In this document: piece by piece, positions 1 to 64,000 of the stretch
Position numbering within the stretch: position 1 is the first letter of the stretch
Layout: every line of letters starts with the position of its first letter
Assembly: GCA_008729055.1 (NCBI GenBank)
Contig: SDUX01000004.1
Coordinates: forward strand, 3,164,172-3,228,171
Length of the DNA: 64,000 nucleotides
Reading direction: 5' to 3'
Source of the DNA: Pyropia haitanensis
Lineage: Eukaryota > Rhodophyta > Bangiophyceae > Bangiales > Bangiaceae
Notes under the pieces: model-generated
The model's input: the letters and a program-made list of their open reading frames with translations, nothing else
Database searches by the model: none
What the model was told of the DNA's origin: nothing
Translations under genes and position numbers: made by a program

Positions 1-225
1 TCGGTGCGGGTCGTTGGTTGCGTGTTGCGTGGCCCCCTGGGTGGACCGCCGCCGTTTTTGGTGGGGGGAGCCGCCGCGCGTGGGGAGCGTCGGACGGACC
101 GGACCGGACCGGCGGCGGGCGGGGGGGGGGGGCGGTGACGGTGCGGCGGTGGTGGGCGGCGGGGTGACGCCGACGCGCCAGCGGCGGCAGCAGCCGCCGC
201 GGCAACGGCAGCGGCGGCGGCGACG

Positions 226-257
<32 letters not shown>

Positions 258-323
258 AGGGGCGGCCGCCGCGGGGAGGACCCGCGGGCGGCACGGCGCG
301 GCGGGCGTGCCGCCGCCACGAGC

Positions 324-358
324 GTGGCCGCCATGCTCGGCTGGATGCGTGCGGCGGC

Positions 359-392
<34 letters not shown>

Positions 393-755
393 ACCCCCCC
401 GGCGGCGGCCGCGGCGGTGGGCGGCCGTCGCCACCCCCTCCGCCGGCCGAGTGACCTTAGCGGCGGCCGCCACCGGGGCGCCGCCACCGCCGGCGGCACG
501 CCACGGCGGCGGCCGAGTGATGTTGTCGCCGCCGCCGCCGCGGGGTGGGCGCCGCGGCCGCCGCCGTCGCGGCCGGCCGGCAGCGGCGGCGGCGGCGGCT
601 GCGGTGGCGGCAACGTAGACGCCCCGCCCGCCGACCGGCACGGCGGCGACGACGATGGCGACGACGCCGCGATCGACCGCTTCCCGCGCACCTCGTCGGC
701 AGACCTGCACCGGCCGGGCAGCGGCGGCGCCGTGGCCGCCGCCGCACCCGCCGGC

Positions 756-786
<31 letters not shown>

Positions 787-2045
787 GCGGCGGCGGCGGC
801 GGCAGCAGCGGCCGCCGGCGGCTCGGCGTCGGCCGCCGGCGGCGGCGCCCGCCGTCACCGCCGCCACGGCACGACGGCGGCGGCGGCGGCGGCGGCGGCA
901 GCGGCAGCGGCAGCGGCAGTGGCAGTGGCCACAGCATGGGCGGGCGGGGGGCGCGGGGTGACGGTGGGGGCGGGGGGGGAGCAGCGGACCCCCCGCCGCC
1001 GCCGCGGCGGCGGCGGCGGCGGCGGGCGCCCGCGTGAGCCGCCCGTGGGACAATATCACGCCGGGCGGCTCGCCGCGGCGGCCGCTGGGCGGCTCGCCGG
1101 CGGGGGGCGTCGCCGCCGCGCGGCGGCGGGTGCGCCTGGGTGGGTCCCCCGGCGGCGTGGTGTGGGCGGCGGAGGGGGGGGGGGGGTGCGTCCCCGTGGT
1201 GGCCTCGATGGGGGCCGCCACGGGCGGGGCTGGCGGGGGGGGCGCCCCGCCGGTGGCGGTGACGGCGGCAGCGGCAGCGGCAGCGGCAGCGGCAGCGACA
1301 GCGACAGCGACGGCGGCAGCGACAGCGACAGCGACGGCGGCAGCCGCGATGGCAGCGGCAGCCGCCATGGCACCAGCGGCGGCGGCAGCGGCGGCAGCAG
1401 CCGCGGCGGCGACACCAATGGCGGTGGCGGCCGCCACCCCCGCCCGGCGGGCCACCCGCCGCGCGGGCACCCCCCCCCCCCCCCCCCCGCGTCGACGCGC
1501 ACCTCCGCCGCGGCGGCCACTCCACCCCCGCCGCGTCGGTCGCGTCGGCGGCACTCCTCGACGCGGTCGCGGACGTGGAGACGCTCGCCGGTGACACGAG
1601 CAGCGACGCGGCGTCACGGGGCGGCAGCGGCGGCTCGGCCGCGTGGCGCCGCCGCCACCGTCGCAGCGGCGGCGGCAGCGACGGCGGCAGCGACGGCGGC
1701 GGCGGCAGCGACGGCGACGGCAACGGCAACGGCGACGGCGGCGGTGGGGGGGGGAAGTGGGGAGGAGGAGGGGGGGGAAGCCGCGCCGCCGCCGCGGCGG
1801 TGGCGGCGGCCACCGCCCCGCGGGGTGGCGGCGCGCGCGGCGGCGGCGGCGGCGCGGAAAACGCGGCGCCGCCCGCGGCGGCGGCGCGCAGCGGCGGCGG
1901 CGCGCCCGCGGCGGCGGGCCGGCCGCCGCTGGTGGCCCGCGCGGGCGGCGCCGCCGCCGGCCAGCAGGGGTGGCCCGCGGGGCGGTCCCCCCGCCCGCTC
2001 CCGGCGTGGCCGCCGGCGGCGCCCAAAGGCACGGCGCCGCCAGTG

Positions 2046-2077
<32 letters not shown>

Positions 2078-2157
2078 CGACTGGCTGCCGCCGCCGCCGC
2101 CGCGCCTCGAGCCGCCGCCGTCGCCGCCGTCGCCACCGTCGCCGCCGCCACCACCGT

Positions 2158-2188
<31 letters not shown>

Positions 2189-2540
2189 GTTGGGCGGCGC
2201 GGCGGTGGGGGTGGCGGCGGGCGTTGGGGGGGCGGGGGGGTGCGGTGGGGGGGCGCGCCCCCCGCGTGGGGCGCGCCACCCGCGTGGGATGGGGGGGGCG
2301 GGGGGGGGGGTGCGCCGACGACGCGGATTGGGGGGGGGGGGGGGGGGGCGGGGGGGGCCGCCACCCGCGTGGGATGGGGGGGGGGGGGGGGGGGGGTGCG
2401 CCGACGACGCGGATTGGGGGGGGGGGTGGGGGGGGGGGGGGGGCGCCCGCCGCCCGCCGCCGCCGCCGCCGCCGCCGCCGTCGCCGGCCGCCCGCACCGC
2501 CGCTCCGCCCTCGTCCGCCGCTCCCGGTGGCTAGCCGACA

Positions 2541-2573
<33 letters not shown>

Positions 2574-2629
2574 CGCTGCCCCCATCCCCGCCGCCGCCGC
2601 CGTCGCCGCCGCCGTCGCCGCCGCCCGTA

Positions 2630-2664
<35 letters not shown>

Positions 2665-2805
2665 CGCGTCGGTCGCACGCCTCGGCCGTGGGCGGGGCTT
2701 GCTGTCCCCGTTTGCCGTGTCGTTGCCGCGGGTGGCCGTCGCGGCCGCGGCGGCTGGCGGGGACGGGGGGGGGGGGGGGTCGACCGCGGCGGTGCGGACG
2801 TGGCG

Positions 2806-2846
<41 letters not shown>

Positions 2847-3191
2847 GTCACGCTCGCCATGGCGTGGGGAACCGGACGCGACGGCGGCGGCGGCGGCGGC
2901 GGTGGGGCGTCCCCCCCCCCCCCCCCGGCGGGGAGCTCCCCCCATCGCCGGCCGCCGCCGCCGCCCACCCGACCGCCGCGGCGGCGTGCCGCGGCGGCCC
3001 GCCGCGGCGGCTGTCGGACGCGGCGTCGGCCGCGTCGTCGGCCGCCTCGTCCGACGCGGGCGGCGTGGACGTGCCCACCCGCTGGGGCGCGTCGGCCGCC
3101 ACCGCCGCGGCGGTCGCCGACCTCCGCCGCGTCAGCGCGCGCGTGGCCGCCGCGCTCGCCGAGGGGGGGGGGGGGGGGGGGGGGGGCCGCT

Positions 3192-3238
<47 letters not shown>

Positions 3239-3356
3239 CGCCGCCGCTGACGCGGCCGTCGACGCGGCCGGTCGCACGCGTCTGGCCGTCCCCGCCGGTT
3301 GCCGACGCGCTGCGCGCGGACGCGGCGGTGGGCGTGGCGGCGGCGGCGGCGGCAGA

Positions 3357-3397
<41 letters not shown>

Positions 3398-3750
3398 GCA
3401 CGCGCCGCGCCGCCGTGGCGGCGTCGGCCTCTGCGGGGGTGCTCCCGCCGCCGGCCGTCTGGCGGCCAGCCGGTGCGGGCCACCGCGCGGCGGGCGCGGC
3501 GGGCGGGGACCGCCCCCCCCACGTGGCACCACCACCCACGGCGGTGGTACCCGCGGCGGCGGTGGCGGCGGCGGGCGTGGCGGGTGCCGCCACCCCCACC
3601 GCCGCCGGCGCCGTCTGGCTCCGCTCCCGCGTCTGGCGGACGTGGCGCCCGCGGCGGGCGGCGGTCGTGCCGCACGCCTTTTTCGGCGCCGTCCTCTTCC
3701 TCTTCCCGCCCGCCACGGCGGCGGCGCCCGCGACGGCGGCGGCAGCCGCG

Positions 3751-3784
<34 letters not shown>

Positions 3785-4118
3785 CAGCGGGGGGATCCCC
3801 CTCGCGGGGGCTCCCCGCCGACCGTGCGGGCGGCCGCCGCCGCCGCCGGCAGCCGCTCCCCGCCACCGCCGGGGGGCGGGTGCGGGTGCGGCGGCGGCGG
3901 CGGCGGCGGATGGGGGCGTCGATGCGAGCCGCGCGGTGATGGTCGTCCTCGCCGACGCGGCGGTGCGGCGGCGGCGGCGGCGGCCGGGCGCGCCGTCCGC
4001 GTGGGCGCTCGTCACTGGCCGGCGGACGTACGTGTTTCGGTGCGCGGATGGCAGGGGGGCGGCGTACTGGGTGCGCGCGCTTGGGGGGGGGGGGAGGAGG
4101 GTTAGTGGTCGCACTTGA
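324..4118 (+). CDS. putative low-complexity protein with C-terminal PH-like domain, frame-broken
   Basis: No single frame is open throughout, but coding-like stretches follow one another on the + strand. Ser/Asp/Gly-rich segments lie near 620-740, 1255-1440 and 1500-1760. An Ala/Ser/Asp helix-like stretch (LSDAASAASSAASSDAG) lies near 3010-3070. At 3610-3710 the translation reads GAVWLRSRVWRTWRPRRAAVV, then a hydrophobic strand, as in strands 1-3 of a pleckstrin homology domain. At 3785-3830 (another frame) GGIPLAG resembles the next PH strand. At 3945-4083 WALVTGRRTYVF and GAAYWVRAL match the final PH strands and the C-terminal helix with its invariant Trp. Frame changes coincide with G/C runs near 1177, 1480, 2341, 3169 and 3720-3790. 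PH domains usually bind phosphoinositides or proteins; this one's ligand is unknown. Start and exon structure are unresolved, and the gene may begin left of the window. Confidence 0.35.
2275..2450. repeat. tandem duplication of about 85 bp in a G-rich tract
   Basis: The words CGCGTGGGATGGGG and TGCGCCGACGACGCGGATTG occur at 2281 and 2311, and again at 2366 and 2397, separated by G-runs of variable length. This is an imperfect tandem duplication inside the PH-domain gene region. The G-runs could form quadruplexes and are the likeliest place for length errors. Confidence 0.65.
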
Positions 4119-4410
4119 GAGGGGGGGGGGGGGGGGGGGGGGCATGGGGGCGGTGTGCTGGGCGGTGGCCGCGGTGGATGGGCGTGTTTTTTTTTTGTGC
4201 TTTGGGTGACCCGGACGGTCGTGCCGCCGCCGCGGGGGGCGGGGGGGGGGGGGGGGGGGACGGCGTCGGCCGTGCGCCGCCGTCCCCCGCCCGCGCGGCC
4301 ACCAGACGCCCGCCGCGTGCCCCCCCCCCCCCCCCCCCGCCGGCGGCGGCGCCAGGCCCACACGCCACGCGGCGGCGGTGTGCCCAGCACACCCCGCGGG
4401 GCCCGCCGCC

Positions 4411-4448
<38 letters not shown>

Positions 4449-6023
4449 CCGCGGCGGTGCCCAACACGCGACCGCCGTGGCGACCGGCGCGTCGTCCAGC
4501 GGGCCGGTAGGGGCGCCAACGGGGACGGCGTCATGGACGGCGGCGGTGCTGGTTGGGGAGGCGTGGAGGTAGGGCAGTGCCGACGGGGACGCGCCGTGGG
4601 GGGGGAGGCGGGGGGGTCGGGGCGGCCGTGACGGCGGCGCGGTGCGTCCAACGTCGGCGGGCGGAAAAGGCGGCGGGCGAGCGCGCCGTCGCGGATGGCG
4701 CCGCCCGCGCGCAACGGCGGCAGACTTGCAATTGTTGGCCGACGGACTCACAGTGGAAACTCCATGCGCCGTTCGGGTGTGATCACAGCACAATAGTAAT
4801 TCCGCAGGCCGCACCTTGCTGGGCGCACCGGGATCGGGGCGGGCCCCGCCCGCGGCGGTCGGCACACTGGCGCACGCGCCACCGCAGCGGCGGTGCGTAG
4901 ACGTCCTCGTTGGCCACGCGGCGGGCGCCGGCGTCCTTGCCCATGGAAACACAATCCCCCCGGACCGCGCTGCGTCACGCGGCGGCGGCGGCTCCGCCGC
5001 GCTCGCGAAGGGCTCGGTCCGTCCCCAGACGCGCCCCAGGGACGGGGGGGGGGGGGGGGTCCCGCCTGTCCTGTCCCCCCTGTCCGCACACCCCCCCCCT
5101 TTGCAAGCCCCCGGCGTCCGCCCCCCTACCTTTGGGTCCCCCCCGGGAGGTCCCGAGCGGCCGGCGCCTCCAACGGCAACGGGGGCCCTGCTACGCTGTA
5201 CGCGGGTCATCCGCCGCGGGCGCGCTCGCGCGGGGCGCCGCCGCCCATCCGCGCCGCCGGCGGCCCCTCGCTCGCGATTCCCGCCGCGTCGGCACTTTTT
5301 TTCTCCCTCTGCCCGCCGAGGCCGGGACGCCGCGGGGCGCGCACCCACCACACCCCACCCGCGGGCGGCCACGGCAGCCACACCTTCCACCGCGTCACGG
5401 GTGACGCCCGACCCACCGCCCCCTGCCGCGTAGCACCACACCCGCCACCGAGCGACGGGCTCCGCCGCCCGCGCGGGGGCGGGGGACTTTCTCTTTGCTG
5501 CCTGGCGGTGGGGGGCGGGGGGGCGGGGGGGGGTGCGCGCGCGGGTCCGTTGCCATCTGCGCCCTTGCCGGGGTGCGCCTTTTCATCCAGGCCGTGTGCG
5601 TTGGCGGCCGCGGCGTGCGTGGCGATACCTGCGACGCACACGGCCGGCGGGCGCGCGGGATGGGGGTAGGGTTGTACGGCGGCGGCCGCCCGTTGCGGGC
5701 TGGCGCCGGCGCACGGCCTGTCGCGCGGTGCGGTGGACGGCGGTCGTGGGCGGGCGCCTGCGTGCGCAGCCACCACCCGTCCGCACGCAAGTCCCCTTCC
5801 CACCCGGCTGTTCCCGGTCGGTGCCCGCGCCACCGACCTCTTGGTGCCCACCGCGTGCTCCCCTCTGCCGAGGTGACGTGGCGGCGGACTGCCGCTGTTT
5901 CCTCCACGGCGTGCTTCGCCCCGCCGCTCTCCGTCGTCGTTCCGGCCACTCCCGAGACCCTCCCTCCCCCCCTCTGGCACCCCGCATTCCCCCTCCTCTC
6001 GCGGGTGAGTCGCGTCGCCCACC
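4119..6023. other. intergenic region upstream of the phosphate transporter
   Basis: Open frames here are compositional and I recognise no family. A short AT-richer island at about 4725-4805 interrupts the GC-rich background and could be a 3' end or promoter element. One coding-looking fragment (frame ending at 4572) might be a last exon of the upstream PH-domain gene, but no splice pair proves it. Pyrimidine-rich sequence leads into the transporter ATG. Confidence 0.5.
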
Positions 6024-8999
6024 ATGTCGACCGGCCCGGTGGCGTGGCCGGTGGCCAACGCCACCGCCGCGGCGCTCCTCGGGCCGGGCGTGGTCGTCGA
6101 CTCGGTCGGCCGCAACTACCTGTGGGTGGTCATTGTCGGCGGCGTGCTCGCGTTTGGAATGGTACGTTTGGTCGCAGGGGGAAGGCAGTCCGGGGGGGAG
6201 CCGCTGGGGGACAAAGGCCGTTTCCTCGCCGGAGGAATGGCACGCCGGTGCGCCGGTCGTTGTCTGGTGTGTTGTTTTTCCGTCCCTTGTCGCCCGCACT
6301 GCTAACACCACCTCGGCCGCATGCCCCTCTGCTCTGTGCCGCCTCCCACCTGCCGCCGCCCTTCTTCCGCCTCCCTCTTTGCCCCCCCCCCCCTCCCCTT
6401 ACCGGACAGGCATGGGGCATTGGCGCCAACGACGTGGCCAACGCGTTTGCAACGAGCGTCGGCGCGGGCTCCCTCTCCCTCCAATGGGCGTGCGCGATCG
6501 CGGCGGTGATGGAGTTTGCGGGCGCGCTGCTGATGGGCAGCCAGGTGACCGATACGGGTGCGTGCGTGTGGGTGGGTGGGGGTGGGGGGGGGGGGGGGGG
6601 GTTGGCACGCCATGTGGCGGGGGGAGGCGCCAGGTAAGGAGGGCATTGGGGGTGGTGTGGGGGGGGGGGCGGCGGCAGGGGTGGACGACCGGAGGGGGCT
6701 GCCGTTGATGGCTGCCAGCCTGTCGGCTGCGTGCGCTGGATCCTGTACGCACCTGGTCGACCGCAGATGCGGGATCCTGACACTCGAGAGCGCTGCCGTT
6801 TCATGCGTCATCTCCCCGTTCTTGCTTTGCCCGCCTGCCCGCTTGCTGATCCCCCCCTGACCCTCCCTACTGCGTGCTCCTTCCCCCCCCCCTCCCCCCC
6901 CCGGGCAGTCCGCCGCGGCATCATCAAGGTGGAGCTGTTTGACCCGCTCCGCGGCGGCGCCGCCAACGGCCCCGACATCCTCCTTGTCGGCTTCCTCGCC
7001 GCCCTCTGCTCGTCGACGGCGTGGCTCATCCTCGCCACCTACTTTGGGCTCCCCGTCAGCACCACCCACTCCATCGTCGGCTCGCTCGTCGGGGTGGGCA
7101 TGGCGTACGGCGGGCCCTCGGCGGTGATTTGGCTCAACCCGACGCGGTCCGGGCTGGGGCGGCTGAAGAACAGCATGGTCGGCGTCGTCGCGTCGTGGCT
7201 CATCTCCCCGCTCCTGTCGGCGGTCTTTGCGGTCGCCATCTTCCTCATGGTCCGCACGCTGGTGCTGCGGCGGGCCAACCCGTTCCGCAACGGGCTGCTC
7301 TTCCTCCCCTTTTTCTACGCCGTCACCGTCGCGATTACCATCTTTTTCATCATCTACAAGGGCTCCCCGCAGCTGCGGCTGGACGAAAAGTTTAGCGTCG
7401 TGCAGGCGGTGGGGATCGCCCTGGGCGGCGGCGGCGTCATGGCCGTCCTCTCGTGGTGGATTTTCATCCCCCAGGCCAAGCGGTTTGTCGACCGGTGGGA
7501 GGCCGAGACGCTCGCCGCGGCGGGGGTGAGCAAGGCGGCCGCCGCCGCCGACGCGGCGGGCGTTGACGATGGCGCGGGCGTGGCGGGGGTGGCGCTCAAG
7601 GCGGCCGCCGCCGCCGACGCTGCCGCCGCTGGCGGCGCCACCGCGGGAGGTGGCGGCGGCGTGACGGCGGGGCTGGGCCGGGTGGGCCTGCACGTGGACA
7701 TGGCGGCGGAGCAGGCGGCGCTGCAGGAGGACGCGGACGTGCGCGCGATGCACGACCGGGTGGAGAAGTTTGACCCAAAGGCGGAGCGCCTGTTTATGTG
7801 GCTGCAGATCTTTACCGCCGCGTTTGACAGCTTTGCCCACGGTACGTGCGTGGGGAGGGGTGGAAGGGGGGAGGGGGGGCTGGGGGGGCGGGGGGGGGGG
7901 GGGTGGTAACGGCGTGCCGCGACGCGGTGGCGCTCGTGTGGCGCGGCATCGATGGTGTGGGGGTGTGGTGGGGGGGGCGGGGGCGGCGGTGCCCGCGCTT
8001 GGCGCGTGTCGTGTTGGTTGCTGCTGCCGCTCGTGGCGCTGACGCTCGCGCTCCCTCTGATCGTCCCGTGTTGGTTGCGTTGATTGCGCTGGCGCGGCGG
8101 GCTCGCGCCGGCCGCCCCGCCCGTCGACCGCCACAGGGGCCAACGACGTGGCCAACAGCATCGGCCCCTTCTCGTCCATCTACCAGCTCTACCACCACCG
8201 CGGGCAGCTGTCCACGTTTATGAGCGACGACTTTGAGGAGGGCGGCGTCTTTTCGGGCGGCCGCCGTGACGGCACCCCCTTCGCGGCGGGGTCGCCCATG
8301 GTCGACGGCGCCTCGTTTTGTGGCTCGGACGCGGCGGGCGTCGACTACTACGCGTGCCGCCCGGCCGCCGCCGTCGCCTTTCCCGCCGTCGTGCCCGTCC
8401 ATCCCGACGCCACGACGGAGGTGTTTGACCTCTACGACGCCACCGGCGTGCTCGCCACCCCCAACGTCACGTGCGCGTCGCGGTGCAACGTGGCCAACTA
8501 CGCCGCGTACGCGAGCGTCAAGCAAGAGGTGCCGCTGTGGATCCTGGCCATGGGCGGCGCCGGCATCGTGCTCGGCCTGGCCATGTGGGGCTACCGCATC
8601 ATCGTTGCAATCGGCATGAAGCTGACCAAGCTCACGCCCAGCCGCGGGTTTGCGATTGAGGTTGGCGCCGCGGTGACGGTCATCCTCGCGTCGCGCGTCG
8701 GGCTGCCCGTCTCGACGACGCACTGCCAGGTGGGCTCCACCATTGGCGTCGGCGTCGTCGAGCTGAAGCGCGGCACCGTCAACTGGAAGCAGTTTGCGGG
8801 CATCTTTGCGGGCTGGGTGTTTACCGTCATTGCGACGGGCAGCGTCGCGGCGGCGGTGTTTTCGTTTGCGGTCTTCTCGCCGTCCAAGTTTGCGTCGCCG
8901 CAGGATGTGAGCGCCTGCCCGGGCGACCAGCTGTTTGCGTACGACCAGGCGGCGGGGGTGTTCAACGGGATTGCGTGTTCGGGGGCGTCTGTGTCGTAG
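6024..8999 (+). CDS. PHO89: sodium/phosphate symporter, PHO89/PiT (SLC20) family
   Basis: Four exons: 6024-6161, 6410-6557, 6909-7841, 8137-8999; 693 aa. Donors are GTACGT, GTGCGT and GTACGT, all acceptors are CAG, and the phases join in frame. Family knowledge: PiT proteins import inorganic phosphate with Na+ (or H+) across the plasma membrane and arise from an internal duplication. Both halves are visible. GANDVAN occurs near residues 51-57 and again at 407-413. Each half also has LPVSTTH followed by VGS (about 7050-7090 and 8700-8745). The residues between the halves form a long Ala-rich, charged cytosolic loop (about 7490-7780). The ATG at 6024 was chosen because exon 1 encodes the first membrane segment (WVVIVGGVLAFGM) and continues in phase. 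The gene is complete, with a 17-T run just past the stop. Na+ versus H+ coupling cannot be decided here. Confidence 0.95.
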
Positions 9000-9342
9000 C
9001 GGGGCACCAGGGTCGCCACACCCTGGCAGTCGAGAGGGGCGTTTGGTTGGTTTTTTTTTTTTTTTTTCGTGCCGCACGCCGAGGCAGGGCTGCTCGTGGT
9101 GTGCCGCCGAGCAACGGGTGTCGATGCAAAAATCAGGTTGCGTTGTGTCACAAAACAGTCAGTAGCGGAGCGTCCGACCCGTGTACGGGCCACCCCCACC
9201 CCCTGCGCTCGCCCACGGCGGCTGCAGCCCCACCTCTTTCTCTTCTCTCTCCTCTCTCTCAGTAGCCACTGGCCGCCGCAAAGGCCTCGTGGACGACAGC
9301 GGCGGCGGCAGCGCCACGCGCGGCCGTCCACCGCCCTACAGT
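9000..9342. other. convergent 3' region with T17 tract
   Basis: Short spacer between convergent genes. A run of 17 T lies at 9051-9067. No gene and no AATAAA-type signal was seen. Confidence 0.6.
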
Positions 9343-10815
9343 CTAGGCCGCCGGCTGGCTCGGCGCCACCTCTGGCGCCACCCCCCCACACACGGCCGCC
9401 GCGTCGGCCTCGCTCGTGCCCATCGCCGCCGCCACATCCGCGGCGGGCGCGCCACACGCGGCGGCCGCGGCGAGCACCACCCCCGGGTCCGCGTCGGGCA
9501 GCGTCGACAGCGCCGCACACGCCGAGCCACCAACGCACGCGACGCCGTGCAACAGACCCCGCGGGATGACCGCCGCGCCCGCCGCGGCGACGGTGTTGCG
9601 GACGAGCCGCGGCGCGGGCGGCGTGCCGCCGGCGCCCTCGTCGACAAACCACACGTCGACGGTGCCGGCGGTGACGAGGAGCAGCTCCGCCGCCCGTGGG
9701 TGGAGGTGCGGCACGTGGCGGGCGCCCGGCTGGAGCGCCACGTGGTAGTAGGCGGCGCCAAGGTCGGCCATGCCCATGACGGGGCACTGCTCGACGGTGG
9801 CGGTGCGGATCGTCGACGTGTTGGCCGTGCCAAACGTGACGGGGACGGCGGCGGCGGCCATAGCAAACGCGGCGGCGGTGTAGTGTTGGCGCTCCTCGTG
9901 GAGGGTCCCGTGCTGGGGGGAGCCCGCCGGGGGCATGGGCGCTGTGGACGGCATCGGGGAGGGGGCCATTGTCGGCGCCATCGTCGGTGCCATGGTAGGT
10001 GCCATTGATGGCGCCATCGTGGGCGCCATGGTAGGTGCCATTGAGGGCCCCATTGAGGGCGCCATCGTGGGCGCCATGGTAGGTGCCATTGATGGCGCCA
10101 TGGTCGGTGCCATGGAGGGCGCCATGGTCGGTGCCATGGTCGGTGCCATGGACGGCGCCCCCGTCGGCGACGGCGACGGCGACGGCACCCCCACCCCCCG
10201 CAGCAGCTGCAGCGTGCCGAGCATCGGCAGGCCCGTCGCGGAGGCCGGCTGCGCCATCACCACCACCGACACGGACTGCGTCGCCCACACCTCCGTCGCG
10301 CCCGCCGCCGCCGTCGGCAACACCACCGACACCGCGTCCACGTTGTTCCCGCCCGCCAACGCCCACACGTCGTAGACGGTCTCACGGTCCACGAGCAGGC
10401 CGGCCGCCCAGTCGGGCGGCGCCACCGTCACGTCCGCGCCGACGCCCACGACGAGCCCCCGCCGGCCCGGCCCGTCTTGGTACAACTCGGTCCACGTCAG
10501 GTTGACGCGGTACGCGCCCGCGACGGGCACGGGGAGCGTATAGACGAGCGGCCCCGACGTGGCGTAGCGGAGCGTCCGGTGCTGCGCGGGGAGGGGCACC
10601 TCCCGCGCCCACTCGGTCGAGGCGGCGGAAAAGTAGGCGTCCGCCGCGTACGGGATGCCGTCCGAGGCGGTGGTCGCGGGGATGGCGTCGCCACCACAGT
10701 TGATGGCGGTCGTGAGGGTCCACGTCGGGGGGGGGGGGGGTTGCTGCGCCGTCGCGGCGCTGACCAGCAGCGCGAGCACCACCGCCACGGCCGTGGCGGC
10801 ACGGCGGGCGGCCAT
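9343..10815 (-). CDS. secreted malectin-cupin (germin-like) fusion protein
   Basis: Uninterrupted 490-aa frame. A signal peptide spans residues 1-23 (basic start, then AVAVVLALLVSAATA). Residues about 35-190 match a malectin or malectin-like carbohydrate-binding domain: INCGGDAI, then DGIPYAADAYF, YTLPVPVAGAYRVNLTW, and VYDVWALAGGNNV. A linker at about 215-290 holds some 16 MAPT/MAPS units. The C-terminal part is a germin-type cupin with HLHPRAAELLLV (metal ligands H-x-H and E, near residue 370) and a downstream His in IPRGLLHG. Family knowledge: malectins bind glucose-type glycans and germin-like cupins are extracellular Mn enzymes (oxalate oxidase or superoxide dismutase) or binding proteins. 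A cell-wall or extracellular-matrix role is inferred. The ATG at 10815 was preferred to one at 10887 because the signal peptide starts there. The enzyme activity is unknown. Confidence 0.85.
   Translation of the reverse strand: MAARRAATAVAVVLALLVSAATAQQPPPPPTWTLTTAINCGGDAIPATTASDGIPYAADAYFSAASTEWAREVPLPAQHRTLRYATSGPLVYTLPVPVAGAYRVNLTWTELYQDGPGRRGLVVGVGADVTVAPPDWAAGLLVDRETVYDVWALAGGNNVDAVSVVLPTAAAGATEVWATQSVSVVVMAQPASATGLPMLGTLQLLRGVGVPSPSPSPTGAPSMAPTMAPTMAPSMAPTMAPSMAPTMAPTMAPSMGPSMAPTMAPTMAPSMAPTMAPTMAPTMAPSPMPSTAPMPPAGSPQHGTLHEERQHYTAAAFAMAAAAVPVTFGTANTSTIRTATVEQCPVMGMADLGAAYYHVALQPGARHVPHLHPRAAELLLVTAGTVDVWFVDEGAGGTPPAPRLVRNTVAAAGAAVIPRGLLHGVACVGGSACAALSTLPDADPGVVLAAAAACGAPAADVAAAMGTSEADAAAVCGGVAPEVAPSQPAA
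9958..10152. repeat. 12-bp minisatellite encoding the MAPT/MAPS linker
   Basis: About 16 copies of a 12-bp unit (GGTGCCATGGTC-like on the + strand) encode Met-Ala-Pro-Thr/Ser repeats on the minus strand. All copies keep frame. The linker is probably extended and O-glycosylated, which is inferred from its Pro/Thr/Ser content. Confidence 0.85.
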
Positions 10816-11585
10816 GGTGGCCGTGAGGGGAGGAGGAGGGGGGGGGGCGGCGGCGGCGGCGGCGGCGAGACAGACGCTGGAAAGCAACCAGAGAGGGGAG
10901 GCGCCGCGACGTGGGGGACGGAGGAGACGGCCGGCTGGAATGGGGGGCGGCCCGGCCGGGGCTGGTGGTTAGGAAGAAGGGCACCGCCCCTGACGACCCA
11001 AGAGCGCCCCGCGGCGGCGGCACCAGCCGGCAGCCGCGGGCGTTGGTGGCGCCCGCGCCGTCCCACCCCGTCCGTCAGCCGGCCGCGGCGGGTGTACCCG
11101 GCCCGCCAGCGGCGGCACGCACGGCGGCCACCCCCCCCCCCCCCCCCCCCCCTTATCCCCCCCTGCCACGGCCCGCCGCGACGCACCGCCCGCGGCGGCC
11201 ACCGCCGGCACGGCCGCCGACGGCCACGCGCAGGGGGTGACCCCCGCCAGGCGGGGGGGGAAACAGGGGGGGGGGGGGAAGCGGCGCCGCCCCCTAGCGG
11301 CCGCCGTTGTGGCGGCGGGTGGCACTGGGGGGGGGGGGGGGGGAAGGTACCGACAGCGGCGGGCGGCGGCGGCGGCGGCGGCGCCGCCGCCGCCGCCGCC
11401 GCCGCCGCGCCGCCCCGCGCGCGCGCGGCCGGCGCTGACACGCGGCGGCGGCGGCGGCGGCGCGACGCGGCCGGCCGGCACGGCGGCGGGGAAATGGGCG
11501 CACCGCGTCGGGCGGGGGTATAGCCACCGTGGCGCCGTCGCGGCGGCCGCCGGCGGCGGCGGCGGCCGCCCCACCCCCGCCCCAC

Positions 11586-11620
<35 letters not shown>

Positions 11621-12399
11621 GCCGGCGGCCGCCGCCGGCGGCCGTCGCCGGCCGCCGCGGCGGGCGGCAGACGTGGCGGCGTCGCAGCCGCGGTGGCTGC
11701 CGGCTGGGGGGCGACCCGCCAGCGGGGGGAGGGGGGCGGCTGGCCGCGGCGGGGGGGGGGGGGGGGGGGGTGCCGCCTGCCGCCGCCGTTGTACGCATCC
11801 GCCGCGCCGCCCGGCCTTGGCCCGCCGCCAGTGGACGCACGGGGCGTCGTGGCGGTGGCGGGAGAGGCTTGGGGGGGGGGGGGGGGGGGGGGGTGCCGGC
11901 CGCGCAGGGGGAGGGGGGGGGGGCGTGTGGCCGTGATGGCGACGCACCGCACGGCGGGCGGGCGGGCGGGCGGGCGGGGCGATAAAGACGGCCGCGGCTG
12001 TCGGCCGCCGCGTGACGCACCGCTGCCGTGAGCTCGACCGGCGGCACTGGAAGTACAGTACACAACGCGTAGTACGGTGAGCATTTCTACCCATTTCCAC
12101 CCGTTTGGGTACAAAATTGCGTGCTCGGGCATGTTCGAACTGCAGTCGCAAATATGTTGTACTTCCGACAGCTGTCGACCGAGAACTGCCCACACCAGAA
12201 ATTCACGATCGTCGCGACGGCGGGGGGCTGGCTCTCTGCCGGTCGTCCGCCACGTCCCCGTCGATGCGGCCGTCCCTGTCCCCGGCCGCGCCACCGACGG
12301 TCCTGACGTCGGCGGGCAGCCAAGGTACGCATCCCATACCCCCCCCCCCCCCCCCTCTGTCGCCGATATCCCTACCGCCCCCCTGCCTGTCGTGGCACC
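10816..12399. other. intergenic, GC-rich low complexity
   Basis: Divergent promoter region between the malectin-cupin gene (-) and RPL26 (+). It is dominated by G/C homopolymers and GGC/CCG runs (11120-11910). An AT-richer patch at 12040-12200 nearer RPL26 may be its promoter. No family is recognised in any frame. Confidence 0.55.
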
Positions 12400-13247
12400 A
12401 TGAAGCAGTCGGCGCTCGTGTCGAGCTCCCGCCGCAAGTCGCGGCGCGCCCACTTCCAGGCGCCCTCCTCGGAGCGGCGCGTGCGCATGTCGGCGTCGCT
12501 GTCGGCGGAGCTGCGCAAAAAGTACAACGTGCGGGCGGTGCCGATTCGCAAGGACGACGTCGTCACCGTTGTCCGTGGCACGTTTAAGAAGCGGGAGGGG
12601 AAGGTCATCACGTGCTTCCGCAAGAAGTACGTCATCCACATTGAGCGCCTGACGCGCGAGAAGGCCAATGGTGCGTACCGGGGGGGCGAGCGAGGGCGCA
12701 CGGGAGGGGGGGAGGGGGGGGGTGGGTGGGGAGGGGAGTCCCGCGCTGCTCGTGAGGGATACTGTGTTGGGGGCGTTGCTGCGTGGGGTGTTGCTGTGGG
12801 GTTGCGTGCGTGAGGGTGGGATGGAGCCGATGGGTGACGGCAGGGGAGCCTGCTGCGTGGAGACATCGGCTTGTTGCTGGGCGTGGACGTTGATGGCGGA
12901 GCCGCGTCTGTGATCCGAGCTGCTGCGCAGCGTGGCTTTTGGTCGCCGTGTACCCGGCGCGCGTCAAGCGTGACGGTGGCTGACCTCGTGTGCGCTCTTG
13001 TGTGTTTGTCAACCCTCTTCCTCTGTGTGTGTGCGCCGCGTGGATGGTCTGTCGTTGGTTTTGCCTGGGCTGCTCTTGGTGTCTCACAGGTGCCACCGTC
13101 CCTGTGGGCATTCACCCATCCAAGGTCCAGATTACCAAGCTGAAGATCAATGGCAACCGGCAGGCGCTGCTGGACCGGAAGAACCGGGATAAGTCGAAGG
13201 ACGCAAAGGCCAAGTTTTCGGAAGCGGAGGTGAACGACGTGGACTAG
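12400..13247 (+). CDS. RPL26: 60S ribosomal protein L26 (uL24)
   Basis: Two exons, 12400-12670 and 13090-13247; 142 aa, the usual eukaryotic length. Donor GTGCGT, acceptor CAG, phase 1. The protein matches eukaryotic uL24 throughout. An N-terminal basic tail ([19 protein letters not shown]) precedes [17 protein letters not shown], the KOW motif [30 protein letters not shown], and after the intron [14 protein letters not shown]. Family knowledge: uL24 binds 23S-like rRNA at the exit tunnel of the large subunit and is an early assembly protein. The intron splits the Gly codon just before the VGIHPSKV motif. A pyrimidine-rich stretch sits directly upstream of the ATG. Nothing is unusual apart from the shortened acidic C-terminus (EAEVNDVD). 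Confidence 0.97.
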
Positions 13248-14165
13248 GTGTGGGGAGCTGCGCGAGGCGCAGGTTTGGCCGCTGGTGGGGGGGGCGCGCG
13301 CTGCCGGCGCCCGGGGGCGGCGCATAGAGCCGGCCCCTGCAAGCGGGCGCGCGGCGCTGCCCTTTTGTGCGCCTGGTCGCGTGTCCTGCGAGCCGGTGAT
13401 GTGGGGTACCCTTGGCGGGTTGGTTCACGGCGGGTACCGAGTCTGGCATCAGGGAACAGTCGTGATTGCTGGAGCGAGAAATACATGCACCCCTTTTATG
13501 CAACCCACCTCACATGCTGCGGTATATGCAGTTCGCCCGCATGAGGCCGGGCTGGCTGTAGTGGAGGGCCGCCACCGGTACCCAGTGGCTGGCGTCTCGA
13601 CTAAGGTGATCCCCCACTGTGCGCCGCAGCGCCTGGGCAGTATCTTGGGGAAGGGTCGTGCAAGCGCACGTGCCGCCTGCTCGTCGACCAGTGTGGCCCC
13701 AACCCGTTGCACTTCTTTGAGCACGGGTGACGACATCAGCGCTCAATGCACGCAGCCCGAGGTTTGGCCTACCAACCCCTACGGTTCTCAGCAGCTGCAG
13801 TCCGCAGTGGGGCAATGCCAAAAGCGCGCCGCGCGGAACCAACAGCCAAGGTGGTAGGCTCTGGTTGGTTGCCAATCGACAGGCACGTGCCAGGCCAATC
13901 GCGCGGATGACCCGGACCGAGCGCGCGAAGCTCGGGGAAACGGTGCTGCGGAGAGCATGAGAACTGCTGTTGAACGCGGGCCACTGAAACACAAAAAAAA
14001 AACACTCGCACCAGCCATGTCTTCCAGCCCGTAAGAAAACAAACAAAAAGAGGGGAGAAATAAAAGAGGGATAACCAAAACAAAAAAAGGGTGCCACGAA
14101 AAAGATACAAGGCAAGGGAAAAAGGGTGCAGCTGACCAGCAATGTTACCCTCAAGCTTGAGGTTG
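13248..14165. other. intergenic between convergent RPL26 and ELO genes
   Basis: No gene recognised. Composition shifts from mixed to A-rich (13980-14120, with several A-runs), which on the minus strand is the T-rich 3' region of the elongase. No AATAAA signal was found for either gene. Confidence 0.55.
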
Positions 14166-14981
14166 TCACTCGGTCTTGGCCAGCAGCTTTGCCTCCCGTG
14201 GCGCCTTGTACGTCTGAATGTAGAACCGGACAAAGAGAAACAGGTACGAGAGCAGCACGCCAATGCCAGTCACGGCGCCAACCGGTGTGCCGTAGCACGC
14301 CGTCGGGTCCCAGCCACCCGCAATGAACACAGCGTAGGCGTACGAGGCCACAGACACACCCACCACGAACTGGATGCACTGGAGGGTCGTCAGGTGCCGC
14401 TTCCACCATACCCGCACCTTGATGGCCGACTGCGCATAGTACCAGTACATGAAGATGTGCACAAAAAGGTTGAAGCCGATGGGCACCCACTGGCACGCAG
14501 AGTACTCGACAATCTGCGACCATGTTAACACCAGAGTCGCAGCGTGGTGATATTGGTGCAAAAACGGCACTGGCTTCTTTCGTAGCACCTGCAACACAGT
14601 ATCGACCAGCTCCCAGTACTTAAACAGGTGATTCACGTAGTACACCGCCTGGATGCGGCCGTCATCAAAAACGTCCTTGGAACAAATGAGTTGTTGCAGC
14701 GTCAAGTTGTACCACCACTGCTCCCCAATGATGGACGCCAGGGCTGTGAACAGCACCAGCGACGCCCCCGACAGCACCAGGTTGTGCCAGTACAGGAACC
14801 GGGGCATCACCATCGCCTTCCGCTCACGCATAAAGCGGGCCAACACCCGCAGTGTTGTAAAGTACGCGACCACCGTAAACATCGGCCACGCCACGTGCGA
14901 CATGGGCGTGACGCCCCGCTCAAACCGCCATGATGCCAGCGGCGCCAGCGCCGCTGTCATCCATGTCGTCGCGCCCTTCAT
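14166..14981 (-). CDS. ELO-family very-long-chain fatty acid elongase (3-ketoacyl-CoA synthase)
   Basis: Single exon, 271 aa. Family knowledge: ELO proteins are multi-pass ER membrane enzymes that condense malonyl-CoA with an acyl-CoA, the first step of elongation. Diagnostic motifs are present. KYWELVDTVLQVLRKK is at 121-136, the histidine box HQYHH at 142-146, NLFVHIFMYWYYA follows, and late TM segments end near RFYIQTYK. Several hydrophobic segments fit about seven membrane passes. The ATG at 14981 was chosen because upstream in-frame residues are Arg/Pro-rich and unlike the family N-terminus, although a longer 325-aa reading exists. The C-terminus (REAKLLAKTE) lacks a classical KKXX retrieval signal but is basic. 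Substrate class (saturated versus polyunsaturated) cannot be settled; the elongase is probably involved in making long-chain PUFA or sphingolipid acyl chains. Confidence 0.93.
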   Translation of the reverse strand: MKGATTWMTAALAPLASWRFERGVTPMSHVAWPMFTVVAYFTTLRVLARFMRERKAMVMPRFLYWHNLVLSGASLVLFTALASIIGEQWWYNLTLQQLICSKDVFDDGRIQAVYYVNHLFKYWELVDTVLQVLRKKPVPFLHQYHHAATLVLTWSQIVEYSACQWVPIGFNLFVHIFMYWYYAQSAIKVRVWWKRHLTTLQCIQFVVGVSVASYAYAVFIAGGWDPTACYGTPVGAVTGIGVLLSYLFLFVRFYIQTYKAPREAKLLAKTE

Positions 14982-15630
14982 GGCACCCACTGAGACGCCA
15001 ACGACACACGACAGTGGGACGTGTCCAGGCGCGTACCCTGCTGGGCAGAAGCGGCGAGGAAGAGCGGGTGTGGGGTCAGGGCGGGGGCGGCGGCGGTGGC
15101 GGGCAGCCGGAAAAGAAAAGAAATGACCTGTCGCGCCAAACACAATCGGCCCTGCCGGTGCAGCCAGCGCGGCGGGCGTCCACTCGCATTGAACGGACTG
15201 CTTTGAAAACAGGCCGTCCCGCTGCTATGGCGTGGGGCCACAGGCCCCGCCAATTGGGCCACGCGGGCCCCCGCGGGAGACGCCCGCCAGACGCGAGTCG
15301 AACAGCCGCCGTTTCGTGGGCTGGCTACCAGCCACGACAACCAATCGACGGTGTCGGTGGGCCCTGGACGAGCACCAATCGCTGTCAGACCATGATCGGC
15401 GTCCAATTGACGTGACGAGGACATCAATTGTGCGATGCCATCCGGAACGACTTGTCCCCACAGAGTTGAATCAAGCCGCCGCAGTGAGTGGAAGGATCAA
15501 CGGCACAATTCAAGTCCCTATCCAACGTGTATAATTGTACGTCCCGAACTACAAGTGGGGGACGACTGGATTGGGTGATGGGCACCACCCGCCCCCGTTG
15601 ATTCAGTGAGAGCGGATTCCGAGAGGACCT

Positions 15631-15678
15631 GCGCAGTGCAGCTTAGAGCTGGATCCACCTCAAAGCCTCTTCAAGGCC
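15631..15678 (+). repeat. left arm of an imperfect inverted repeat pair
   Basis: This 48-base arm starts GCGCAGTGCA, contains GGATCCACCT, and ends near TCAAGGCC. It matches the reverse complement of 17246-17292 at about 39 of 48 positions. The pair encloses about 1.6 kb, an arrangement expected of a degraded element with terminal inverted repeats. No transposase was recognised. Confidence 0.55.
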
Positions 15679-15888
15679 TGATCCGGGCGGAAATCGGGCC
15701 CGGAGGCTTGAAGACCCCCTCCTGAAAGCACCGTAGGGCACGATTCCTTGAAGTGATCTTGATAAACCTTGATATGAACGTCTTTGCGGACGTGAACGAG
15801 GACATGCGAGGTACCACAAGGTGCGCCAGAGACAGAGCTATACAGAGACGTGAGAAAGAGCCTGCACCGAGAAGAGTTTGGCGATTTA

Positions 15889-15903
15889 TCAAGGAAATTC
15901 AAG
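15889..15903 (+). repeat. 15-base word repeated at 17213-17227
   Basis: TCAAGGAAATTCAAG occurs exactly here and again at 17213-17227. Both copies have TTGAAGAGGT nearby, so the two ends of the relic region share more than the inverted arms. Confidence 0.55.
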
Positions 15904-17196
15904 CAAAATTCAACCGATCGATTAAGGGGGTCGCGTCCTGCTCTCCGCTTGAAGAGGTCGTGATCGCGCCTCTCTTAACCCAAGTACGTCAGTCGGCACG
16001 GTTTTCGACCGCTCGTGTGCCGAAGCAGTCCGGGTTTATGCCCTTGATTCTGGGCACTTGCGAAGCTCAACGGAGTTGATCTCGAGTGATACACCCTGTA
16101 TCTCGCTTGTTTGATGAGTCTCTGTGGACTGCTTCCATCAAATGGACAGCGAAGTACGCGACCGTGCAGTCTCTGATGCTCCTTCCCCGACGCTGGATGG
16201 GTTCATTGATGCCGCAGCAGTCTGGCTACGGCATGCACTGCTGGCTCGGTCGGCGGAGTCACCTGAACCGGCACCAGCGTGCCGAGGACTGTGTCGCGTG
16301 CAGCTTCAGTGCACACTCGCCTACGTCTCTGCCCCCCCCTCCCCCCCCTCCCCCCCCCCCCCCCAGCCTTCTCCTCACGGACTCCTGAGCATCTGCTCCG
16401 TAAATTGTAGGCAACTGCTTCAGCTGCCACGCACTTGCCAGCACCAACGCCTACCCATGGCGCACCTCCTCCCCTGGCGCGACCGCGAATTTTCCGCTTC
16501 AACCCCCCCCCCCCCCCCCCCCTCGTCGTCCCGATGCCTTCCGGCCACGCCTCCTCCTCCATTCCCAGACACCCCCTCCTGGCCGTCACGGACGCCCCTC
16601 ATCGCTCACCTCCTCCCCTGGCGCGTCCTCCTCTTCCCGCACCCACCCCCCGCCAAACTTCCCGGTCCCCATGCCTGCCTGCGGCGCCCCTTTCTCTCGC
16701 CAAATCCCCTCGCCCCCCCAATCTTTCACTCCGCCCGATGCGCGGGGAAGTGGAGGGCGTCAGCGGTGAGGGTGGCTTCCCAAAAACGGAAAGCGGTCGT
16801 TTGCCACCGGAATGAACGGGATGAGAAGTGCGGGGGGGGCATACAGGACACTGGTGAATAGGCCGTGCGCGTGTGACGGACATCGTGTCGCTCGCTCTCT
16901 TGGCGATGACCGAAGCACGTGGGACAGGCCAGGGTTGTGGCCGGGGCCGTGTCGCCTTGCTCGGTTCCGTCAGACGCCTCCAACCCGGGGGTTGGGACCT
17001 CTTGTCGGCCGCAATCGGGCAGAGGTTCTCGCGCCGATGGGGACTGACATGGAGAGTTAAGAAGAGTTGGAATGTACTGGGGCCCTCCTTAACGCACGCC
17101 TAGCTCGACCTTAGTATCGTACTTCTTTGTATTGGCTACGCCACTAAGTGTGAAGATCGGACCTTAACTTGGCCGTGTCGCGGTGCGCGCGGCGCT

Positions 17197-17216
17197 TTGA
17201 AGAGGTACCTCTTCAA
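17197..17216. repeat. perfect 20-bp palindrome
   Basis: TTGAAGAGGTACCTCTTCAA equals its own reverse complement. It sits beside the right inverted-repeat arm. It could be a protein-dimer binding site or the scar of an inverted junction. Confidence 0.8.
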
Positions 17217-17245
17217 GGAAATTCAAGGCTGCTTCAACGCCTTCC

Positions 17246-17292
17246 GGCCTGAAGAGGCTCTCAGGTGGATCCCGGTGCAATGTGCACTGCGC
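17246..17292 (-). repeat. right arm of the inverted repeat pair
   Basis: Reverse complement of the 15631-15678 arm at roughly 80 percent identity. The outer ten bases (GCGCAGTGCA on the minus strand) are exact. Confidence 0.55.
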
Positions 17293-17635
17293 TGCCTCGA
17301 TACTCCCCTGACCTCGTACTGAGGGTGAAAAGGCCCTGCGTGCGGCTGCGCTCATCGAGCCAGTCGAAGGCGAGCCGGGGGGGGCCGCTTTGATGCACCA
17401 CACGTCACTGTTCTGTCCTTGCTCCCACCGGTGGCTAGCAGGATTCTGTCGAAACAAATGGCTCCTTGTCACGCGCCACTCGCAACCGACCGCGACACCA
17501 TACCGTTTGCAAGGATGCTGGAAGGGACCAAAGGGCGTTCAGGCTGACGGACCCTTTGCCAAGAAAGAGGAACGAACCAGAAGAGAGTTACTGTCACTTT
17601 ATCACAAACCCTCACACCCGCGCCACGCCGCCCAC

Positions 17636-19407
17636 TCAGCGAAGAACCAGCTTGTGGTCGTAAAAGCGGTAGAAGAGCATGTCCTGCTCCCACACAAACG
17701 TCTCCCCGCCGCCGCTCTTCGCCACAATTTTAAGCACGAACCGCCGGTTGATCTGGAAGCCCGACCAGCCCACCTCGGGCGCCCACGCTAGGAAGGGCGC
17801 TTCAAAGGTGGTCGTGATGAGCTTGCCATCCACCCAAAACTCAACTGACCGCACGTCGCCATACAGCTCTGCCCGGATGTTGACCGCCGTGATGCGCCAC
17901 ACGTTGACGGGCTGGAAGCCGGCACGGATGGGCGCGAGCACCCCAGAACCCGCCGTGCCCGCGCGCTCTACCAGCACCTGACGCATTTGGAGGCGCTTGG
18001 TCACCGCCTGGTGGAAAAAGGTCGGCGCGATCATCTTCTTGGAGCACCGCTGGGTCTTGGAGTCACACGCCCGCGCAAAGATGGTCACGGGCACGTCGAT
18101 CGGCATGTTGGCCCACATACGGGCGCGGCCATTGCGGTCCTTGCCCGTGAGGAAGTAGGGGGGCCCGAACTGTGTGCTGACCTTGATGCCCGCCACGTAC
18201 CACTCGACCATATCCGCCACCCCCTTGGTTGTGGCCGCCACAGACACCGCAGGCAGGTGGTGCTTGTTGATGCGAGGGAAGGGCGTGACAAGCGGCATGC
18301 TCTTGTTGCGCCACACCAGCCACATGGACAGCTTGTCAATGCCTGGGTAGCCCGACGGCGGACGGGACGCGCGCTTCTGCGTCTCGATGAGCGGCGCGGA
18401 ATAAATCACCGTCGGCACGTCGCGGCCGCCGCGAAAGCCCCTGGGCAGCCGCTCCTCTGCCTGGCCACACTGCAGGCCGCGGGCTTCGTACGGGCACGCA
18501 CCAATGCGGTCCACCGATGCCAAGCATCCCGCAGAAGCAGGGATGGTCGTGTTGATGCCCGGCTGGAAAGTCGCTTGGTACGCCTCTGCCACCTTGTTCC
18601 CGCCCGAGATGCGGATGAACGAGCAGTCATAGTAGTCCCCAAACTGCCCGTACAGGCCACCGCCGTACCACACCCACGAGAGAACATCTGTAGGCAGCAA
18701 AACCAAGCAAAGACGATAGCGAAAGGGCAGGAGACATACGACACAATTTGCCAGAAGAAACGGCACGGTCAGCATGCCTCCTCAGGATAGACGAGCCGCT
18801 CCACCCAGGTTCTAAGAACGACCGCTGGGCCGCGGCCGCCCCTGCGGCCCGACAGACGACCCCTCCCTCACAAACCACAAAAAAAAAAAAACGTACAGTC
18901 TCCATCCGGGTACACATCCGGCACGGTCACGGTCTGCCGGAACGCCGAGTTTTGTTTGTCCACCGCGCAGTCCCGCTCGCGCTCGACCGCCCCCTCGCAC
19001 GTGTGGCGGTCACTCACCCAGCACGAGTGCATAAACGCCGCCTGATGGTGCGCCCACTTGTTGTGCATCAGCGCGACGGGCACGAGCGCCCAGCGGATGA
19101 AGCCGCCCTCGTGGTTGTTGCGCGCGTACGTGACGCTGTACCGGCCGCCGCGCGCCCACACCGCCGCGGGGCGGGACGGGCTCGTCTCGCCATCGAGCTC
19201 CACGTTGGGGCACGGCCCGGGGCAGTAGCGCACCCACAGGTCCTCATGGCCGCCGACGCGGCAGCCCTGCATGCGCGACATGGAGCGGGGGTAGGTGAGG
19301 TACGAGTGCGCCGCGGCGGGCGGTGGGGGGGGGAGCACCGCCACTGCTAGCAGCGCGGCGGCCCACACCAGCGGCAGGCGGCGGCAGCCGCTTCTCGGCA
19401 GGGCCAT
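17636..19407 (-). CDS. secreted LPMO-like copper protein with two Ig-like repeats
   Basis: Two exons, complement 18897-19407 and 17636-18687; donor GTACGT, acceptor CAG; 520 aa. A signal peptide ends at ...PPAAA so that His34 (HSYLTYPRS) becomes residue 1, the hallmark of lytic polysaccharide monooxygenases. A second His is in YARNNHEGGFIRW (His99). After the splice the reading DGDYVLSWVWYGG followed by FGDYYDCS fits the core and axial-Tyr region of the chitin-binding-type-4/LPMO fold. Ten or more Cys suggest disulfides. The C-terminal half holds two related Ig-like units: GVADMVEWYVAGIKVSTQF and GDVRSVEFWVDGKLITTTF, each followed by a Pro-containing strand. Family knowledge: LPMOs cleave polysaccharides oxidatively using a histidine-brace copper. 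Red-algal wall xylan, mannan or cellulose as substrate is inference. The exact AA family is not assigned. Confidence 0.75.
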
Positions 19408-21708
19408 CTCGGCTCACCGCGTCGGCGAGGGGGGCTGCTACCGAGGAGGAGGCGGAGGGAAGGCGGGGGTAGGGGACGGCACCAGGCTGGTCACCGCGCC
19501 AGTGTGCGCACGCGTGTCCAGCAGCACCGACGATGGACGGCAACAGTGGAGAGGCACCGCCTCGTTCAGCGCCAGCAGCGGCTGCACACGCACCACCACT
19601 AGCCGCATCAGGCGGCCTGGGGATCCCGCTCTTAGTCCCACCCCGCCGACGACGCGACTGGGAACGCGGTGGGCGGGCCGGTCCCTCGTTCCCCCGGCCG
19701 CCACTTTAGACGACCGCCGTTCCAGCCGGTGGGGGCAGCGCGAGCGGCCTTGGCGGTCGTACCCGCGGAGCCGACGCCTGCTGCCGCCACGCACCTCTGC
19801 AAGCACAACCAACTGGCCGTCTCCACCCCCGCTTCCCCCACTCCCCTTCCCCAGAGCCACGCCAACAGACAGACATCAGCGCCGCCCCCTGCGTCCTCCG
19901 CCCCCAGCGCTCGCCGAGCCCGCCGCACCGCCCACCGCCGCCGCCGCCGCCGCCAGTACCGTTACCGCCGCGCCATCCGCCCAGGCACAGGGACCTCATG
20001 GGGACTCGCCGCCACAACGGCCGCGCCACGCTGGCCGCGCCCGCAACCGCCGCCGGCGCTCCGCCCGCGCATTCCCCCCCCCCCTCGCCGACGGCCGCCG
20101 CCCAAACGCAAGCCCCCGCCCCCCGCCGAGGGGTGGAAACGCGACCATCGTGCCGCCGCGGAACGCGCACCGGCAAACAGCAGCGGCGGCGCGCCCCAGG
20201 GGGCGGGATAAAACGGCAGCGGCAGGCAGCACGGACCGCCGGCAGGGCGCGGGGGGGAAGGCGGCGGCGAGTGCAAGCCGGCCGTGTGCCGTCCGCCACA
20301 CCGCCGTGGCTGCTGGTGGTGCCAGCGTGCCCGCGTCGGCCTCCCGTCAGCAGCGCGGCGGGGGGAGGGGGGGAAGGAGGGGGGGGGCGCGGGAGCGCGC
20401 CCCCACGTGGCCGCGCCATCGTCGTGCGCCATCGTCGGGCGCCACCGCCGGCCACCGTTGTCACGACGCAACCGCAGCCGCCATCATGGCCGGACCGCGA
20501 TGGTCACCAGCGGTACCGCCTCGCCGTCGCGGAGCAAGTTGCTCATGAGGTTGCCCTGCGGGGTGCGCTGCGGCGGTAGAGTTGCCGTGGACGACGACGG
20601 CACCCGGACGGCGGCCGCCGGGACGGCGCGACGCGGTCCGGCGGCGCCCGTTGTGACCGCGACGCCCGCTGAAGTTCCAGTCCACCGCGCAGGTCGGAAG
20701 AATTTGGCAGCGGCGCTTCGCGACAGCGAATGCGCGAGGCCGAGAGACAAGATTTCCTTGATGAGGCGCCGTGCGAAGAAACCCAGATCATCTGTGCAAG
20801 CACTCCTCTTTTTTTTTTTGAAAAAGCAAGGGTTGGCAAAAAGGCCTTGCGGTGCAGCGCCATGGCGCACTCTAGGGGCGCGCGCCTTGTAATGGAGGCC
20901 AACCGAGAAGAAGTGAGCCCAGCCGTGGGTAGAGCCGCGGGTCTTCCACCTTGGTGGCCGAGGCGTCGCCCGCCGCCGTCGCGGCCACGTGTCTCAGCTC
21001 GTCGCCCTCGTTGCCGCTGCCCACTATTTGGCAAGCGGCGGTGACGGTCACCCGCGCTGCTCGGCGGGATAGCCGTCGAGGCAGAACCCCCGCGTCGGTA
21101 GTGTTCAACCCCCGTTGATCTTGGTCGAAGAGGATTGGCGGCGGGTGTGGGTGGACAGGCGGCTGGCAATCGCGGGGCGCGCGGCGGTGGAGGGCGGCCG
21201 GTTGGCAGCGATAGAGGGAGGGGGGGAGCGCAACGGCGGCGTGCTCCCAGCGCTGGCCGCTGTGCTTGATAGAGCTGATGTCTCGGCGTGCTGCCGCGGC
21301 CGCGGCGGCTGCCGTCGCGCGCGTGCATCCTCAAGAAAGCGGCCGACGGATGAGGATCCAAGAGTGGAACAATTGTAGCATTGACTGAGAAAAGTGTCTG
21401 TACAATTCTTCTTGCACAAAGTGGGTGCATCCTGATCAGCGAGCACGAGCTGGCGTGGCGTCGACCCCGCGCTTACCGCCAAAACCGCGCTGCTCGCCTC
21501 CCCGTCGGCCGTCTGCTTGTGTCTGCCCGCCCCCAGCCGTCGTCTGTCGCAACCCGCCCCCCTCAGCGGTTTCTGCGTCCACCCCTCGTCCCCCCCCCGC
21601 CTTGTTCCTCTTCCCCCCCCCGCCTTGTGGCAGAAGGACTGTTGTTTGTCAGAGCCCCCTGCCCCCGTGCGTCTGTCGGCCCCGCGTGGGCAGGCACGTC
21701 GGGGTGTC
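19408..21708. other. intergenic between LPMO-like gene and RecQ4
   Basis: A divergent promoter region of 2.3 kb. 19600-20480 is GC-rich with compositional frames on both strands. 20700-20870 is AT-richer with a T10 run followed by AAAAAGC. 21360-21430 is another AT-rich patch close to the helicase. No gene was recognised. Pyrimidine-rich DNA (21580-21640) leads into the helicase ATG. Confidence 0.5.
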
Positions 21709-21950
21709 ATGGACGGTCGCTCCTCTGGCGCCTCGAGCGGCAGCCGCCCCGCCTCCTCGGACAGCGACGCGGGTGCCGACGGCAGTGCGCCCGCGGCGGC
21801 ACCCCGGCTGGCCATCCCCCCGGGTGGGGCGTTGCGCCGGCGACTGACGGCGCCGGCTGGCCTGGACGCGTGGGCGTCGGTGCGGCGCGTACGCAAGCGC
21901 CCGCGCCCAGACAAGGACGGGGCGGCCGACGACGGCGGCGGCGGCGGTGG

Positions 21951-21981
<31 letters not shown>

Positions 21982-22236
21982 AAGGACGGCGGCAAGGACG
22001 GCGACGCTGCTCCTGTGGAATTCCCGCTCACCTCTGAGGATGACGAGGAGGAGAGCGCGTCTGAGCTGGACGGCGACGGCGACGGCGACGGCGGCGGTGG
22101 CGCCGTGGCGGCGGAGGAGCTACCCCCGGGCGCGGAGCAGCTCGTCTTTACGGGCCGCAAGAGGGCGCCCAAGCGCAAGTCCCGCCTCGCCCGCCCGCTG
22201 GCGGCTATGCCCGGCTACCGCCGCCGGTCGGGGCGT

Positions 22237-22278
<42 letters not shown>

Positions 22279-22581
22279 CGCTTCCGTGGGGGCCGCGCCG
22301 GCGGCGGCGGCGGCGGCTGCCGCGGCGCCATTGGCGGCGTGTCCGCGGTCGGCGGCGGCCACCTGGACCGCCGCCTGTCCGCGTCGGCCTACTGGGATGG
22401 TGACGGCGGGGGTGACGGCGCCGGGGGGGGGGGGGGGGGGGGGGGGGACGCGCTCGCCGCCATTGCGGGGCGGGCAGACGTGGAGGACGAGGCGGGCGTC
22501 TTTGATGACGTGGAGGTTGCCGAGGGGGGGGTGGACGCCGGCGGTGGCGGCGGCGGCGGCGGCGGCGGCCGCGGCGGCGGC

Positions 22582-22628
<47 letters not shown>

Positions 22629-23314
22629 CGGCGCGCGGCGCGCCGCACCCGCCGGGCGCGTGGCGGGTGGCCGCAAGAGCCGCCGGGCGGCGGCACCGCC
22701 GTCGGCCCCGTTTGATGTGGCCGCGCCGGTGCGCGCGGCGGCGGCGGCGGGCGGGCGCTCCCCCCCCCCCCCCAGTCCGCCCTCGGGCGGTGCCCCCCCC
22801 CCCCCCCCCTCAGCCGGCGGGCCGCCCGTCGGCGCCACCACCGCCGCCGCGAGTGCCCCCCCCCCCGGCGCGCCCACCCCCGCGCTCACCGACGCGGCGG
22901 CCCTCGCCGCCAAGCTCACCGCCGTCACCGGCCACGCCGCCTTCCGCCCCGGCCAGGCGGCGGCGGTGACGGCGGTGCTGCGGCGGCAGTCGGTGCTCGC
23001 GGTGCTCCCCACCGGCGGCGGCAAGAGCGTCCTCTACCAGCTCCCCGCCGCGCTGCTGCGCGGCCTGACGGTCGTCATCTCGCCGCTGACGGCGCTGCTG
23101 CTCGAGCAGCTGGCGCGGCTGCCCGCGTGCCTCACCGGCGAGTGCTTCCGGGCGGGCCAGCCCGCCGCGACGGTGGCGCGCATCGAGGGGCGGCTGCTGG
23201 CGGGGGAGGTGGACGTGCTGTTTGTGTCGCCCGAGCGGCTGCTCAGCGACCGGTTCGCCACGTTTATGCGCACGCACGCGGTCGGCGGCGGCACCACGGC
23301 CGACGGCGGCGGCA

Positions 23315-23373
<59 letters not shown>

Positions 23374-25422
23374 AGCGCCAACGTCCCCGACGCCGCCGAC
23401 GGGGACGGCGCGGGCGGCGCCCCCCCCCCCCGGCTGCCCGTCTCGCTCGTCGTCCTCGACGAGGCGCACTGCCTCTCCGAGTGGTCCCACAACTTTCGTC
23501 CCGCCTACCTGCACCTGGCCGACGCGCTGCACGGCCCGCCGGGGCGGCGGCTGTTCCCCCCCCGGGGGTCCCCCCACGCGCCGGCGGTGCTCGCGCTGAC
23601 CGCCACCGCCACCGCCGCGACGGCGGCGGCCATCACCGCCGCCCTCCGCACGCCGACGGTCGTGTCGGGCAGCGTTGCGCGCGGCAACCTGCGGCTGTCG
23701 ATTGTCCACGCCGCCGCCGCCGACGCCAAGCTGCCCCTCCTCCTCCGCCTGCTGCGGGCGCCCTTCTTCCGCGCCGCCCGCGCGCACGCGACGGCGGCGG
23801 TGCTGGTGTACGTGCCGCGGCGCAAGGCGGCCGAGCTGCTCGCCGCCCACCTGGCCGCGGAGCTGACCGACACGCCCATCGGCCGCCGCGTCGCCGTCTA
23901 CCACGCGGGCCTCGGCGCCGCCGCCCGCGCGCGGGCGCAGGCGGACTTTGCGTCGGGCGCGGCGGCGGTGCTCGTCGCGACCGTCGCGTTTGGGCTGGGC
24001 GTCGACAAGGGCAACGTCCGCGGCGTCGTGCACTACGCGCCGCCGCCGTCTGTCGAGGGCTACGCGCAGGAGGTGGGCCGCGCGGGGCGCGACGGCGCGC
24101 CGTCGCAGTGCGTCGCGCTGGTCGCCGACGACGACTGGCCGGTCGCGTTTAGCCGCGCGCACGCCGACGCGGTCGACCTGGGGCCGCTCAGGGGGCTCTT
24201 CCGCCGGCTGGTGGCGGCCGCGGCGGTCGCGGCGGGCGCGGGCGGTGGCGACCGCGGCAGGGGCGGCCGGGGGCGGCCGCCTGCCAGAGCCGCGGCGGCC
24301 ACGTCGGCGGCGGCCACGTCGGCGGCGGCCACGTCGGCGTCAGCGTCGGCGTCGGCGGCGGCGGCGGCGGCGGCGGATGCGGCGGCGGATACGCCGCCCG
24401 CGTCGGGGCTGGTCGTCGTGCCCCTGTCAGTCGCAGACGTGGAGCGGGAGCTGGACCTGCGGGCAGAGGTGGTAGAGACCGCCATCACGCTGCTGCAGAC
24501 CGCCCACCACCGGCCGGCAGCGGGGCAGGCGGCGGTTGCGCCGCCTCCCGCGACGCTGCTGCGCCTGCAGCTGCGGCCGCGGTCGCCGGCGCTGGCCAAG
24601 GTGCGCTTCCTCGGCGCCGCCCCCGCCACCTACTTTGGCCGGTACCCGCTGCTGGAGGCGGCGCTGGGCGGCGTCAAGCCCGCCAATGGCGTCTACACGT
24701 TCTCCGTGTATGGCGTCCGCGGCGGGGGGGAGGGCGGCGGCGGCGGCGGCGTTGCGCCCGCCGCGGACGTGGTGGGCATGCTGGACGACCTCCGCGCCGC
24801 CGGCTCGATCGCGTACGACACGAGCACGGACAGCATTGTGGTGGGCGTGGCGGTGGGCGACGCGCTCGCCGACGCGGCCGCCCGGGCGGTGGCGGTGGAC
24901 GCGTCGGCCCGCTTTGTGCACGCCCGGCTGGGGGCGGTGCTGGACACAAAGCTCCGCAACGTCCGCGCCATCCGCTCCCTCTGCCGCGACGCGGTGGCCA
25001 TGACGCGGCGCGCCGCCGCGGGGGGGGCGGCCGACCGCGCGGCCGCCGCGGACGCCCAGTCCGCCGCCATCCACGCGCGCCTCCACACGCACTTTACCGA
25101 GGCGGACGTGGCGCGGCTGCCCGCCGCGGGCGCCCCGCCGCCGCCGCCCGAGGTGGACGCGGACTTGGCCGCCTACGAGGCGCCGCTGACGCCATCGCAG
25201 CGGGCGGCGGTGGAGGCGGACGTGCGGTCGTTGGTGTGCCAGTCGGCGGGCATGACGCCGCCTTCGTCGGCACGGCAGGCGGCGCGGCTGCTGCATGGTA
25301 TCCACTCCCCAGCCTTCCCGGCGCAGGTGTGGTACTCGCACCGCGCGTGGCGGCGGCACGTGCGGCTGCCGTTTGAGGCGGTTCGGGAGGTGGCGGCGCA
25401 GGTGCTTCGGGGACTGGTCTGA
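21709..25422 (+). CDS. RECQ4: RecQ4-type DNA helicase
   Basis: Intronless, 1237 aa. Family knowledge: RecQ helicases unwind DNA 3'-5', and the RecQ4/RECQL4 group acts in replication initiation and genome stability. Motifs run in order. Motif 0 is HAAFRPGQ, Walker A is LPTGGGKS (Lys439), then ISPLTALLLEQ and VSPERLL. Motif II is LDEAHCLSEWSHNFRP (Asp584). The WSHNFRP form is typical of RecQ4, whereas other RecQs have WGHDFRP. ALTATAT, VAVYHAGL, VATVAFGLGVDKGNVR and QEVGRAGRDG follow. The first about 400 residues are disordered Gly/Asp/Arg-rich sequence, and no Sld2-like motif was recognised in them. Odd features are a Gly-run inserted between motifs Ib and II and Ala/Ser repeats near 24295-24380. 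C-terminal residues after 24600 form a conserved-looking domain without a clear RQC zinc motif. The ATG at 21709 gives an acidic/Ser-rich start; an ATG at 21517 is less likely. Confidence 0.9.
23308..23374. repeat. (GGC)n poly-glycine insertion inside the helicase core
   Basis: A GGC trinucleotide run encodes roughly 20 Gly between the VSPERLL strand and motif II. Longer GGC runs lie in the N-terminal region (about 22234-22270 and 22540-22634). All stay in frame, so the repeats behave as codon-length slippage products. Confidence 0.85.
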
Positions 25423-25673
25423 CCGTGGCGCGCTGAGAGCGGGCTGGTACAACTGCTAAACAACACGAAGGGCATGCGTTGGGTCGTCGAGGCGGGCGGG
25501 CCAGTCAAGCTGCCACCGCCTCGTCCATGGTGAGTGAGTACCAGCGATGAGGATCCGGTGGAAGTGGTGTGGGCAAGAAAATAAATCTTTCGAGATACAA
25601 GCAAAGAACCTAGAAACACATACACAGACAAGTGAAGGGGAGGGCGGTCAAAAGAGAACCGTCCCCACCGCAC

Positions 25674-27224
25674 CTAGTACTTGTACCCCGCCTCAAAGGT
25701 GCCCACCGCGTCAGCAGTCGGCTCAGAGCCCGGCACGTACTCGCCCTTGGACGCCTTGGAGTTGGCGCGCGCCCGGGCCATCAGGGCAGCCTGGGCGGCA
25801 TCAACGTTCTCCTTCTTGCCCGCCCACGCCTTCAGCGTCGACTGCTGCAGGGCACGGCCGTAGCTGAACGTCAGCGCCCAAGGGCCCTTGCGCTTAATCT
25901 TGTTCATGGCGTTCAGGTTCACCGACGCCTCCTCCTCCGACATGCCACCCGACAGGAACGTCACACCGGGCACGGAAGCGGGAACGCGGCGCTCCAGCGT
26001 CCGGACGGTGTAGGCGCCCACCTCCTCGGGGGAGGTCGTGCCCTTCCAGTCCGCGCCAGGGACCGTCATGTTGGGCTTGAGCAGCGAGCCCTCCAGGTAC
26101 ACGCCGCACAGGTCGCAGGCCTTGTAGACAGCCGCAAGCACCTTCTCCTGCACAGCCGCCGTCGTGTCAATGTCATGGTCCCCGTCCATGAGGATCTCGG
26201 GCTCAATGATGGGCACCAGGCCAGCGTCCTGGACTGTCTTGGCGTACCGGGCAAGGCCCCAGGCGTTCTCCTGGATGCTCAGGTTGGACGGCGTGTTGCC
26301 CGAAATCTGCAGCACCGCGCGCCACTTGGCAAAGCGGGCACCCTGCTTGTAGTAGGCCGCCGCGCGCTCCGCAAGGCCGTCAAGGCCAGTGCACCACGTC
26401 TCAAACGACTCGGCACCACCCAGCGGGGCCAGACCCATGTCCACCTTGATGCCAGGGATGACACCAATGGCCTTCAGGCAGTCCACAAACGGCTTGCCCT
26501 CGGCAGAGCTCTGGTACAGGGTCTCCTCGTACAGAATGGCCCCCGAGATAAACTCGCCCAGGCCCTCACAGTTGAACAGCAGGCCGCGGTACGCCTGGCG
26601 GTTCTCCTCCGTGTTCTCCACCCCAATGGATGCCAGGCGCTTGCCAATGGTCTTGGTGCTCTCGTCCACAGCCAGGATGCCCTTGCCCGGCGCGGCAATG
26701 GCGTTGGCAGTGGCCACGAGCTCAGCGGCAAACTTGCTCGCCTCACCCACGACACCAGCGTCGTTAGTGCTCATGCGCACCGGCGCAGACGCGGCGGGCA
26801 GACGAGCAGCGACATGACCGCGGCTGACAAAAGCGGTCTCACCAACCCTGCAAGGCGCGAAAAGAGCAACACGTGAACACACAACGGCAAGACAAACAAT
26901 CCTGTCAGAACTCTGGGAACCAGGTTTCTAGCAGGAGAGAAATGCCACGGAACACGACACCCATGCGGGCCAAATATTCAGGCAATGGGCCAAGAGACCA
27001 TGGACAGATGCAGAACAACCAGGCCAACCGCGCATTGAGGCAAGCCAGGCAGGTAGGAGCCAGCATGTCCAATGCATGTGCCCCTGCCCTGAGATCCAGC
27101 TCGAAACAGGGGAATGCAACCTTCAGAGAAAGAGCAAAGAAGAAAACACAACATACTGGCACGTGGCGCGGGCGGTGGTCGCAGCAGAGCTGAGGGCAAC
27201 AGACGCGGCAGCAACGAAAGCCAT
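25674..27224 (-). CDS. FBA: class I fructose-1,6-bisphosphate aldolase, plastid-targeted
   Basis: Two exons, complement 27157-27224 and 25674-26847; donor GTATGT, acceptor CAG, phase 2; 413 aa. The enzyme interconverts fructose-1,6-bisphosphate with DHAP and glyceraldehyde-3-phosphate, in the Calvin cycle or plastid glycolysis. The class I Schiff-base lysine is in EGSLLKPNM (Lys280). [38 protein letters not shown] and [12 protein letters not shown] are all present. The C-terminus ends in Tyr, as in classical class I aldolases. Residues 1-55 are a transit peptide ([11 protein letters not shown] then [14 protein letters not shown]) almost the same as that of the divergently transcribed UROD gene. 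The MAF start and second Phe fit primary-plastid targeting in red algae (family knowledge). The start is fixed by the exon-1 match to UROD. It is transcribed away from UROD from a 789-bp spacer. Confidence 0.95.
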
Positions 27225-27300
27225 GACGCCAAAAATGAAGGTTGAGGGAAGATGGACGGGTGACGGTGGCAGTCGGCGAGGCGACGGGCGTACGTCGTCG

Positions 27301-27317
27301 TCGTCGGCGTCACCGTC
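27301..27317 (-). repeat. inverted leader block, FBA side
   Basis: The minus strand reads GACGGTGACGCCGACGA, matching 27912-27928 on the plus strand at 16 of 17 positions. It lies 76 bases before the FBA ATG. Confidence 0.7.
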
Positions 27318-27911
27318 GATCGTCGGGAGCTGGTCTGCTGGGAGGAGGGGGGCGGCTTGAGTTCCTTCGGTGCGGTGACAGTCCGAGTCCAGGAGGGTGC
27401 GTGCACCGTCGGATCTATCTAACACAAATGAACAGGGCAGGGGGTTCCGCCGCGGAAGACCCGCGCCTGCCAGACTGGCGTGGGGCGATCTCCAGGCCGT
27501 CTTCGGCCGCGTCGCCCATCCAGATTGGGCGGGCGTCGCGTAGACCACACGTCGCAGAGCCGATCCAAGCCAGTCGTGGCAAGTTGTGGCTGTCCGGCTC
27601 CCTCCGCCAAATGGCCTCGACCAGCCGGCATGCCAGTCGTCCATTGGTGGACACCGGCGGGAGGGTTGGTCTCGAGCACGAATGGATCGAAGCGATGTGG
27701 TGACCGACCGATCCAACCGAGCGCGCCTACTCCAATTGGTGCCTCGAGACTCCGCATTTTTTTTAAGTTCGTGGTTCAATTGATCCTCACTTGGCAAGCA
27801 TGAGGATCTCTCAATCTGAGCTCGTCACGGCACCCGTCGAGCACGGGCCTGTGCGCCGCTGCCGCGGTGCCCCCCCTCTCTGTTGGCGTCCGGTACGCGC
27901 TACTCGTCGGA

Positions 27912-27928
27912 GACGGTGACGTCGACGA
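27912..27928 (+). repeat. inverted leader block, UROD side
   Basis: GACGGTGACGTCGACGA, the counterpart of 27301-27317. It ends 85 bases before the UROD ATG. Weaker similarity continues from here to the start codon (CGCTCATCCATC versus CCGTCCATCTTC). Confidence 0.7.
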
Positions 27929-28013
27929 GAACGACAGCGCGCGCTCGTTGCCCGACCGGCTGCGACTATCGCTCATCCATCCTGCTTCTTCCTGTGTCGT
28001 TCTTTGGTTCAAG

Positions 28014-29517
28014 ATGGCGTTTGTTGCCGCCGCGCCTGTGGCGCTCGGGTCGACCGCGACCACTGCCCGCGCCACTCGTCAGTATGTTCTGCGCTGCCTT
28101 CATGATTCTCATACGTCTGGACGTGTGGGTAGCCTCTTATCTTTGATCAGGATCCGCACACGGGTGTTCTGGGCAGTGTTCATTGCTCTGCTTCTGTCTC
28201 TTGTGACGCCTGGTGCACGGCGCTCGGGGCCAGAGCTCTACAAGTCCTGCGTGGCGCCACGGTGTGGCACGCGCTTTTGCTGACCGCGTGGCGTTTGGTT
28301 TTGTTCCCTGATGTTTGAGTTGCCTCGTCATATTTCCACACAGGATTGGTGTGAGCGCGTTTGTTGCCCGTGGCCAAGTCGCCGCGCGCTTGCCTGCCAC
28401 CACCACGTCTGTGCACATGAGCGTGAACGATGCTGGTGTCAAGGCTGCTTCGTCCCCGACTTCGACAGCAGACGCGACGGCGGCGTCGACGGAGCCCTTG
28501 CTGGTGCGTGCTGCGCGCGGTGAGACCACCGAGCGGCCACCGGTTTGGATGATGCGTCAGGCGGGGCGCTACATGAAGGTGTATCAGGAGTTGGCTAAGA
28601 AGCATCCCTCTTTTCGGGAGCGCTCGGAGGTGTCGGAGCTGTCGACGGAGATTTCGCTGCAGCCGTGGACGGCCTTCCGCCCGGATGGGGTCATTCTATT
28701 TTCGGACATCCTGACCCCGCTACCAGGCATGGGCGTTGGGTTTGACATCCCGGACAAGGGGCCCGTCATCAGCCCGCCACTGCGGTCGGAGGAGGCTATC
28801 CGGGCGGTGCACACGCTTGACCCCGACGCGGCATGCCCGTTTGTGGGGCAGACTCTCCGGGACCTGCGTAAGGAGGTGGGTGGGGAGGCCGCGGTGCTTG
28901 GCTTTGTGGGCGCCCCCTACACGCTGGCCACGTACTGCATTGAGGGAGGCTCCTCCAAGTCGTACAGCGCGATCAAGAAGATGGCCTACACGGAGCCCGC
29001 GCTGCTGCACTCGCTGCTGACCAAGTTTGCGGACAACATTGCCAAGTACTGCTGCTACCAGATTGAGTGCGGCGCGCAGGCAGTGCAGATGTTTGACAGC
29101 TGGGCAGGGCAGCTGTCGCCGGTCGACTATGACCTCTTTGCGGGGCCTTACCAGCGGTCAGTGGTGGAGCAGGTCAAGAAGGTCCACCCAGACGTGCCGT
29201 TTATCATTTACATCTCGCAGGGTGGCGTGCTGCTGGAGAAGATGGCGGCGACGGGCGTGGACGTGGTCAGCGTGGACTGGACGGTGGACATGGCGGACGC
29301 GCGGGCGCGCCTCGGTGCCGATATGGGCGTGCAAGGTAACTTGGACCCAGCCGTGCTGCTCGGCAGCAAGGAGCTCATCACTGAGCGCGTTGTCGACGTG
29401 ATTCGCAAGGCCGGGCCGACGGGACACGTCATGAACCTGGGACATGGCGTGCTGCCCATCACACCAGAAGAGAACGTCGCGCACTACTTCAAGACGGCGC
29501 AGGAGTTCCGCTGGTGA
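28014..29517 (+). CDS. UROD: uroporphyrinogen III decarboxylase, plastid-targeted
   Basis: Two exons, 28014-28081 and 28344-29517; donor GTATGT, acceptor CAG, phase 2; 413 aa. It converts uroporphyrinogen III to coproporphyrinogen III by four decarboxylations, on the path to heme, chlorophyll and phycobilins. Diagnostic motifs are [69 protein letters not shown] and [15 protein letters not shown]. Residues 1-55 form a transit peptide ([11 protein letters not shown], then [14 protein letters not shown]) aligned without gaps to that of FBA. The real enzyme starts near residue 75 ([11 protein letters not shown]). Exon 1 encodes only 22 residues plus two bases of the split Gln codon. Regulation through the shared spacer is likely but unproven. 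Confidence 0.96.
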
Positions 29518-29950
29518 TGCGGGTCTCCCCGGTTCTGCCTCTTTTTTTGTTTCTGCAATGTTTTTTGTGCGCTTTTTGGTGAGCGATCGTGGGTTTTAGT
29601 AGGGTTGGGGCCGTGGGCGCCGTGGGCGCACGCACTCGAGGGGTGCGGCGCGTAAAACTTGTCCCTTGGACACGCCAAGTGCCCGAACATTGAGCAAACA
29701 TATTTGGAAATATCTCATTCAGAATGACTTCTTGCAAGTGTCAGCTCGATTGTTTCACGAATCATGCAGACACTTGTCTGGCGTTCCCGTCACTTGCCAG
29801 CCTCCGTACGACTCGTCCTCCCTGCAGGTCAACTAATCGCTCGCGCACACGCGGGCGTCACGGGGAACGACGTTCTCACCTGGCCTGGAGGCTCCCCTCT
29901 GTACCCTTTTCCCCTCTCTGGGCTTGACTCTTCCTTGTTCCAGGGGCGCC
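29518..29950. other. intergenic between UROD and p24
   Basis: T-rich 3' region of UROD (29535-29580), then an AT-richer patch (29690-29770) that may hold the p24 promoter. Pyrimidine-rich sequence (29880-29940) precedes the p24 ATG. No gene seen. Confidence 0.55.
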
Positions 29951-31286
29951 ATGGGCCTCCCTCTGACGGTTCGAGTGGCGACGTTCGCGGCCCTGGCCGC
30001 GGCGACTGTCCTGCTCGGGGCGGCACCGCCTGCAGCGGGCCTACACTTTTACCTGCTACCGGGCCAGCGGCGATGCTTCACAGATGACCTGCCTCTCAAT
30101 ACACTGGTGAGTCCATGCCAACTTTTTTGTTGGGCAGGCTTTAGCGCCGCTGCTCCTGCGTGGACATGAGGTGGGAGGACCGGCTGCCAAGGGGTTGTCC
30201 TGCTTGTTTCCTTTTTGCACTTGGGGTCTGTCAGAAGCTGCGTTGTGTTTCCTGTGTAGTAGAGTCGTCCGTCGCGATATAAAGGAGAGGCTGACCATGT
30301 GTCTTTTGCTCTTGTGCCACCTGTTTGTCATCTTGTACTGTCGTATGGTTGTTGCCGACCATGCAGATTAAAGGGGAGGCGAGCATTTCCAACGGCAAGG
30401 GCAACATGGAGCTGGATGTGTGGGTACGTTTATGGTGCTGTCTGGTGGCTGTCTGGAGGGTTGACTGATGTCGTGAGTGACGACCAATCCACTGGCGTGT
30501 CGGTGGGCATTGGCATCCTCATCACACCTGGACGCTAGACTTCTGCCCTGCCACCTGCCACGCATTGTTGCCGGACATGTTGACACGCATCTGCGGTGGG
30601 CTTGTGCTCGTGGAGTGGTGCTGACGTTTGCTCGCACCGTCTTGTTGGCCTCGCTCGTTGCGTTGCCTGTGGCACGCTTCACCAACGTATCTTTGTTGTT
30701 GCCGCGACCCTTCCTGTCCCACCTCTTTCGGCTCAATCCTTGTCCTCTTCTCTCCTGCCAGGTTATCACGAAGAACGGACGCGTCCTCTTTCACCGCCGC
30801 AAGACCCAGCACGGTAAGTTCTCCTTTACGACCCCCGAGCACCCTGACGTGGACCACTCGCGCCCGCGCAACGATGAAGAGGATGACGGTGAGATGTATG
30901 GCGTGGAAGAGGACAACTACCAGGTCTGCATTGAGCACCAGGACCACCCCGACGCCGTTCACGAAGCGGGCACCAAGCGGCTGGTGTCGTTCAAGCTGGA
31001 CCACACCGCGGCCTATGATCCGGCGGGTGGTCGTACCGTCGCGGCCAAGGCCAAGGACGTGGACGGGGTGGTGCGGGCGCTGGAGGACATGCACCACACG
31101 CTGCTGTCGATGAAAAACCAGCTGGACACGCTCCATTACCGGGAAAAGCGGCTGGCCAAGGCGAACGAGGGCACCAACGAGCGCGTTGCGTGGTACTCGA
31201 GCGTGGGCTTTGTGGTGCTGCTGCTGACAGGGGCGTACCAAAGCTTCTACATGAAGAGGTACCTGACGTCGAAGAAGATATTGTGA
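29951..31286 (+). CDS. p24 family cargo receptor (EMP24/GP25L, delta-like)
   Basis: Three exons, 29951-30106, 30367-30423 and 30762-31286; donors GTGAGT and GTACGT, acceptors CAG, all phase 0; 245 aa. A signal peptide ends near residue 30. The GOLD domain has FYLLPGQRRCFTDD and the paired Cys (42 and 127, YQVCIEH). A coiled-coil region (MHHTLLSMKNQLDTLHYREKR) is followed by one TM segment (VGFVVLLLTGAYQ) and a cytosolic tail MKRYLTSKKIL. Family knowledge: p24 proteins cycle between ER and Golgi, sorting cargo into COPII/COPI vesicles. The tail carries aromatic and dilysine signals of the delta class. The unusual feature is a lumenal acidic insert around residues 108-123 (DEEDDGEMYGVEED). The 57-nt middle exon was chosen because it restores an uninterrupted GOLD strand. 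Confidence 0.93.
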
Positions 31287-31788
31287 GTAGGTTTGCTGAG
31301 GCAGCACCACTCCCTTCTCTTGGTGTTATTGGTGGTGCGTGCTCTTGCGCGTACGCTGCCCCGGATTGCATTGAGCGGGCCGCTCGGTCGCGTCTGCATG
31401 GGCTTGACCAGAGACCATCTGCGCGGCGGCCATGGCCCTGCTGTGGTTGGGGGACTGGACCGTGCGGTTGTCCGCCGCTGCTCAATCGGAACGACCCGTT
31501 GCGGCCCCTGCATCAGCAGGACGACGAGTTGTACCATTGGGGCTGCGAACAGCAGCCGGGTCATGTTTGCTTCTCTTCTACCACACTGTCACTGAGCCGA
31601 CCACGCCTATGCCGTCTCTGGCGTGCCGCTTCAAGTACGCCAAACGGACGAGCAAGGGCGGATGGCCGCGCGGGCCGCCGCCGCCGACTGACGTGTCGGT
31701 CCGTGCCCGGGCGCGCCACAAGCAACGACGCGGGGTGGCGCTGCCGTTCCCGTGCCGATATCCGGGCGCCGTAGCGGAGACCCCCGTC
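31287..31788. other. convergent spacer
   Basis: Between the 3' ends of p24 (+) and the secreted orphan (-). Small frames occur on both strands but no family is recognised. Confidence 0.5.
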
Positions 31789-33741
31789 CTAGTTGTGCCG
31801 CCCCACCCCCCCGTCCACGGCTTCAAACCCACCGTCCGACGAGGAGCGCTCCATTGGCGAGTACCACCCGCTCCAGCTGTCCTCGGACCCGTACTTGCCA
31901 TCCAGCGTCAGCCCCCCCCAGCCGGTGGCCGCCAGCTGCCGCACCGCCGACGGTCCAGGGCCAGGTAGCACCCGGCTGCACGCCGCGTCCGTGTACCACG
32001 TGTCGGAGGAGGTGCCGTTCAGGTCGGGGCACGACCCCCGGCCGATGGTAACCTGGTCCAGAATCAGGTCCCGGCGGAGGCCGCGGGACGGCACAAACAC
32101 GTTGCGTGGCACGTCCGCGGTGGGTGCCAGCTGGGCCGGCTCCTCGCTCCCATTGGGACACTCCATGCTCTGGCACCCCGTGATGGGGTCCTTCACGTCG
32201 ACGGTCATGCCCGCGCCGCTCTCGGGGGAGGTCGTGCAGTAGCCGAGCCCGCCCCGCCACTCTTCGTAGCGCCCCACCGGGAGGTCCGCTTCGTCAATGG
32301 ACGGGTCCCCGCCCGGCACCACCACGTTGATGCGGCGGGAGTGGTGGATGGGCTGCCGCGCCGGGTCGGCCTCGGCGGCCGCCCGGATGGCCTCCTCCTC
32401 CGCGCCCAGCGGGAGGAACCGAAAGTTGTGCATAAAGTCAGACGGCAGGGTGAAGCCAAAGCCAAAGTCCCCCTTGCACCGCACGTCGAGCACCGTCGCG
32501 CCCGTCGCGTCGACCGCGGCCAAGCTCACTGTATGCGTCCTCGTGTGCACCCGCCGCAGGCTGGTCGTATCGATGTGCACCGTCAGGTAGATGTACACAT
32601 TGTTGACGACAAAGGCGTAGCCCTTGAAGCCAACGTGGCTCTCGTCCTCCCGCTCATTCTTCCACGCGACCAGGTCAAAGGGCGGTGGCGCCAACCCCGG
32701 GATGCGCGAAGGCGACGAGCCGTGCTCATGGCCGTACGTGCAGTAGTAGATGGGGTCCAGCTGCGGGTGCCACGTCGCCCAAGCGCGGCCGGCCGTGTCC
32801 GCGTCCGCGCCGTCGGTCGACGGCACCACCCAGAGGTCGTGGAGCGCGCGGGGGCACGGCTTCCCCGGCTGGGCAACCTCCCCCCCGAGCTCTGCCACCT
32901 GCCGCGGCGGCACCGGCGCGGTCCCGTCCGCCTCGCCCAGCAGCAGGTCGTAGCCGCCCGGGGCGTCCTCAAAGCCTGGCATCGACCCACCGCCGCGGGA
33001 GCCGACCATTCCCAACGACAGCACCCCCGCGGGCGCGTTCCGGCAGTAGACGCTCGCCAGCGGCGGCAGCGTCATCATAATCGAGTCCCCCCAGCGGCTG
33101 CGCTCGCCGGGGGGCACCGCTACGACGCCCGCGCGGCGCCACCCACCGCGGTCCGTGCCGACCGTCTCCCACCCGCCGTTCCAGCCAATCATGTACCCGC
33201 CAACGGCGATGCAGACGGTAGCGGGCCGGGCGAGGCCGGCGCGGAGCCAGCCACCGCCGGCGCGGCCATAGCCGGGCAGCTTAAGGAGGTCCCACCCGTG
33301 GAAGCGGGACGCGCCGCCGTCGGCGGTGCCGGAGATGGGCATCCAGTCTCCATTGCCGGGGCCGCCACCCGGCCCGCCGTCGGGGCCGGTCACCAGCGTG
33401 TGCGCGTAGCCGCCGCCCGGCGCGTACGCTGCGTGGCTCTGGCCGACCCGCGACGGCCAGTCCGACGCCGGGTGCACCTGGTACCAGGTGATGAGAACGG
33501 GCTGCACGGGCGGGGACGCCGAAGCCAGGGGGTGGCTCGCCAGCAACGTCGGGCCCCACGAGGCGGGCAGGTCGGACGGGGACAGCGGCGGGTCCGCCGC
33601 GGCCACGCGACAGAAACCAAGGGTGACCGCCGCCGCGGCCAGCAGCAGCGTGGTGATGGGGGCTAGCGCGGTCCGACGCGACGGCCGGCGCGTGGGGGAG
33701 GCGGTGGGGCGGCGGGAGTGGCACATCCAGGGGGTGGCCAT
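31789..33741 (-). CDS. secreted protein of unknown function with GHEHG motif
   Basis: Intronless, 650 aa from the ATG at 33741 (another in-frame ATG lies 12 bases upstream at 33753). A basic N-terminus and LAPITTLLLAAAAVTLGF form a signal peptide or anchor. The mature part is rich in Trp, Gly, Pro and Cys. Visible features are WHPQLDPIYYCTYGHEHGS near residues 325-345, a possible metal site with two His and one Glu, then WKNEREDESHVGFKGYAF. Strand-like segments (VYIYLTVHIDTTSLRRVHT) follow, and a C-terminal region has CPDLNGTSSDTWYTDAACSR. I do not recognise a named family. It may act on or in the extracellular matrix, which is inference from secretion and composition. Stop codon and 3' neighbour p24 are convergent. 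Confidence 0.8.
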   Translation of the reverse strand: MATPWMCHSRRPTASPTRRPSRRTALAPITTLLLAAAAVTLGFCRVAAADPPLSPSDLPASWGPTLLASHPLASASPPVQPVLITWYQVHPASDWPSRVGQSHAAYAPGGGYAHTLVTGPDGGPGGGPGNGDWMPISGTADGGASRFHGWDLLKLPGYGRAGGGWLRAGLARPATVCIAVGGYMIGWNGGWETVGTDRGGWRRAGVVAVPPGERSRWGDSIMMTLPPLASVYCRNAPAGVLSLGMVGSRGGGSMPGFEDAPGGYDLLLGEADGTAPVPPRQVAELGGEVAQPGKPCPRALHDLWVVPSTDGADADTAGRAWATWHPQLDPIYYCTYGHEHGSSPSRIPGLAPPPFDLVAWKNEREDESHVGFKGYAFVVNNVYIYLTVHIDTTSLRRVHTRTHTVSLAAVDATGATVLDVRCKGDFGFGFTLPSDFMHNFRFLPLGAEEEAIRAAAEADPARQPIHHSRRINVVVPGGDPSIDEADLPVGRYEEWRGGLGYCTTSPESGAGMTVDVKDPITGCQSMECPNGSEEPAQLAPTADVPRNVFVPSRGLRRDLILDQVTIGRGSCPDLNGTSSDTWYTDAACSRVLPGPGPSAVRQLAATGWGGLTLDGKYGSEDSWSGWYSPMERSSSDGGFEAVDGGVGRHN

Positions 33742-34330
33742 GATGAAGATCATAGGAGAGGGGGGGAAAAAGTGGCCAGCCGCTTGGAGGGGGCGGCGTG
33801 GCACCGAGGGAGGGGAAGGGGGGGAGACAAGAGGAGAAGACGGGGATAAAAGAGGGGAAGGTGCCTGTTCAGGCAAACAAGGTTGTATCCAACAGCGTGG
33901 GGTGCTGCGACAGTGGACACCGCCGCCGGAGCAGACGCTCACCAAGACCCGGCCGCTGCGCACCGCGAGCAGGTGGTGCTGCTGCCGACGCCGATGAGAC
34001 GACCGTACCGCCACCGCCGGGACCCCACCGCCCGCCGGGGCGGGAGCTCAAGTACTGGGACGCGGCCGCTGCCGCCGCCGCGACCGCCTCGGCACCCTAC
34101 TGCCCAGTAGCGGGCGGGCGCCCACCCCCCCTCCCCCCCTCCCCACCCATCGTGCGTCAGCATCGCCTCCGCGGTCGGCCCCCGCACCCCCCCCCCCCCC
34201 GCGAATGGCAACGCAGCCACACGGCCAGGCAGCCGCATGGGCGGGGAGCCACCGCCACAGCCACGGGCGGGGCGATTGGCCGGCGGCCCCCCCCCGCGCC
34301 GCCGCCGCCGCCGCCGCGCCGCCGCCGGCC

Positions 34331-34370
34331 GCGCCGCGCCGCGCCGCGCCGCGCCGCGCCGCGCCGCGCC
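34331..34370. repeat. pentanucleotide array (GCGCC)n
   Basis: Eight consecutive GCGCC units followed by a degenerate ninth (GCACC). This is simple-sequence DNA with no coding evidence. Confidence 0.85.
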
Positions 34371-34530
34371 GCACCGCGCCCGCGGCGTCACGCCCATGGG
34401 CCGACCGCCGCGCCGCGCCACGCCACGCGCGGCCCGGCCTGCCGGCCCCGCCGCCGCCAGACGCGGCCGCCCAGACCCGCCGCGCCGCCTGCGTGCACGG
34501 CGACGGCGGGTGGCCGCGCCACCGGCAGCG

Positions 34531-34573
34531 GGGGGGGCGCCCGGCGGGGGGGCGCCCGGCGGGGGGGCGCCCA
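34531..34573. repeat. 15-bp G-rich array, three units
   Basis: Three copies of GGGGGGGCGCCCGGC, the last truncated. Each unit carries a G7 run and is potentially quadruplex-forming. Confidence 0.8.
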
Positions 34574-36844
34574 CCGTGGCGGCTGGCCGCGGGCAGAGAG
34601 AGGAGAGCCGGCGGCGACACGCAAGGGCCGCCCGCCCCGCCGCCGCTGCCGCCCGCGGTCTGCCCCTGGCGCCGGCCGCGGGGCCACGTCGCAGCAGGTG
34701 CCGCACCCGCTCGGGCGCGGCCGCGGCGTGCCGGTGCTATACATACACTGCCGCCCGTCCAGTTCCCGCCCGGCCGCGGCGGCCGCGTTCCCCGGGACGG
34801 GGGCGGGCGGCTCCTTACAAGGAAGGCGGGGCGGGCGTCTGAGCGGGTGTCTTTCTCGAGGGAATAGCGCCCACCCCACCACCCACGGGGAAATTGGGCC
34901 GATTATTTTGGAGGTGAAAACTGACGCGGGGGGTCGCACCACGCCCCTTGATACAGACACACGGCATCGCTACGAGGGCAGCGACCGCCACACCAAGAGC
35001 TGCTGGAGGGAGGGCGGTGAGAGATGGTGCGGCAGAGCCGCGCCAGCGTGCTCAGTACTGCATAGGGAGATCACCTCAGCCGCTGTGGGAGGAATGGGGG
35101 GCGGCGCAAGTGGTCGCGACCGTTCCCACCCCCCCGGCCCCCATCTCACTCGACACCATGGGCATGACTCGATGAACGCGGCGCGTGGCTGCATCCACAA
35201 GCGGTACCTGACAATTGCGAGCAGCTATGCAAGCTCTTGCCACCGCCCGGCATTGCGCCAGAAGTGGGCTGGGGGGGGAGGGAGGACATGAGGCGGCGCG
35301 GAAGGTCATCGGGCACCTACAGAGAAGCCACCCCGCGGGATGGACGTGCGTGGGGGGCGCCTCGCGACGCGGGTGAGCGCGCAGCGGAGAAGAGGACCTC
35401 CACTCAACACAACACAACGAAGGCTCCCGTAGCTAGTGGGGGTTCCATCACCACTCCCTTTGCGCCTGAGGGTCGGGGTGACCTCTTCCGCCCGCCCTAC
35501 TCGTTTTGACCTCCCACGCGTAATGGCTGCAGCTCCCAAGCCGGCATCCCGGCCCCCGCTCCACTCTCCCCTTCGCCTGGGCGGCACACCCAGCCCCTTT
35601 CCCGCGCTTCTCCTCCCCAACTTCCGTGCCATGGGTCAAACCGACTCACAACTTTGTTTCGTCAGCTCCTGTTCATCCGTGAACCGCTGATCAATGAATT
35701 TTAGATCCTAGAACCGTTGCACGTTTGACCCCACACACCTCACGGTCGTGCCGTTCGTTGAGCCGCCCGCCGCCGTTTGCTGACCGCTCCGACCCGGCCA
35801 CGTCCAGTCGCGGTGACCGGGCTACCACAGAACGACTGGTGTTGCCACCGCGGCGCTTCACAGGCTCGCCGGCCGCGTCACCGTCCGCCCGCCCAGCCAC
35901 TCGCCCGCCCGCCCACCCGCCCGGCTGCTGCCCGCCTCCTTCCCGCTCGTGCGCGCGCGCGCGCGTCGTCACCCTCTGCCGTGCTCGGGGCGCGGGTGGC
36001 ACCCGCCGCAGTGCGGAGCCGCGGTGGCGCCTCGACCCGACGCGGTGACGGAGGGAGGGGGGAGGAGGGGGGGAGCGAGGAAGCTGGCGCGCCTACCCGC
36101 CACCCCAATTCACAGGCGCCGCCCACGGCCCTCTCCGCCCCTCGCCCCGCCGCCGCCGTCGCTCCGCGTCAGCCGCCCGACCAGCCGCGGGCGGCGACAG
36201 AGTGTCGGGCGGCGGCGGCGGGCGGCGGCGCACGGACCGGGCGGGCGGCGCGCCGCGTCGGCGGTGTCGTTGCCCCGCCCCGCCCCCCCTTGCCGCGCGG
36301 CGGCGGGGCACGCAACGGCCTTGGCCACGGCACGGCGCGGCGGGGGACCACGCCCCACCCACCCACCCACCTACGCAACCACCTCTTTGGGGAGGAGCCC
36401 TTCTGTTTTCGGGCTACCCAGCGGCGGCCATGGGGCCACGCCTCCCCTTGCCTGGCGGCGGCGGCCTGGGCGGGCAGCGACCAGCGGCTGGTGATCGGCG
36501 CGGCCTCGGCGCGGCAGCCACGCCTGGCTGGGGGTGGGGCGAGTGCACTGCCGCCTCCCCTCACTCCCGCCCTTACCGCCGGGTAGTGACACGCAGTGGG
36601 GGGGGGGCGTGCCGGCCGCCAGTTGGCCGCTCGGGCCCCCTCCCCCCTCGTGATATGCAGTTGCGCCCGTTTCAGTCCCCCGTCCGCCTCGGCGTCGCCG
36701 CCCGCCAACGGCCATCCCGAGCGTCAATTCGGCGTCCGTGCTGGGTGGACGGCCGCCTCCCGTACTGCCACCCGGGGCGATGGTGGGACAGGGGGACGGT
36801 GGGGGTGGGGCGTGGAGGGTTGGGGAGACGTGGACAAACCCCAC

Positions 36845-37650
36845 CCCAGTCCGAGTGGGATGCCGCAGAGTGGGGGAATGGGGGAAGAGGAACGACCCCT
36901 CCGCCGCTGCTGCCGGCCAGCAGACTGCCACCCCAGCTCAGCGTGGCTGTCGGGCCGGGGGCGTACCAGTCGGCCGGCCGGCCCGACACGACGTCCATGC
37001 TGGCGGCCGCGTTAGCTCGGTGGCCACTGTCTGGGGGGCGGTGCGGTGTCGGGGAAGCGCCGCCCGGAAGCGGCGGCGGCCGCCACCTCGCGGCCGCCGC
37101 GCGCGGAGACCCCCACCCCCACCCTTTTTCCCTGTCACACCCCACGTTGGCCGACACGACCAGGAAGCTGCGGCCGAAGAGACCAAGAAGCAGCCGACGC
37201 GGCCCAGGTGCAGGGGTGGTTGGGGACACCGCCACTCCCACTGTGGCGCACAGGAGCTCTGAGGGGGTGGGGGGGGGGGGGGGGTGTGGGTGAGGGAAGG
37301 GAGGTTCGTGAGGGGGGAGGCCCCGCTGGCCGCAACGGCCGACGTGGCACGCACGTGGCCGGGCTGGCACGGCCGACGCGCGTGGCGGCGAGCGGGCGTG
37401 GGGTCGATCGTCCGTGCGCGGCCGCCAGATACACGCCCGCGGACAGCTGGCGGGGGAAGAGCGCACGCGGGGCCGGCGGCACGGACCTGGAGCCGCCCGC
37501 CGCTGCTGATAGCGTCGGGCCCGACAGGCCCTGCGCACGGTCCACGATCGTGGCCAGTGGAGAAAGCCGCCCGGGTGCTGCTTGCGAAACGGCCGGGTAA
37601 CGTGTGTGCGCGTGCGCGTAGGGGGTGGCTTTGCCTCCCCCTCCCCCCAC
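36845..37650 (-). CDS. possible small spliced gene, function unknown
   Basis: Three pieces fit together on the minus strand. Piece one (to 37355) reads FPRQLSAGVYLAAAHGRS and ends at a GTGCGT donor. Piece two, 37258-37146, follows a pyrimidine tract plus CAG and reads APVRHSGSGGVPNHPC. Piece three starts at 37030 after CCCCCCAG and reads ANAAASMDVVSGRPADWYAP then LSWGGSLLAGSSGGG. Phase is 2 at the first junction and 1 at the second, and both restore frames with Ser/Ala/Gly codon use typical of genes here. The second donor (GTGGGG) is weak. Start, end and family are unknown; coordinates mark only the visible pieces. Confidence 0.3.
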
Positions 37651-38496
37651 CTTTCAGGTCCAGGCTGGCGGGCCGACGCGCCCGATGTGCCATCTCGGCG
37701 CTCCCGTGCACGCCGGGGCAGGGCAGTCAGTGGGGGAGGGGGGAGGGGACAGTCACGCACGAGACGTGGGATGGGCATCACTGCCGCACGCTGCGCGCCG
37801 CGCCGTGGCCCGTTCGAGACCGGCTCCACTGTTCTGCGTCCGGCTCGTGTCGGGCCGCTGACGGCAGTGAAACAAAAAGAGAAAGTTCGGGACGCAGCCG
37901 CATCTGCTGCCGCACTGTTGGCAGCGGGCGAGCGGCGCACGGAGGACCGTTGCCACCCGTAGATGTAGCCTGCAGTTGCAGTCCACCAAATGCTGTCCCA
38001 TGGGTGGGCAAGAGCAAGAGCAAGACCGCAGAGCAGCAGGGTCTCATTGGCTCGATCTCCACTCCTACGCTTTCCAATGGCAGGCCGTGTAGCTATCGCG
38101 AGGTCCTGCCAACACGCATGCCGCCGGTGCAGCGAGCACCTCGTGGGCGTGAGACGCACCGTCGAAGAAGCGCTCGGCGTGGGTGCGTTCGCACGTCAGC
38201 CCAAGACCGGTACAATTCCTGCTCATTCCCACCAGGGCGGCGTGCACATGCGGGATCCAGCGTAGCCACGACAGCCCACAGACGAGAGCGCGATTCCACG
38301 CACAAAATGCAGGTGCATCAAATAACGTGTCACGCCTCGTACGAGCATTGGTGGTGCAAAGTGCATCCCACCGTGGCAGGCAAGTTTCAACACTGTTCGC
38401 GTTGTGCGTATAGCCGACCGGCAACCCAAAAACCGTGCGTGAATATTCTGTACGAAAAGCACACAAAAAACATGTACAATGTTCATGCTGCTGCAC
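37651..38496. other. spacer upstream of the possible gene and downstream of Rpn5
   Basis: No recognised gene. Moderately GC-rich to 37990, then AT-richer toward the Rpn5 3' end. A frame at 37753-38001 (-) with several Cys might be a first exon of the possible gene, but there is no firm support. Confidence 0.4.
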
Positions 38497-39912
38497 TCAG
38501 GCAGCCGCGGGAGCATCCTCTCCACCACCCGCCGCTGGCACCGCAGCAGAATCCATCGCCGCTGCCACGGGCGTGGCCTTGCCTGGCTTGTGCACCATTG
38601 TCTCCTTGTGGATGAGGTTCCGCGTCGTCTCGACGAGCGTGAGCAGCTTGGTCACGTTGCCCGCCCAGGTATTCAGCGTCTCCTCTGGTGCTGGGGGGGA
38701 CCGGAACGCCACAATGCCCGCCGGGCGATCCATCTTGGCCTTCAGCGACTTCTGGTCAGACACCATTGCCGACACCTTGGCCTCTGCGTCGCTCACGGTC
38801 GTGTCCAGCAGGGCAGCCAGCCGTTTCAGCGGGATGCGCGTGTAGTAAAGCGCGCACACCCGCAGGTTGTGCTCCGTCACGCGCTGCGTCAGCGGTTCTT
38901 GCCAGTCCAGCTCTGCCCCCGCCGCGTCCTCCTTCATCGCACCAGAGATGGTCGAGCGGAGCTCGTCGCCGAACCGAGACATCAGCATCGGTTGCCGGAT
39001 GAGCTCAGAGGTGGTGAACAGCTTGAGCAACGCCTTGTACTCAGGTAGCTTGGCCAGGGCCTTGTCACCACTCAAGCGATGGAGCAGGTCCGTCTGCATG
39101 GGCCCATACGGGGAATGCACCACAAAGGCGGCGGCTAGGCGGAGCTCACGCGCCCACGGCTCAGCAGTGTCTGCTGTAACCTTGGTAGTCTCGTAACGCG
39201 CGATGTAGGCGCGGCAGATCTCCAGCATGTCCCCATTGGCCACATGAATACGCACCATGAGCGCATAGTAGCGCAGCTTAATGTCCTCCAGCCCCTCCTT
39301 GCTGATCTGCCGCGGCAGGATCTTCTTCGCCATAATACTCGCACGCACATTGTCCTTCTTGTCCAGACACAGCCGCACCTGCTCCAGGATAAAGTCGTAC
39401 TTGTCTCGCCGATCCATCGCGCTGAAGGTCTCCACTTGCAGCTCCTGCATCAGGTCCGCTGCCGTGCTAATGTCCCCTCGGGACTCGTAGATGGCTGCCA
39501 GCGACCGGGTCAGGGAGGCGCGCTCCACCTCCACGTAGATTTTGCCCGACGTCACATCGCAGAGCGTCTTCAGCAGCTGCACCTGGGTGTCCTCATCAGG
39601 CTTCTCCTCCTTCAGCATAGTCATGGCCTCCTGTACGGAGCGAGAGACGGCCGCCTTCAGCTGGGATCGTCGCTTGGATAGCAGCACCACCATCTCCCCC
39701 AGTGCCACCCATCCCTGGCGAGAGTAGGCCAGCCGCACCAGCTCAGTGCAGATGGCGGCCGTCTCTGGCGCAGCCTCTGCCAGCCGGCTCGTCCGCTCAA
39801 GTGTCAGCAGGGCATCGATCGCGGCGGCCGGGGAGTCGCTGTCGGCCAACGCCACGGCGGCCGCAATCTTGGCAGGCAGCTCCGTATCGGTCATGGTAGC
39901 AGAGGTCGCCAT
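38497..39912 (-). CDS. RPN5: 26S proteasome regulatory subunit Rpn5 (PSMD12)
   Basis: Intronless, 471 aa, close to the usual length of about 450. Family knowledge: Rpn5 is a PCI-domain scaffold subunit of the 19S lid, with the deubiquitinase module. Helical TPR-like repeats fill the N-terminal two thirds: LTLERTSRLAEAAPETAAIC, then KTLCDVTSGKIYVEVERASL, which matches the highly conserved Rpn5 signature. MQELQVETFSAMDRRDKYDF and ILEQVRLCLDKKD follow. The C-terminal third is the PCI winged helix (HNLRVCALYYTRIPLKRLAALL) and a final helix (LIHKETMVHKP). The ATG at 39912 was chosen because upstream sequence is unlike the family; a second ATG seven codons on is possible. The last about 20 residues are an Ala/Gly tail not typical of the family. 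Confidence 0.95.
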   Translation of the reverse strand: MATSATMTDTELPAKIAAAVALADSDSPAAAIDALLTLERTSRLAEAAPETAAICTELVRLAYSRQGWVALGEMVVLLSKRRSQLKAAVSRSVQEAMTMLKEEKPDEDTQVQLLKTLCDVTSGKIYVEVERASLTRSLAAIYESRGDISTAADLMQELQVETFSAMDRRDKYDFILEQVRLCLDKKDNVRASIMAKKILPRQISKEGLEDIKLRYYALMVRIHVANGDMLEICRAYIARYETTKVTADTAEPWARELRLAAAFVVHSPYGPMQTDLLHRLSGDKALAKLPEYKALLKLFTTSELIRQPMLMSRFGDELRSTISGAMKEDAAGAELDWQEPLTQRVTEHNLRVCALYYTRIPLKRLAALLDTTVSDAEAKVSAMVSDQKSLKAKMDRPAGIVAFRSPPAPEETLNTWAGNVTKLLTLVETTRNLIHKETMVHKPGKATPVAAAMDSAAVPAAGGGEDAPAAA

Positions 39913-40462
39913 GGTTGGAAAGTGGCTACAACGGCCGTGACCGTAGCCAAGAGCAGCGGACCTGGGCCGCAGTGGCAGCAGCCAGAGGCAGTGCCGCTGG
40001 CGGGAATCAGCGAGGCAACCGCGCTGCAGGGATCGCGCCAGCACGGCAGCAGACTGGGCACGGGACGCTCCCAAGGGCAAAGTCGTCAGCGTACACTCCT
40101 TTAATCGCTGCAAACTTGAATCGCCGAGTCCTGACAAAGGAAGTAGCACCCATACACGCATGGACAAGAAGTACAATTGCACCGTACGCAGCGGGCATGC
40201 CTGATCGAAGTACGGCGCGTGTGTCGGTACAACAGTGCACATCCCCAAACAAGAGGACAACTGGTGGACTCGCGTTCACGAAGAGTAAACACTGGCCGAC
40301 GTCAACAAGGGTCACTGACCGGTAGCGTCCTCCACACGCCTACATGGTCTCCAGACAGAATCTCGAGAGACAATACCGTGCGAGAAAAAAGCGATACAGC
40401 CCACGACGCGCAACACACGCTCACCATGGCAACAGCAGACCAAACGATACGACCATGGGTAC
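39913..40462. other. spacer between Rpn5 and the DUF2470 gene
   Basis: Both neighbours lie on the minus strand, so this holds the Rpn5 promoter and the 3' end of the upstream gene. No gene seen. If the GTGAGT at the DUF2470 stop is used as a donor, a further exon would have to lie here. Confidence 0.45.
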
Positions 40463-41857
40463 TCACGCCCGCCCATAGTACTTGACAACTACCCGAGGCG
40501 TTTCCTCCTCCCAGGCATCGGCAAACCCTGCCATACAACAAGCAGCAAGACGAGCGTGCGAGCAGCAACAGGGACATTGCACGAAGGAATGCAACGAGGA
40601 ACATCATGCAGATGACGAGGGACAAAGGAAGGAGTTAGCAATGAGCAAGTCGCGGGAACACAACAGCAGCTCGGAAGCGGAGCTGGTACGGTGTGCCCTG
40701 TACCAAGGCATCCCTCTCACTATGAAAACACCTCCACCAGGGTGCGGTATCAACCCGGCAGACTGCAACCAAAACGTACCATTCTCCTTCTCCCAGCTTT
40801 CCTGCAGCGCCTTGACCAGCGCGGACTGAGCGTCAAACCGGCAGGTGACCGTCTCCCGGAACGCCACCCGGAACTCGGACGTTGCCCCAGCGGTGGTCAC
40901 CACCCGCAGGTCCACGCCCAGCCGGTCCAACGCCATCATCGTCACCGTCTCCGCATCCGTGACGCCTAGGAATACGCGGCACATGGAGCGGAGCTCCTTC
41001 TGCTGCCGCTTGTTGGTCGTCGACACCATGGCCGGCGCGTCAAACGCCAACGGGTCGGCCGACGCGCTCGAATACTCCTCGGGGGGCACCCAGGTGGCGG
41101 TCACCCCAAAGCCGCCCACAAAATAGACGTCCTCGACAGACATGCGGAAAAAGTTGAAGCGGTCGGTGTACGTCAGCGCCTTGGCCGCATGCGGGTGGCG
41201 CTCCGTGTATGCCTCAATCAGCTCCGCCACCTCCTCCTCCTCAGCAGCCTGGTCGCTCCCGTCGACCGACACGGTTAGGGGAGCCAGCCGGCCAACCAGA
41301 GTCGCCCTGCAGCCGCCCTGCCCCGACGACTCCTGCGGCTGGGCGTAGAGGGACACGCGGTTGGATTCGGTCAGATTCTTTGAGTGCGCCGCGTCAACGG
41401 CCAGCAGCATCACGGGACGGCCAACGCTGTCCAGCACATAGTCCACGTGGGAGCCAAACGGCACACCCCCGTGCTTGACCGAAGACGTGCACAGTGTGCC
41501 AGTACGGCAGACGTGGACGACCGTGCGGGCACGTTCGCCAACAGTAAGGCGGTGCTCTGCCTCGAGGGCAACCGCCACCTCTGCCGCCACGCTGTCTTCG
41601 GTGGTGGCCGCCGAGGAGGAGTCCACCCAGAGGGTGGAGGTGCCGGGGAGGTCGGAGGACGGCGCCCCCGGCACCGACGACTCGGCGTGCTGCATGGTGG
41701 GCAGAGAGCGCGTGGCGGGGCCAGCAGCTGGTCTGCGAGCGGCAGAGAGTGAGCGCCCGGCCGATGTTGGCAGCTGCAAAGGCCTGCCGCTGCAGGAAGC
41801 GGCCTGCGTCAGGCACCGCCTAGCAGGCCTCGTCGGGGCGGCCGGAGTGAACGCCAT
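40463..41857 (-). CDS. FMN-binding split-barrel plus DUF2470 protein, plastid-targeted
   Basis: Two exons, complement 40780-41857 and 40463-40527; donor GTACGT, acceptor CAG, phase 1; 380 aa. The N-terminus (MAFTPAAPTRPARRCLTQAAS) looks like a plastid transit peptide. Next is a pyridoxamine-phosphate-oxidase-like barrel: ARTVVHVCRTGTLCTSS, GGVPFGSHVDYVLD, LAVDAAHSKNL and ATLVGRL. The region with MMALDRLGVDLRVVT and VAFRETVTCRFDAQSALVKAL is DUF2470. Family knowledge: this architecture occurs in plastid proteins such as the glutamyl-tRNA-reductase-binding protein and in heme-degrading HugZ-type proteins. A role in tetrapyrrole control is therefore plausible but not shown. Exon 2 is inferred: reading through the donor gives an unrelated tail, whereas splicing yields EETPRVVVKYYGRA and a stop. 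That stop lies inside a GTGAGT, so another splice is possible. Confidence 0.82.
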
Positions 41858-42463
41858 GGTTGCACCGAGGGTGGGGCGGGATGGGGGAGGAGGGGAGAAG
41901 GAAGAGACAAGGGGCAACGTGGGAGCAACTTGGTCAAACACGAGAGCTAGAGAAGGAGAAGGGGACAGCGCGCGGGGAAGACAGGGAGACAACAGATGGG
42001 GAAGCCGTGCAAGTGGACGCGGCGACGCTGTGGCCAAGGCGCTTGTGACACTGGCGGGAGGTCACACGACGGGTGATGCAGATCCGACCAAGGAAAGAAG
42101 TCTTCAACCACAGAACAGAAACAATCAAACCTTTGTGCCGCCCATATGATAAGAGAACCACATGTACAGTACGCCAATTATATCTTTGTCAGACCAGAGT
42201 CATCCTAAGTTCCGTTGAAATTCCATGAACTGCTTGCTCCCAGCCCGCGCGGAGCCCTTGGAGTGCTTGCGCCACTGACCTGCCACTGGCGCGTTGCTGG
42301 GGGGGGGGGAGGGACGGGGGAGGGGTCGAGCGGCACGCACGGCTTGCCCAGTTCCCCCGTCGCCTGGAGTCCCCCCAAGTTCCGGTGGCACGGCCCCCTC
42401 CATCCCCCCGCCCTTCGTCCGCCTCGTCGATCAGGGCTTTTATTGGCACGTGTGCTTTGGACG
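41858..42463. promoter_or_regulatory. divergent promoter region of the DUF2470 and V-ATPase H genes
   Basis: A 606-bp spacer between divergent start codons. It has an AT-richer core at 42090-42230 flanked by purine-rich and pyrimidine-rich DNA. No TATA box was placed confidently and no gene seen. Confidence 0.5.
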
Positions 42464-44331
42464 ATGGTGGCTACCTCCCCCGCCGCTGGGGCGGTTGCGC
42501 CATGGACGGTCATCTCGCAGGGCAGCAGCCTCACCTACGAGCAGGCGACAGGGCTGGACAAGCTGGAGTTTGCGCAACGATCGCAGGGGCCGGCGCTGTC
42601 GCGCCTGCTGGACGATGAGGGCCATGTGAAACGGGCAACGGTACGTTGTGGTTGTGTGAGTATGTCTGTGGGGTGTCCATGAGGCGCTCGATGTTTTTCC
42701 ATCCGCGCCCCCTTCCCGTTCCCGTCTTTTCGTGTGTGTGCGTTGCTGTGCTCTGTTTGTACGCCCACAGACCTGCTCGTAGCTGACGCTTTGTTCTATG
42801 TCTTTTATCCTCTTTTGGCGTGAACTCTGTGATCTTCGGCCTGCGTACCTGTGGACTCGTTGCGCTTTTCTTGTGCATGCCTTTGCTTTCCATCACTCAG
42901 GCCGCTCTGCTCGTGGCGCTGAACAGTATGAGCTCCCCCAAAGCCGTTTCTCGCTCTGCCTTTCTCCTCCAGGACGTTGTCGGCTGGTCTGCCGATGCGG
43001 CCGCTGCGGCGGTGCACACCGTGGTCACCTCCCAGCTGGCTGATGCTCCCCTCTTTGCACCCCTCCTCCGCCACATGGACGCCAGTGGCAACCAGGACAG
43101 TGCGCCATTTGTGACGGCCGCCGCGTGCGCGCAGGCGATGGGGGCCCTCATGGGTACCCGCGCGCTGGTCAAGGCCATTCCCAAGTCAGCCGACCTCGCG
43201 CCTGTGCTGGCCACCCAGGAGGCTGCATTTTGCCGCTACATTGCCACCTCCCTTGCCACCCACACCGCCGTGCATGGCGGCCAGGGGACGGGTGACGATG
43301 TGGCGGGTGGAAACGGCGCGGGCGACGATGGGGAGGAGCAGCTGACGCCCGAACAGGAGCACGCGGAGGAAACCGCGCGCGACGCGGCTGCACGGACGAG
43401 GGAGGAGGCCATTCACCGGACGCTCCGCGCACTGGCCGCTTACATGATGGTCGACGAGCACCGTGCCGCCTACATCCAAGCCATCGGGGATGTGGAGCCA
43501 ATCGCTCGGTTGGTACGCCCCGCAGACGCCTTGGGCGGCGGCGGTGGCGGCGGCGGCGGCGGTGGCGCTGGTGGGAGCGCCGGCAGCGCCGGCCTGGCGA
43601 ACCGCAGCAGCGTGCAGATTGTGTACGAGGCGCTGCTGTGTCTGTGGCTCATCTCCTTTGCAGCCGCGGACGACAATGTGAGCGGCGCCATGGACGCGGC
43701 GGCAGTGCCTCGCCGTCTGGCGGCCCTCCTCCGCGACGCGGCGGCGGAAAAGACGGTGCGGGTGGCACTGGCGACGCTGCGGAACCTGGTCTCCCGCGCT
43801 GGCGGCGGGCGAGGCGAGCAGCTGCGGCGAGAGATGGTGGGTGCGGGCCTCGTGGCTATTCTCGGTCGCCTCTCTGCCCGTGGCTGGGCCGATGAGGAGC
43901 TCCGCAGCGACCTAGCGTCCCTGTCGGACGCGCTCGCCGACGAGCTGGCGTCCATGAGCACCCTCGACGTGTACCGCTCCGAGGTGCTGTCAGGCGCCCT
44001 CGGCTGGACGCCCGTCCACACGGACGCGGCGTTTTGGCGGACCAACGCCGAGGCGTTGGAGCGGGACAACCGCCATGTCCTCCGTGCGCTGGTGCGGCTG
44101 CTGTACGATGAGGCGTCTGAGCCGGTGGTACAGGCGGTCGCGTGCCACGACCTGGCCATGTTCATCAAGGCCCACCCACGGGGCCGCGCCATTGCCAACA
44201 GCCTGGACGTCAAGGGGCGGCTGATGCAGCTGATGGAGTCGCCCGACGCTGCGGTGCGGCGTCACGCCCTCAACGCGGTACAGGTGCTGATGATTATGCA
44301 CTATGACCTCCTGCAGCGGGCGTCGTCTTGA
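42464..44331 (+). CDS. VMA13: V-type H+-ATPase subunit H (Vma13)
   Basis: Two exons, 42464-42640 and 42901-44331; donor GTACGT, acceptor CAG, phase 0; 535 aa (family usually 440-480). Family knowledge: subunit H couples V1 to V0 and inhibits free V1; it is built of HEAT/ARM-like helices in two domains. The C-terminal domain is unmistakable: LGWTPVHTDAAFWRTNAEAL, LLYDEASEPVVQAVACHDLA, FIKAHPRGRAI and RHALNAVQVLM. The N-terminal domain has helical repeats (ALRALAAYMMVDEHRAAYI). Extra length comes from a Gly/Asp/Glu-rich insert (about 43280-43390) and a Gly-run loop (43535-43580). Exon 1 encodes the short N-terminal helix region (LTYEQATGLDKLEF). The gene is complete. Confidence 0.92.
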
Positions 44332-44922
44332 CCTGACCTGCGGGGCAGATGCGGCAGCTCGCGCTCGGCGGGTCCCGATAGGGCGACCCGGCGGGCGCCC
44401 ACGAGCGGTTTGGTGGTGTGGGTGTGCACATGGGGAGCGACTCGGCGGGCATGGCCACACCCCGGTGGCGGGGTACTCCTCCGTGGCTGACGGCTGGCGC
44501 TGTTGTTGGTGTCGCTCCGAGGCCCTGACGCGTATAATAGCTCGGGCGTCCGTCGAGTCGCCTTGCCGTGGTGCCCATCACGAAGTGTATTTTTCTTTTC
44601 TTTCTGGCTTCTCCGGCCTGCCAGGGGCAGCCCCCGCCCACCCGCGCGGGCGGGCAGCCTGGCGCCACCGACGGCACGGACGTGGACGGGCGCCACTATT
44701 GTTGTCCCGTCCCCCCGCGCCGCCGCCGCCGTACGAGGCGACGGCCCGTAGCGTGACACGCCCTCCCCCAGCGGTCTACCACCCGCACGAACCGTCCGGC
44801 CTGGCCGGCAGGCCGCTCGCGACGCCCCGCAACACGCCGCGCGCCACCGTGCAGGCGGGCGCCAGGACGGCGGACGACACGGAGAGGGCGCGAGGGCCCG
44901 CACCCCCCCCCGCCGCCCCACC
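44332..44922. other. convergent spacer between V-ATPase H and TGS1
   Basis: No gene recognised. A CGTATAATAG string at 44530 looks TATA-like but serves no known start. Confidence 0.5.
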
Positions 44923-45127
44923 CTACAGAGCGCCGCCCTGCCCGCCCCCCCCTCGCACCAGCCCCCCTATCCACACCGTCGCGGTCTTGCACACAGAGCC
45001 GAGGTAGTTCCACTCGAGCTCGCACGCGACCCCCCCCCCCCCCCGCGCCCCCCCCCCCCCCACCTCCCCTTCCGCTTGTGGGTGCCCACCCCGCGACGGC
45101 GCCGCCGCCGGCAGCAGCGGCGGTGGG

Positions 45128-45176
<49 letters not shown>

Positions 45177-45953
45177 GGGGCGCCAGCCCCAGCGCCGCCG
45201 GCACCGCCGCGGGCTCCACGTTGCGCGGCAGCAGGATGGCCACGTTGCCGCACACCCGCCGCGCCGCCGCGACGCAGTCGCCCGCCGCGTACGGCCGCAT
45301 GGCGGTGAGGTCAAAGGGCGCGCCGCCGGCCTTGTACGCGGGGCCGCCCCAGGGGGGGGACAGGAAGATGGCCGCCACGGGCGAGGTGCTGGCGGGGGGG
45401 GGGGGGGGGGGGGGGGAGGGGGGGGGGGGCGCCCGGGGGGGGAACCCCGCCGCCGGCGCTTGCCGTCGGGCTGCGCCGCCAGGAGCAAGGCGGGGGGGGA
45501 GCGGGGGGGCGGGGGAGGGGGGGTGGCCGCCGCCGCCCCACTCTCGGCCGGCGCCAACGCGGCCACACCAGGCGGCGGCGGCAGCGACAGCGACGGTGTC
45601 GGCGACGGCAACGGCGCCGGCAACGGCGCCAGCAACGACGACAGCAGCGGGCGGCACGACGGCCCATCCGCGGCAGCCGGCGACACTGGGCTGCTGCTGC
45701 CGCCGGGCACGGGCACAGCGGCGCCCCCCCCCCCCCCCCCCCCCCCCGGGGCACGACGCGCAGCGCCGGCAGCAGCGCAAACGCGTCGGCAATGACCACG
45801 TCCACGCACCCCGCGACGCCATAGAGCGCCGCGTTGGCCGCCGCCGCCGCCGCGCGCGGCGGCGCCAGCTCCACCGCCACCACCGCCGGCGCGCCGGCGC
45901 GCGCAAACGCGATCGCGTTGCCGCCAACGCCGGCAAACGCGTCAATGACGACG

Positions 45954-45991
<38 letters not shown>

Positions 45992-46016
45992 CGCGCGCCG
46001 CCGCCCGCGCGGGCGT

Positions 46017-46060
<44 letters not shown>

Positions 46061-46597
46061 GTCCCGCGCCGTCCCCGTTGCGGCCGCCACTGTCCCCTCG
46101 CACGCCGGCGCCGGCGCCGGCGCCGGCGCCGGCGTTGGCGGCGCCTGCCATCCGCCCGCCGCGCCCAGCCCCGGCGGCGGTGGTGGTGCACGCAGCGGCA
46201 GCGACGACAGGGGTGGCGGCGGCGGCGGCGGCGGCGGGGCGGCGAGCGCGGCGAGCAGCCGCCGTGCAATGTGGAGCGCAATCTTTTCGGGCGTCACCGA
46301 GTACCACGCCTCCGCGTCGGGGAGGTGCACGCCCTCGTCGTAGCGGTGGAAGAGGCGGTACCGCTGGGCGTAGTACTTGGTCACGCCGGCGGGCACGGGG
46401 GGGGGGGGGCGGGCGAGGACGGCGGCGGCATGGTGGGGAAGGGCGGGACCACGTCCGGGGGGGTGGCGCGGTTGGCTGGTGTAACGGGTAGGGGAGGCGG
46501 GCTGGGGGGGGGGGGGGGGAGGGGGGGGGCAAGTGGCACGGCAATGGCGGACGGAGCGGGTGGCGAGGAAGGCGCGGGTGGTTGGCGCGTGGTGCAT
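44923..46597 (-). CDS. TGS1: trimethylguanosine synthase (TGS1), frame-broken at poly-C tracts
   Basis: Family knowledge: TGS1 hypermethylates the m7G caps of snRNAs and snoRNAs to m2,2,7G in the nucleus. The motifs are clear but lie in more than one frame. Frame one (46390-45750) has [30 protein letters not shown], and the SAM site [17 protein letters not shown] followed by [16 protein letters not shown]. After a C24 run (45724-45747) the most coding-like Ser/Pro text moves to a second frame. After the G/C runs at 45394-45429 a third frame has [14 protein letters not shown] (the catalytic SPPWGGP), [22 protein letters not shown] and the final ELEWNYL through [12 protein letters not shown] Pro/Ala-rich insert separates the SAM motif from the catalytic motif, unlike other TGS1 proteins. 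I read this as one gene with homopolymer-length errors or low-complexity introns. The ATG at 46597 is provisional. Confidence 0.8.
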
Positions 46598-47181
46598 GGC
46601 GCGCGGCGAGGCTGGTATTTCCCGCCCCCAATCGCGGGGCGTGAGCGCGTGTCACGCTCGATCACGCCCAATCACGCCCGCAAGTCTCTGCACCGCTCTT
46701 TTGAGTGCGCCCGTCACCCTCGTGACCTCCACACCCCACTGGCCGCCGCGACCCGCGACGTCTGCCTGTGGGGCCCAGCAGGCCAAAGGCGCCTTTTGCC
46801 GGCTGGTAACGGGACGGGGACCAAGCCGCCCGTCGCCTCGCTACCCTCCCAACGGGCCTGCCGTGATGTGCGGTGGGCGCTGGGAGGGTGCGCACGGACA
46901 GCTCGACGCGCCATGGCTGCGTAGCGATGGCCTGTGCCATGCCAATGATCGACCTCGACGGGAGTCTGTGCCCTTTTGTCTATCTATGTTCACGCCCGTC
47001 CCCCGGGCTTACCCTCTCGCACAACACCGGCCACGCCGGCGGCGGCACTGTTCACGCCCCCCCCATCCTTGCCCCCCCCCACCCCTCCCATTCCTCACCC
47101 CCAACGCCACCCAGCCAGCCGCCACCGCCTACTCCCCAGCGGCCGCGCGACAGTGGCCCCCCGCCCGCCGAGGCAGGATCC
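46598..47181. other. spacer between TGS1 and LEA-like gene
   Basis: Both neighbours lie on the minus strand. Contains the TGS1 promoter and the C-rich 3' flank of the LEA-like gene (47050-47160). No gene seen. Confidence 0.5.
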
Positions 47182-49737
47182 CTAAGCAGGGGGCGCCCCC
47201 GGCGCACCCGCCGCACCCGCCTTGGCCACCGGCACGTACGTGACGAGCGGCTCGAGCGTCGGCGCCGCCGGGTCCGCCACCGTCGCCACGTACACGCCGC
47301 TCGCGTCGGCCGACGCGGCCGACACGGCGGGCGTGACGCCCAGGTTGGCCGCCGCCGCCTCCAGGCTCTGCGCCCGCCCCAGCGCGTGCTCATACTCGCT
47401 GAGCGCGGCGGGCACTGTCGGCGCCGCCGCCGCGGTCGCCGCGTCGTCGGCCGCGCCGGCCGCGGCGGCGGTCGTGTCCGCGGCTGCCCGCTGCGTCGCG
47501 GCAGCGGCGGCCGCCCCTTGCTCGGCCGCCGCGTCCTTGGCCGCCACCGCCCCGGCCACGGCCTCGTCCTTGACCGCCGCGGCCGTGCCGGCCGCGGCGC
47601 CCACGCCCTGGACAGTCACATCTTTGGCACGCACCGCCGCGTCCGCCGCCTTGTCCTTGGCCACCGTCGCCCCTGCCACGGCCTGGTCCTTGACCGCCGC
47701 GGCCGTGCCGGCCGCGGCGCCCACGCCCTGGACAGTCACATCTTTGGCACGCACCGCCGCGTCCGCCGTCTTATCCTTGGCCACCACCGCCCCGGCCACG
47801 GCTTGGTCCTTGACAGCCGCAGCAGTGCCAACGGCGGCACCCACCCCCTGGATGGTCGCGTCCTTGGCACGGATTGCTGCATCCGCCGTCTTATCCTTGG
47901 CCACCGCCGCCCCGGCCACGGCCTGGTCCTTGACCGCCGCGGCGGTACCAACAGCGGCGCCCACCCCCTGGATGGTCGCGTCTTTGGCGCGCACCGCCGC
48001 GTCGGCCGTCATGTCCTTGGCCGCCACCGCCCCGGCCACGGCCTGGTCCTTGACAGCCGCGGCAGTGCCAACGGCGGCACCCACCCCCTGGATGGTTGCG
48101 TCCTTGGCACGGACTGCTGCATCCGATGCGGCGGCCGCAGCGTTGCTCGCCGCCACCGCCGCCTGGTCCTTGGCCGCCGCGGCAGTGCCAACGGCGGCGC
48201 CCACCCCCTGGATGGTTGCCTCCTTGGCACGAACAACAGCATCCGCCGTCATATCCTTGGCCGCCACCGCCCCCGCCACCGCCTGGTCCTTGACCGCCGC
48301 GGCGGTACCAATAGCGGCGCCCACCCCCTGGATGGTCGCGTCCTTGGCACGGACGGCAGCATCCGACGCGGCGGCCGCAGCGTTGCTCGCCGCCACTGCC
48401 GCCTGGTCCTTGGCCGCCGCGGCCGTACCAATCACGGCGCCCGTCCCTTCAATCGTCGCGTCCTTGGCGCGCACCGCCGCGTCCGACGCGGCGGCGGCCG
48501 TCTCGTTGGCCGCCATCGCCGCCTGGTCCTTGGCCGCCGCGGCGGTGCCAACGGCGGTGCCCACCCCCTGGACCGTCGCGTCCCGCGTCGCCACCGCCGC
48601 GTCTGCCGCCACCGCCGCCGCCTTGTCCTTGGCCGCCGCGGCGGTGCCGAGGGCGGTGCCCACCCCCTGGACCGTCGCGTCCTTGGCCGTCACCGCCGCG
48701 TCGGCCGCCGCGTCGGCCGCCACGTCCTTGGCCGCCGCGGCGGTGCCCGCGGCGGCGCCCACCCCACGCGCGGCGGCGGTCGTCGCGTCGTCCGCCGCGG
48801 CCGCCGCCTGGTCCCCAAGCGCCGCCGCGGTGCCCGCAGCGGCGCCCACCCCGCGCGCGCCCGCGTCGGTCGCGCGCGCCGCCCCGTCGGCGGCCGCGTC
48901 CTTGGCCACCGCCGCGTTGCCGGCGACCGTTCCCGCCAAGGCGCCGGTCGTCACCGACGCGCGGGTGGCGGCGTCGCTCATCGCCGCGACCGTCCGGTCC
49001 TTGGCCGCCACCGCCGCGCCCGCGACGCTGCCCGCCGCCCGCGCCGCCGCGTCGGTCGCGGCCGTCGCGCGCTCCGACAGCGCCGCCGCCGCCGCCGACG
49101 CCTGCTCCTTGACCGCCACCGCCGCGTTGACCGCCGCGTCCTTGGCCGCCACCGCCACCCCGGCGACCGTCCCCGCCGCGCGGGCGCCCCCGTCGACGGC
49201 CGCGTCCGCACCCGCCGCGGCACCCGCCGCGGCCTGCTCCTTGGCCGCCGCCGCGACACCCGCGACGGTGCCCGCCGCACGGGCGCCTCCGTCAACGGCC
49301 GCGTCCGCACCCGCCGCGGCACCCGCGGCGGCCTGCTCCTTGGCCGCCGCCGCGACACCCGCGACGGTGCCCGCCGCGCGGGCCCCCCCGTCCACGGCAG
49401 CGTCGGCGCCCGCCGCGGCGCCCGCGGCGGCGTGCTCCTTGGCCGCCGCCGCGGCGCCCGCAACCGTACCCGCCGCGCGGGCGGTCGCGTCGGCGCCCGC
49501 GGCGGCCACGTCGGCTGGCGACGGCGGCGGCGGGGCGGGCGCGGCGGCCGTGACGGCCGGCGTCACGGGCGTGCCGACGGGGTGCACGACGGTGTTGGCG
49601 CCGAGCGATGCGGCGGGGATGGCAGTCGCGGACGAGCCAGTCGGCGCGTCCAGGTGCACGACGGGCACTTCGGCGGTCGCGGCAGGCGTCACCGCCACCG
49701 CCTTTTTGCCGGTCGGATCCATGGGGAGGTTGGCCAT
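47182..49737 (-). CDS. LEA-like repeat protein
   Basis: Intronless, 851 aa, made mostly of Ala, Lys, Asp, Val, Thr and Gly. After a short N-terminus (MANLPMDPTGKKAVAV) come Ala-rich segments with AAAKEQAAAGAAAGADAAVD. These are followed by about ten units of roughly 40 residues with the consensus core AKDATIQGVGAAVGTAAA and then VKDQAVAG. This spacing of Lys/Asp with Ala suits amphipathic helices like those of group-3 LEA proteins, which protect membranes and proteins during desiccation (family knowledge). A desiccation role fits an intertidal alga but is inferred. No signal peptide is clear. The C-terminal 90 residues leave the repeat (LSEYEHALGRAQSLEAAAAN, then VYVATVADP) and may be a small folded part. 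The ATG at 49737 is supported by the change from Ser/Pro-rich 5' sequence. Confidence 0.75.
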   Translation of the reverse strand: MANLPMDPTGKKAVAVTPAATAEVPVVHLDAPTGSSATAIPAASLGANTVVHPVGTPVTPAVTAAAPAPPPPSPADVAAAGADATARAAGTVAGAAAAAKEHAAAGAAAGADAAVDGGARAAGTVAGVAAAAKEQAAAGAAAGADAAVDGGARAAGTVAGVAAAAKEQAAAGAAAGADAAVDGGARAAGTVAGVAVAAKDAAVNAAVAVKEQASAAAAALSERATAATDAAARAAGSVAGAAVAAKDRTVAAMSDAATRASVTTGALAGTVAGNAAVAKDAAADGAARATDAGARGVGAAAGTAAALGDQAAAAADDATTAAARGVGAAAGTAAAAKDVAADAAADAAVTAKDATVQGVGTALGTAAAAKDKAAAVAADAAVATRDATVQGVGTAVGTAAAAKDQAAMAANETAAAASDAAVRAKDATIEGTGAVIGTAAAAKDQAAVAASNAAAAASDAAVRAKDATIQGVGAAIGTAAAVKDQAVAGAVAAKDMTADAVVRAKEATIQGVGAAVGTAAAAKDQAAVAASNAAAAASDAAVRAKDATIQGVGAAVGTAAAVKDQAVAGAVAAKDMTADAAVRAKDATIQGVGAAVGTAAAVKDQAVAGAAVAKDKTADAAIRAKDATIQGVGAAVGTAAAVKDQAVAGAVVAKDKTADAAVRAKDVTVQGVGAAAGTAAAVKDQAVAGATVAKDKAADAAVRAKDVTVQGVGAAAGTAAAVKDEAVAGAVAAKDAAAEQGAAAAAATQRAAADTTAAAAGAADDAATAAAAPTVPAALSEYEHALGRAQSLEAAAANLGVTPAVSAASADASGVYVATVADPAAPTLEPLVTYVPVAKAGAAGAPGAPPA
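47520..48750. repeat. 120-bp tandem repeat array inside the LEA-like gene
   Basis: Nearly identical blocks recur every 120 bases, for example at 47629, 47749 and 47869 (CGCACCGCCGCGTCCGCCG-like), with older and more diverged copies toward 48750. Periodicity is a multiple of three throughout. A shorter related 93-bp-scale array continues to about 49480. Confidence 0.8.
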
Positions 49738-51771
49738 ACGCGGGGAAGGGGAGGGGGGGGGGGAAGGCGTCGGGTGAGGGGATGGCAGTGAGGAGGCAGA
49801 CGTGGTCGTGGTCGTCAGCAGCGTAGCAACAGCGAGAGACCGCACGCGATGGACCCAATGACGACGGTACGGAAGCGCTGTGCAGGTACGGGCGGTCGTG
49901 ACGGGTACGAGTGGGACGACGCAGCGGCCGTCAGCAAGAGGGGGGGGGGCGGGCGGGCGCTCAAGTAGCGGCCGCCCGCCGGCGCGACACCGCTTCTGGG
50001 GAGAACAGACGCGGCGGCATTGGCGCAACCGACAGCCACGCCGCATGCAAACGAGCGTACGGCCAGCCACGCCCGACTGCAAAAGCCGCCGCCCCCCGGC
50101 CGCCCGAGCCCAAGATAGCGGCCGCGGCGTGTCTGGACATACCCGCTCGCAGGTAGGGGACGCCCAGTCAAGGAAATCTGGGTCAGCCGGGACGCCCTCC
50201 CCGTCGTACCGTACCGTACGTGGGTGTGAAGCGCGTGCTGGCAGGCGGCCACCGTGGCAGCCGCGCCGTCAAGCGCGTGCCCGCCCACAGTGGCGCGTGT
50301 CTGGAAACCGTGGGGGAGAGGAGCTTTGGGTGCGGCGCGGCGTCGGTTCCCTTTTGGGTGGCGCGTGCGGGTGCAACTGGGCGCGGCGCCGCCGCGCCAC
50401 ATCCCCTTTTGCATGCTCATCGAACGCACGCAACCTGGTCAGTGCAAACTAGGAGAGCCATCAAATACTTTGTGTCAGCAGCTGCTCGAGACCGACGAGC
50501 AGAGGGGCCCACGTGTTGAAGCCGCCAAGTGAGACACACGCAGGAATGCATGCTTGTGCTATGACGAATTACCTTTACAAGGCTTGCGTGCCATCTTGTG
50601 AACCACGGCTTCACATTTTGTACACTATATTCCTGAAATATAGTGTGAGACAGTCGGATTGGGAGCGCTGCAGCCCCGCCGTCCCCGCGGTCACCGCCGC
50701 TGCTACAGACCAAAAGCGTCGTCGGCGGGCTGCAAAGGCTCCCGCCGCGCCGGACACCCACTCACCACCGTCCGTTCGCAACGTGCACGGACCACCGCTG
50801 TCACTGACGCGGTGGCCAGTGGTGCCATCGTGTCAACATCAGCTCCTATGAGAGCGTTGAACAGAAGGCGGGCACCGCCACTCGACCGCGGCGGTGCCGG
50901 CTGTGGGAGTAGTGGCACTGCCATGCCGTCACCACCAGAAGTACCGCCATCGCCGCCGCATCCGCCGCCAACCGCCGGCTGTATTGCTGCCGCTGCCAAT
51001 TCGCTGCGTTGACAATGGTGATGCTACGGGGGGAGAGGGCAACTGTCGAGCGCCGCTACGTTGGGGCTGATGCTGAGTACCTGTGGCTGCTTGGAAGAGC
51101 GACGGGGAGTGGCGGCGGAGTGGCGAGGGCAACGGGCGCTGCGGGTGGCAGCCATGGCGCGCCCAGCCGCTGGTGGGCAGCCACCGGCACGCGGAGGCAC
51201 ATTGGCATGATCGAGAGCGGCCGATAGTCGGAATGGAGTCACCCATGAGGGGGGCAGCCTGCTGGACCTTGGAGTGGGAGGAACCGCGTGACTTGTCCCT
51301 CCGCCTGGGAGAGCGTGCCACCCAGGGCGCGGTCGGGGCTCGAGGAGAGGGCACGGGGCCCATGGCGGGGCTCGGGAGGCGGCGGCCGCACCCGCTGAGC
51401 GGCGTCAGCCGCTCTGGCCGCTGCCTCGGCCGCGATGAGCACTGCCGCTCCCCAGCGCCGCTGCACGGTCACCGGGCGTGCGCGGCAAGCCGTGGTCCCG
51501 AAAAAGACAAAACGGGGCGCGCTCCTCGTTGCGAAAATTCCGGCACCCCCAAAACGGCACGGCAACACCTCCCAAAAACACCAAAAAAAGAGGGGGATCC
51601 CGTGCCGCCCCGCCACGCGCCAAGCAGCGCGCGCGCGCCGGCCGGCGTACGTCCCGCGTCGGCGCCCCGCGACGCGGCGGCGGCCGGCGCGTGGCGGCGC
51701 CGCCGCCCGCCGCGGCGCACCGCCACCCCGTGAGTGCGCGGCGGTCCCCTGTGACCCCGCCGCCGCCCGCC
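49738..51771. other. intergenic between LEA-like gene and RBBP4
   Basis: A divergent promoter region of 2 kb. 49900-50450 is GC-rich and 50440-50660 is the AT-richest part, with a hairpin. 50850-51430 is mixed. A-rich words occur at 51495-51590, and a GC-rich 5' flank leads to RBBP4. No recognised gene in any frame. Confidence 0.5.
50622..50646. repeat. AT-rich hairpin, 10-bp arms
   Basis: ACACTATATT and AATATAGTGT flank a 5-base loop (CCTGA), giving a perfect stem. Isolated in otherwise GC-rich DNA; function unknown. Confidence 0.8.
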
Positions 51772-51850
51772 ATGTCTACCGCCGCGGCCGGCGGTGGCGG
51801 TAGTGGCGGTAGCGGCAGCGGTGGCGGCGGCGGCGGCGGCGGCGGCACCA

Positions 51851-51914
<64 letters not shown>

Positions 51915-52635
51915 GGCCGTGTCGGCGACGACGGCGGCGCCCCCCCCCCCCCCCTCCCCCCCCCCAGCCGTTCAACCCGTCGCTCGACCGGCTCATCAAC
52001 GAAGAGTACAAGATATGGAAGAAGAACACGCCCTTCCTCTACCGCGTCGTCCTGTCCAAGGCCCTCGAGTGGCCGTCGCTGACCATCCAGTGGCTGCCGA
52101 CCCCCCCCCGGCGGGCGACATCCACGCCCACCTACACCGTCGCGTCGCTGCTGCTCGGCACACACACGTCGGGGGACGTCCAAAACTACCTGATGGTCGC
52201 CGCCGCCCGCCTGCCGTCCGCCGCCACCCCCGTCGACGGCACCGCGTTTGCGTTTGCGGCGGCGGGGGTGGGCGCGGGCGAGCTGGGCGCCTATGGCGCG
52301 GGCGAGGCCGGGCGGGTGGACGTGGTGAAAAAGGTGTGCCACGACGGGGAGGTCAACCGCGCGCGGGCAATGCCGCAGGGGGGGGGGGGGGTCGTCGCGA
52401 CCAAGACCATCACCGCGGACGTGCTCGTGTGGGACCTGGACCGCCACCCGGCGGTGCCGCCGGCGGGCGACCGGACCGCCCGGCCGGCGGTGCGGCTCGG
52501 CGGGCACACCCAGGAGGGGTACGGCGTCGCGTGGTCGCCGGTCGCGCGGGGGCGGCTCGCGTCGGGCGCCGACGACGGGCTGGTGTGCGTGTGGGACGTG
52601 GCCGCCGCGGCGTCGGGCGGTGGGGGGGGGGGGCG

Positions 52636-52669
<34 letters not shown>

Positions 52670-53626
52670 CCGCCGGGGGGGGGGAGGCCGCGCCGCCGCT
52701 GCCGGCCGCCAGCCGCCGCTGTCGACCTACCGCGGCCACGCGGGGGTGGTGGAGGACGTTGCGTTCCACCCGGCGCACCCGCACACGGTCGCGTCGGTCG
52801 GCGACGACCGGTCGCTGCGGGTGTGGGACACGCGCGCGCCGGGCGCGCCGCCGCCGCCGCCGGGGGTGGCCGTCCCGGGGCGGTCCCGGGGGGCGGGGGG
52901 GGGGCGCCCGGCCGTGGCGGGGGGGGGCGCCCGGCCGGCGGCGGCGGCGGCAGCGGCGGGAGTGGGGGGAGCGGCGGCTCGCCGCGCTCCACCGCGTCCG
53001 CGTCGGCGCCGCGGTCGCCGGGGGGGGCGGCCGGCAGCCGCAATGGCGCCGCCGGTCGGGCCGGCGGCGGCGTCGGCGGCGGCGGCGGCGCCCGCCCCGC
53101 CGCGTCGGTCCCCCTGACCATCCCCGACGCGCACAAGGCCGAGGTGAACTGCGTCGCGTGGGCGACCGCCGACGGCGGCGGCGACCTGGTCGCGACCGGC
53201 TCTGCCGACGCGACGGTGGCGGTGTGGGACCTGCGGTCGACCCGCGGCAAGGCGCACTCGTTCGAGTCCCACGCCGGGGAGGTGCTCGCCGTCGGCTGGC
53301 ACGCCGACGCGGCGGGCATCCTCGGCTCGGCGTCGGCCGACCGGCGGGTGCACGTGTGGGACTGCGCGCGGGTGGGGGAGGAGCAGGAGCCAGACGACGC
53401 GGAGGACGGGCCGCCCGAGCTGCTCTTTGTCCACGGCGGCCACACGGCCAAGGTGAGTGACTTTGCGTGGGGGGTGGGGGGGGCCGACGGCGACGCGTGG
53501 CTGGCCGCGAGCGTCGCAGAGGACAACATCCTGCAGGTGTGGCACCTGGCCGACCACATTTACTCGGGGGGGGTGGCGGGGGGGCGTGACCGCTCGGGCG
53601 TTATCGAGGACGATATGCTCGAGTGA
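51772..53626 (+). CDS. MSI1: RBBP4/MSI1-type histone-binding WD40 protein, frame-broken
   Basis: Family knowledge: RBBP4/7 (MSI1, p55, CAF-1 p48) binds histone H3/H4 and serves CAF-1, PRC2, HDAC and NuRF complexes. The sequence follows the family from end to end. INEEYKIWKKNTPFLYRVVL, ALEWPSLTIQWLP, LLGTHTSGDVQNYL, VNRARAMPQ, ATKTITADVLVWD and GHTQEGYGVAWSP come first. Then, in another frame, YRGHAGVVEDVAFHPAH and RVWDTRAPG follow (52720-52850). The first frame resumes with KAEVNCVAWA, ATGSADATVAVWDLRS, HSFESHAGEVLAVGW, EDAEDGPPELLFVHGGHTAK and EDNILQVWHLADHIY. Frame changes fall at G/C runs (51940-51965, 52622-52684, 52894-52927). The Gly-rich N-terminus and the G-runs between blades are not typical of the family. 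A CCCCAG acceptor at 51966 could alternatively mark an intron. Confidence 0.85.
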
Positions 53627-53828
53627 GGGCAGGGGGGGGGGGGGGGCGCGGGGGGCGGGGGCGGGGGGGGGGGGGGTTGGGGGCGGTGTGCGACGTGGGA
53701 CACCGCACACAGGAGGGGGACAGTAGGGGGAAGAGGCCCGTGTGGCGAGACGGACGACGAGGAGGGATGGAGGCGGCGGCACGCGGCGGCAAGGGTTGAG
53801 GGGGGGGGGCACGGGTCGTGGTGGCGGC

Positions 53829-55673
53829 TCATGCCGACACCCCCGCCACGCGCAGCACGTCCTTCCAGTTGAAGGTGGCCTGGCGACGCGCCCGTGCCCA
53901 ACGCGCACACGAGCAATGCGTGCGACGCAGAGACGGAAAAGCGAAAAGAGAGTCACGGTGCCACCCGCCGTTGACGATGGGCGGGAGGAGGGGGACGCGG
54001 GGGGGAAGGAACCGCGTCCGTATCGTCCCAGTCAGGGATGTCAGTCCATCGTCCGTCGAGGCGGGGCTCGCCGCCGCTAAAGCCGCCGCCACCGTCGCCG
54101 CCAAAGACGATGCCGCCACCGCGCTTGCAAACACAAAGAAAGAATCAACAACATCAAACTGCCGTAGCAAACGTACCGGCTGCTCGTTGAACGACACGAC
54201 CACGTCAAAGTTGCGCTGGTCTGCCAGGTAAAACCGCTTGACCGTCTCCCAAAACCTGGCTCGCCGCGCCGCCGGCCAGCACCGCCGCCCACCGCCGCAC
54301 CACCGTCGACGCGAGCGCGTGCGGGGGGTAGACAGCGCCGCCACAGAACCACCACAAGACGAGGAAGTAAACAAGCAAAGGAAAAAAAGACAGGACAGCC
54401 GACGTCAACGGGGGACAATGGCAAAGCGCGAGCCACCCGTCCGTGGCCGCGCCGCCCCCACACCACCGCCGTGCCAATCCGCCCGTCAGTGCCACGCCCA
54501 CGTGCGGCCGCGGCCGCGGCCGCCCGTGGCCGCCACCCCCACCCCCCCCCCCCCCCCGCCGGCATCCACCCCCGACCACTGCACAACCCCCCCCCCCCCC
54601 CCCCCGACCGCCGCCCGTTCCCCACTCCCAGCCTTGCTGCGTACCGCTGTGCCTCCACCTTTGGGCACGTCTCTGTAAACACCTCCCCCCTGACGAGCGT
54701 CAGCCCCGTCCGTTTGCGGAGCTCCTCGTACGTGCTCACCACCACCGACGGGGTGGCGGTGGCCGGGTTGACCTTGTACGCGTCGAGGGGGGTGGCGAGC
54801 AGGTGCTCGCCTTGCGCCTGCACAAACAGCACGTAGTAGCCGCGGCCGGCGGCGACGGGGACGACAAAGTTGGGGCACCGCTTCGTGCGCGCCCGCCACG
54901 TCTGCGGCGGGCAGCAACCACCAGCGGGGGGGGGGGGGGGGCGGGCACAGCAGCAGAGGAAGGAGGAGGAAAACGGGCGCGCGTGGCAGACGCAGCGTGG
55001 GAGGAAACAGGCCAACAGGGGTACGCAGCCGCACGGTCAGTCTCCTGGGCGCTGCCAACGTCAGCCCGCCTCGCTTCCCCCGCCCACCCCCCCCGCTCAC
55101 CCCCCCGTCCCACGGCGGGAGGTACCCCCACCCCCCCCCCATCCACTCCCAAAAACCCGACCAAAGGACACACGCCACCACCGCACCCCCCCACGCGCCC
55201 CCCCCCCCCCACACCCCCCCCCCCCCCCCCCCCTCCAAATGTACCTCCCGCTGCGCGTCGGTAAACACGTCCCCAATCGCCGTCGCGTGGTCCGCATGGA
55301 ACCCCCCCCACACCTCCCGCACGCGGGCCGCGTCGAGCTTGGCGAGCAGCGGCAGCTTGACGATGTGCTCCAGCCGCCGCGCGCCGGGGAAGGAAAAGCC
55401 GCCGGGGCCGAGGCCGCGGCCCCACAGTGGGCCCGCGCCGGGCGCGTTGGGGAGGCCGCCCCCGCCGGCCGCCGCCGACGTGGACGCCGCCGCCGCCGCC
55501 GCCGCCGACGGGGAAGTCGACACGCCGCGGCGCGGCCGCGGCGCCGCGGCGGCGGCGGCCGCGGCGGCGGCGGCGCGGGCGGCCGCGGCGGCCGGGGGCG
55601 GGGCGGCCGCCGCGGCGGCGGCCGCCGCCCGCGTCGCCGCCCGCACCGCGGGCTGCAGGGCGGGGCGCCACAT
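53829..55673 (-). CDS. ATP11: mitochondrial F1-ATPase assembly factor ATP11 (ATPAF1)
   Basis: Four exons on the minus strand: 55245-55673, 54645-54901, 54177-54255 and 53829-53879; donors GTACAT, GTACGC and GTACGT, acceptors CAG; 271 aa. Family knowledge: ATP11 is the matrix chaperone that holds the F1 beta subunit before alpha3-beta3 assembly. The N-terminus is a long Ala/Arg-rich presequence (MWRPALQPAVRAATRAAA). The mature part has LEHIVKLPLLAKLDAARVRE, FHADHATAIGDVF, then KRCPNFVVPV, YYVLFVQAQGEHLLATPL, YEELRKRTGLTLVRGEV, VKRFYLADQRNFDVVVSFNE and ATFNWKDVLRVAGV. All are collinear with ATP11. Phases 0, 2 and 0 join exactly. The introns were found by matching the family across open but nonsensical read-through. 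Confidence 0.9.
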
Positions 55674-56124
55674 GGTAGGAAGGGAGGGGGGGGGGACAGG
55701 GGGGCAGCAGCAGAGGGGGGCACGGGAGAGCAACGGCAGCGTCGGCGAAACGGGGCAGGGGTTGTTTGGCGGGGAGCGGGACGCGGCGAGGTGGACACCG
55801 CGCGGGCGGCGGCGACGGGGCGGGCGTTGTTGATCCGACCCGCCGCGGGGCGCCACCAGCGACGGACCGACGAGGGGGGTAGAGAGCCCCCCGTCTGCCG
55901 CAGGGTGTTGGTGTACGGCCCCGTCCGCACGACGATGGGGGGGTGGTGGGGGGACCGCACGGCACCCGCCGCTCGCGACGGCCGTCGGCCGCGGGCGGGG
56001 AGGGGGGACCGCGTTTCCAGGATGGGATCGGGGGGGGTCCCGGCCGGGCGCGTGCGTGGCGGCCGGCCGGCCCCACCCACGCCAGGCCGGGCGGGCCATG
56101 CGCGGGGGGCGGCTGCGCGGCGGG

Positions 56125-56163
<39 letters not shown>

Positions 56164-56383
56164 GGGCAACCGGCACCGGCACAGGCACACAGGGCAGGGG
56201 ACTCTACCGACACACACACAAAAACGGGCACGCCGCCACAGACTTGCACACGCACACACACACGCGCAGCACCCGCAGGGGCGCAACCACAATGGAGGGG
56301 ACCGAGACGACAAGGCACGCACAAAAAAAAAAAAGAAGAAAAAAACACACGGCACAGCCGCCCGGCGGCGGCGGCGGCGGGCG
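55674..56383. other. spacer between Myb gene and ATP11
   Basis: Both neighbours lie on the minus strand. Holds an A36 tract (listed separately), CA-rich microsatellites at 56205-56275, and A-runs at 56320-56350. These make the minus strand T-rich between the two genes. No gene seen. Confidence 0.55.
56127..56162. repeat. poly(A) tract of 36 bases
   Basis: Thirty-six uninterrupted A on the + strand, in a neighbourhood that is otherwise GC-rich. It may be nucleosome-excluding promoter DNA for ATP11, or the tail of an old retroposed copy. No source sequence was recognised. Confidence 0.95.
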
Positions 56384-56656
56384 TCACTCGCCCACCGCCG
56401 CCGCCGCGGCGGGCGCGCCCGCCGTCGTCACCCCCACCATCCCATCGGTGGCGGCAGCGGGGGGGGGAGAGGCGTGGGCGGCGGCCGCCGCGTCCGCGGC
56501 GCCGCCCCCTCCGGTCCCCCCCCCCCGCCACCGCCGCCGCCGCCGTCGCCGCCGCCGCCGTCGCCGTCGCTGTCCATCATGGTCTCGGCGGCGGCGGCGG
56601 CGGCGGCGGCGAGCGCCTCGGCCTCGGCCGCTTCGGCCTCGGCCTCGGCGTGGGCG

Positions 56657-56688
<32 letters not shown>

Positions 56689-57367
56689 TCCGTCCGTGGC
56701 CGCCGCGGCCGCGCCGGCCGGGGCGGCCGCGGCCGCGGCGGCCGACCCGGCCGCCCCCCCCCCCCCGGCCGCCGCCGCCGGCGACGGCGTCACGCCAGCC
56801 GCACCAGCGGCAGCGGCGGCCGCGGCGGCGGCCGCCGCCGCCGCCGCCGCCGCGGCGGCCGCGGTCGCCGCGCCCCCCCCCCCCCCGCGAGGTGGTCCGC
56901 GCCCAGCTCTGGCAGCAGCCGCAGCTGCCGCGCGCGCTTGGCAATCCCCGCGACCGCCCGCCCCTTGAGCGCCGGCTCCCGCGCAACGACCGTCCAGTTG
57001 CCCCAGCCGTGCGCCGCGACGGCGGCGCGGATGGCGGCGTCGTCCTCGGCGCTGAAGCGGCGCCACGGCCGCCGCCCCGCCGCGCGCGCGTCGGCCATGG
57101 CCGACAGCGCGCGGGCGCGGCGCTTGAGCACATCCCGCCGGCGGCAGTTGAGGAGCGGGGAGCTCTTGCGGATGGCGCCCCACGCCGAGTCCCCGTACGT
57201 GGCCACGCCGGCGAGCAGCGCCGCGTCCTCGTCATTCGTAAACTCCTTGCGCGCCCGCCGGCCGGCCGACCGCAGCGCGCCGGCCTTGTCGGTTGGCAAC
57301 AGCGCGCCGGCCGGCAGGGCCGCGGCGGCGCCCCCCGACGGCACATGGGCGCCGCCGCCGCCGCCAT

Positions 57368-57402
<35 letters not shown>

Positions 57403-58004
57403 CCGCTGACGCCGCTGACGCCGCCACTAGCCGCGGTGGTCCCCGCCGCGTGGGCGCCCGCGCCGCCGTCACCGCCCGCGTCCGACTCGTCCGACGGGTC
57501 GTCCTCAATGTTGCGGACGGTCAGCGCGTGGCCGACGCCGGCGCCGTCGACCGCCGCCGCCGCCGCGGCGGCGGCGGCCACCTCGGCCGCCGCGACCGCC
57601 GCGGCCGCGTCGGCCGCCGCGGCCGCATCGGCGGCAGCGGCGGCGGCGGCAGCGGCGCCCGCCCCCCCTACCCCCACCTCCGCCCCCGCCCCCGACCCCG
57701 CCCCCGCCGCCGCCGCCGCCGAGTCGGCCGCGTCCACCGCGGCGGTGGCGGCGGCGACCGCGTCGGCGGCCGCCTCGGCATCCGTGGGCGACGCGGCGGG
57801 GGGCGGTGGCGGCGGCGCCGTCGCCGCCGCCGCCGCCTCGGCCGCCGTCACCGCGTCGGCAACGTCGGCCGCGTCGGCGGCGGCGGCAACGGCGGCGGCG
57901 GTGGCCGCCGCCGCCGCCGCCGCCGCATCGGCCGACGCGGCCGCCTTGTCCGCCGCGGCGGCCGCCGCCGCCCCGGCCGGCGGGGCGGCGGCCGCGCCGA
58001 GCAT
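56384..58004 (-). CDS. two-repeat Myb/SANT-domain protein, frame-broken at its C-terminus
   Basis: From the ATG at 58004, about 240 residues are Ala-rich, with an acidic patch (VRNIEDDPSDESDAGG). Then come two Myb-like repeats. Repeat one, about residues 247-300, has RKEFTNDEDAALLAGVATYG and W at SAWGAIR. Repeat two, about 310-360, has RRPWRRFSAEDDAAIRAAVA and GWGNWTVVAREPALKGR. Family knowledge: such repeats bind DNA or chromatin and occur in regulators and telomere-binding proteins. Which of these applies here is unknown. After KRARQLRLLPELG the frame changes at a C14 run (56873-56886) and again at a C11 run (56516-56526). The end at 56384 (ASPPPAAATDGMVGVTTAG) is the most coding-like tail. 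An upstream ATG at 58067 is too close to a TATA-like site to be likely. Confidence 0.65.
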
Positions 58005-58083
58005 GGCCGCCGGGGGGGGGGCGGGGGTGGGCGGGGGAGGTGGGCGGAGGGGGGAAGGGACAAGCAAGGGGATGGATGAGTAT

Positions 58084-58092
58084 GTATATATT
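58084..58092 (-). promoter_or_regulatory. TATA-like element of the Myb gene
   Basis: The minus strand reads AATATATAC about 80 bases before the ATG at 58004. It is the only clear TATA box in the window placed sensibly for a gene start. Confidence 0.5.
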
Positions 58093-59497
58093 CAGAGGGG
58101 GGTCAGGGGGGGGGGGGGGGGGGGGCTGCGCTCGCCAACCCGAAGTCGCAACAAGAAGCACCCCTCTCAATGGGCACCCAACCTTGGAGGGCGGGCTAAG
58201 GGGTGGGGGGGGGGGTCGGCCGCGTGCGTGCCGCGGTCGCCGCGCGGGGGGGGTGACCGTCGGGGTGCCCCACTACAGAGGCGGTGGGCTTGTTCGGCGC
58301 AAAAAGAAAGTGGGCGCGCCGAAACGGGCTAGCCAGAGCGACCGACCGGCCCACGCGGGGGCTTTTGCGGTGGGGGGCGCGCGCCGCACGGCGGACGAGG
58401 GGCGGCGGTCGCCGCCGGCCCAGTGGCTGTGCGTGGGCGCGCACCGGCTGCCCGACCACCGAGTTTTGGGCGCACTTTGGGCTGCGGCAGGACCGCCGCC
58501 GTTGGTGGGGCTGGTGGCGTCTTCATGGCCGGTGTCCCGTGTGATGGCTAGACAGTGCGTGCGACGCTGGTTTATGTTTCGGAAATACATTCGGGGTGGC
58601 ACAAGCTGCATTTACTCGTTCCTCATGTCCGGGGGTAGCAGAAGTCTAGGAATGAACCGAAGGTGCCACGTGATCAGGGTTAAGTTTCAAACGTGTAGTG
58701 CTTGCGACGTGGAGTTTACTGTATTTACACACTCGGCTGTTGCGGACGGGAGCGGCTGGCCTGGCGGCGAAGAAGAGAGCGGGGGCGTGGCGAGGTGTTG
58801 GGAGGGGAGCGCGCCTGGCAGGGAGGACAGCAGGCTGGTCGTTGGCGGAAAATGGCTTGGGAGGACTGGGTGTTGTTTCCCTGTGCTGGGGATGAGCTCT
58901 CGCTCTTGGTCGCGGCGGAGTTGGTGGGTGGAGACTTCGAGTGCCCCGTGGCCGCCGGCTCTTACGTTCAGTACGCGCTGGTCCCGGGATGCCCCCCCCA
59001 GAGCTCCTTTCCTGCTCGGTTGCGCGAGTATTGGTCACCGTCAGCACGTCCCATCAGCCACTTTGGTCGCTTGTTGGCCACCACCGTGTGCCTGTGCACT
59101 GGGCGAAACGCCTGCAGCATATACTCAAGGGAGACTGATTACGCTGCATACTGGAGGGGGCGTCCCACTCCCGCCTGCAATGGCTCCATGGTCTCCTTGG
59201 GCGGCACGCGCCTGAGGAGCTATCCCCCACGGATACACATAGTGCCATTGCACTCTGGCGTCAAACCGGTCTGGCACCTCTGCCGTGACCGGCGCACCCT
59301 CCAGTCGACGAGAAAGAGGCTGCGCATGGCTGGCCAGGCAGCCGCACAAAGACACCAGACATACTGAGCTGCCTGCGCACACACTGCATGCCGACGCCCA
59401 GCGCCACGGTAACAAAAAAAATTAGGTTTATGTTGCGGGTTCCCGCTGCCGCGGCGCACGGCAGCACGGTGGCAGCCGCTCCCCGACCGGCCACGTG
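58093..59497. other. intergenic between Myb gene and membrane-protein gene
   Basis: Upstream of the Myb gene and downstream of the 59.5-kb gene. 58560-58750 is AT-richer, and a pair GGTGGCAC/GTGCCACG at 58594 and 58664 forms a loose inverted repeat. Small + strand frames to 59367 show no family. Confidence 0.5.
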
Positions 59498-60585
59498 CTA
59501 CACACGCGCCATGGGCGACCCGTCGAGCCCCTTGGTGGCGGCCACCCCCCCCGCCCCCCCCACGAGGCGGCCGCCCCCACAGCGGCCGCTCCCCTGCCGC
59601 TGGCGGCGGCGGCGGCAGTGGGCGGGGGCGGCCGCCAACCCGCCGCCCGCGGCGGCGGCGACCGCGTCGAGCGCAACCTCCGACACGCCCAGCATGGCCG
59701 CACGGCCCGCGGCGGGGGTGCCCACAAAGCCCGCCGCCGCGTACATGGCCGCCGCAGACACCGCTCGCTTTGCCGGCGGCACACACAGCGACTCTGGGTC
59801 GGTCGCCGCGGTGGCGTCGGCGCGCCCTCCCCCCCCCAAGCCGCCCCCTCTTCGTCGTCAACTGACGCGTCCGTGTCGTCGCCGTTGTCGTCGGTGCCCG
59901 CCTCGTCCGGCTCCTCGTCCCAGTCCTCCGCGTCGAGGCCCCCGTCGAGGCCCTCCCACAAGGCAGCCTCCTCCCCGTCGCCTGCCGTTACCGCCGCGCC
60001 GTCGGCCCAGAGGCCGAGCAGCCCACCGCCGACCGCACACATGGCCGCGATGGCGCCGACGAGGCTCACCCCGGCGTAGGCCAACGCCGCGTAGCTCCCA
60101 TCGTACAGCAGGCCGCCTGGCGGGAGCGGCGGGGCGGCCAGCACCGCGTCCGCCGCCGCAACGGCGCCCGGCGCAGCCGCTGCCGGCGCAGCCGCCGCGG
60201 GAGCGAGAGAGGAAGAAGAGGAGGACGGGGCGCCCGCGTCGGCGGGCGGGCGGTGCCTCCCGCCCCGCGCCGCGGTCAGTCGCGCGCGCGCCGCCGCGTC
60301 CCGCGCCGCGGCGAGCGCGTACGCCGATGGCGGCGGCGCCGCCACGGCCGCCACACCCGCTGCCGCCACCGCCGGCCGCGGTGGCGCGGCGGCCGCCGCC
60401 GCTGCCACCCCCTCCGCCGCCCCAGTGACGGCCACAACAGCGAGCAGCAGCGCCACCCCTGCGGGTGACGCGGCGGCCGCCCGGCGCCCCCGCCGCCGCC
60501 GCCGCCGCCGGTCGGGCGGCGGCGGTCCCCGCGGGAGCGCCGACGCTGTCGCTGCCGCCGTGGCGGCCGCCCCCGACGCCCGCAT
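59498..60585 (-). CDS. predicted membrane protein, frame change at a C9 run
   Basis: From the ATG at 60585 the N-terminus is basic ([19 protein letters not shown]) and is followed by a hydrophobic stretch (VALLLAVVAVTGAAEG). This could be a signal anchor or a transit peptide with a thylakoid-type core. A second hydrophobic stretch at about 160-190 (YAALAYAGVSLVGAIAAMC) is a good TM helix. A strongly acidic segment (EEPDEAGTDDNGDD) follows. At the C9 run 59829-59837 the coding-like text moves frame and continues with LCVPPAKRAVSAAAMYAAAG and MLGVSEVALDAVAAAAGG, ending MARV. I recognise no family; a plastid or other organelle membrane location is inferred. Confidence 0.5.
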
Positions 60586-63214
60586 GCCCGCGCTCCGCAC
60601 AGGACGGGGCGGCAGGCGGGGGGGGGGGGGGGGCAAAGGGGGGGGCAAGGAGAACCCGGAGTGAGAGGGGGTGGGGCGGGAAGTGGGCGCCACCCGCGGC
60701 GATGAGCGGCGGGGAGGGGTGGAAGTGGGCGCCACCCACGCTACCGGTCAACGGAGGAGGGGGGGGCGGCGCGACACGGGGGGGGGGAGCAGTCACCGGT
60801 GGCGAGAGGCGGCGACGCGCGCAGGTGCCAAGGCGAGGCCGGCAGTGGTGATGAGGAGTGGACGGGACGTGGGCACCACCGGTCGGCTGGCGGCAAAGGT
60901 CTCGGGCAATGGGCGCGGCCGCCGTCCGAAAGGGCGGTGCGGCGTGCCCCCTCCTGTTAAACTGCGAGCGGCAGGCGGGACTGGCGGCGGCGGGAGGGTG
61001 CGCTCGGCTGCTGGCCCGAGCCCCCCCGCACCCAGACCCCCCCCCCTTCGCTCGCGGTGGCACGCGCGCGTGCCTGACGATAGGTGGGGCTGGCGCCACG
61101 GCCGCTCTCGAGGCCCACCCCCGCAAGTGCGTACAGCCGTGAACCCGGGTGATCTGGGAGTGCCCGGTCTGGGTCCCCTCCAGACACGGGGTGTGGAGGC
61201 GGGGCGGGCGGCACGCCCGGCCGGCGCTCGGCGGGCCCCCCACCACCCCGGAACACGCTGTATCGGTGCGGACCGAGGGGCTCCTGACGGATGGTGCGGG
61301 CTGCCACCAGTTGGGCCACCGCCGGTGCAGCATGAACAGATGGGGCGGCCGTGCCAGGTGACAGCTGCACCCCCCCAGCCCGCCTGACGAGGGGCAAGCG
61401 CGAAGTCGCCTGGCATCGCCGCCGTCCGGCTTCATCTGGACGCCCAGATGCACAAAAGTGGTGCCCGAACGGGCCCGTCTGGCAGTGGCGGGGTGGCGGG
61501 GGGCACCAATTGGGGGGCCCGGGCCATTGTCTTGGCCAGGGAGGCCCGGCAAGGACCGGGACTGCAGACCAGTCGGGCATGACGAGGTGCAAAACCGAGG
61601 CGAGTCCCGCCTGCAACACCGCCCAGGCGGCCGGAGCAGCAGCACGCGGCAGGTCCCCCAGAAGATTTGATGAGTTGTGATTGGGCCGGCTCGCACCGGC
61701 AAGCCTTGCTGTGTCGGATGCCACGACACACGCCCAGCGCAGCTGGCACCAATCGCATGTGATTGGCAGAAGGTCCTGATGTCAATGGATGCATAGCTGT
61801 GTTTCCTGTGAATGCATCCTCAAAGAATCACGTCGAAATCACCCTGCACGGCTACTTCACATCTAGTTGTGCACAAAACATCGTACAATTCTACTACTTG
61901 TGGAACGCGGGCCACCCGATTGGCGCTGTGCGCTGTCCTTTAGTCCGTCTCGAGGCCGCCTCTGTAGCGGCCATCGGCCGGATCGCCCCGCCTGCACGAG
62001 CCGTCCACCCACGCAATGGCGGGAGCGGTGCCAAACGGCCAGGTCAGGTCATCCCCCCCCCGCGCCCGCCACCGCGGCGCGCCGCCGGCCGACCGGCGGG
62101 CCGCCAGGTCACCCGACCGCGCTTTCCGCCAAGGCGGCACCGCCGCCCCCGCGGTGGGCGGCGACGACCCCGCCAACCCCCCGCCCGCCCCCGCCCTCTC
62201 CCCCCCTCCCCCCCCCCCCCCCCCACCCGTTTGGGCCGCACCACCGCCACCCCCCCACCGACCCGTCCCAGCCCCCAATGCCCCCGCGCAGCAACCCGCT
62301 GCTGATGGCGGGGGCAGCTCTGCCCGCCTCCCGCGCCCCCCCCCCCCACCCCCGCCCCCACCCGACTGCGGGTGTGGCTGGCGTGTCCACCAGCCGCTGC
62401 CTACTCGGCGTCGGCCCCGCCCGCGTAGTATGGCAGGCCCGCACGGCGGCGCCCCCCCCCCCCGCTACCGACCCCCACCGCCATCACGCCGTCGCGCAGA
62501 TCGGCGGCGCCGCAACCGCCGGGGCGGCCGCGGTATAGGGGCAGCGACGGGGCACCATCAACCCGCCCACCCCCCTTCCACCCCCCCCCACTACCTCTGC
62601 GGGCACCGCCGCGTCGCCTGTACGTCGCCTCGTCGGCGGGGCGGTTGAGAGTTTCCCCCCCCTCCCGCCCCCCCCCCCCCCCCCCCCCCCCCCCCGCGCC
62701 GCCCTTCCCCCCAACCCCGCCTAGTTGTCCCCCACCCCGCACGGCGACGGCGCGCGCCACGCATCCCCCGCCCACGCACGCCTCTGCCCAACGCCCCCCT
62801 CCACTCCCTGCCCCGCCCTGCTGCGCTGCCCTGCGTTGCTGCCCCCCCCCCCCCCCCCCCCTGCCGCCCCTCCCTCACTTTCGGCCCTCTACCCGCCGCC
62901 GCTACCCGCCGCGCACCCTCTCTACCCGCCGCTGCCATCCGCCGCGCCCCCGCCGGCTCGCCAGCGGGGCTGCCTCCCCGCACCCGCGGCGTCGGCCTTG
63001 GCGCCGCGGCTTCTGTCGCCCCCCCCCACCCCTCCTTCCCTCCCCCCTTGTCCCCGGCGCGAGCATCCCGCCTCCTCCGTGGTGTGGGCCGCCGTCACCA
63101 CCACGACCTCCCCCATACCAACGACACCAACCACCTGCCCCGGTCACCACCACGCCCACCACCACTGACGCCACCACCGCCACCACCCCCTGGGGGTCAC
63201 CCACGGCCCCACCG
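60586..63214. other. intergenic, mostly GC-rich
   Basis: No family recognised in 2.6 kb. 61770-61910 is an AT-richer patch. 62170-62720 is C-rich with a run near 62670-62695. Pro-rich frames continue up to 63214 and could be the 5' part of the last gene, but composition alone explains them. Confidence 0.45.
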
Positions 63215-63347
63215 ATGATGGGGGACGAGGGGCGGCGGCAACGCACGTCGGGCGCCCCTCCCTTCCCCGCCACCGATGGCCACGCGGCGGGCCCGCCCCT
63301 GCCTGACTTTGCGACCGGCGGTGGCGGTGGCGGTGGCGGCGGCGGCG

Positions 63348-63393
<46 letters not shown>

Positions 63394-64000
63394 GGCGGGC
63401 GCGCCGCTGCCGCCACCACCCCAGCTGCCGGCGCTGCCACCACCGCCGCACCCGCCGCCTCCGCCGCCGCTGCCGCCACCGCAGCCGCTCTTGAGCCTGC
63501 CGGTGGGGCCCCCTATCGGCGGTGGTGGTGGCGCGGGGGGTGCGGGGGGCGGCGGCGGCGGTGGCTACCACCCGTCCCGCTCGCCGCTCTGGTTCTCCAC
63601 GGGCGCCGGTGGGGGGGGTGGCGGTGGCGCCGCCGCCACCGGCGGCGCCTACTGGAGCGTTGGCGGCGGCGCCGGCGGCGGCCTGCCGCCGGGCGCGCGG
63701 ATGAGCATGGGCAGCACGACGGGCGGCGGCGGGAGCGGCGGCACGCCGTCGCCCGCGGGCAGCCGCCCCGGCAGCGCCGCGTGGCGGGTGGGTGGCGGCG
63801 GCGGCGGCGGCGGCGGCGGGCCGGGCTCTCGCGACTCGGAGTTTATCGACCAGCTGATCACGTACGTGCAGGGGAGTGGCGGCGAGCCGGGGGGGGGAGG
63901 GGGGGGGGGGTGGGCGCCGCGGGCTATGAGCCGGGGGGGGGGTCGGAGGCGTTGGCGGCGTCGGCGGCTACGCCGACCGCCGTGGCAGCGGCGGCTATGA
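63215..64000 (+). CDS. Gly/Pro-rich protein, 3' end beyond the window
   Basis: The frame from the ATG at 63215 (or 63218) reads MMGDEGRRQRTSGAPPFPAT, then poly-Gly (63313-63390), poly-Pro, Ser/Gly-rich sequence (MSMGSTTGGGGSGG), and an ordered-looking stretch GSRDSEFIDQLITYVQGSGG (63820-63880). Past a G-run (63886-63910) the nominal frame becomes Arg-rich and stops at 64000. The neighbouring frame reads VGAAGYEPGGGSEALAASAA and stays open to the edge, so a frame slip in the G-run is likely and the gene probably continues. Family unknown. Confidence 0.45.

Follow-up and report, generated by a model that had tools for sequence, protein, structure and literature searches.

How did two unrelated enzymes, encoded by neighboring red algal genes that face away from each other, come to begin with what looks like the same plastid-targeting region, and which gene had it first? 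The window analyzed here is a stretch of 64,000 nt of Pyropia haitanensis (GCA_008729055.1, contig SDUX01000004.1, positions 3,164,172 to 3,228,171 of the forward strand), and all coordinates below refer to it. It contains a divergent pair consisting of FBA1, a plastid aldolase gene on the minus strand, and UROD1, a uroporphyrinogen decarboxylase gene on the plus strand (Table 1). The mature proteins are unrelated, with FBA1 matching NCBIfam FrucBisAld_I at 448 bits (cutoff, 250) and UROD1 matching TIGR01464 (hemE) at 397.5 bits (cutoff, 302.95), and their N-terminal regions are homologous, the combination that characterizes acquisition of a targeting signal.

Table 1. Features of the FBA1/UROD1 divergent pair, in window coordinates
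Feature	Position	Strand	Basis or remark
Intergenic region between the divergent start codons, 789 nt	27225..28013	.	Coordinates of both start codons
FBA1 exon 1, 68 nt, start of predicted transit peptide	27157..27224	-	53/68 identical to UROD1 exon 1; inverted-repeat arm
FBA1 intron, 309 nt, phase 2, GTATGT...TTGCAG	26848..27156	-	Body unlike UROD1 or FBA2 intron body
FBA1 exon 2: module end, class I fructose-bisphosphate aldolase domain, stop codon	25674..26847	-	Open frame joined to exon 1
Exon 2 portion of the shared module in FBA1 (residues 23-55)	26751..26847	-	70/97 nt identical to UROD1; inverted-repeat arm 26744-26850
FBA1 5' leader segment homologous to UROD1 leader	27229..27317	-	Smith-Waterman against dinucleotide shuffles
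UROD1 5' leader segment homologous to FBA1 leader	27912..28007	+	Nearly colinear with exon 1 match
UROD1 exon 1, 68 nt, start of putatively captured, predicted transit peptide	28014..28081	+	Alignment to FBA1 exon 1
UROD1 intron, 262 nt, phase 2, GTATGT...CACAG	28082..28343	+	Position, phase, splice ends
Exon 2 portion of the shared module in UROD1 (residues 23-55)	28344..28440	+	Inverted repeat; same segment in UROD relative P0001
UROD1 exon 2: module end, linker, hemE domain, stop codon	28344..29517	+	Open frame and TIGR01464

Once the exons are joined in frame, residues 1 to 55 of the two proteins align without gaps at 40/55 identity and the DNA beneath them at 123/165 nt, and the first exons match in length and in 53 of their bases, all as the preliminary description had claimed for the peptide and exon 1. 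With the MAFVAAA start left out, the alignment still scores 155, compared with a maximum of 54 in 2,000 shuffles. The homology does end ahead of the enzyme domains, as had also been proposed, with identity of 6/10 at residues 51 to 60, 1/10 at 61 to 70, and 0/10 in every ten-residue block across 71 to 100. The two copies of exon 1 differ by 15 nucleotide changes that cause 4 amino acid changes, a number as low being reached in 2 of 5,000 random substitution sets; since changes in the module are mostly silent, both copies look translated, and protein-coding selection looks to have acted on both.

The first introns of both genes lie in phase 2 after CA, open with GTATGT, and rejoin at CAG/G, as previously described (CA/GTATGT ... 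CCTTGCAG/GGTTGG over 309 nt in FBA1 and CA/GTATGT ... CCACACAG/GATTGG over 262 nt in UROD1; slashes mark splice junctions). What stands of the claim of a shared intron is its position, phase, and splice ends, as no similarity of intron bodies was found in any of the three pairings among FBA1, UROD1, and FBA2, a second plastid aldolase gene that lies on another contig and has the same module. This absence says little, because FBA1 and FBA2 also lack such similarity even though their mature parts are identical at 998/1,077 nt. In FBA2 the intron begins with GTACGT, which shows that the module intron can have a donor other than GTATGT. The hexamer GTATGT occurs 10 times over both strands of the window. 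DNA-level homology together with a common exon-intron structure is the pattern of acquisition by duplication or exon shuffling, and the homology continues upstream of the start codons into ∼90 nt of leader (Smith-Waterman score of 67; the highest of 1,000 dinucleotide shuffles reached 49). A repeat search covering 25500-30000 returned four inverted pairs, and the two longest, 27147-27224/28014-28091 (78 nt, 79%) and 26744-26850/28341-28447 (107 nt, 72%), are exon pieces of FBA1 and UROD1, in keeping with the mirror-image arrangement first reported; the remaining two measure just 26 to 28 nt.

The inverted repeat, the leader match, and the restriction of the full module to FBA1, FBA2, and UROD1 in the genome searches support the inverted duplication originally suggested for this locus, and we consider it probable that UROD1 begins with a copy of the 5' portion of a plastid aldolase gene, inverted and facing FBA1. 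The copied piece would comprise a leader of ∼90 to 100 nt, exon 1, the intron that follows it, and ∼97 nt from the start of exon 2; a local inverted duplication would have placed it opposite FBA1, the copy would have displaced the previous N terminus of UROD, and the predicted route of UROD1 into the plastid is now via an aldolase-type transit peptide. We infer that an aldolase was the donor and the adjacent FBA1 the source, that the local inverted duplication would date to an ancestor shared by at least some Bangiales, and that the peptide would import both enzymes. More speculatively, and with a good deal less confidence, one inverted duplication may have moved leader, regulatory sequence, first intron, and transit peptide together, in which case UROD1 would have gained both the expression control and the import route of a Calvin-cycle enzyme, and the pair would have been kept co-regulated and possibly homogenized by conversion between the arms.

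The identity of the source copy leaves room for another reading, which departs from the local duplication of FBA1 in source and route only. The source would have been FBA2, or else a third aldolase copy since lost, and FBA1 a sister copy instead of the direct donor: a whole inverted aldolase copy would have come to lie beside UROD, its enzyme part would have been deleted, and UROD would have become joined to the 5' end left behind. FBA2 shares the module, and in exon 1 it is nearer to UROD1 (57/68) than FBA1 is (53/68), while site patterns are nearly tied, with 13 grouping UROD1 with FBA1 and 11 with FBA2; on these counts, coding sites do not favor FBA1 over FBA2 as the source, and only adjacency and the leader favor FBA1. 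The UROD1 leader, however, fits that of FBA1 (0/1,000 shuffles) much better than that of FBA2 (26/1,000), and a local event accounts at once for the mirror-oriented adjacency, so we regard a source other than FBA1 as rather unlikely. Dating by silent sites was dropped, as dS over the module (∼0.91 for FBA1-UROD1 and 0.75 for FBA1-FBA2) and over the mature part of FBA1-FBA2 (0.34) is too uneven to order events.

A peptide found on many unrelated plastid proteins would speak for a widespread module rather than a local duplication, as the preliminary description recognized, and genome and database searches returned no such set of carriers. In six-frame searches of the whole 53-Mb genome, the full module was confined to FBA1, FBA2, and UROD1, and UROD2 and three other aldolase loci were absent among the matches. 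A word-based database scan of 268 candidates gave 2 matches, a Pyropia yezoensis aldolase and UROD P0001. DNA searches with exon 1 or with leader plus exon 1 are weak evidence of absence, having overlooked known relatives (two returned no FBA1, and one returned only a self-match). A second red algal locus was also sought in contigs, and the 80 of 475 relatives listed were bacterial or archaeal records only, with records close to the genome of the window possibly excluded.

The first seven residues of the module do appear to be a shared convention, as MAFVAAA is encoded at 13 loci in the genome compared with 0 for a reversed control pattern, and this would be expected if the module were a common red algal transit-peptide cassette on many plastid proteins, with the neighboring copy coincidental. 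Only this start, however, is common to the module and the 10 other loci, which after residue 7 score 18 to 37 against either module, at the level of shuffles (mean, 26.5; standard deviation, 5.1; maximum, 54); exon 1 of FBA1, FBA2, and UROD1 read into the unspliced intron still scores 50 to 76. Also in line with a cassette, a lumazine-synthase-like gene (C9:6627210; TIGR00114, 63.8 bits, under the cutoff of 84.6) has an N terminus with the pattern GxxAFxxxGxVAARLPA, resembling the exon 2 half of the module at a genome-wide E value of 2.26. None of 5,000 shuffles of that N terminus reaches its score against either module. The resemblance is lacking in residues 1 to 22 (3,136/5,000 and 1,042/5,000 shuffles), the gene has no intron, its DNA matches the modules at 42 to 44 of 84 positions, near background, compared with 58/84 for FBA1-UROD1, and a search with this stretch as the query led back to neither FBA nor UROD. 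Given this gene with a piece of the exon 2 half, part of the module peptide may be convergent or of older date; with no further full carrier in the genome and database searches, a general cassette is very improbable.

Outgroups bear on which protein had the peptide first, and they point to the aldolase. Two outgroup aldolases, P0155 and P0162, have RATCNVGExxFV in common with FBA1 (0/5,000 and 2/5,000 shuffles; 219/5,000 and 340/5,000 against the UROD1 module), although these are short matches in two similar sequences among 79 other FBA N termini scored. In the UROD set of 120 rows, of which 70 had no usable N terminus, the module was found in 0 of the 49 N termini scored other than P0001. With a donor identifiable and outgroup recipients lacking the module, the aldolase is the likely donor, at a moderate strength set by the short matches. 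The exon 2 segment of P0001 is nearer to FBA1 (24/32) than that of UROD1 is (21/32), which fits divergence of the FBA1/UROD1 pair from one sequence; P0001 shows the exon 2 part only, and UROD1 exon 1 is a model built from sequence. That UROD instead gave the module to an ancestral aldolase has nothing beyond the symmetry of the repeat in its favor and is highly unlikely given the motif in the two outgroup aldolases, the 0/49 UROD N termini, and the presence of the module in FBA2 on another contig. The earlier idea that one of the two genes received the targeting signal of the other is supported, with a revision as regards a first gain: different N-terminal extensions of their own are seen in red algal URODs, P0005 and P0032 among them, which suggests that the UROD1 signal is a replacement.

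To our knowledge, the origins of organelle targeting signals have mostly been inferred from traces without a clear surviving donor. According to PMC2631504, the presequences of rice rps11-1, Arabidopsis sdh3, and carrot rps10 seem to have been copied from atp2, hsp70, and hsp22 (Kadowaki 1996, its reference 11), and UROD1, which is also nuclear and encodes an organelle protein, likewise has a targeting signal apparently copied from another, unrelated gene of the nucleus. The plant genes had come to the nucleus from the mitochondrion, whereas UROD1 encodes a nuclear plastid enzyme that would have swapped its signal, and UROD1 differs in that a carrier of the source module is its head-to-head neighbor and that leader and intron position appear to have been copied too. 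The targeting sequence of plant cytochrome c1 came from GAPDH by exon shuffling (Long 1996, as described in PMC5610209), a similar exon-level transfer of an N terminus serving targeting; there, a cytosolic enzyme supplied one of its domains, while in UROD1 a transit-peptide region appears to have been copied as such. Another parallel is the nuclear petF of a diatom, in which a plastid transit peptide, possibly from LI818, occupies a first exon of its own (PMC3022921); as there, a possible donor gene can be named, but the petF donor is only a candidate, whereas the FBA1/UROD1 homology is statistically clear in DNA, leader included.

No description of the FBA1/UROD1 pair was found by title in the open-licence literature among the matches listed, and we regard the pair as a variant of the known duplication of targeting signals. 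A carrier of the source module sits next to the recipient, the limits of the copied segment are visible, and outgroups give grounds for a direction, which makes this an unusually legible case of signal change, in which the gene for a heme and chlorophyll enzyme appears to bear a mirror-image copy of the label of its sugar-enzyme neighbor. The timing of the event, and any capture of expression together with targeting, could be examined in Bangiales genomes. The pair suggests that one functional transit peptide can take the place of another and that the histories of peptide and enzyme need not coincide.

FBA1, the gene for a plastid class I fructose-bisphosphate aldolase, and UROD1, a uroporphyrinogen decarboxylase (hemE) gene, are nuclear genes that lie head to head in this red alga, with 789 nt between their start codons. 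In family models the FBA1 product scores 448 bits as a class I aldolase (cutoff 250) and the UROD1 product 397.5 bits as HemE (cutoff 302.95). A 96% identical aldolase from Pyropia yezoensis agrees with a probable place of this alga in the Bangiales. The FBA1 gene model is supported by the P. yezoensis aldolase P0121, which has the residues of FBA1 across the exon junction. A long Gly-/Ala-rich open frame with low-complexity runs also lies in the window, and its motifs suggest a RecQ-type helicase.

Positions of the genes and matches discussed (window coordinates unless a contig or locus is named)
Feature	Position	Strand	Remark
FBA1 exon 1	27224-27157	minus	
FBA1 intron	27156-26848	minus	
FBA1 exon 2	26847-25674	minus	
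UROD1 exon 1	28014-28081	plus	predicted
UROD1 intron	28082-28343	plus	
UROD1 exon 2	28344-29517	plus	
Helicase-like frame	21517-25422	plus	presumed RecQ type
FBA2	C10:3965798 onward		six-frame match to FBA1 module
FBA1, whole gene	25674-27224		
FBA2, position within its locus	4799-6369 of its locus		
Second hemE gene	C4:2072800-2075200		
Lumazine-synthase-like N-terminus	C9:6627210-6627332		

The two proteins share an N-terminal module, a predicted transit peptide encoded by exon 1 and the start of exon 2. As the preliminary description had it, residues 1-55 align without gaps (40/55 identical), exon 1 matches at 53 of 68 bases, and each gene is split after CA by an intron that begins GTATGT and rejoins at CAG/G. 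The intron falls in codon 23, and the similarity stops near residue 60. Across the module, 123 of 165 bases are identical (43, 50 and 30 of 55 at codon positions 1, 2 and 3), and once the seven shared start residues are excluded the proteins score 155, while the highest of 2,000 shuffles scored 54. The mirror-image arrangement was recovered by a repeat search, in which the exon pieces formed the two longest of four inverted pairs (78 nt at 79% identity and 107 nt at 72%). A second plastid aldolase gene, FBA2, has the same architecture but the intron donor GTACGT.

The resemblance extends into the leader, nearly colinear with the exon match (FBA1 -93 to -5, UROD1 -102 to -7; score 67, with 1,000 dinucleotide shuffles averaging 26.8 and reaching at most 49). 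By the same test the FBA1/FBA2 leaders scored 60 (reached by 1/1000 shuffles) and the FBA2/UROD1 leaders 41 (26/1000). The proposed sharing of the first intron held for position, phase and splice ends, but the intron bodies match in no pair, their scores being reached by 306 (FBA1/UROD1), 150 (FBA1/FBA2) and 459 (FBA2/UROD1) of 500 shuffles. Because the aldolase paralogues have lost intron similarity too, this is no argument against common origin. The 55-codon module has a dS of 0.75 between FBA1 and FBA2, the mature part one of 0.34; codon constraint or gene conversion of the mature exon could explain this unevenness together with the unrelated intron bodies.

Both module copies look translated, judging from their substitutions: codons 2-22 of exon 1 differ between FBA1 and UROD1 at 15 bases and 4 amino acids, where the same number of random substitutions gives a mean of 9.1 (2/5000 sets as low), and in the exon 2 part 27 base differences yield 11 changes versus 16.3 expected (35/5000).

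A module present on many unrelated plastid proteins would speak for a widespread element, but in the genome searches made the full module occurred in FBA1, UROD1 and FBA2 only. Six-frame searches of the 52.9-Mb genome, with scores given for the best candidates, returned seven matches to the FBA1 module, six of them exons of these genes and the seventh on contig C9 (E 2.26); the UROD1 module returned six and its exon 2 part alone three, all within the same genes. Absent from these genome matches were a second UROD gene on C4 (49% identical to UROD1) and three further aldolase loci. In the open frame of the second hemE no ATG precedes the domain, which makes a separate first exon further upstream likely. 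Against the protein database, among proteins 0.55-1.75 times 413 residues long that share exact five-residue words, the module alone gave 268 candidates, two of them at E <= 10: the P. yezoensis aldolase P0121 and the UROD P0001. MAFVAAA is encoded at 13 genome places (reversed control pattern, 0) and may be a conserved plastid transit-peptide start in P. haitanensis; the 10 places outside the three genes diverge at once (scores 18-37), whereas the first exons of these three, when extended into the intron, still score 50-76. Several MAFVAAA loci presumably continue into plastid-like proteins, one resembling ribosomal protein S15 and one resembling ATP phosphoribosyltransferase.

The C9 match is the N-terminus of a frame resembling lumazine synthase (63.8 bits, below the family model's cutoff); it and the module's exon 2 half have GxxAFxxxGxVAARLPA in common. 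Its score was reached by 0/5000 shuffles of that N-terminus, a figure qualified by its choice as the best remaining match of the whole genome. The stretch is read without an intron, residues 1-22 of the module are unmatched there, and DNA identity to the module is 42-44/84 versus 58/84 for FBA1-UROD1; the resemblance may be due to chance, to a transit-peptide pattern reached by convergence, or to a relationship of greater age.

For the direction of transfer, we scored the N-termini of listed relatives, bacterial URODs and stramenopile proteins among them, against both modules without MAFV, and repeated this with 500 shuffles, ranking all. N-termini of at least 25 residues were available for 50/120 UROD and 80/120 FBA rows (70 and 40 dropped). 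P0001 was the sole strong UROD match (z about 20); the highest values among the other 49 UROD N-termini were z 2.3 for P0062 with the FBA module and z 2.8 for P0025 with the UROD module. Among the FBA N-termini, P0121 matched, followed by P0155 from Purpureofilum apyrenoidigerum (z 6.0 in the repeat, 6.9 in the first scoring), P0162 (6.0 and 7.8) and P0147 (4.7 and 5.0). Several others, brown-algal ones included, had z 2-3.3 against the FBA module, which for the brown algae may reflect composition; with the UROD module, P0138 had z 3.5. We rescored five of these 80 N-termini with 5,000 shuffles.

Shuffles, of 5,000, that reach the score of each aldolase N-terminus
Protein	FBA module	UROD module
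P0162	2	340
P0155	0	219
P0147	7	58
P0148	50	4096
P0138	52	31

The core common to module and outgroup aldolases is RATC[NQ]VGExxFV. Outside the group, the URODs of red algae carry unrelated N-terminal extensions, probably transit peptides themselves (e.g., Gracilaria domingensis P0005 and Compsopogon P0032). From this comparison of sequences we infer, with fair confidence, that UROD most likely received a copy of an aldolase 5' end in place of an older N-terminus. One dropped row, the EukProt transcript P0049, is a UROD whose matched part shows 91% identity to UROD1; complete as listed, it begins past the module position and loses its frame later. If real, it might represent a relative without the module.

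Which aldolase served as source is less clear from coding sites, of which 13 group UROD1 with FBA1 and 11 with FBA2, giving no decision; exon 1 of UROD1 is nearer to FBA2 (57/68) than to FBA1. Adjacency and leader similarity favor FBA1, and we hold a local source with moderate confidence. The compared part of P0001 is 95% identical to UROD1. P0001 carries the module's exon 2 part, where it matches FBA1 at 24/32 and UROD1 matches FBA1 at 21/32, and the capture is thus older than the split of the two algae. The likeliest course is that the 5' end of the aldolase gene was duplicated locally in inverted orientation and fused in frame with UROD, which would have supplied the leader, the first intron and the transit peptide; conversion between the inverted arms is possible.

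Copying of targeting signals was reportedly described by Kadowaki (1996) and Long (1996), as cited by later papers. Our literature search found no description of the FBA1/UROD1 pair among the matches listed. Such copying between nuclear genes is already known (PMC2631504, PMC5610209, PMC3022921). What is new here is that a carrier of the source module is the mirror-image neighbor of the recipient, that the copied piece includes the leader, and that the replacement fell on an enzyme with an N-terminal extension in other red algae too. The copied segment may affect both the import and the expression of UROD1.
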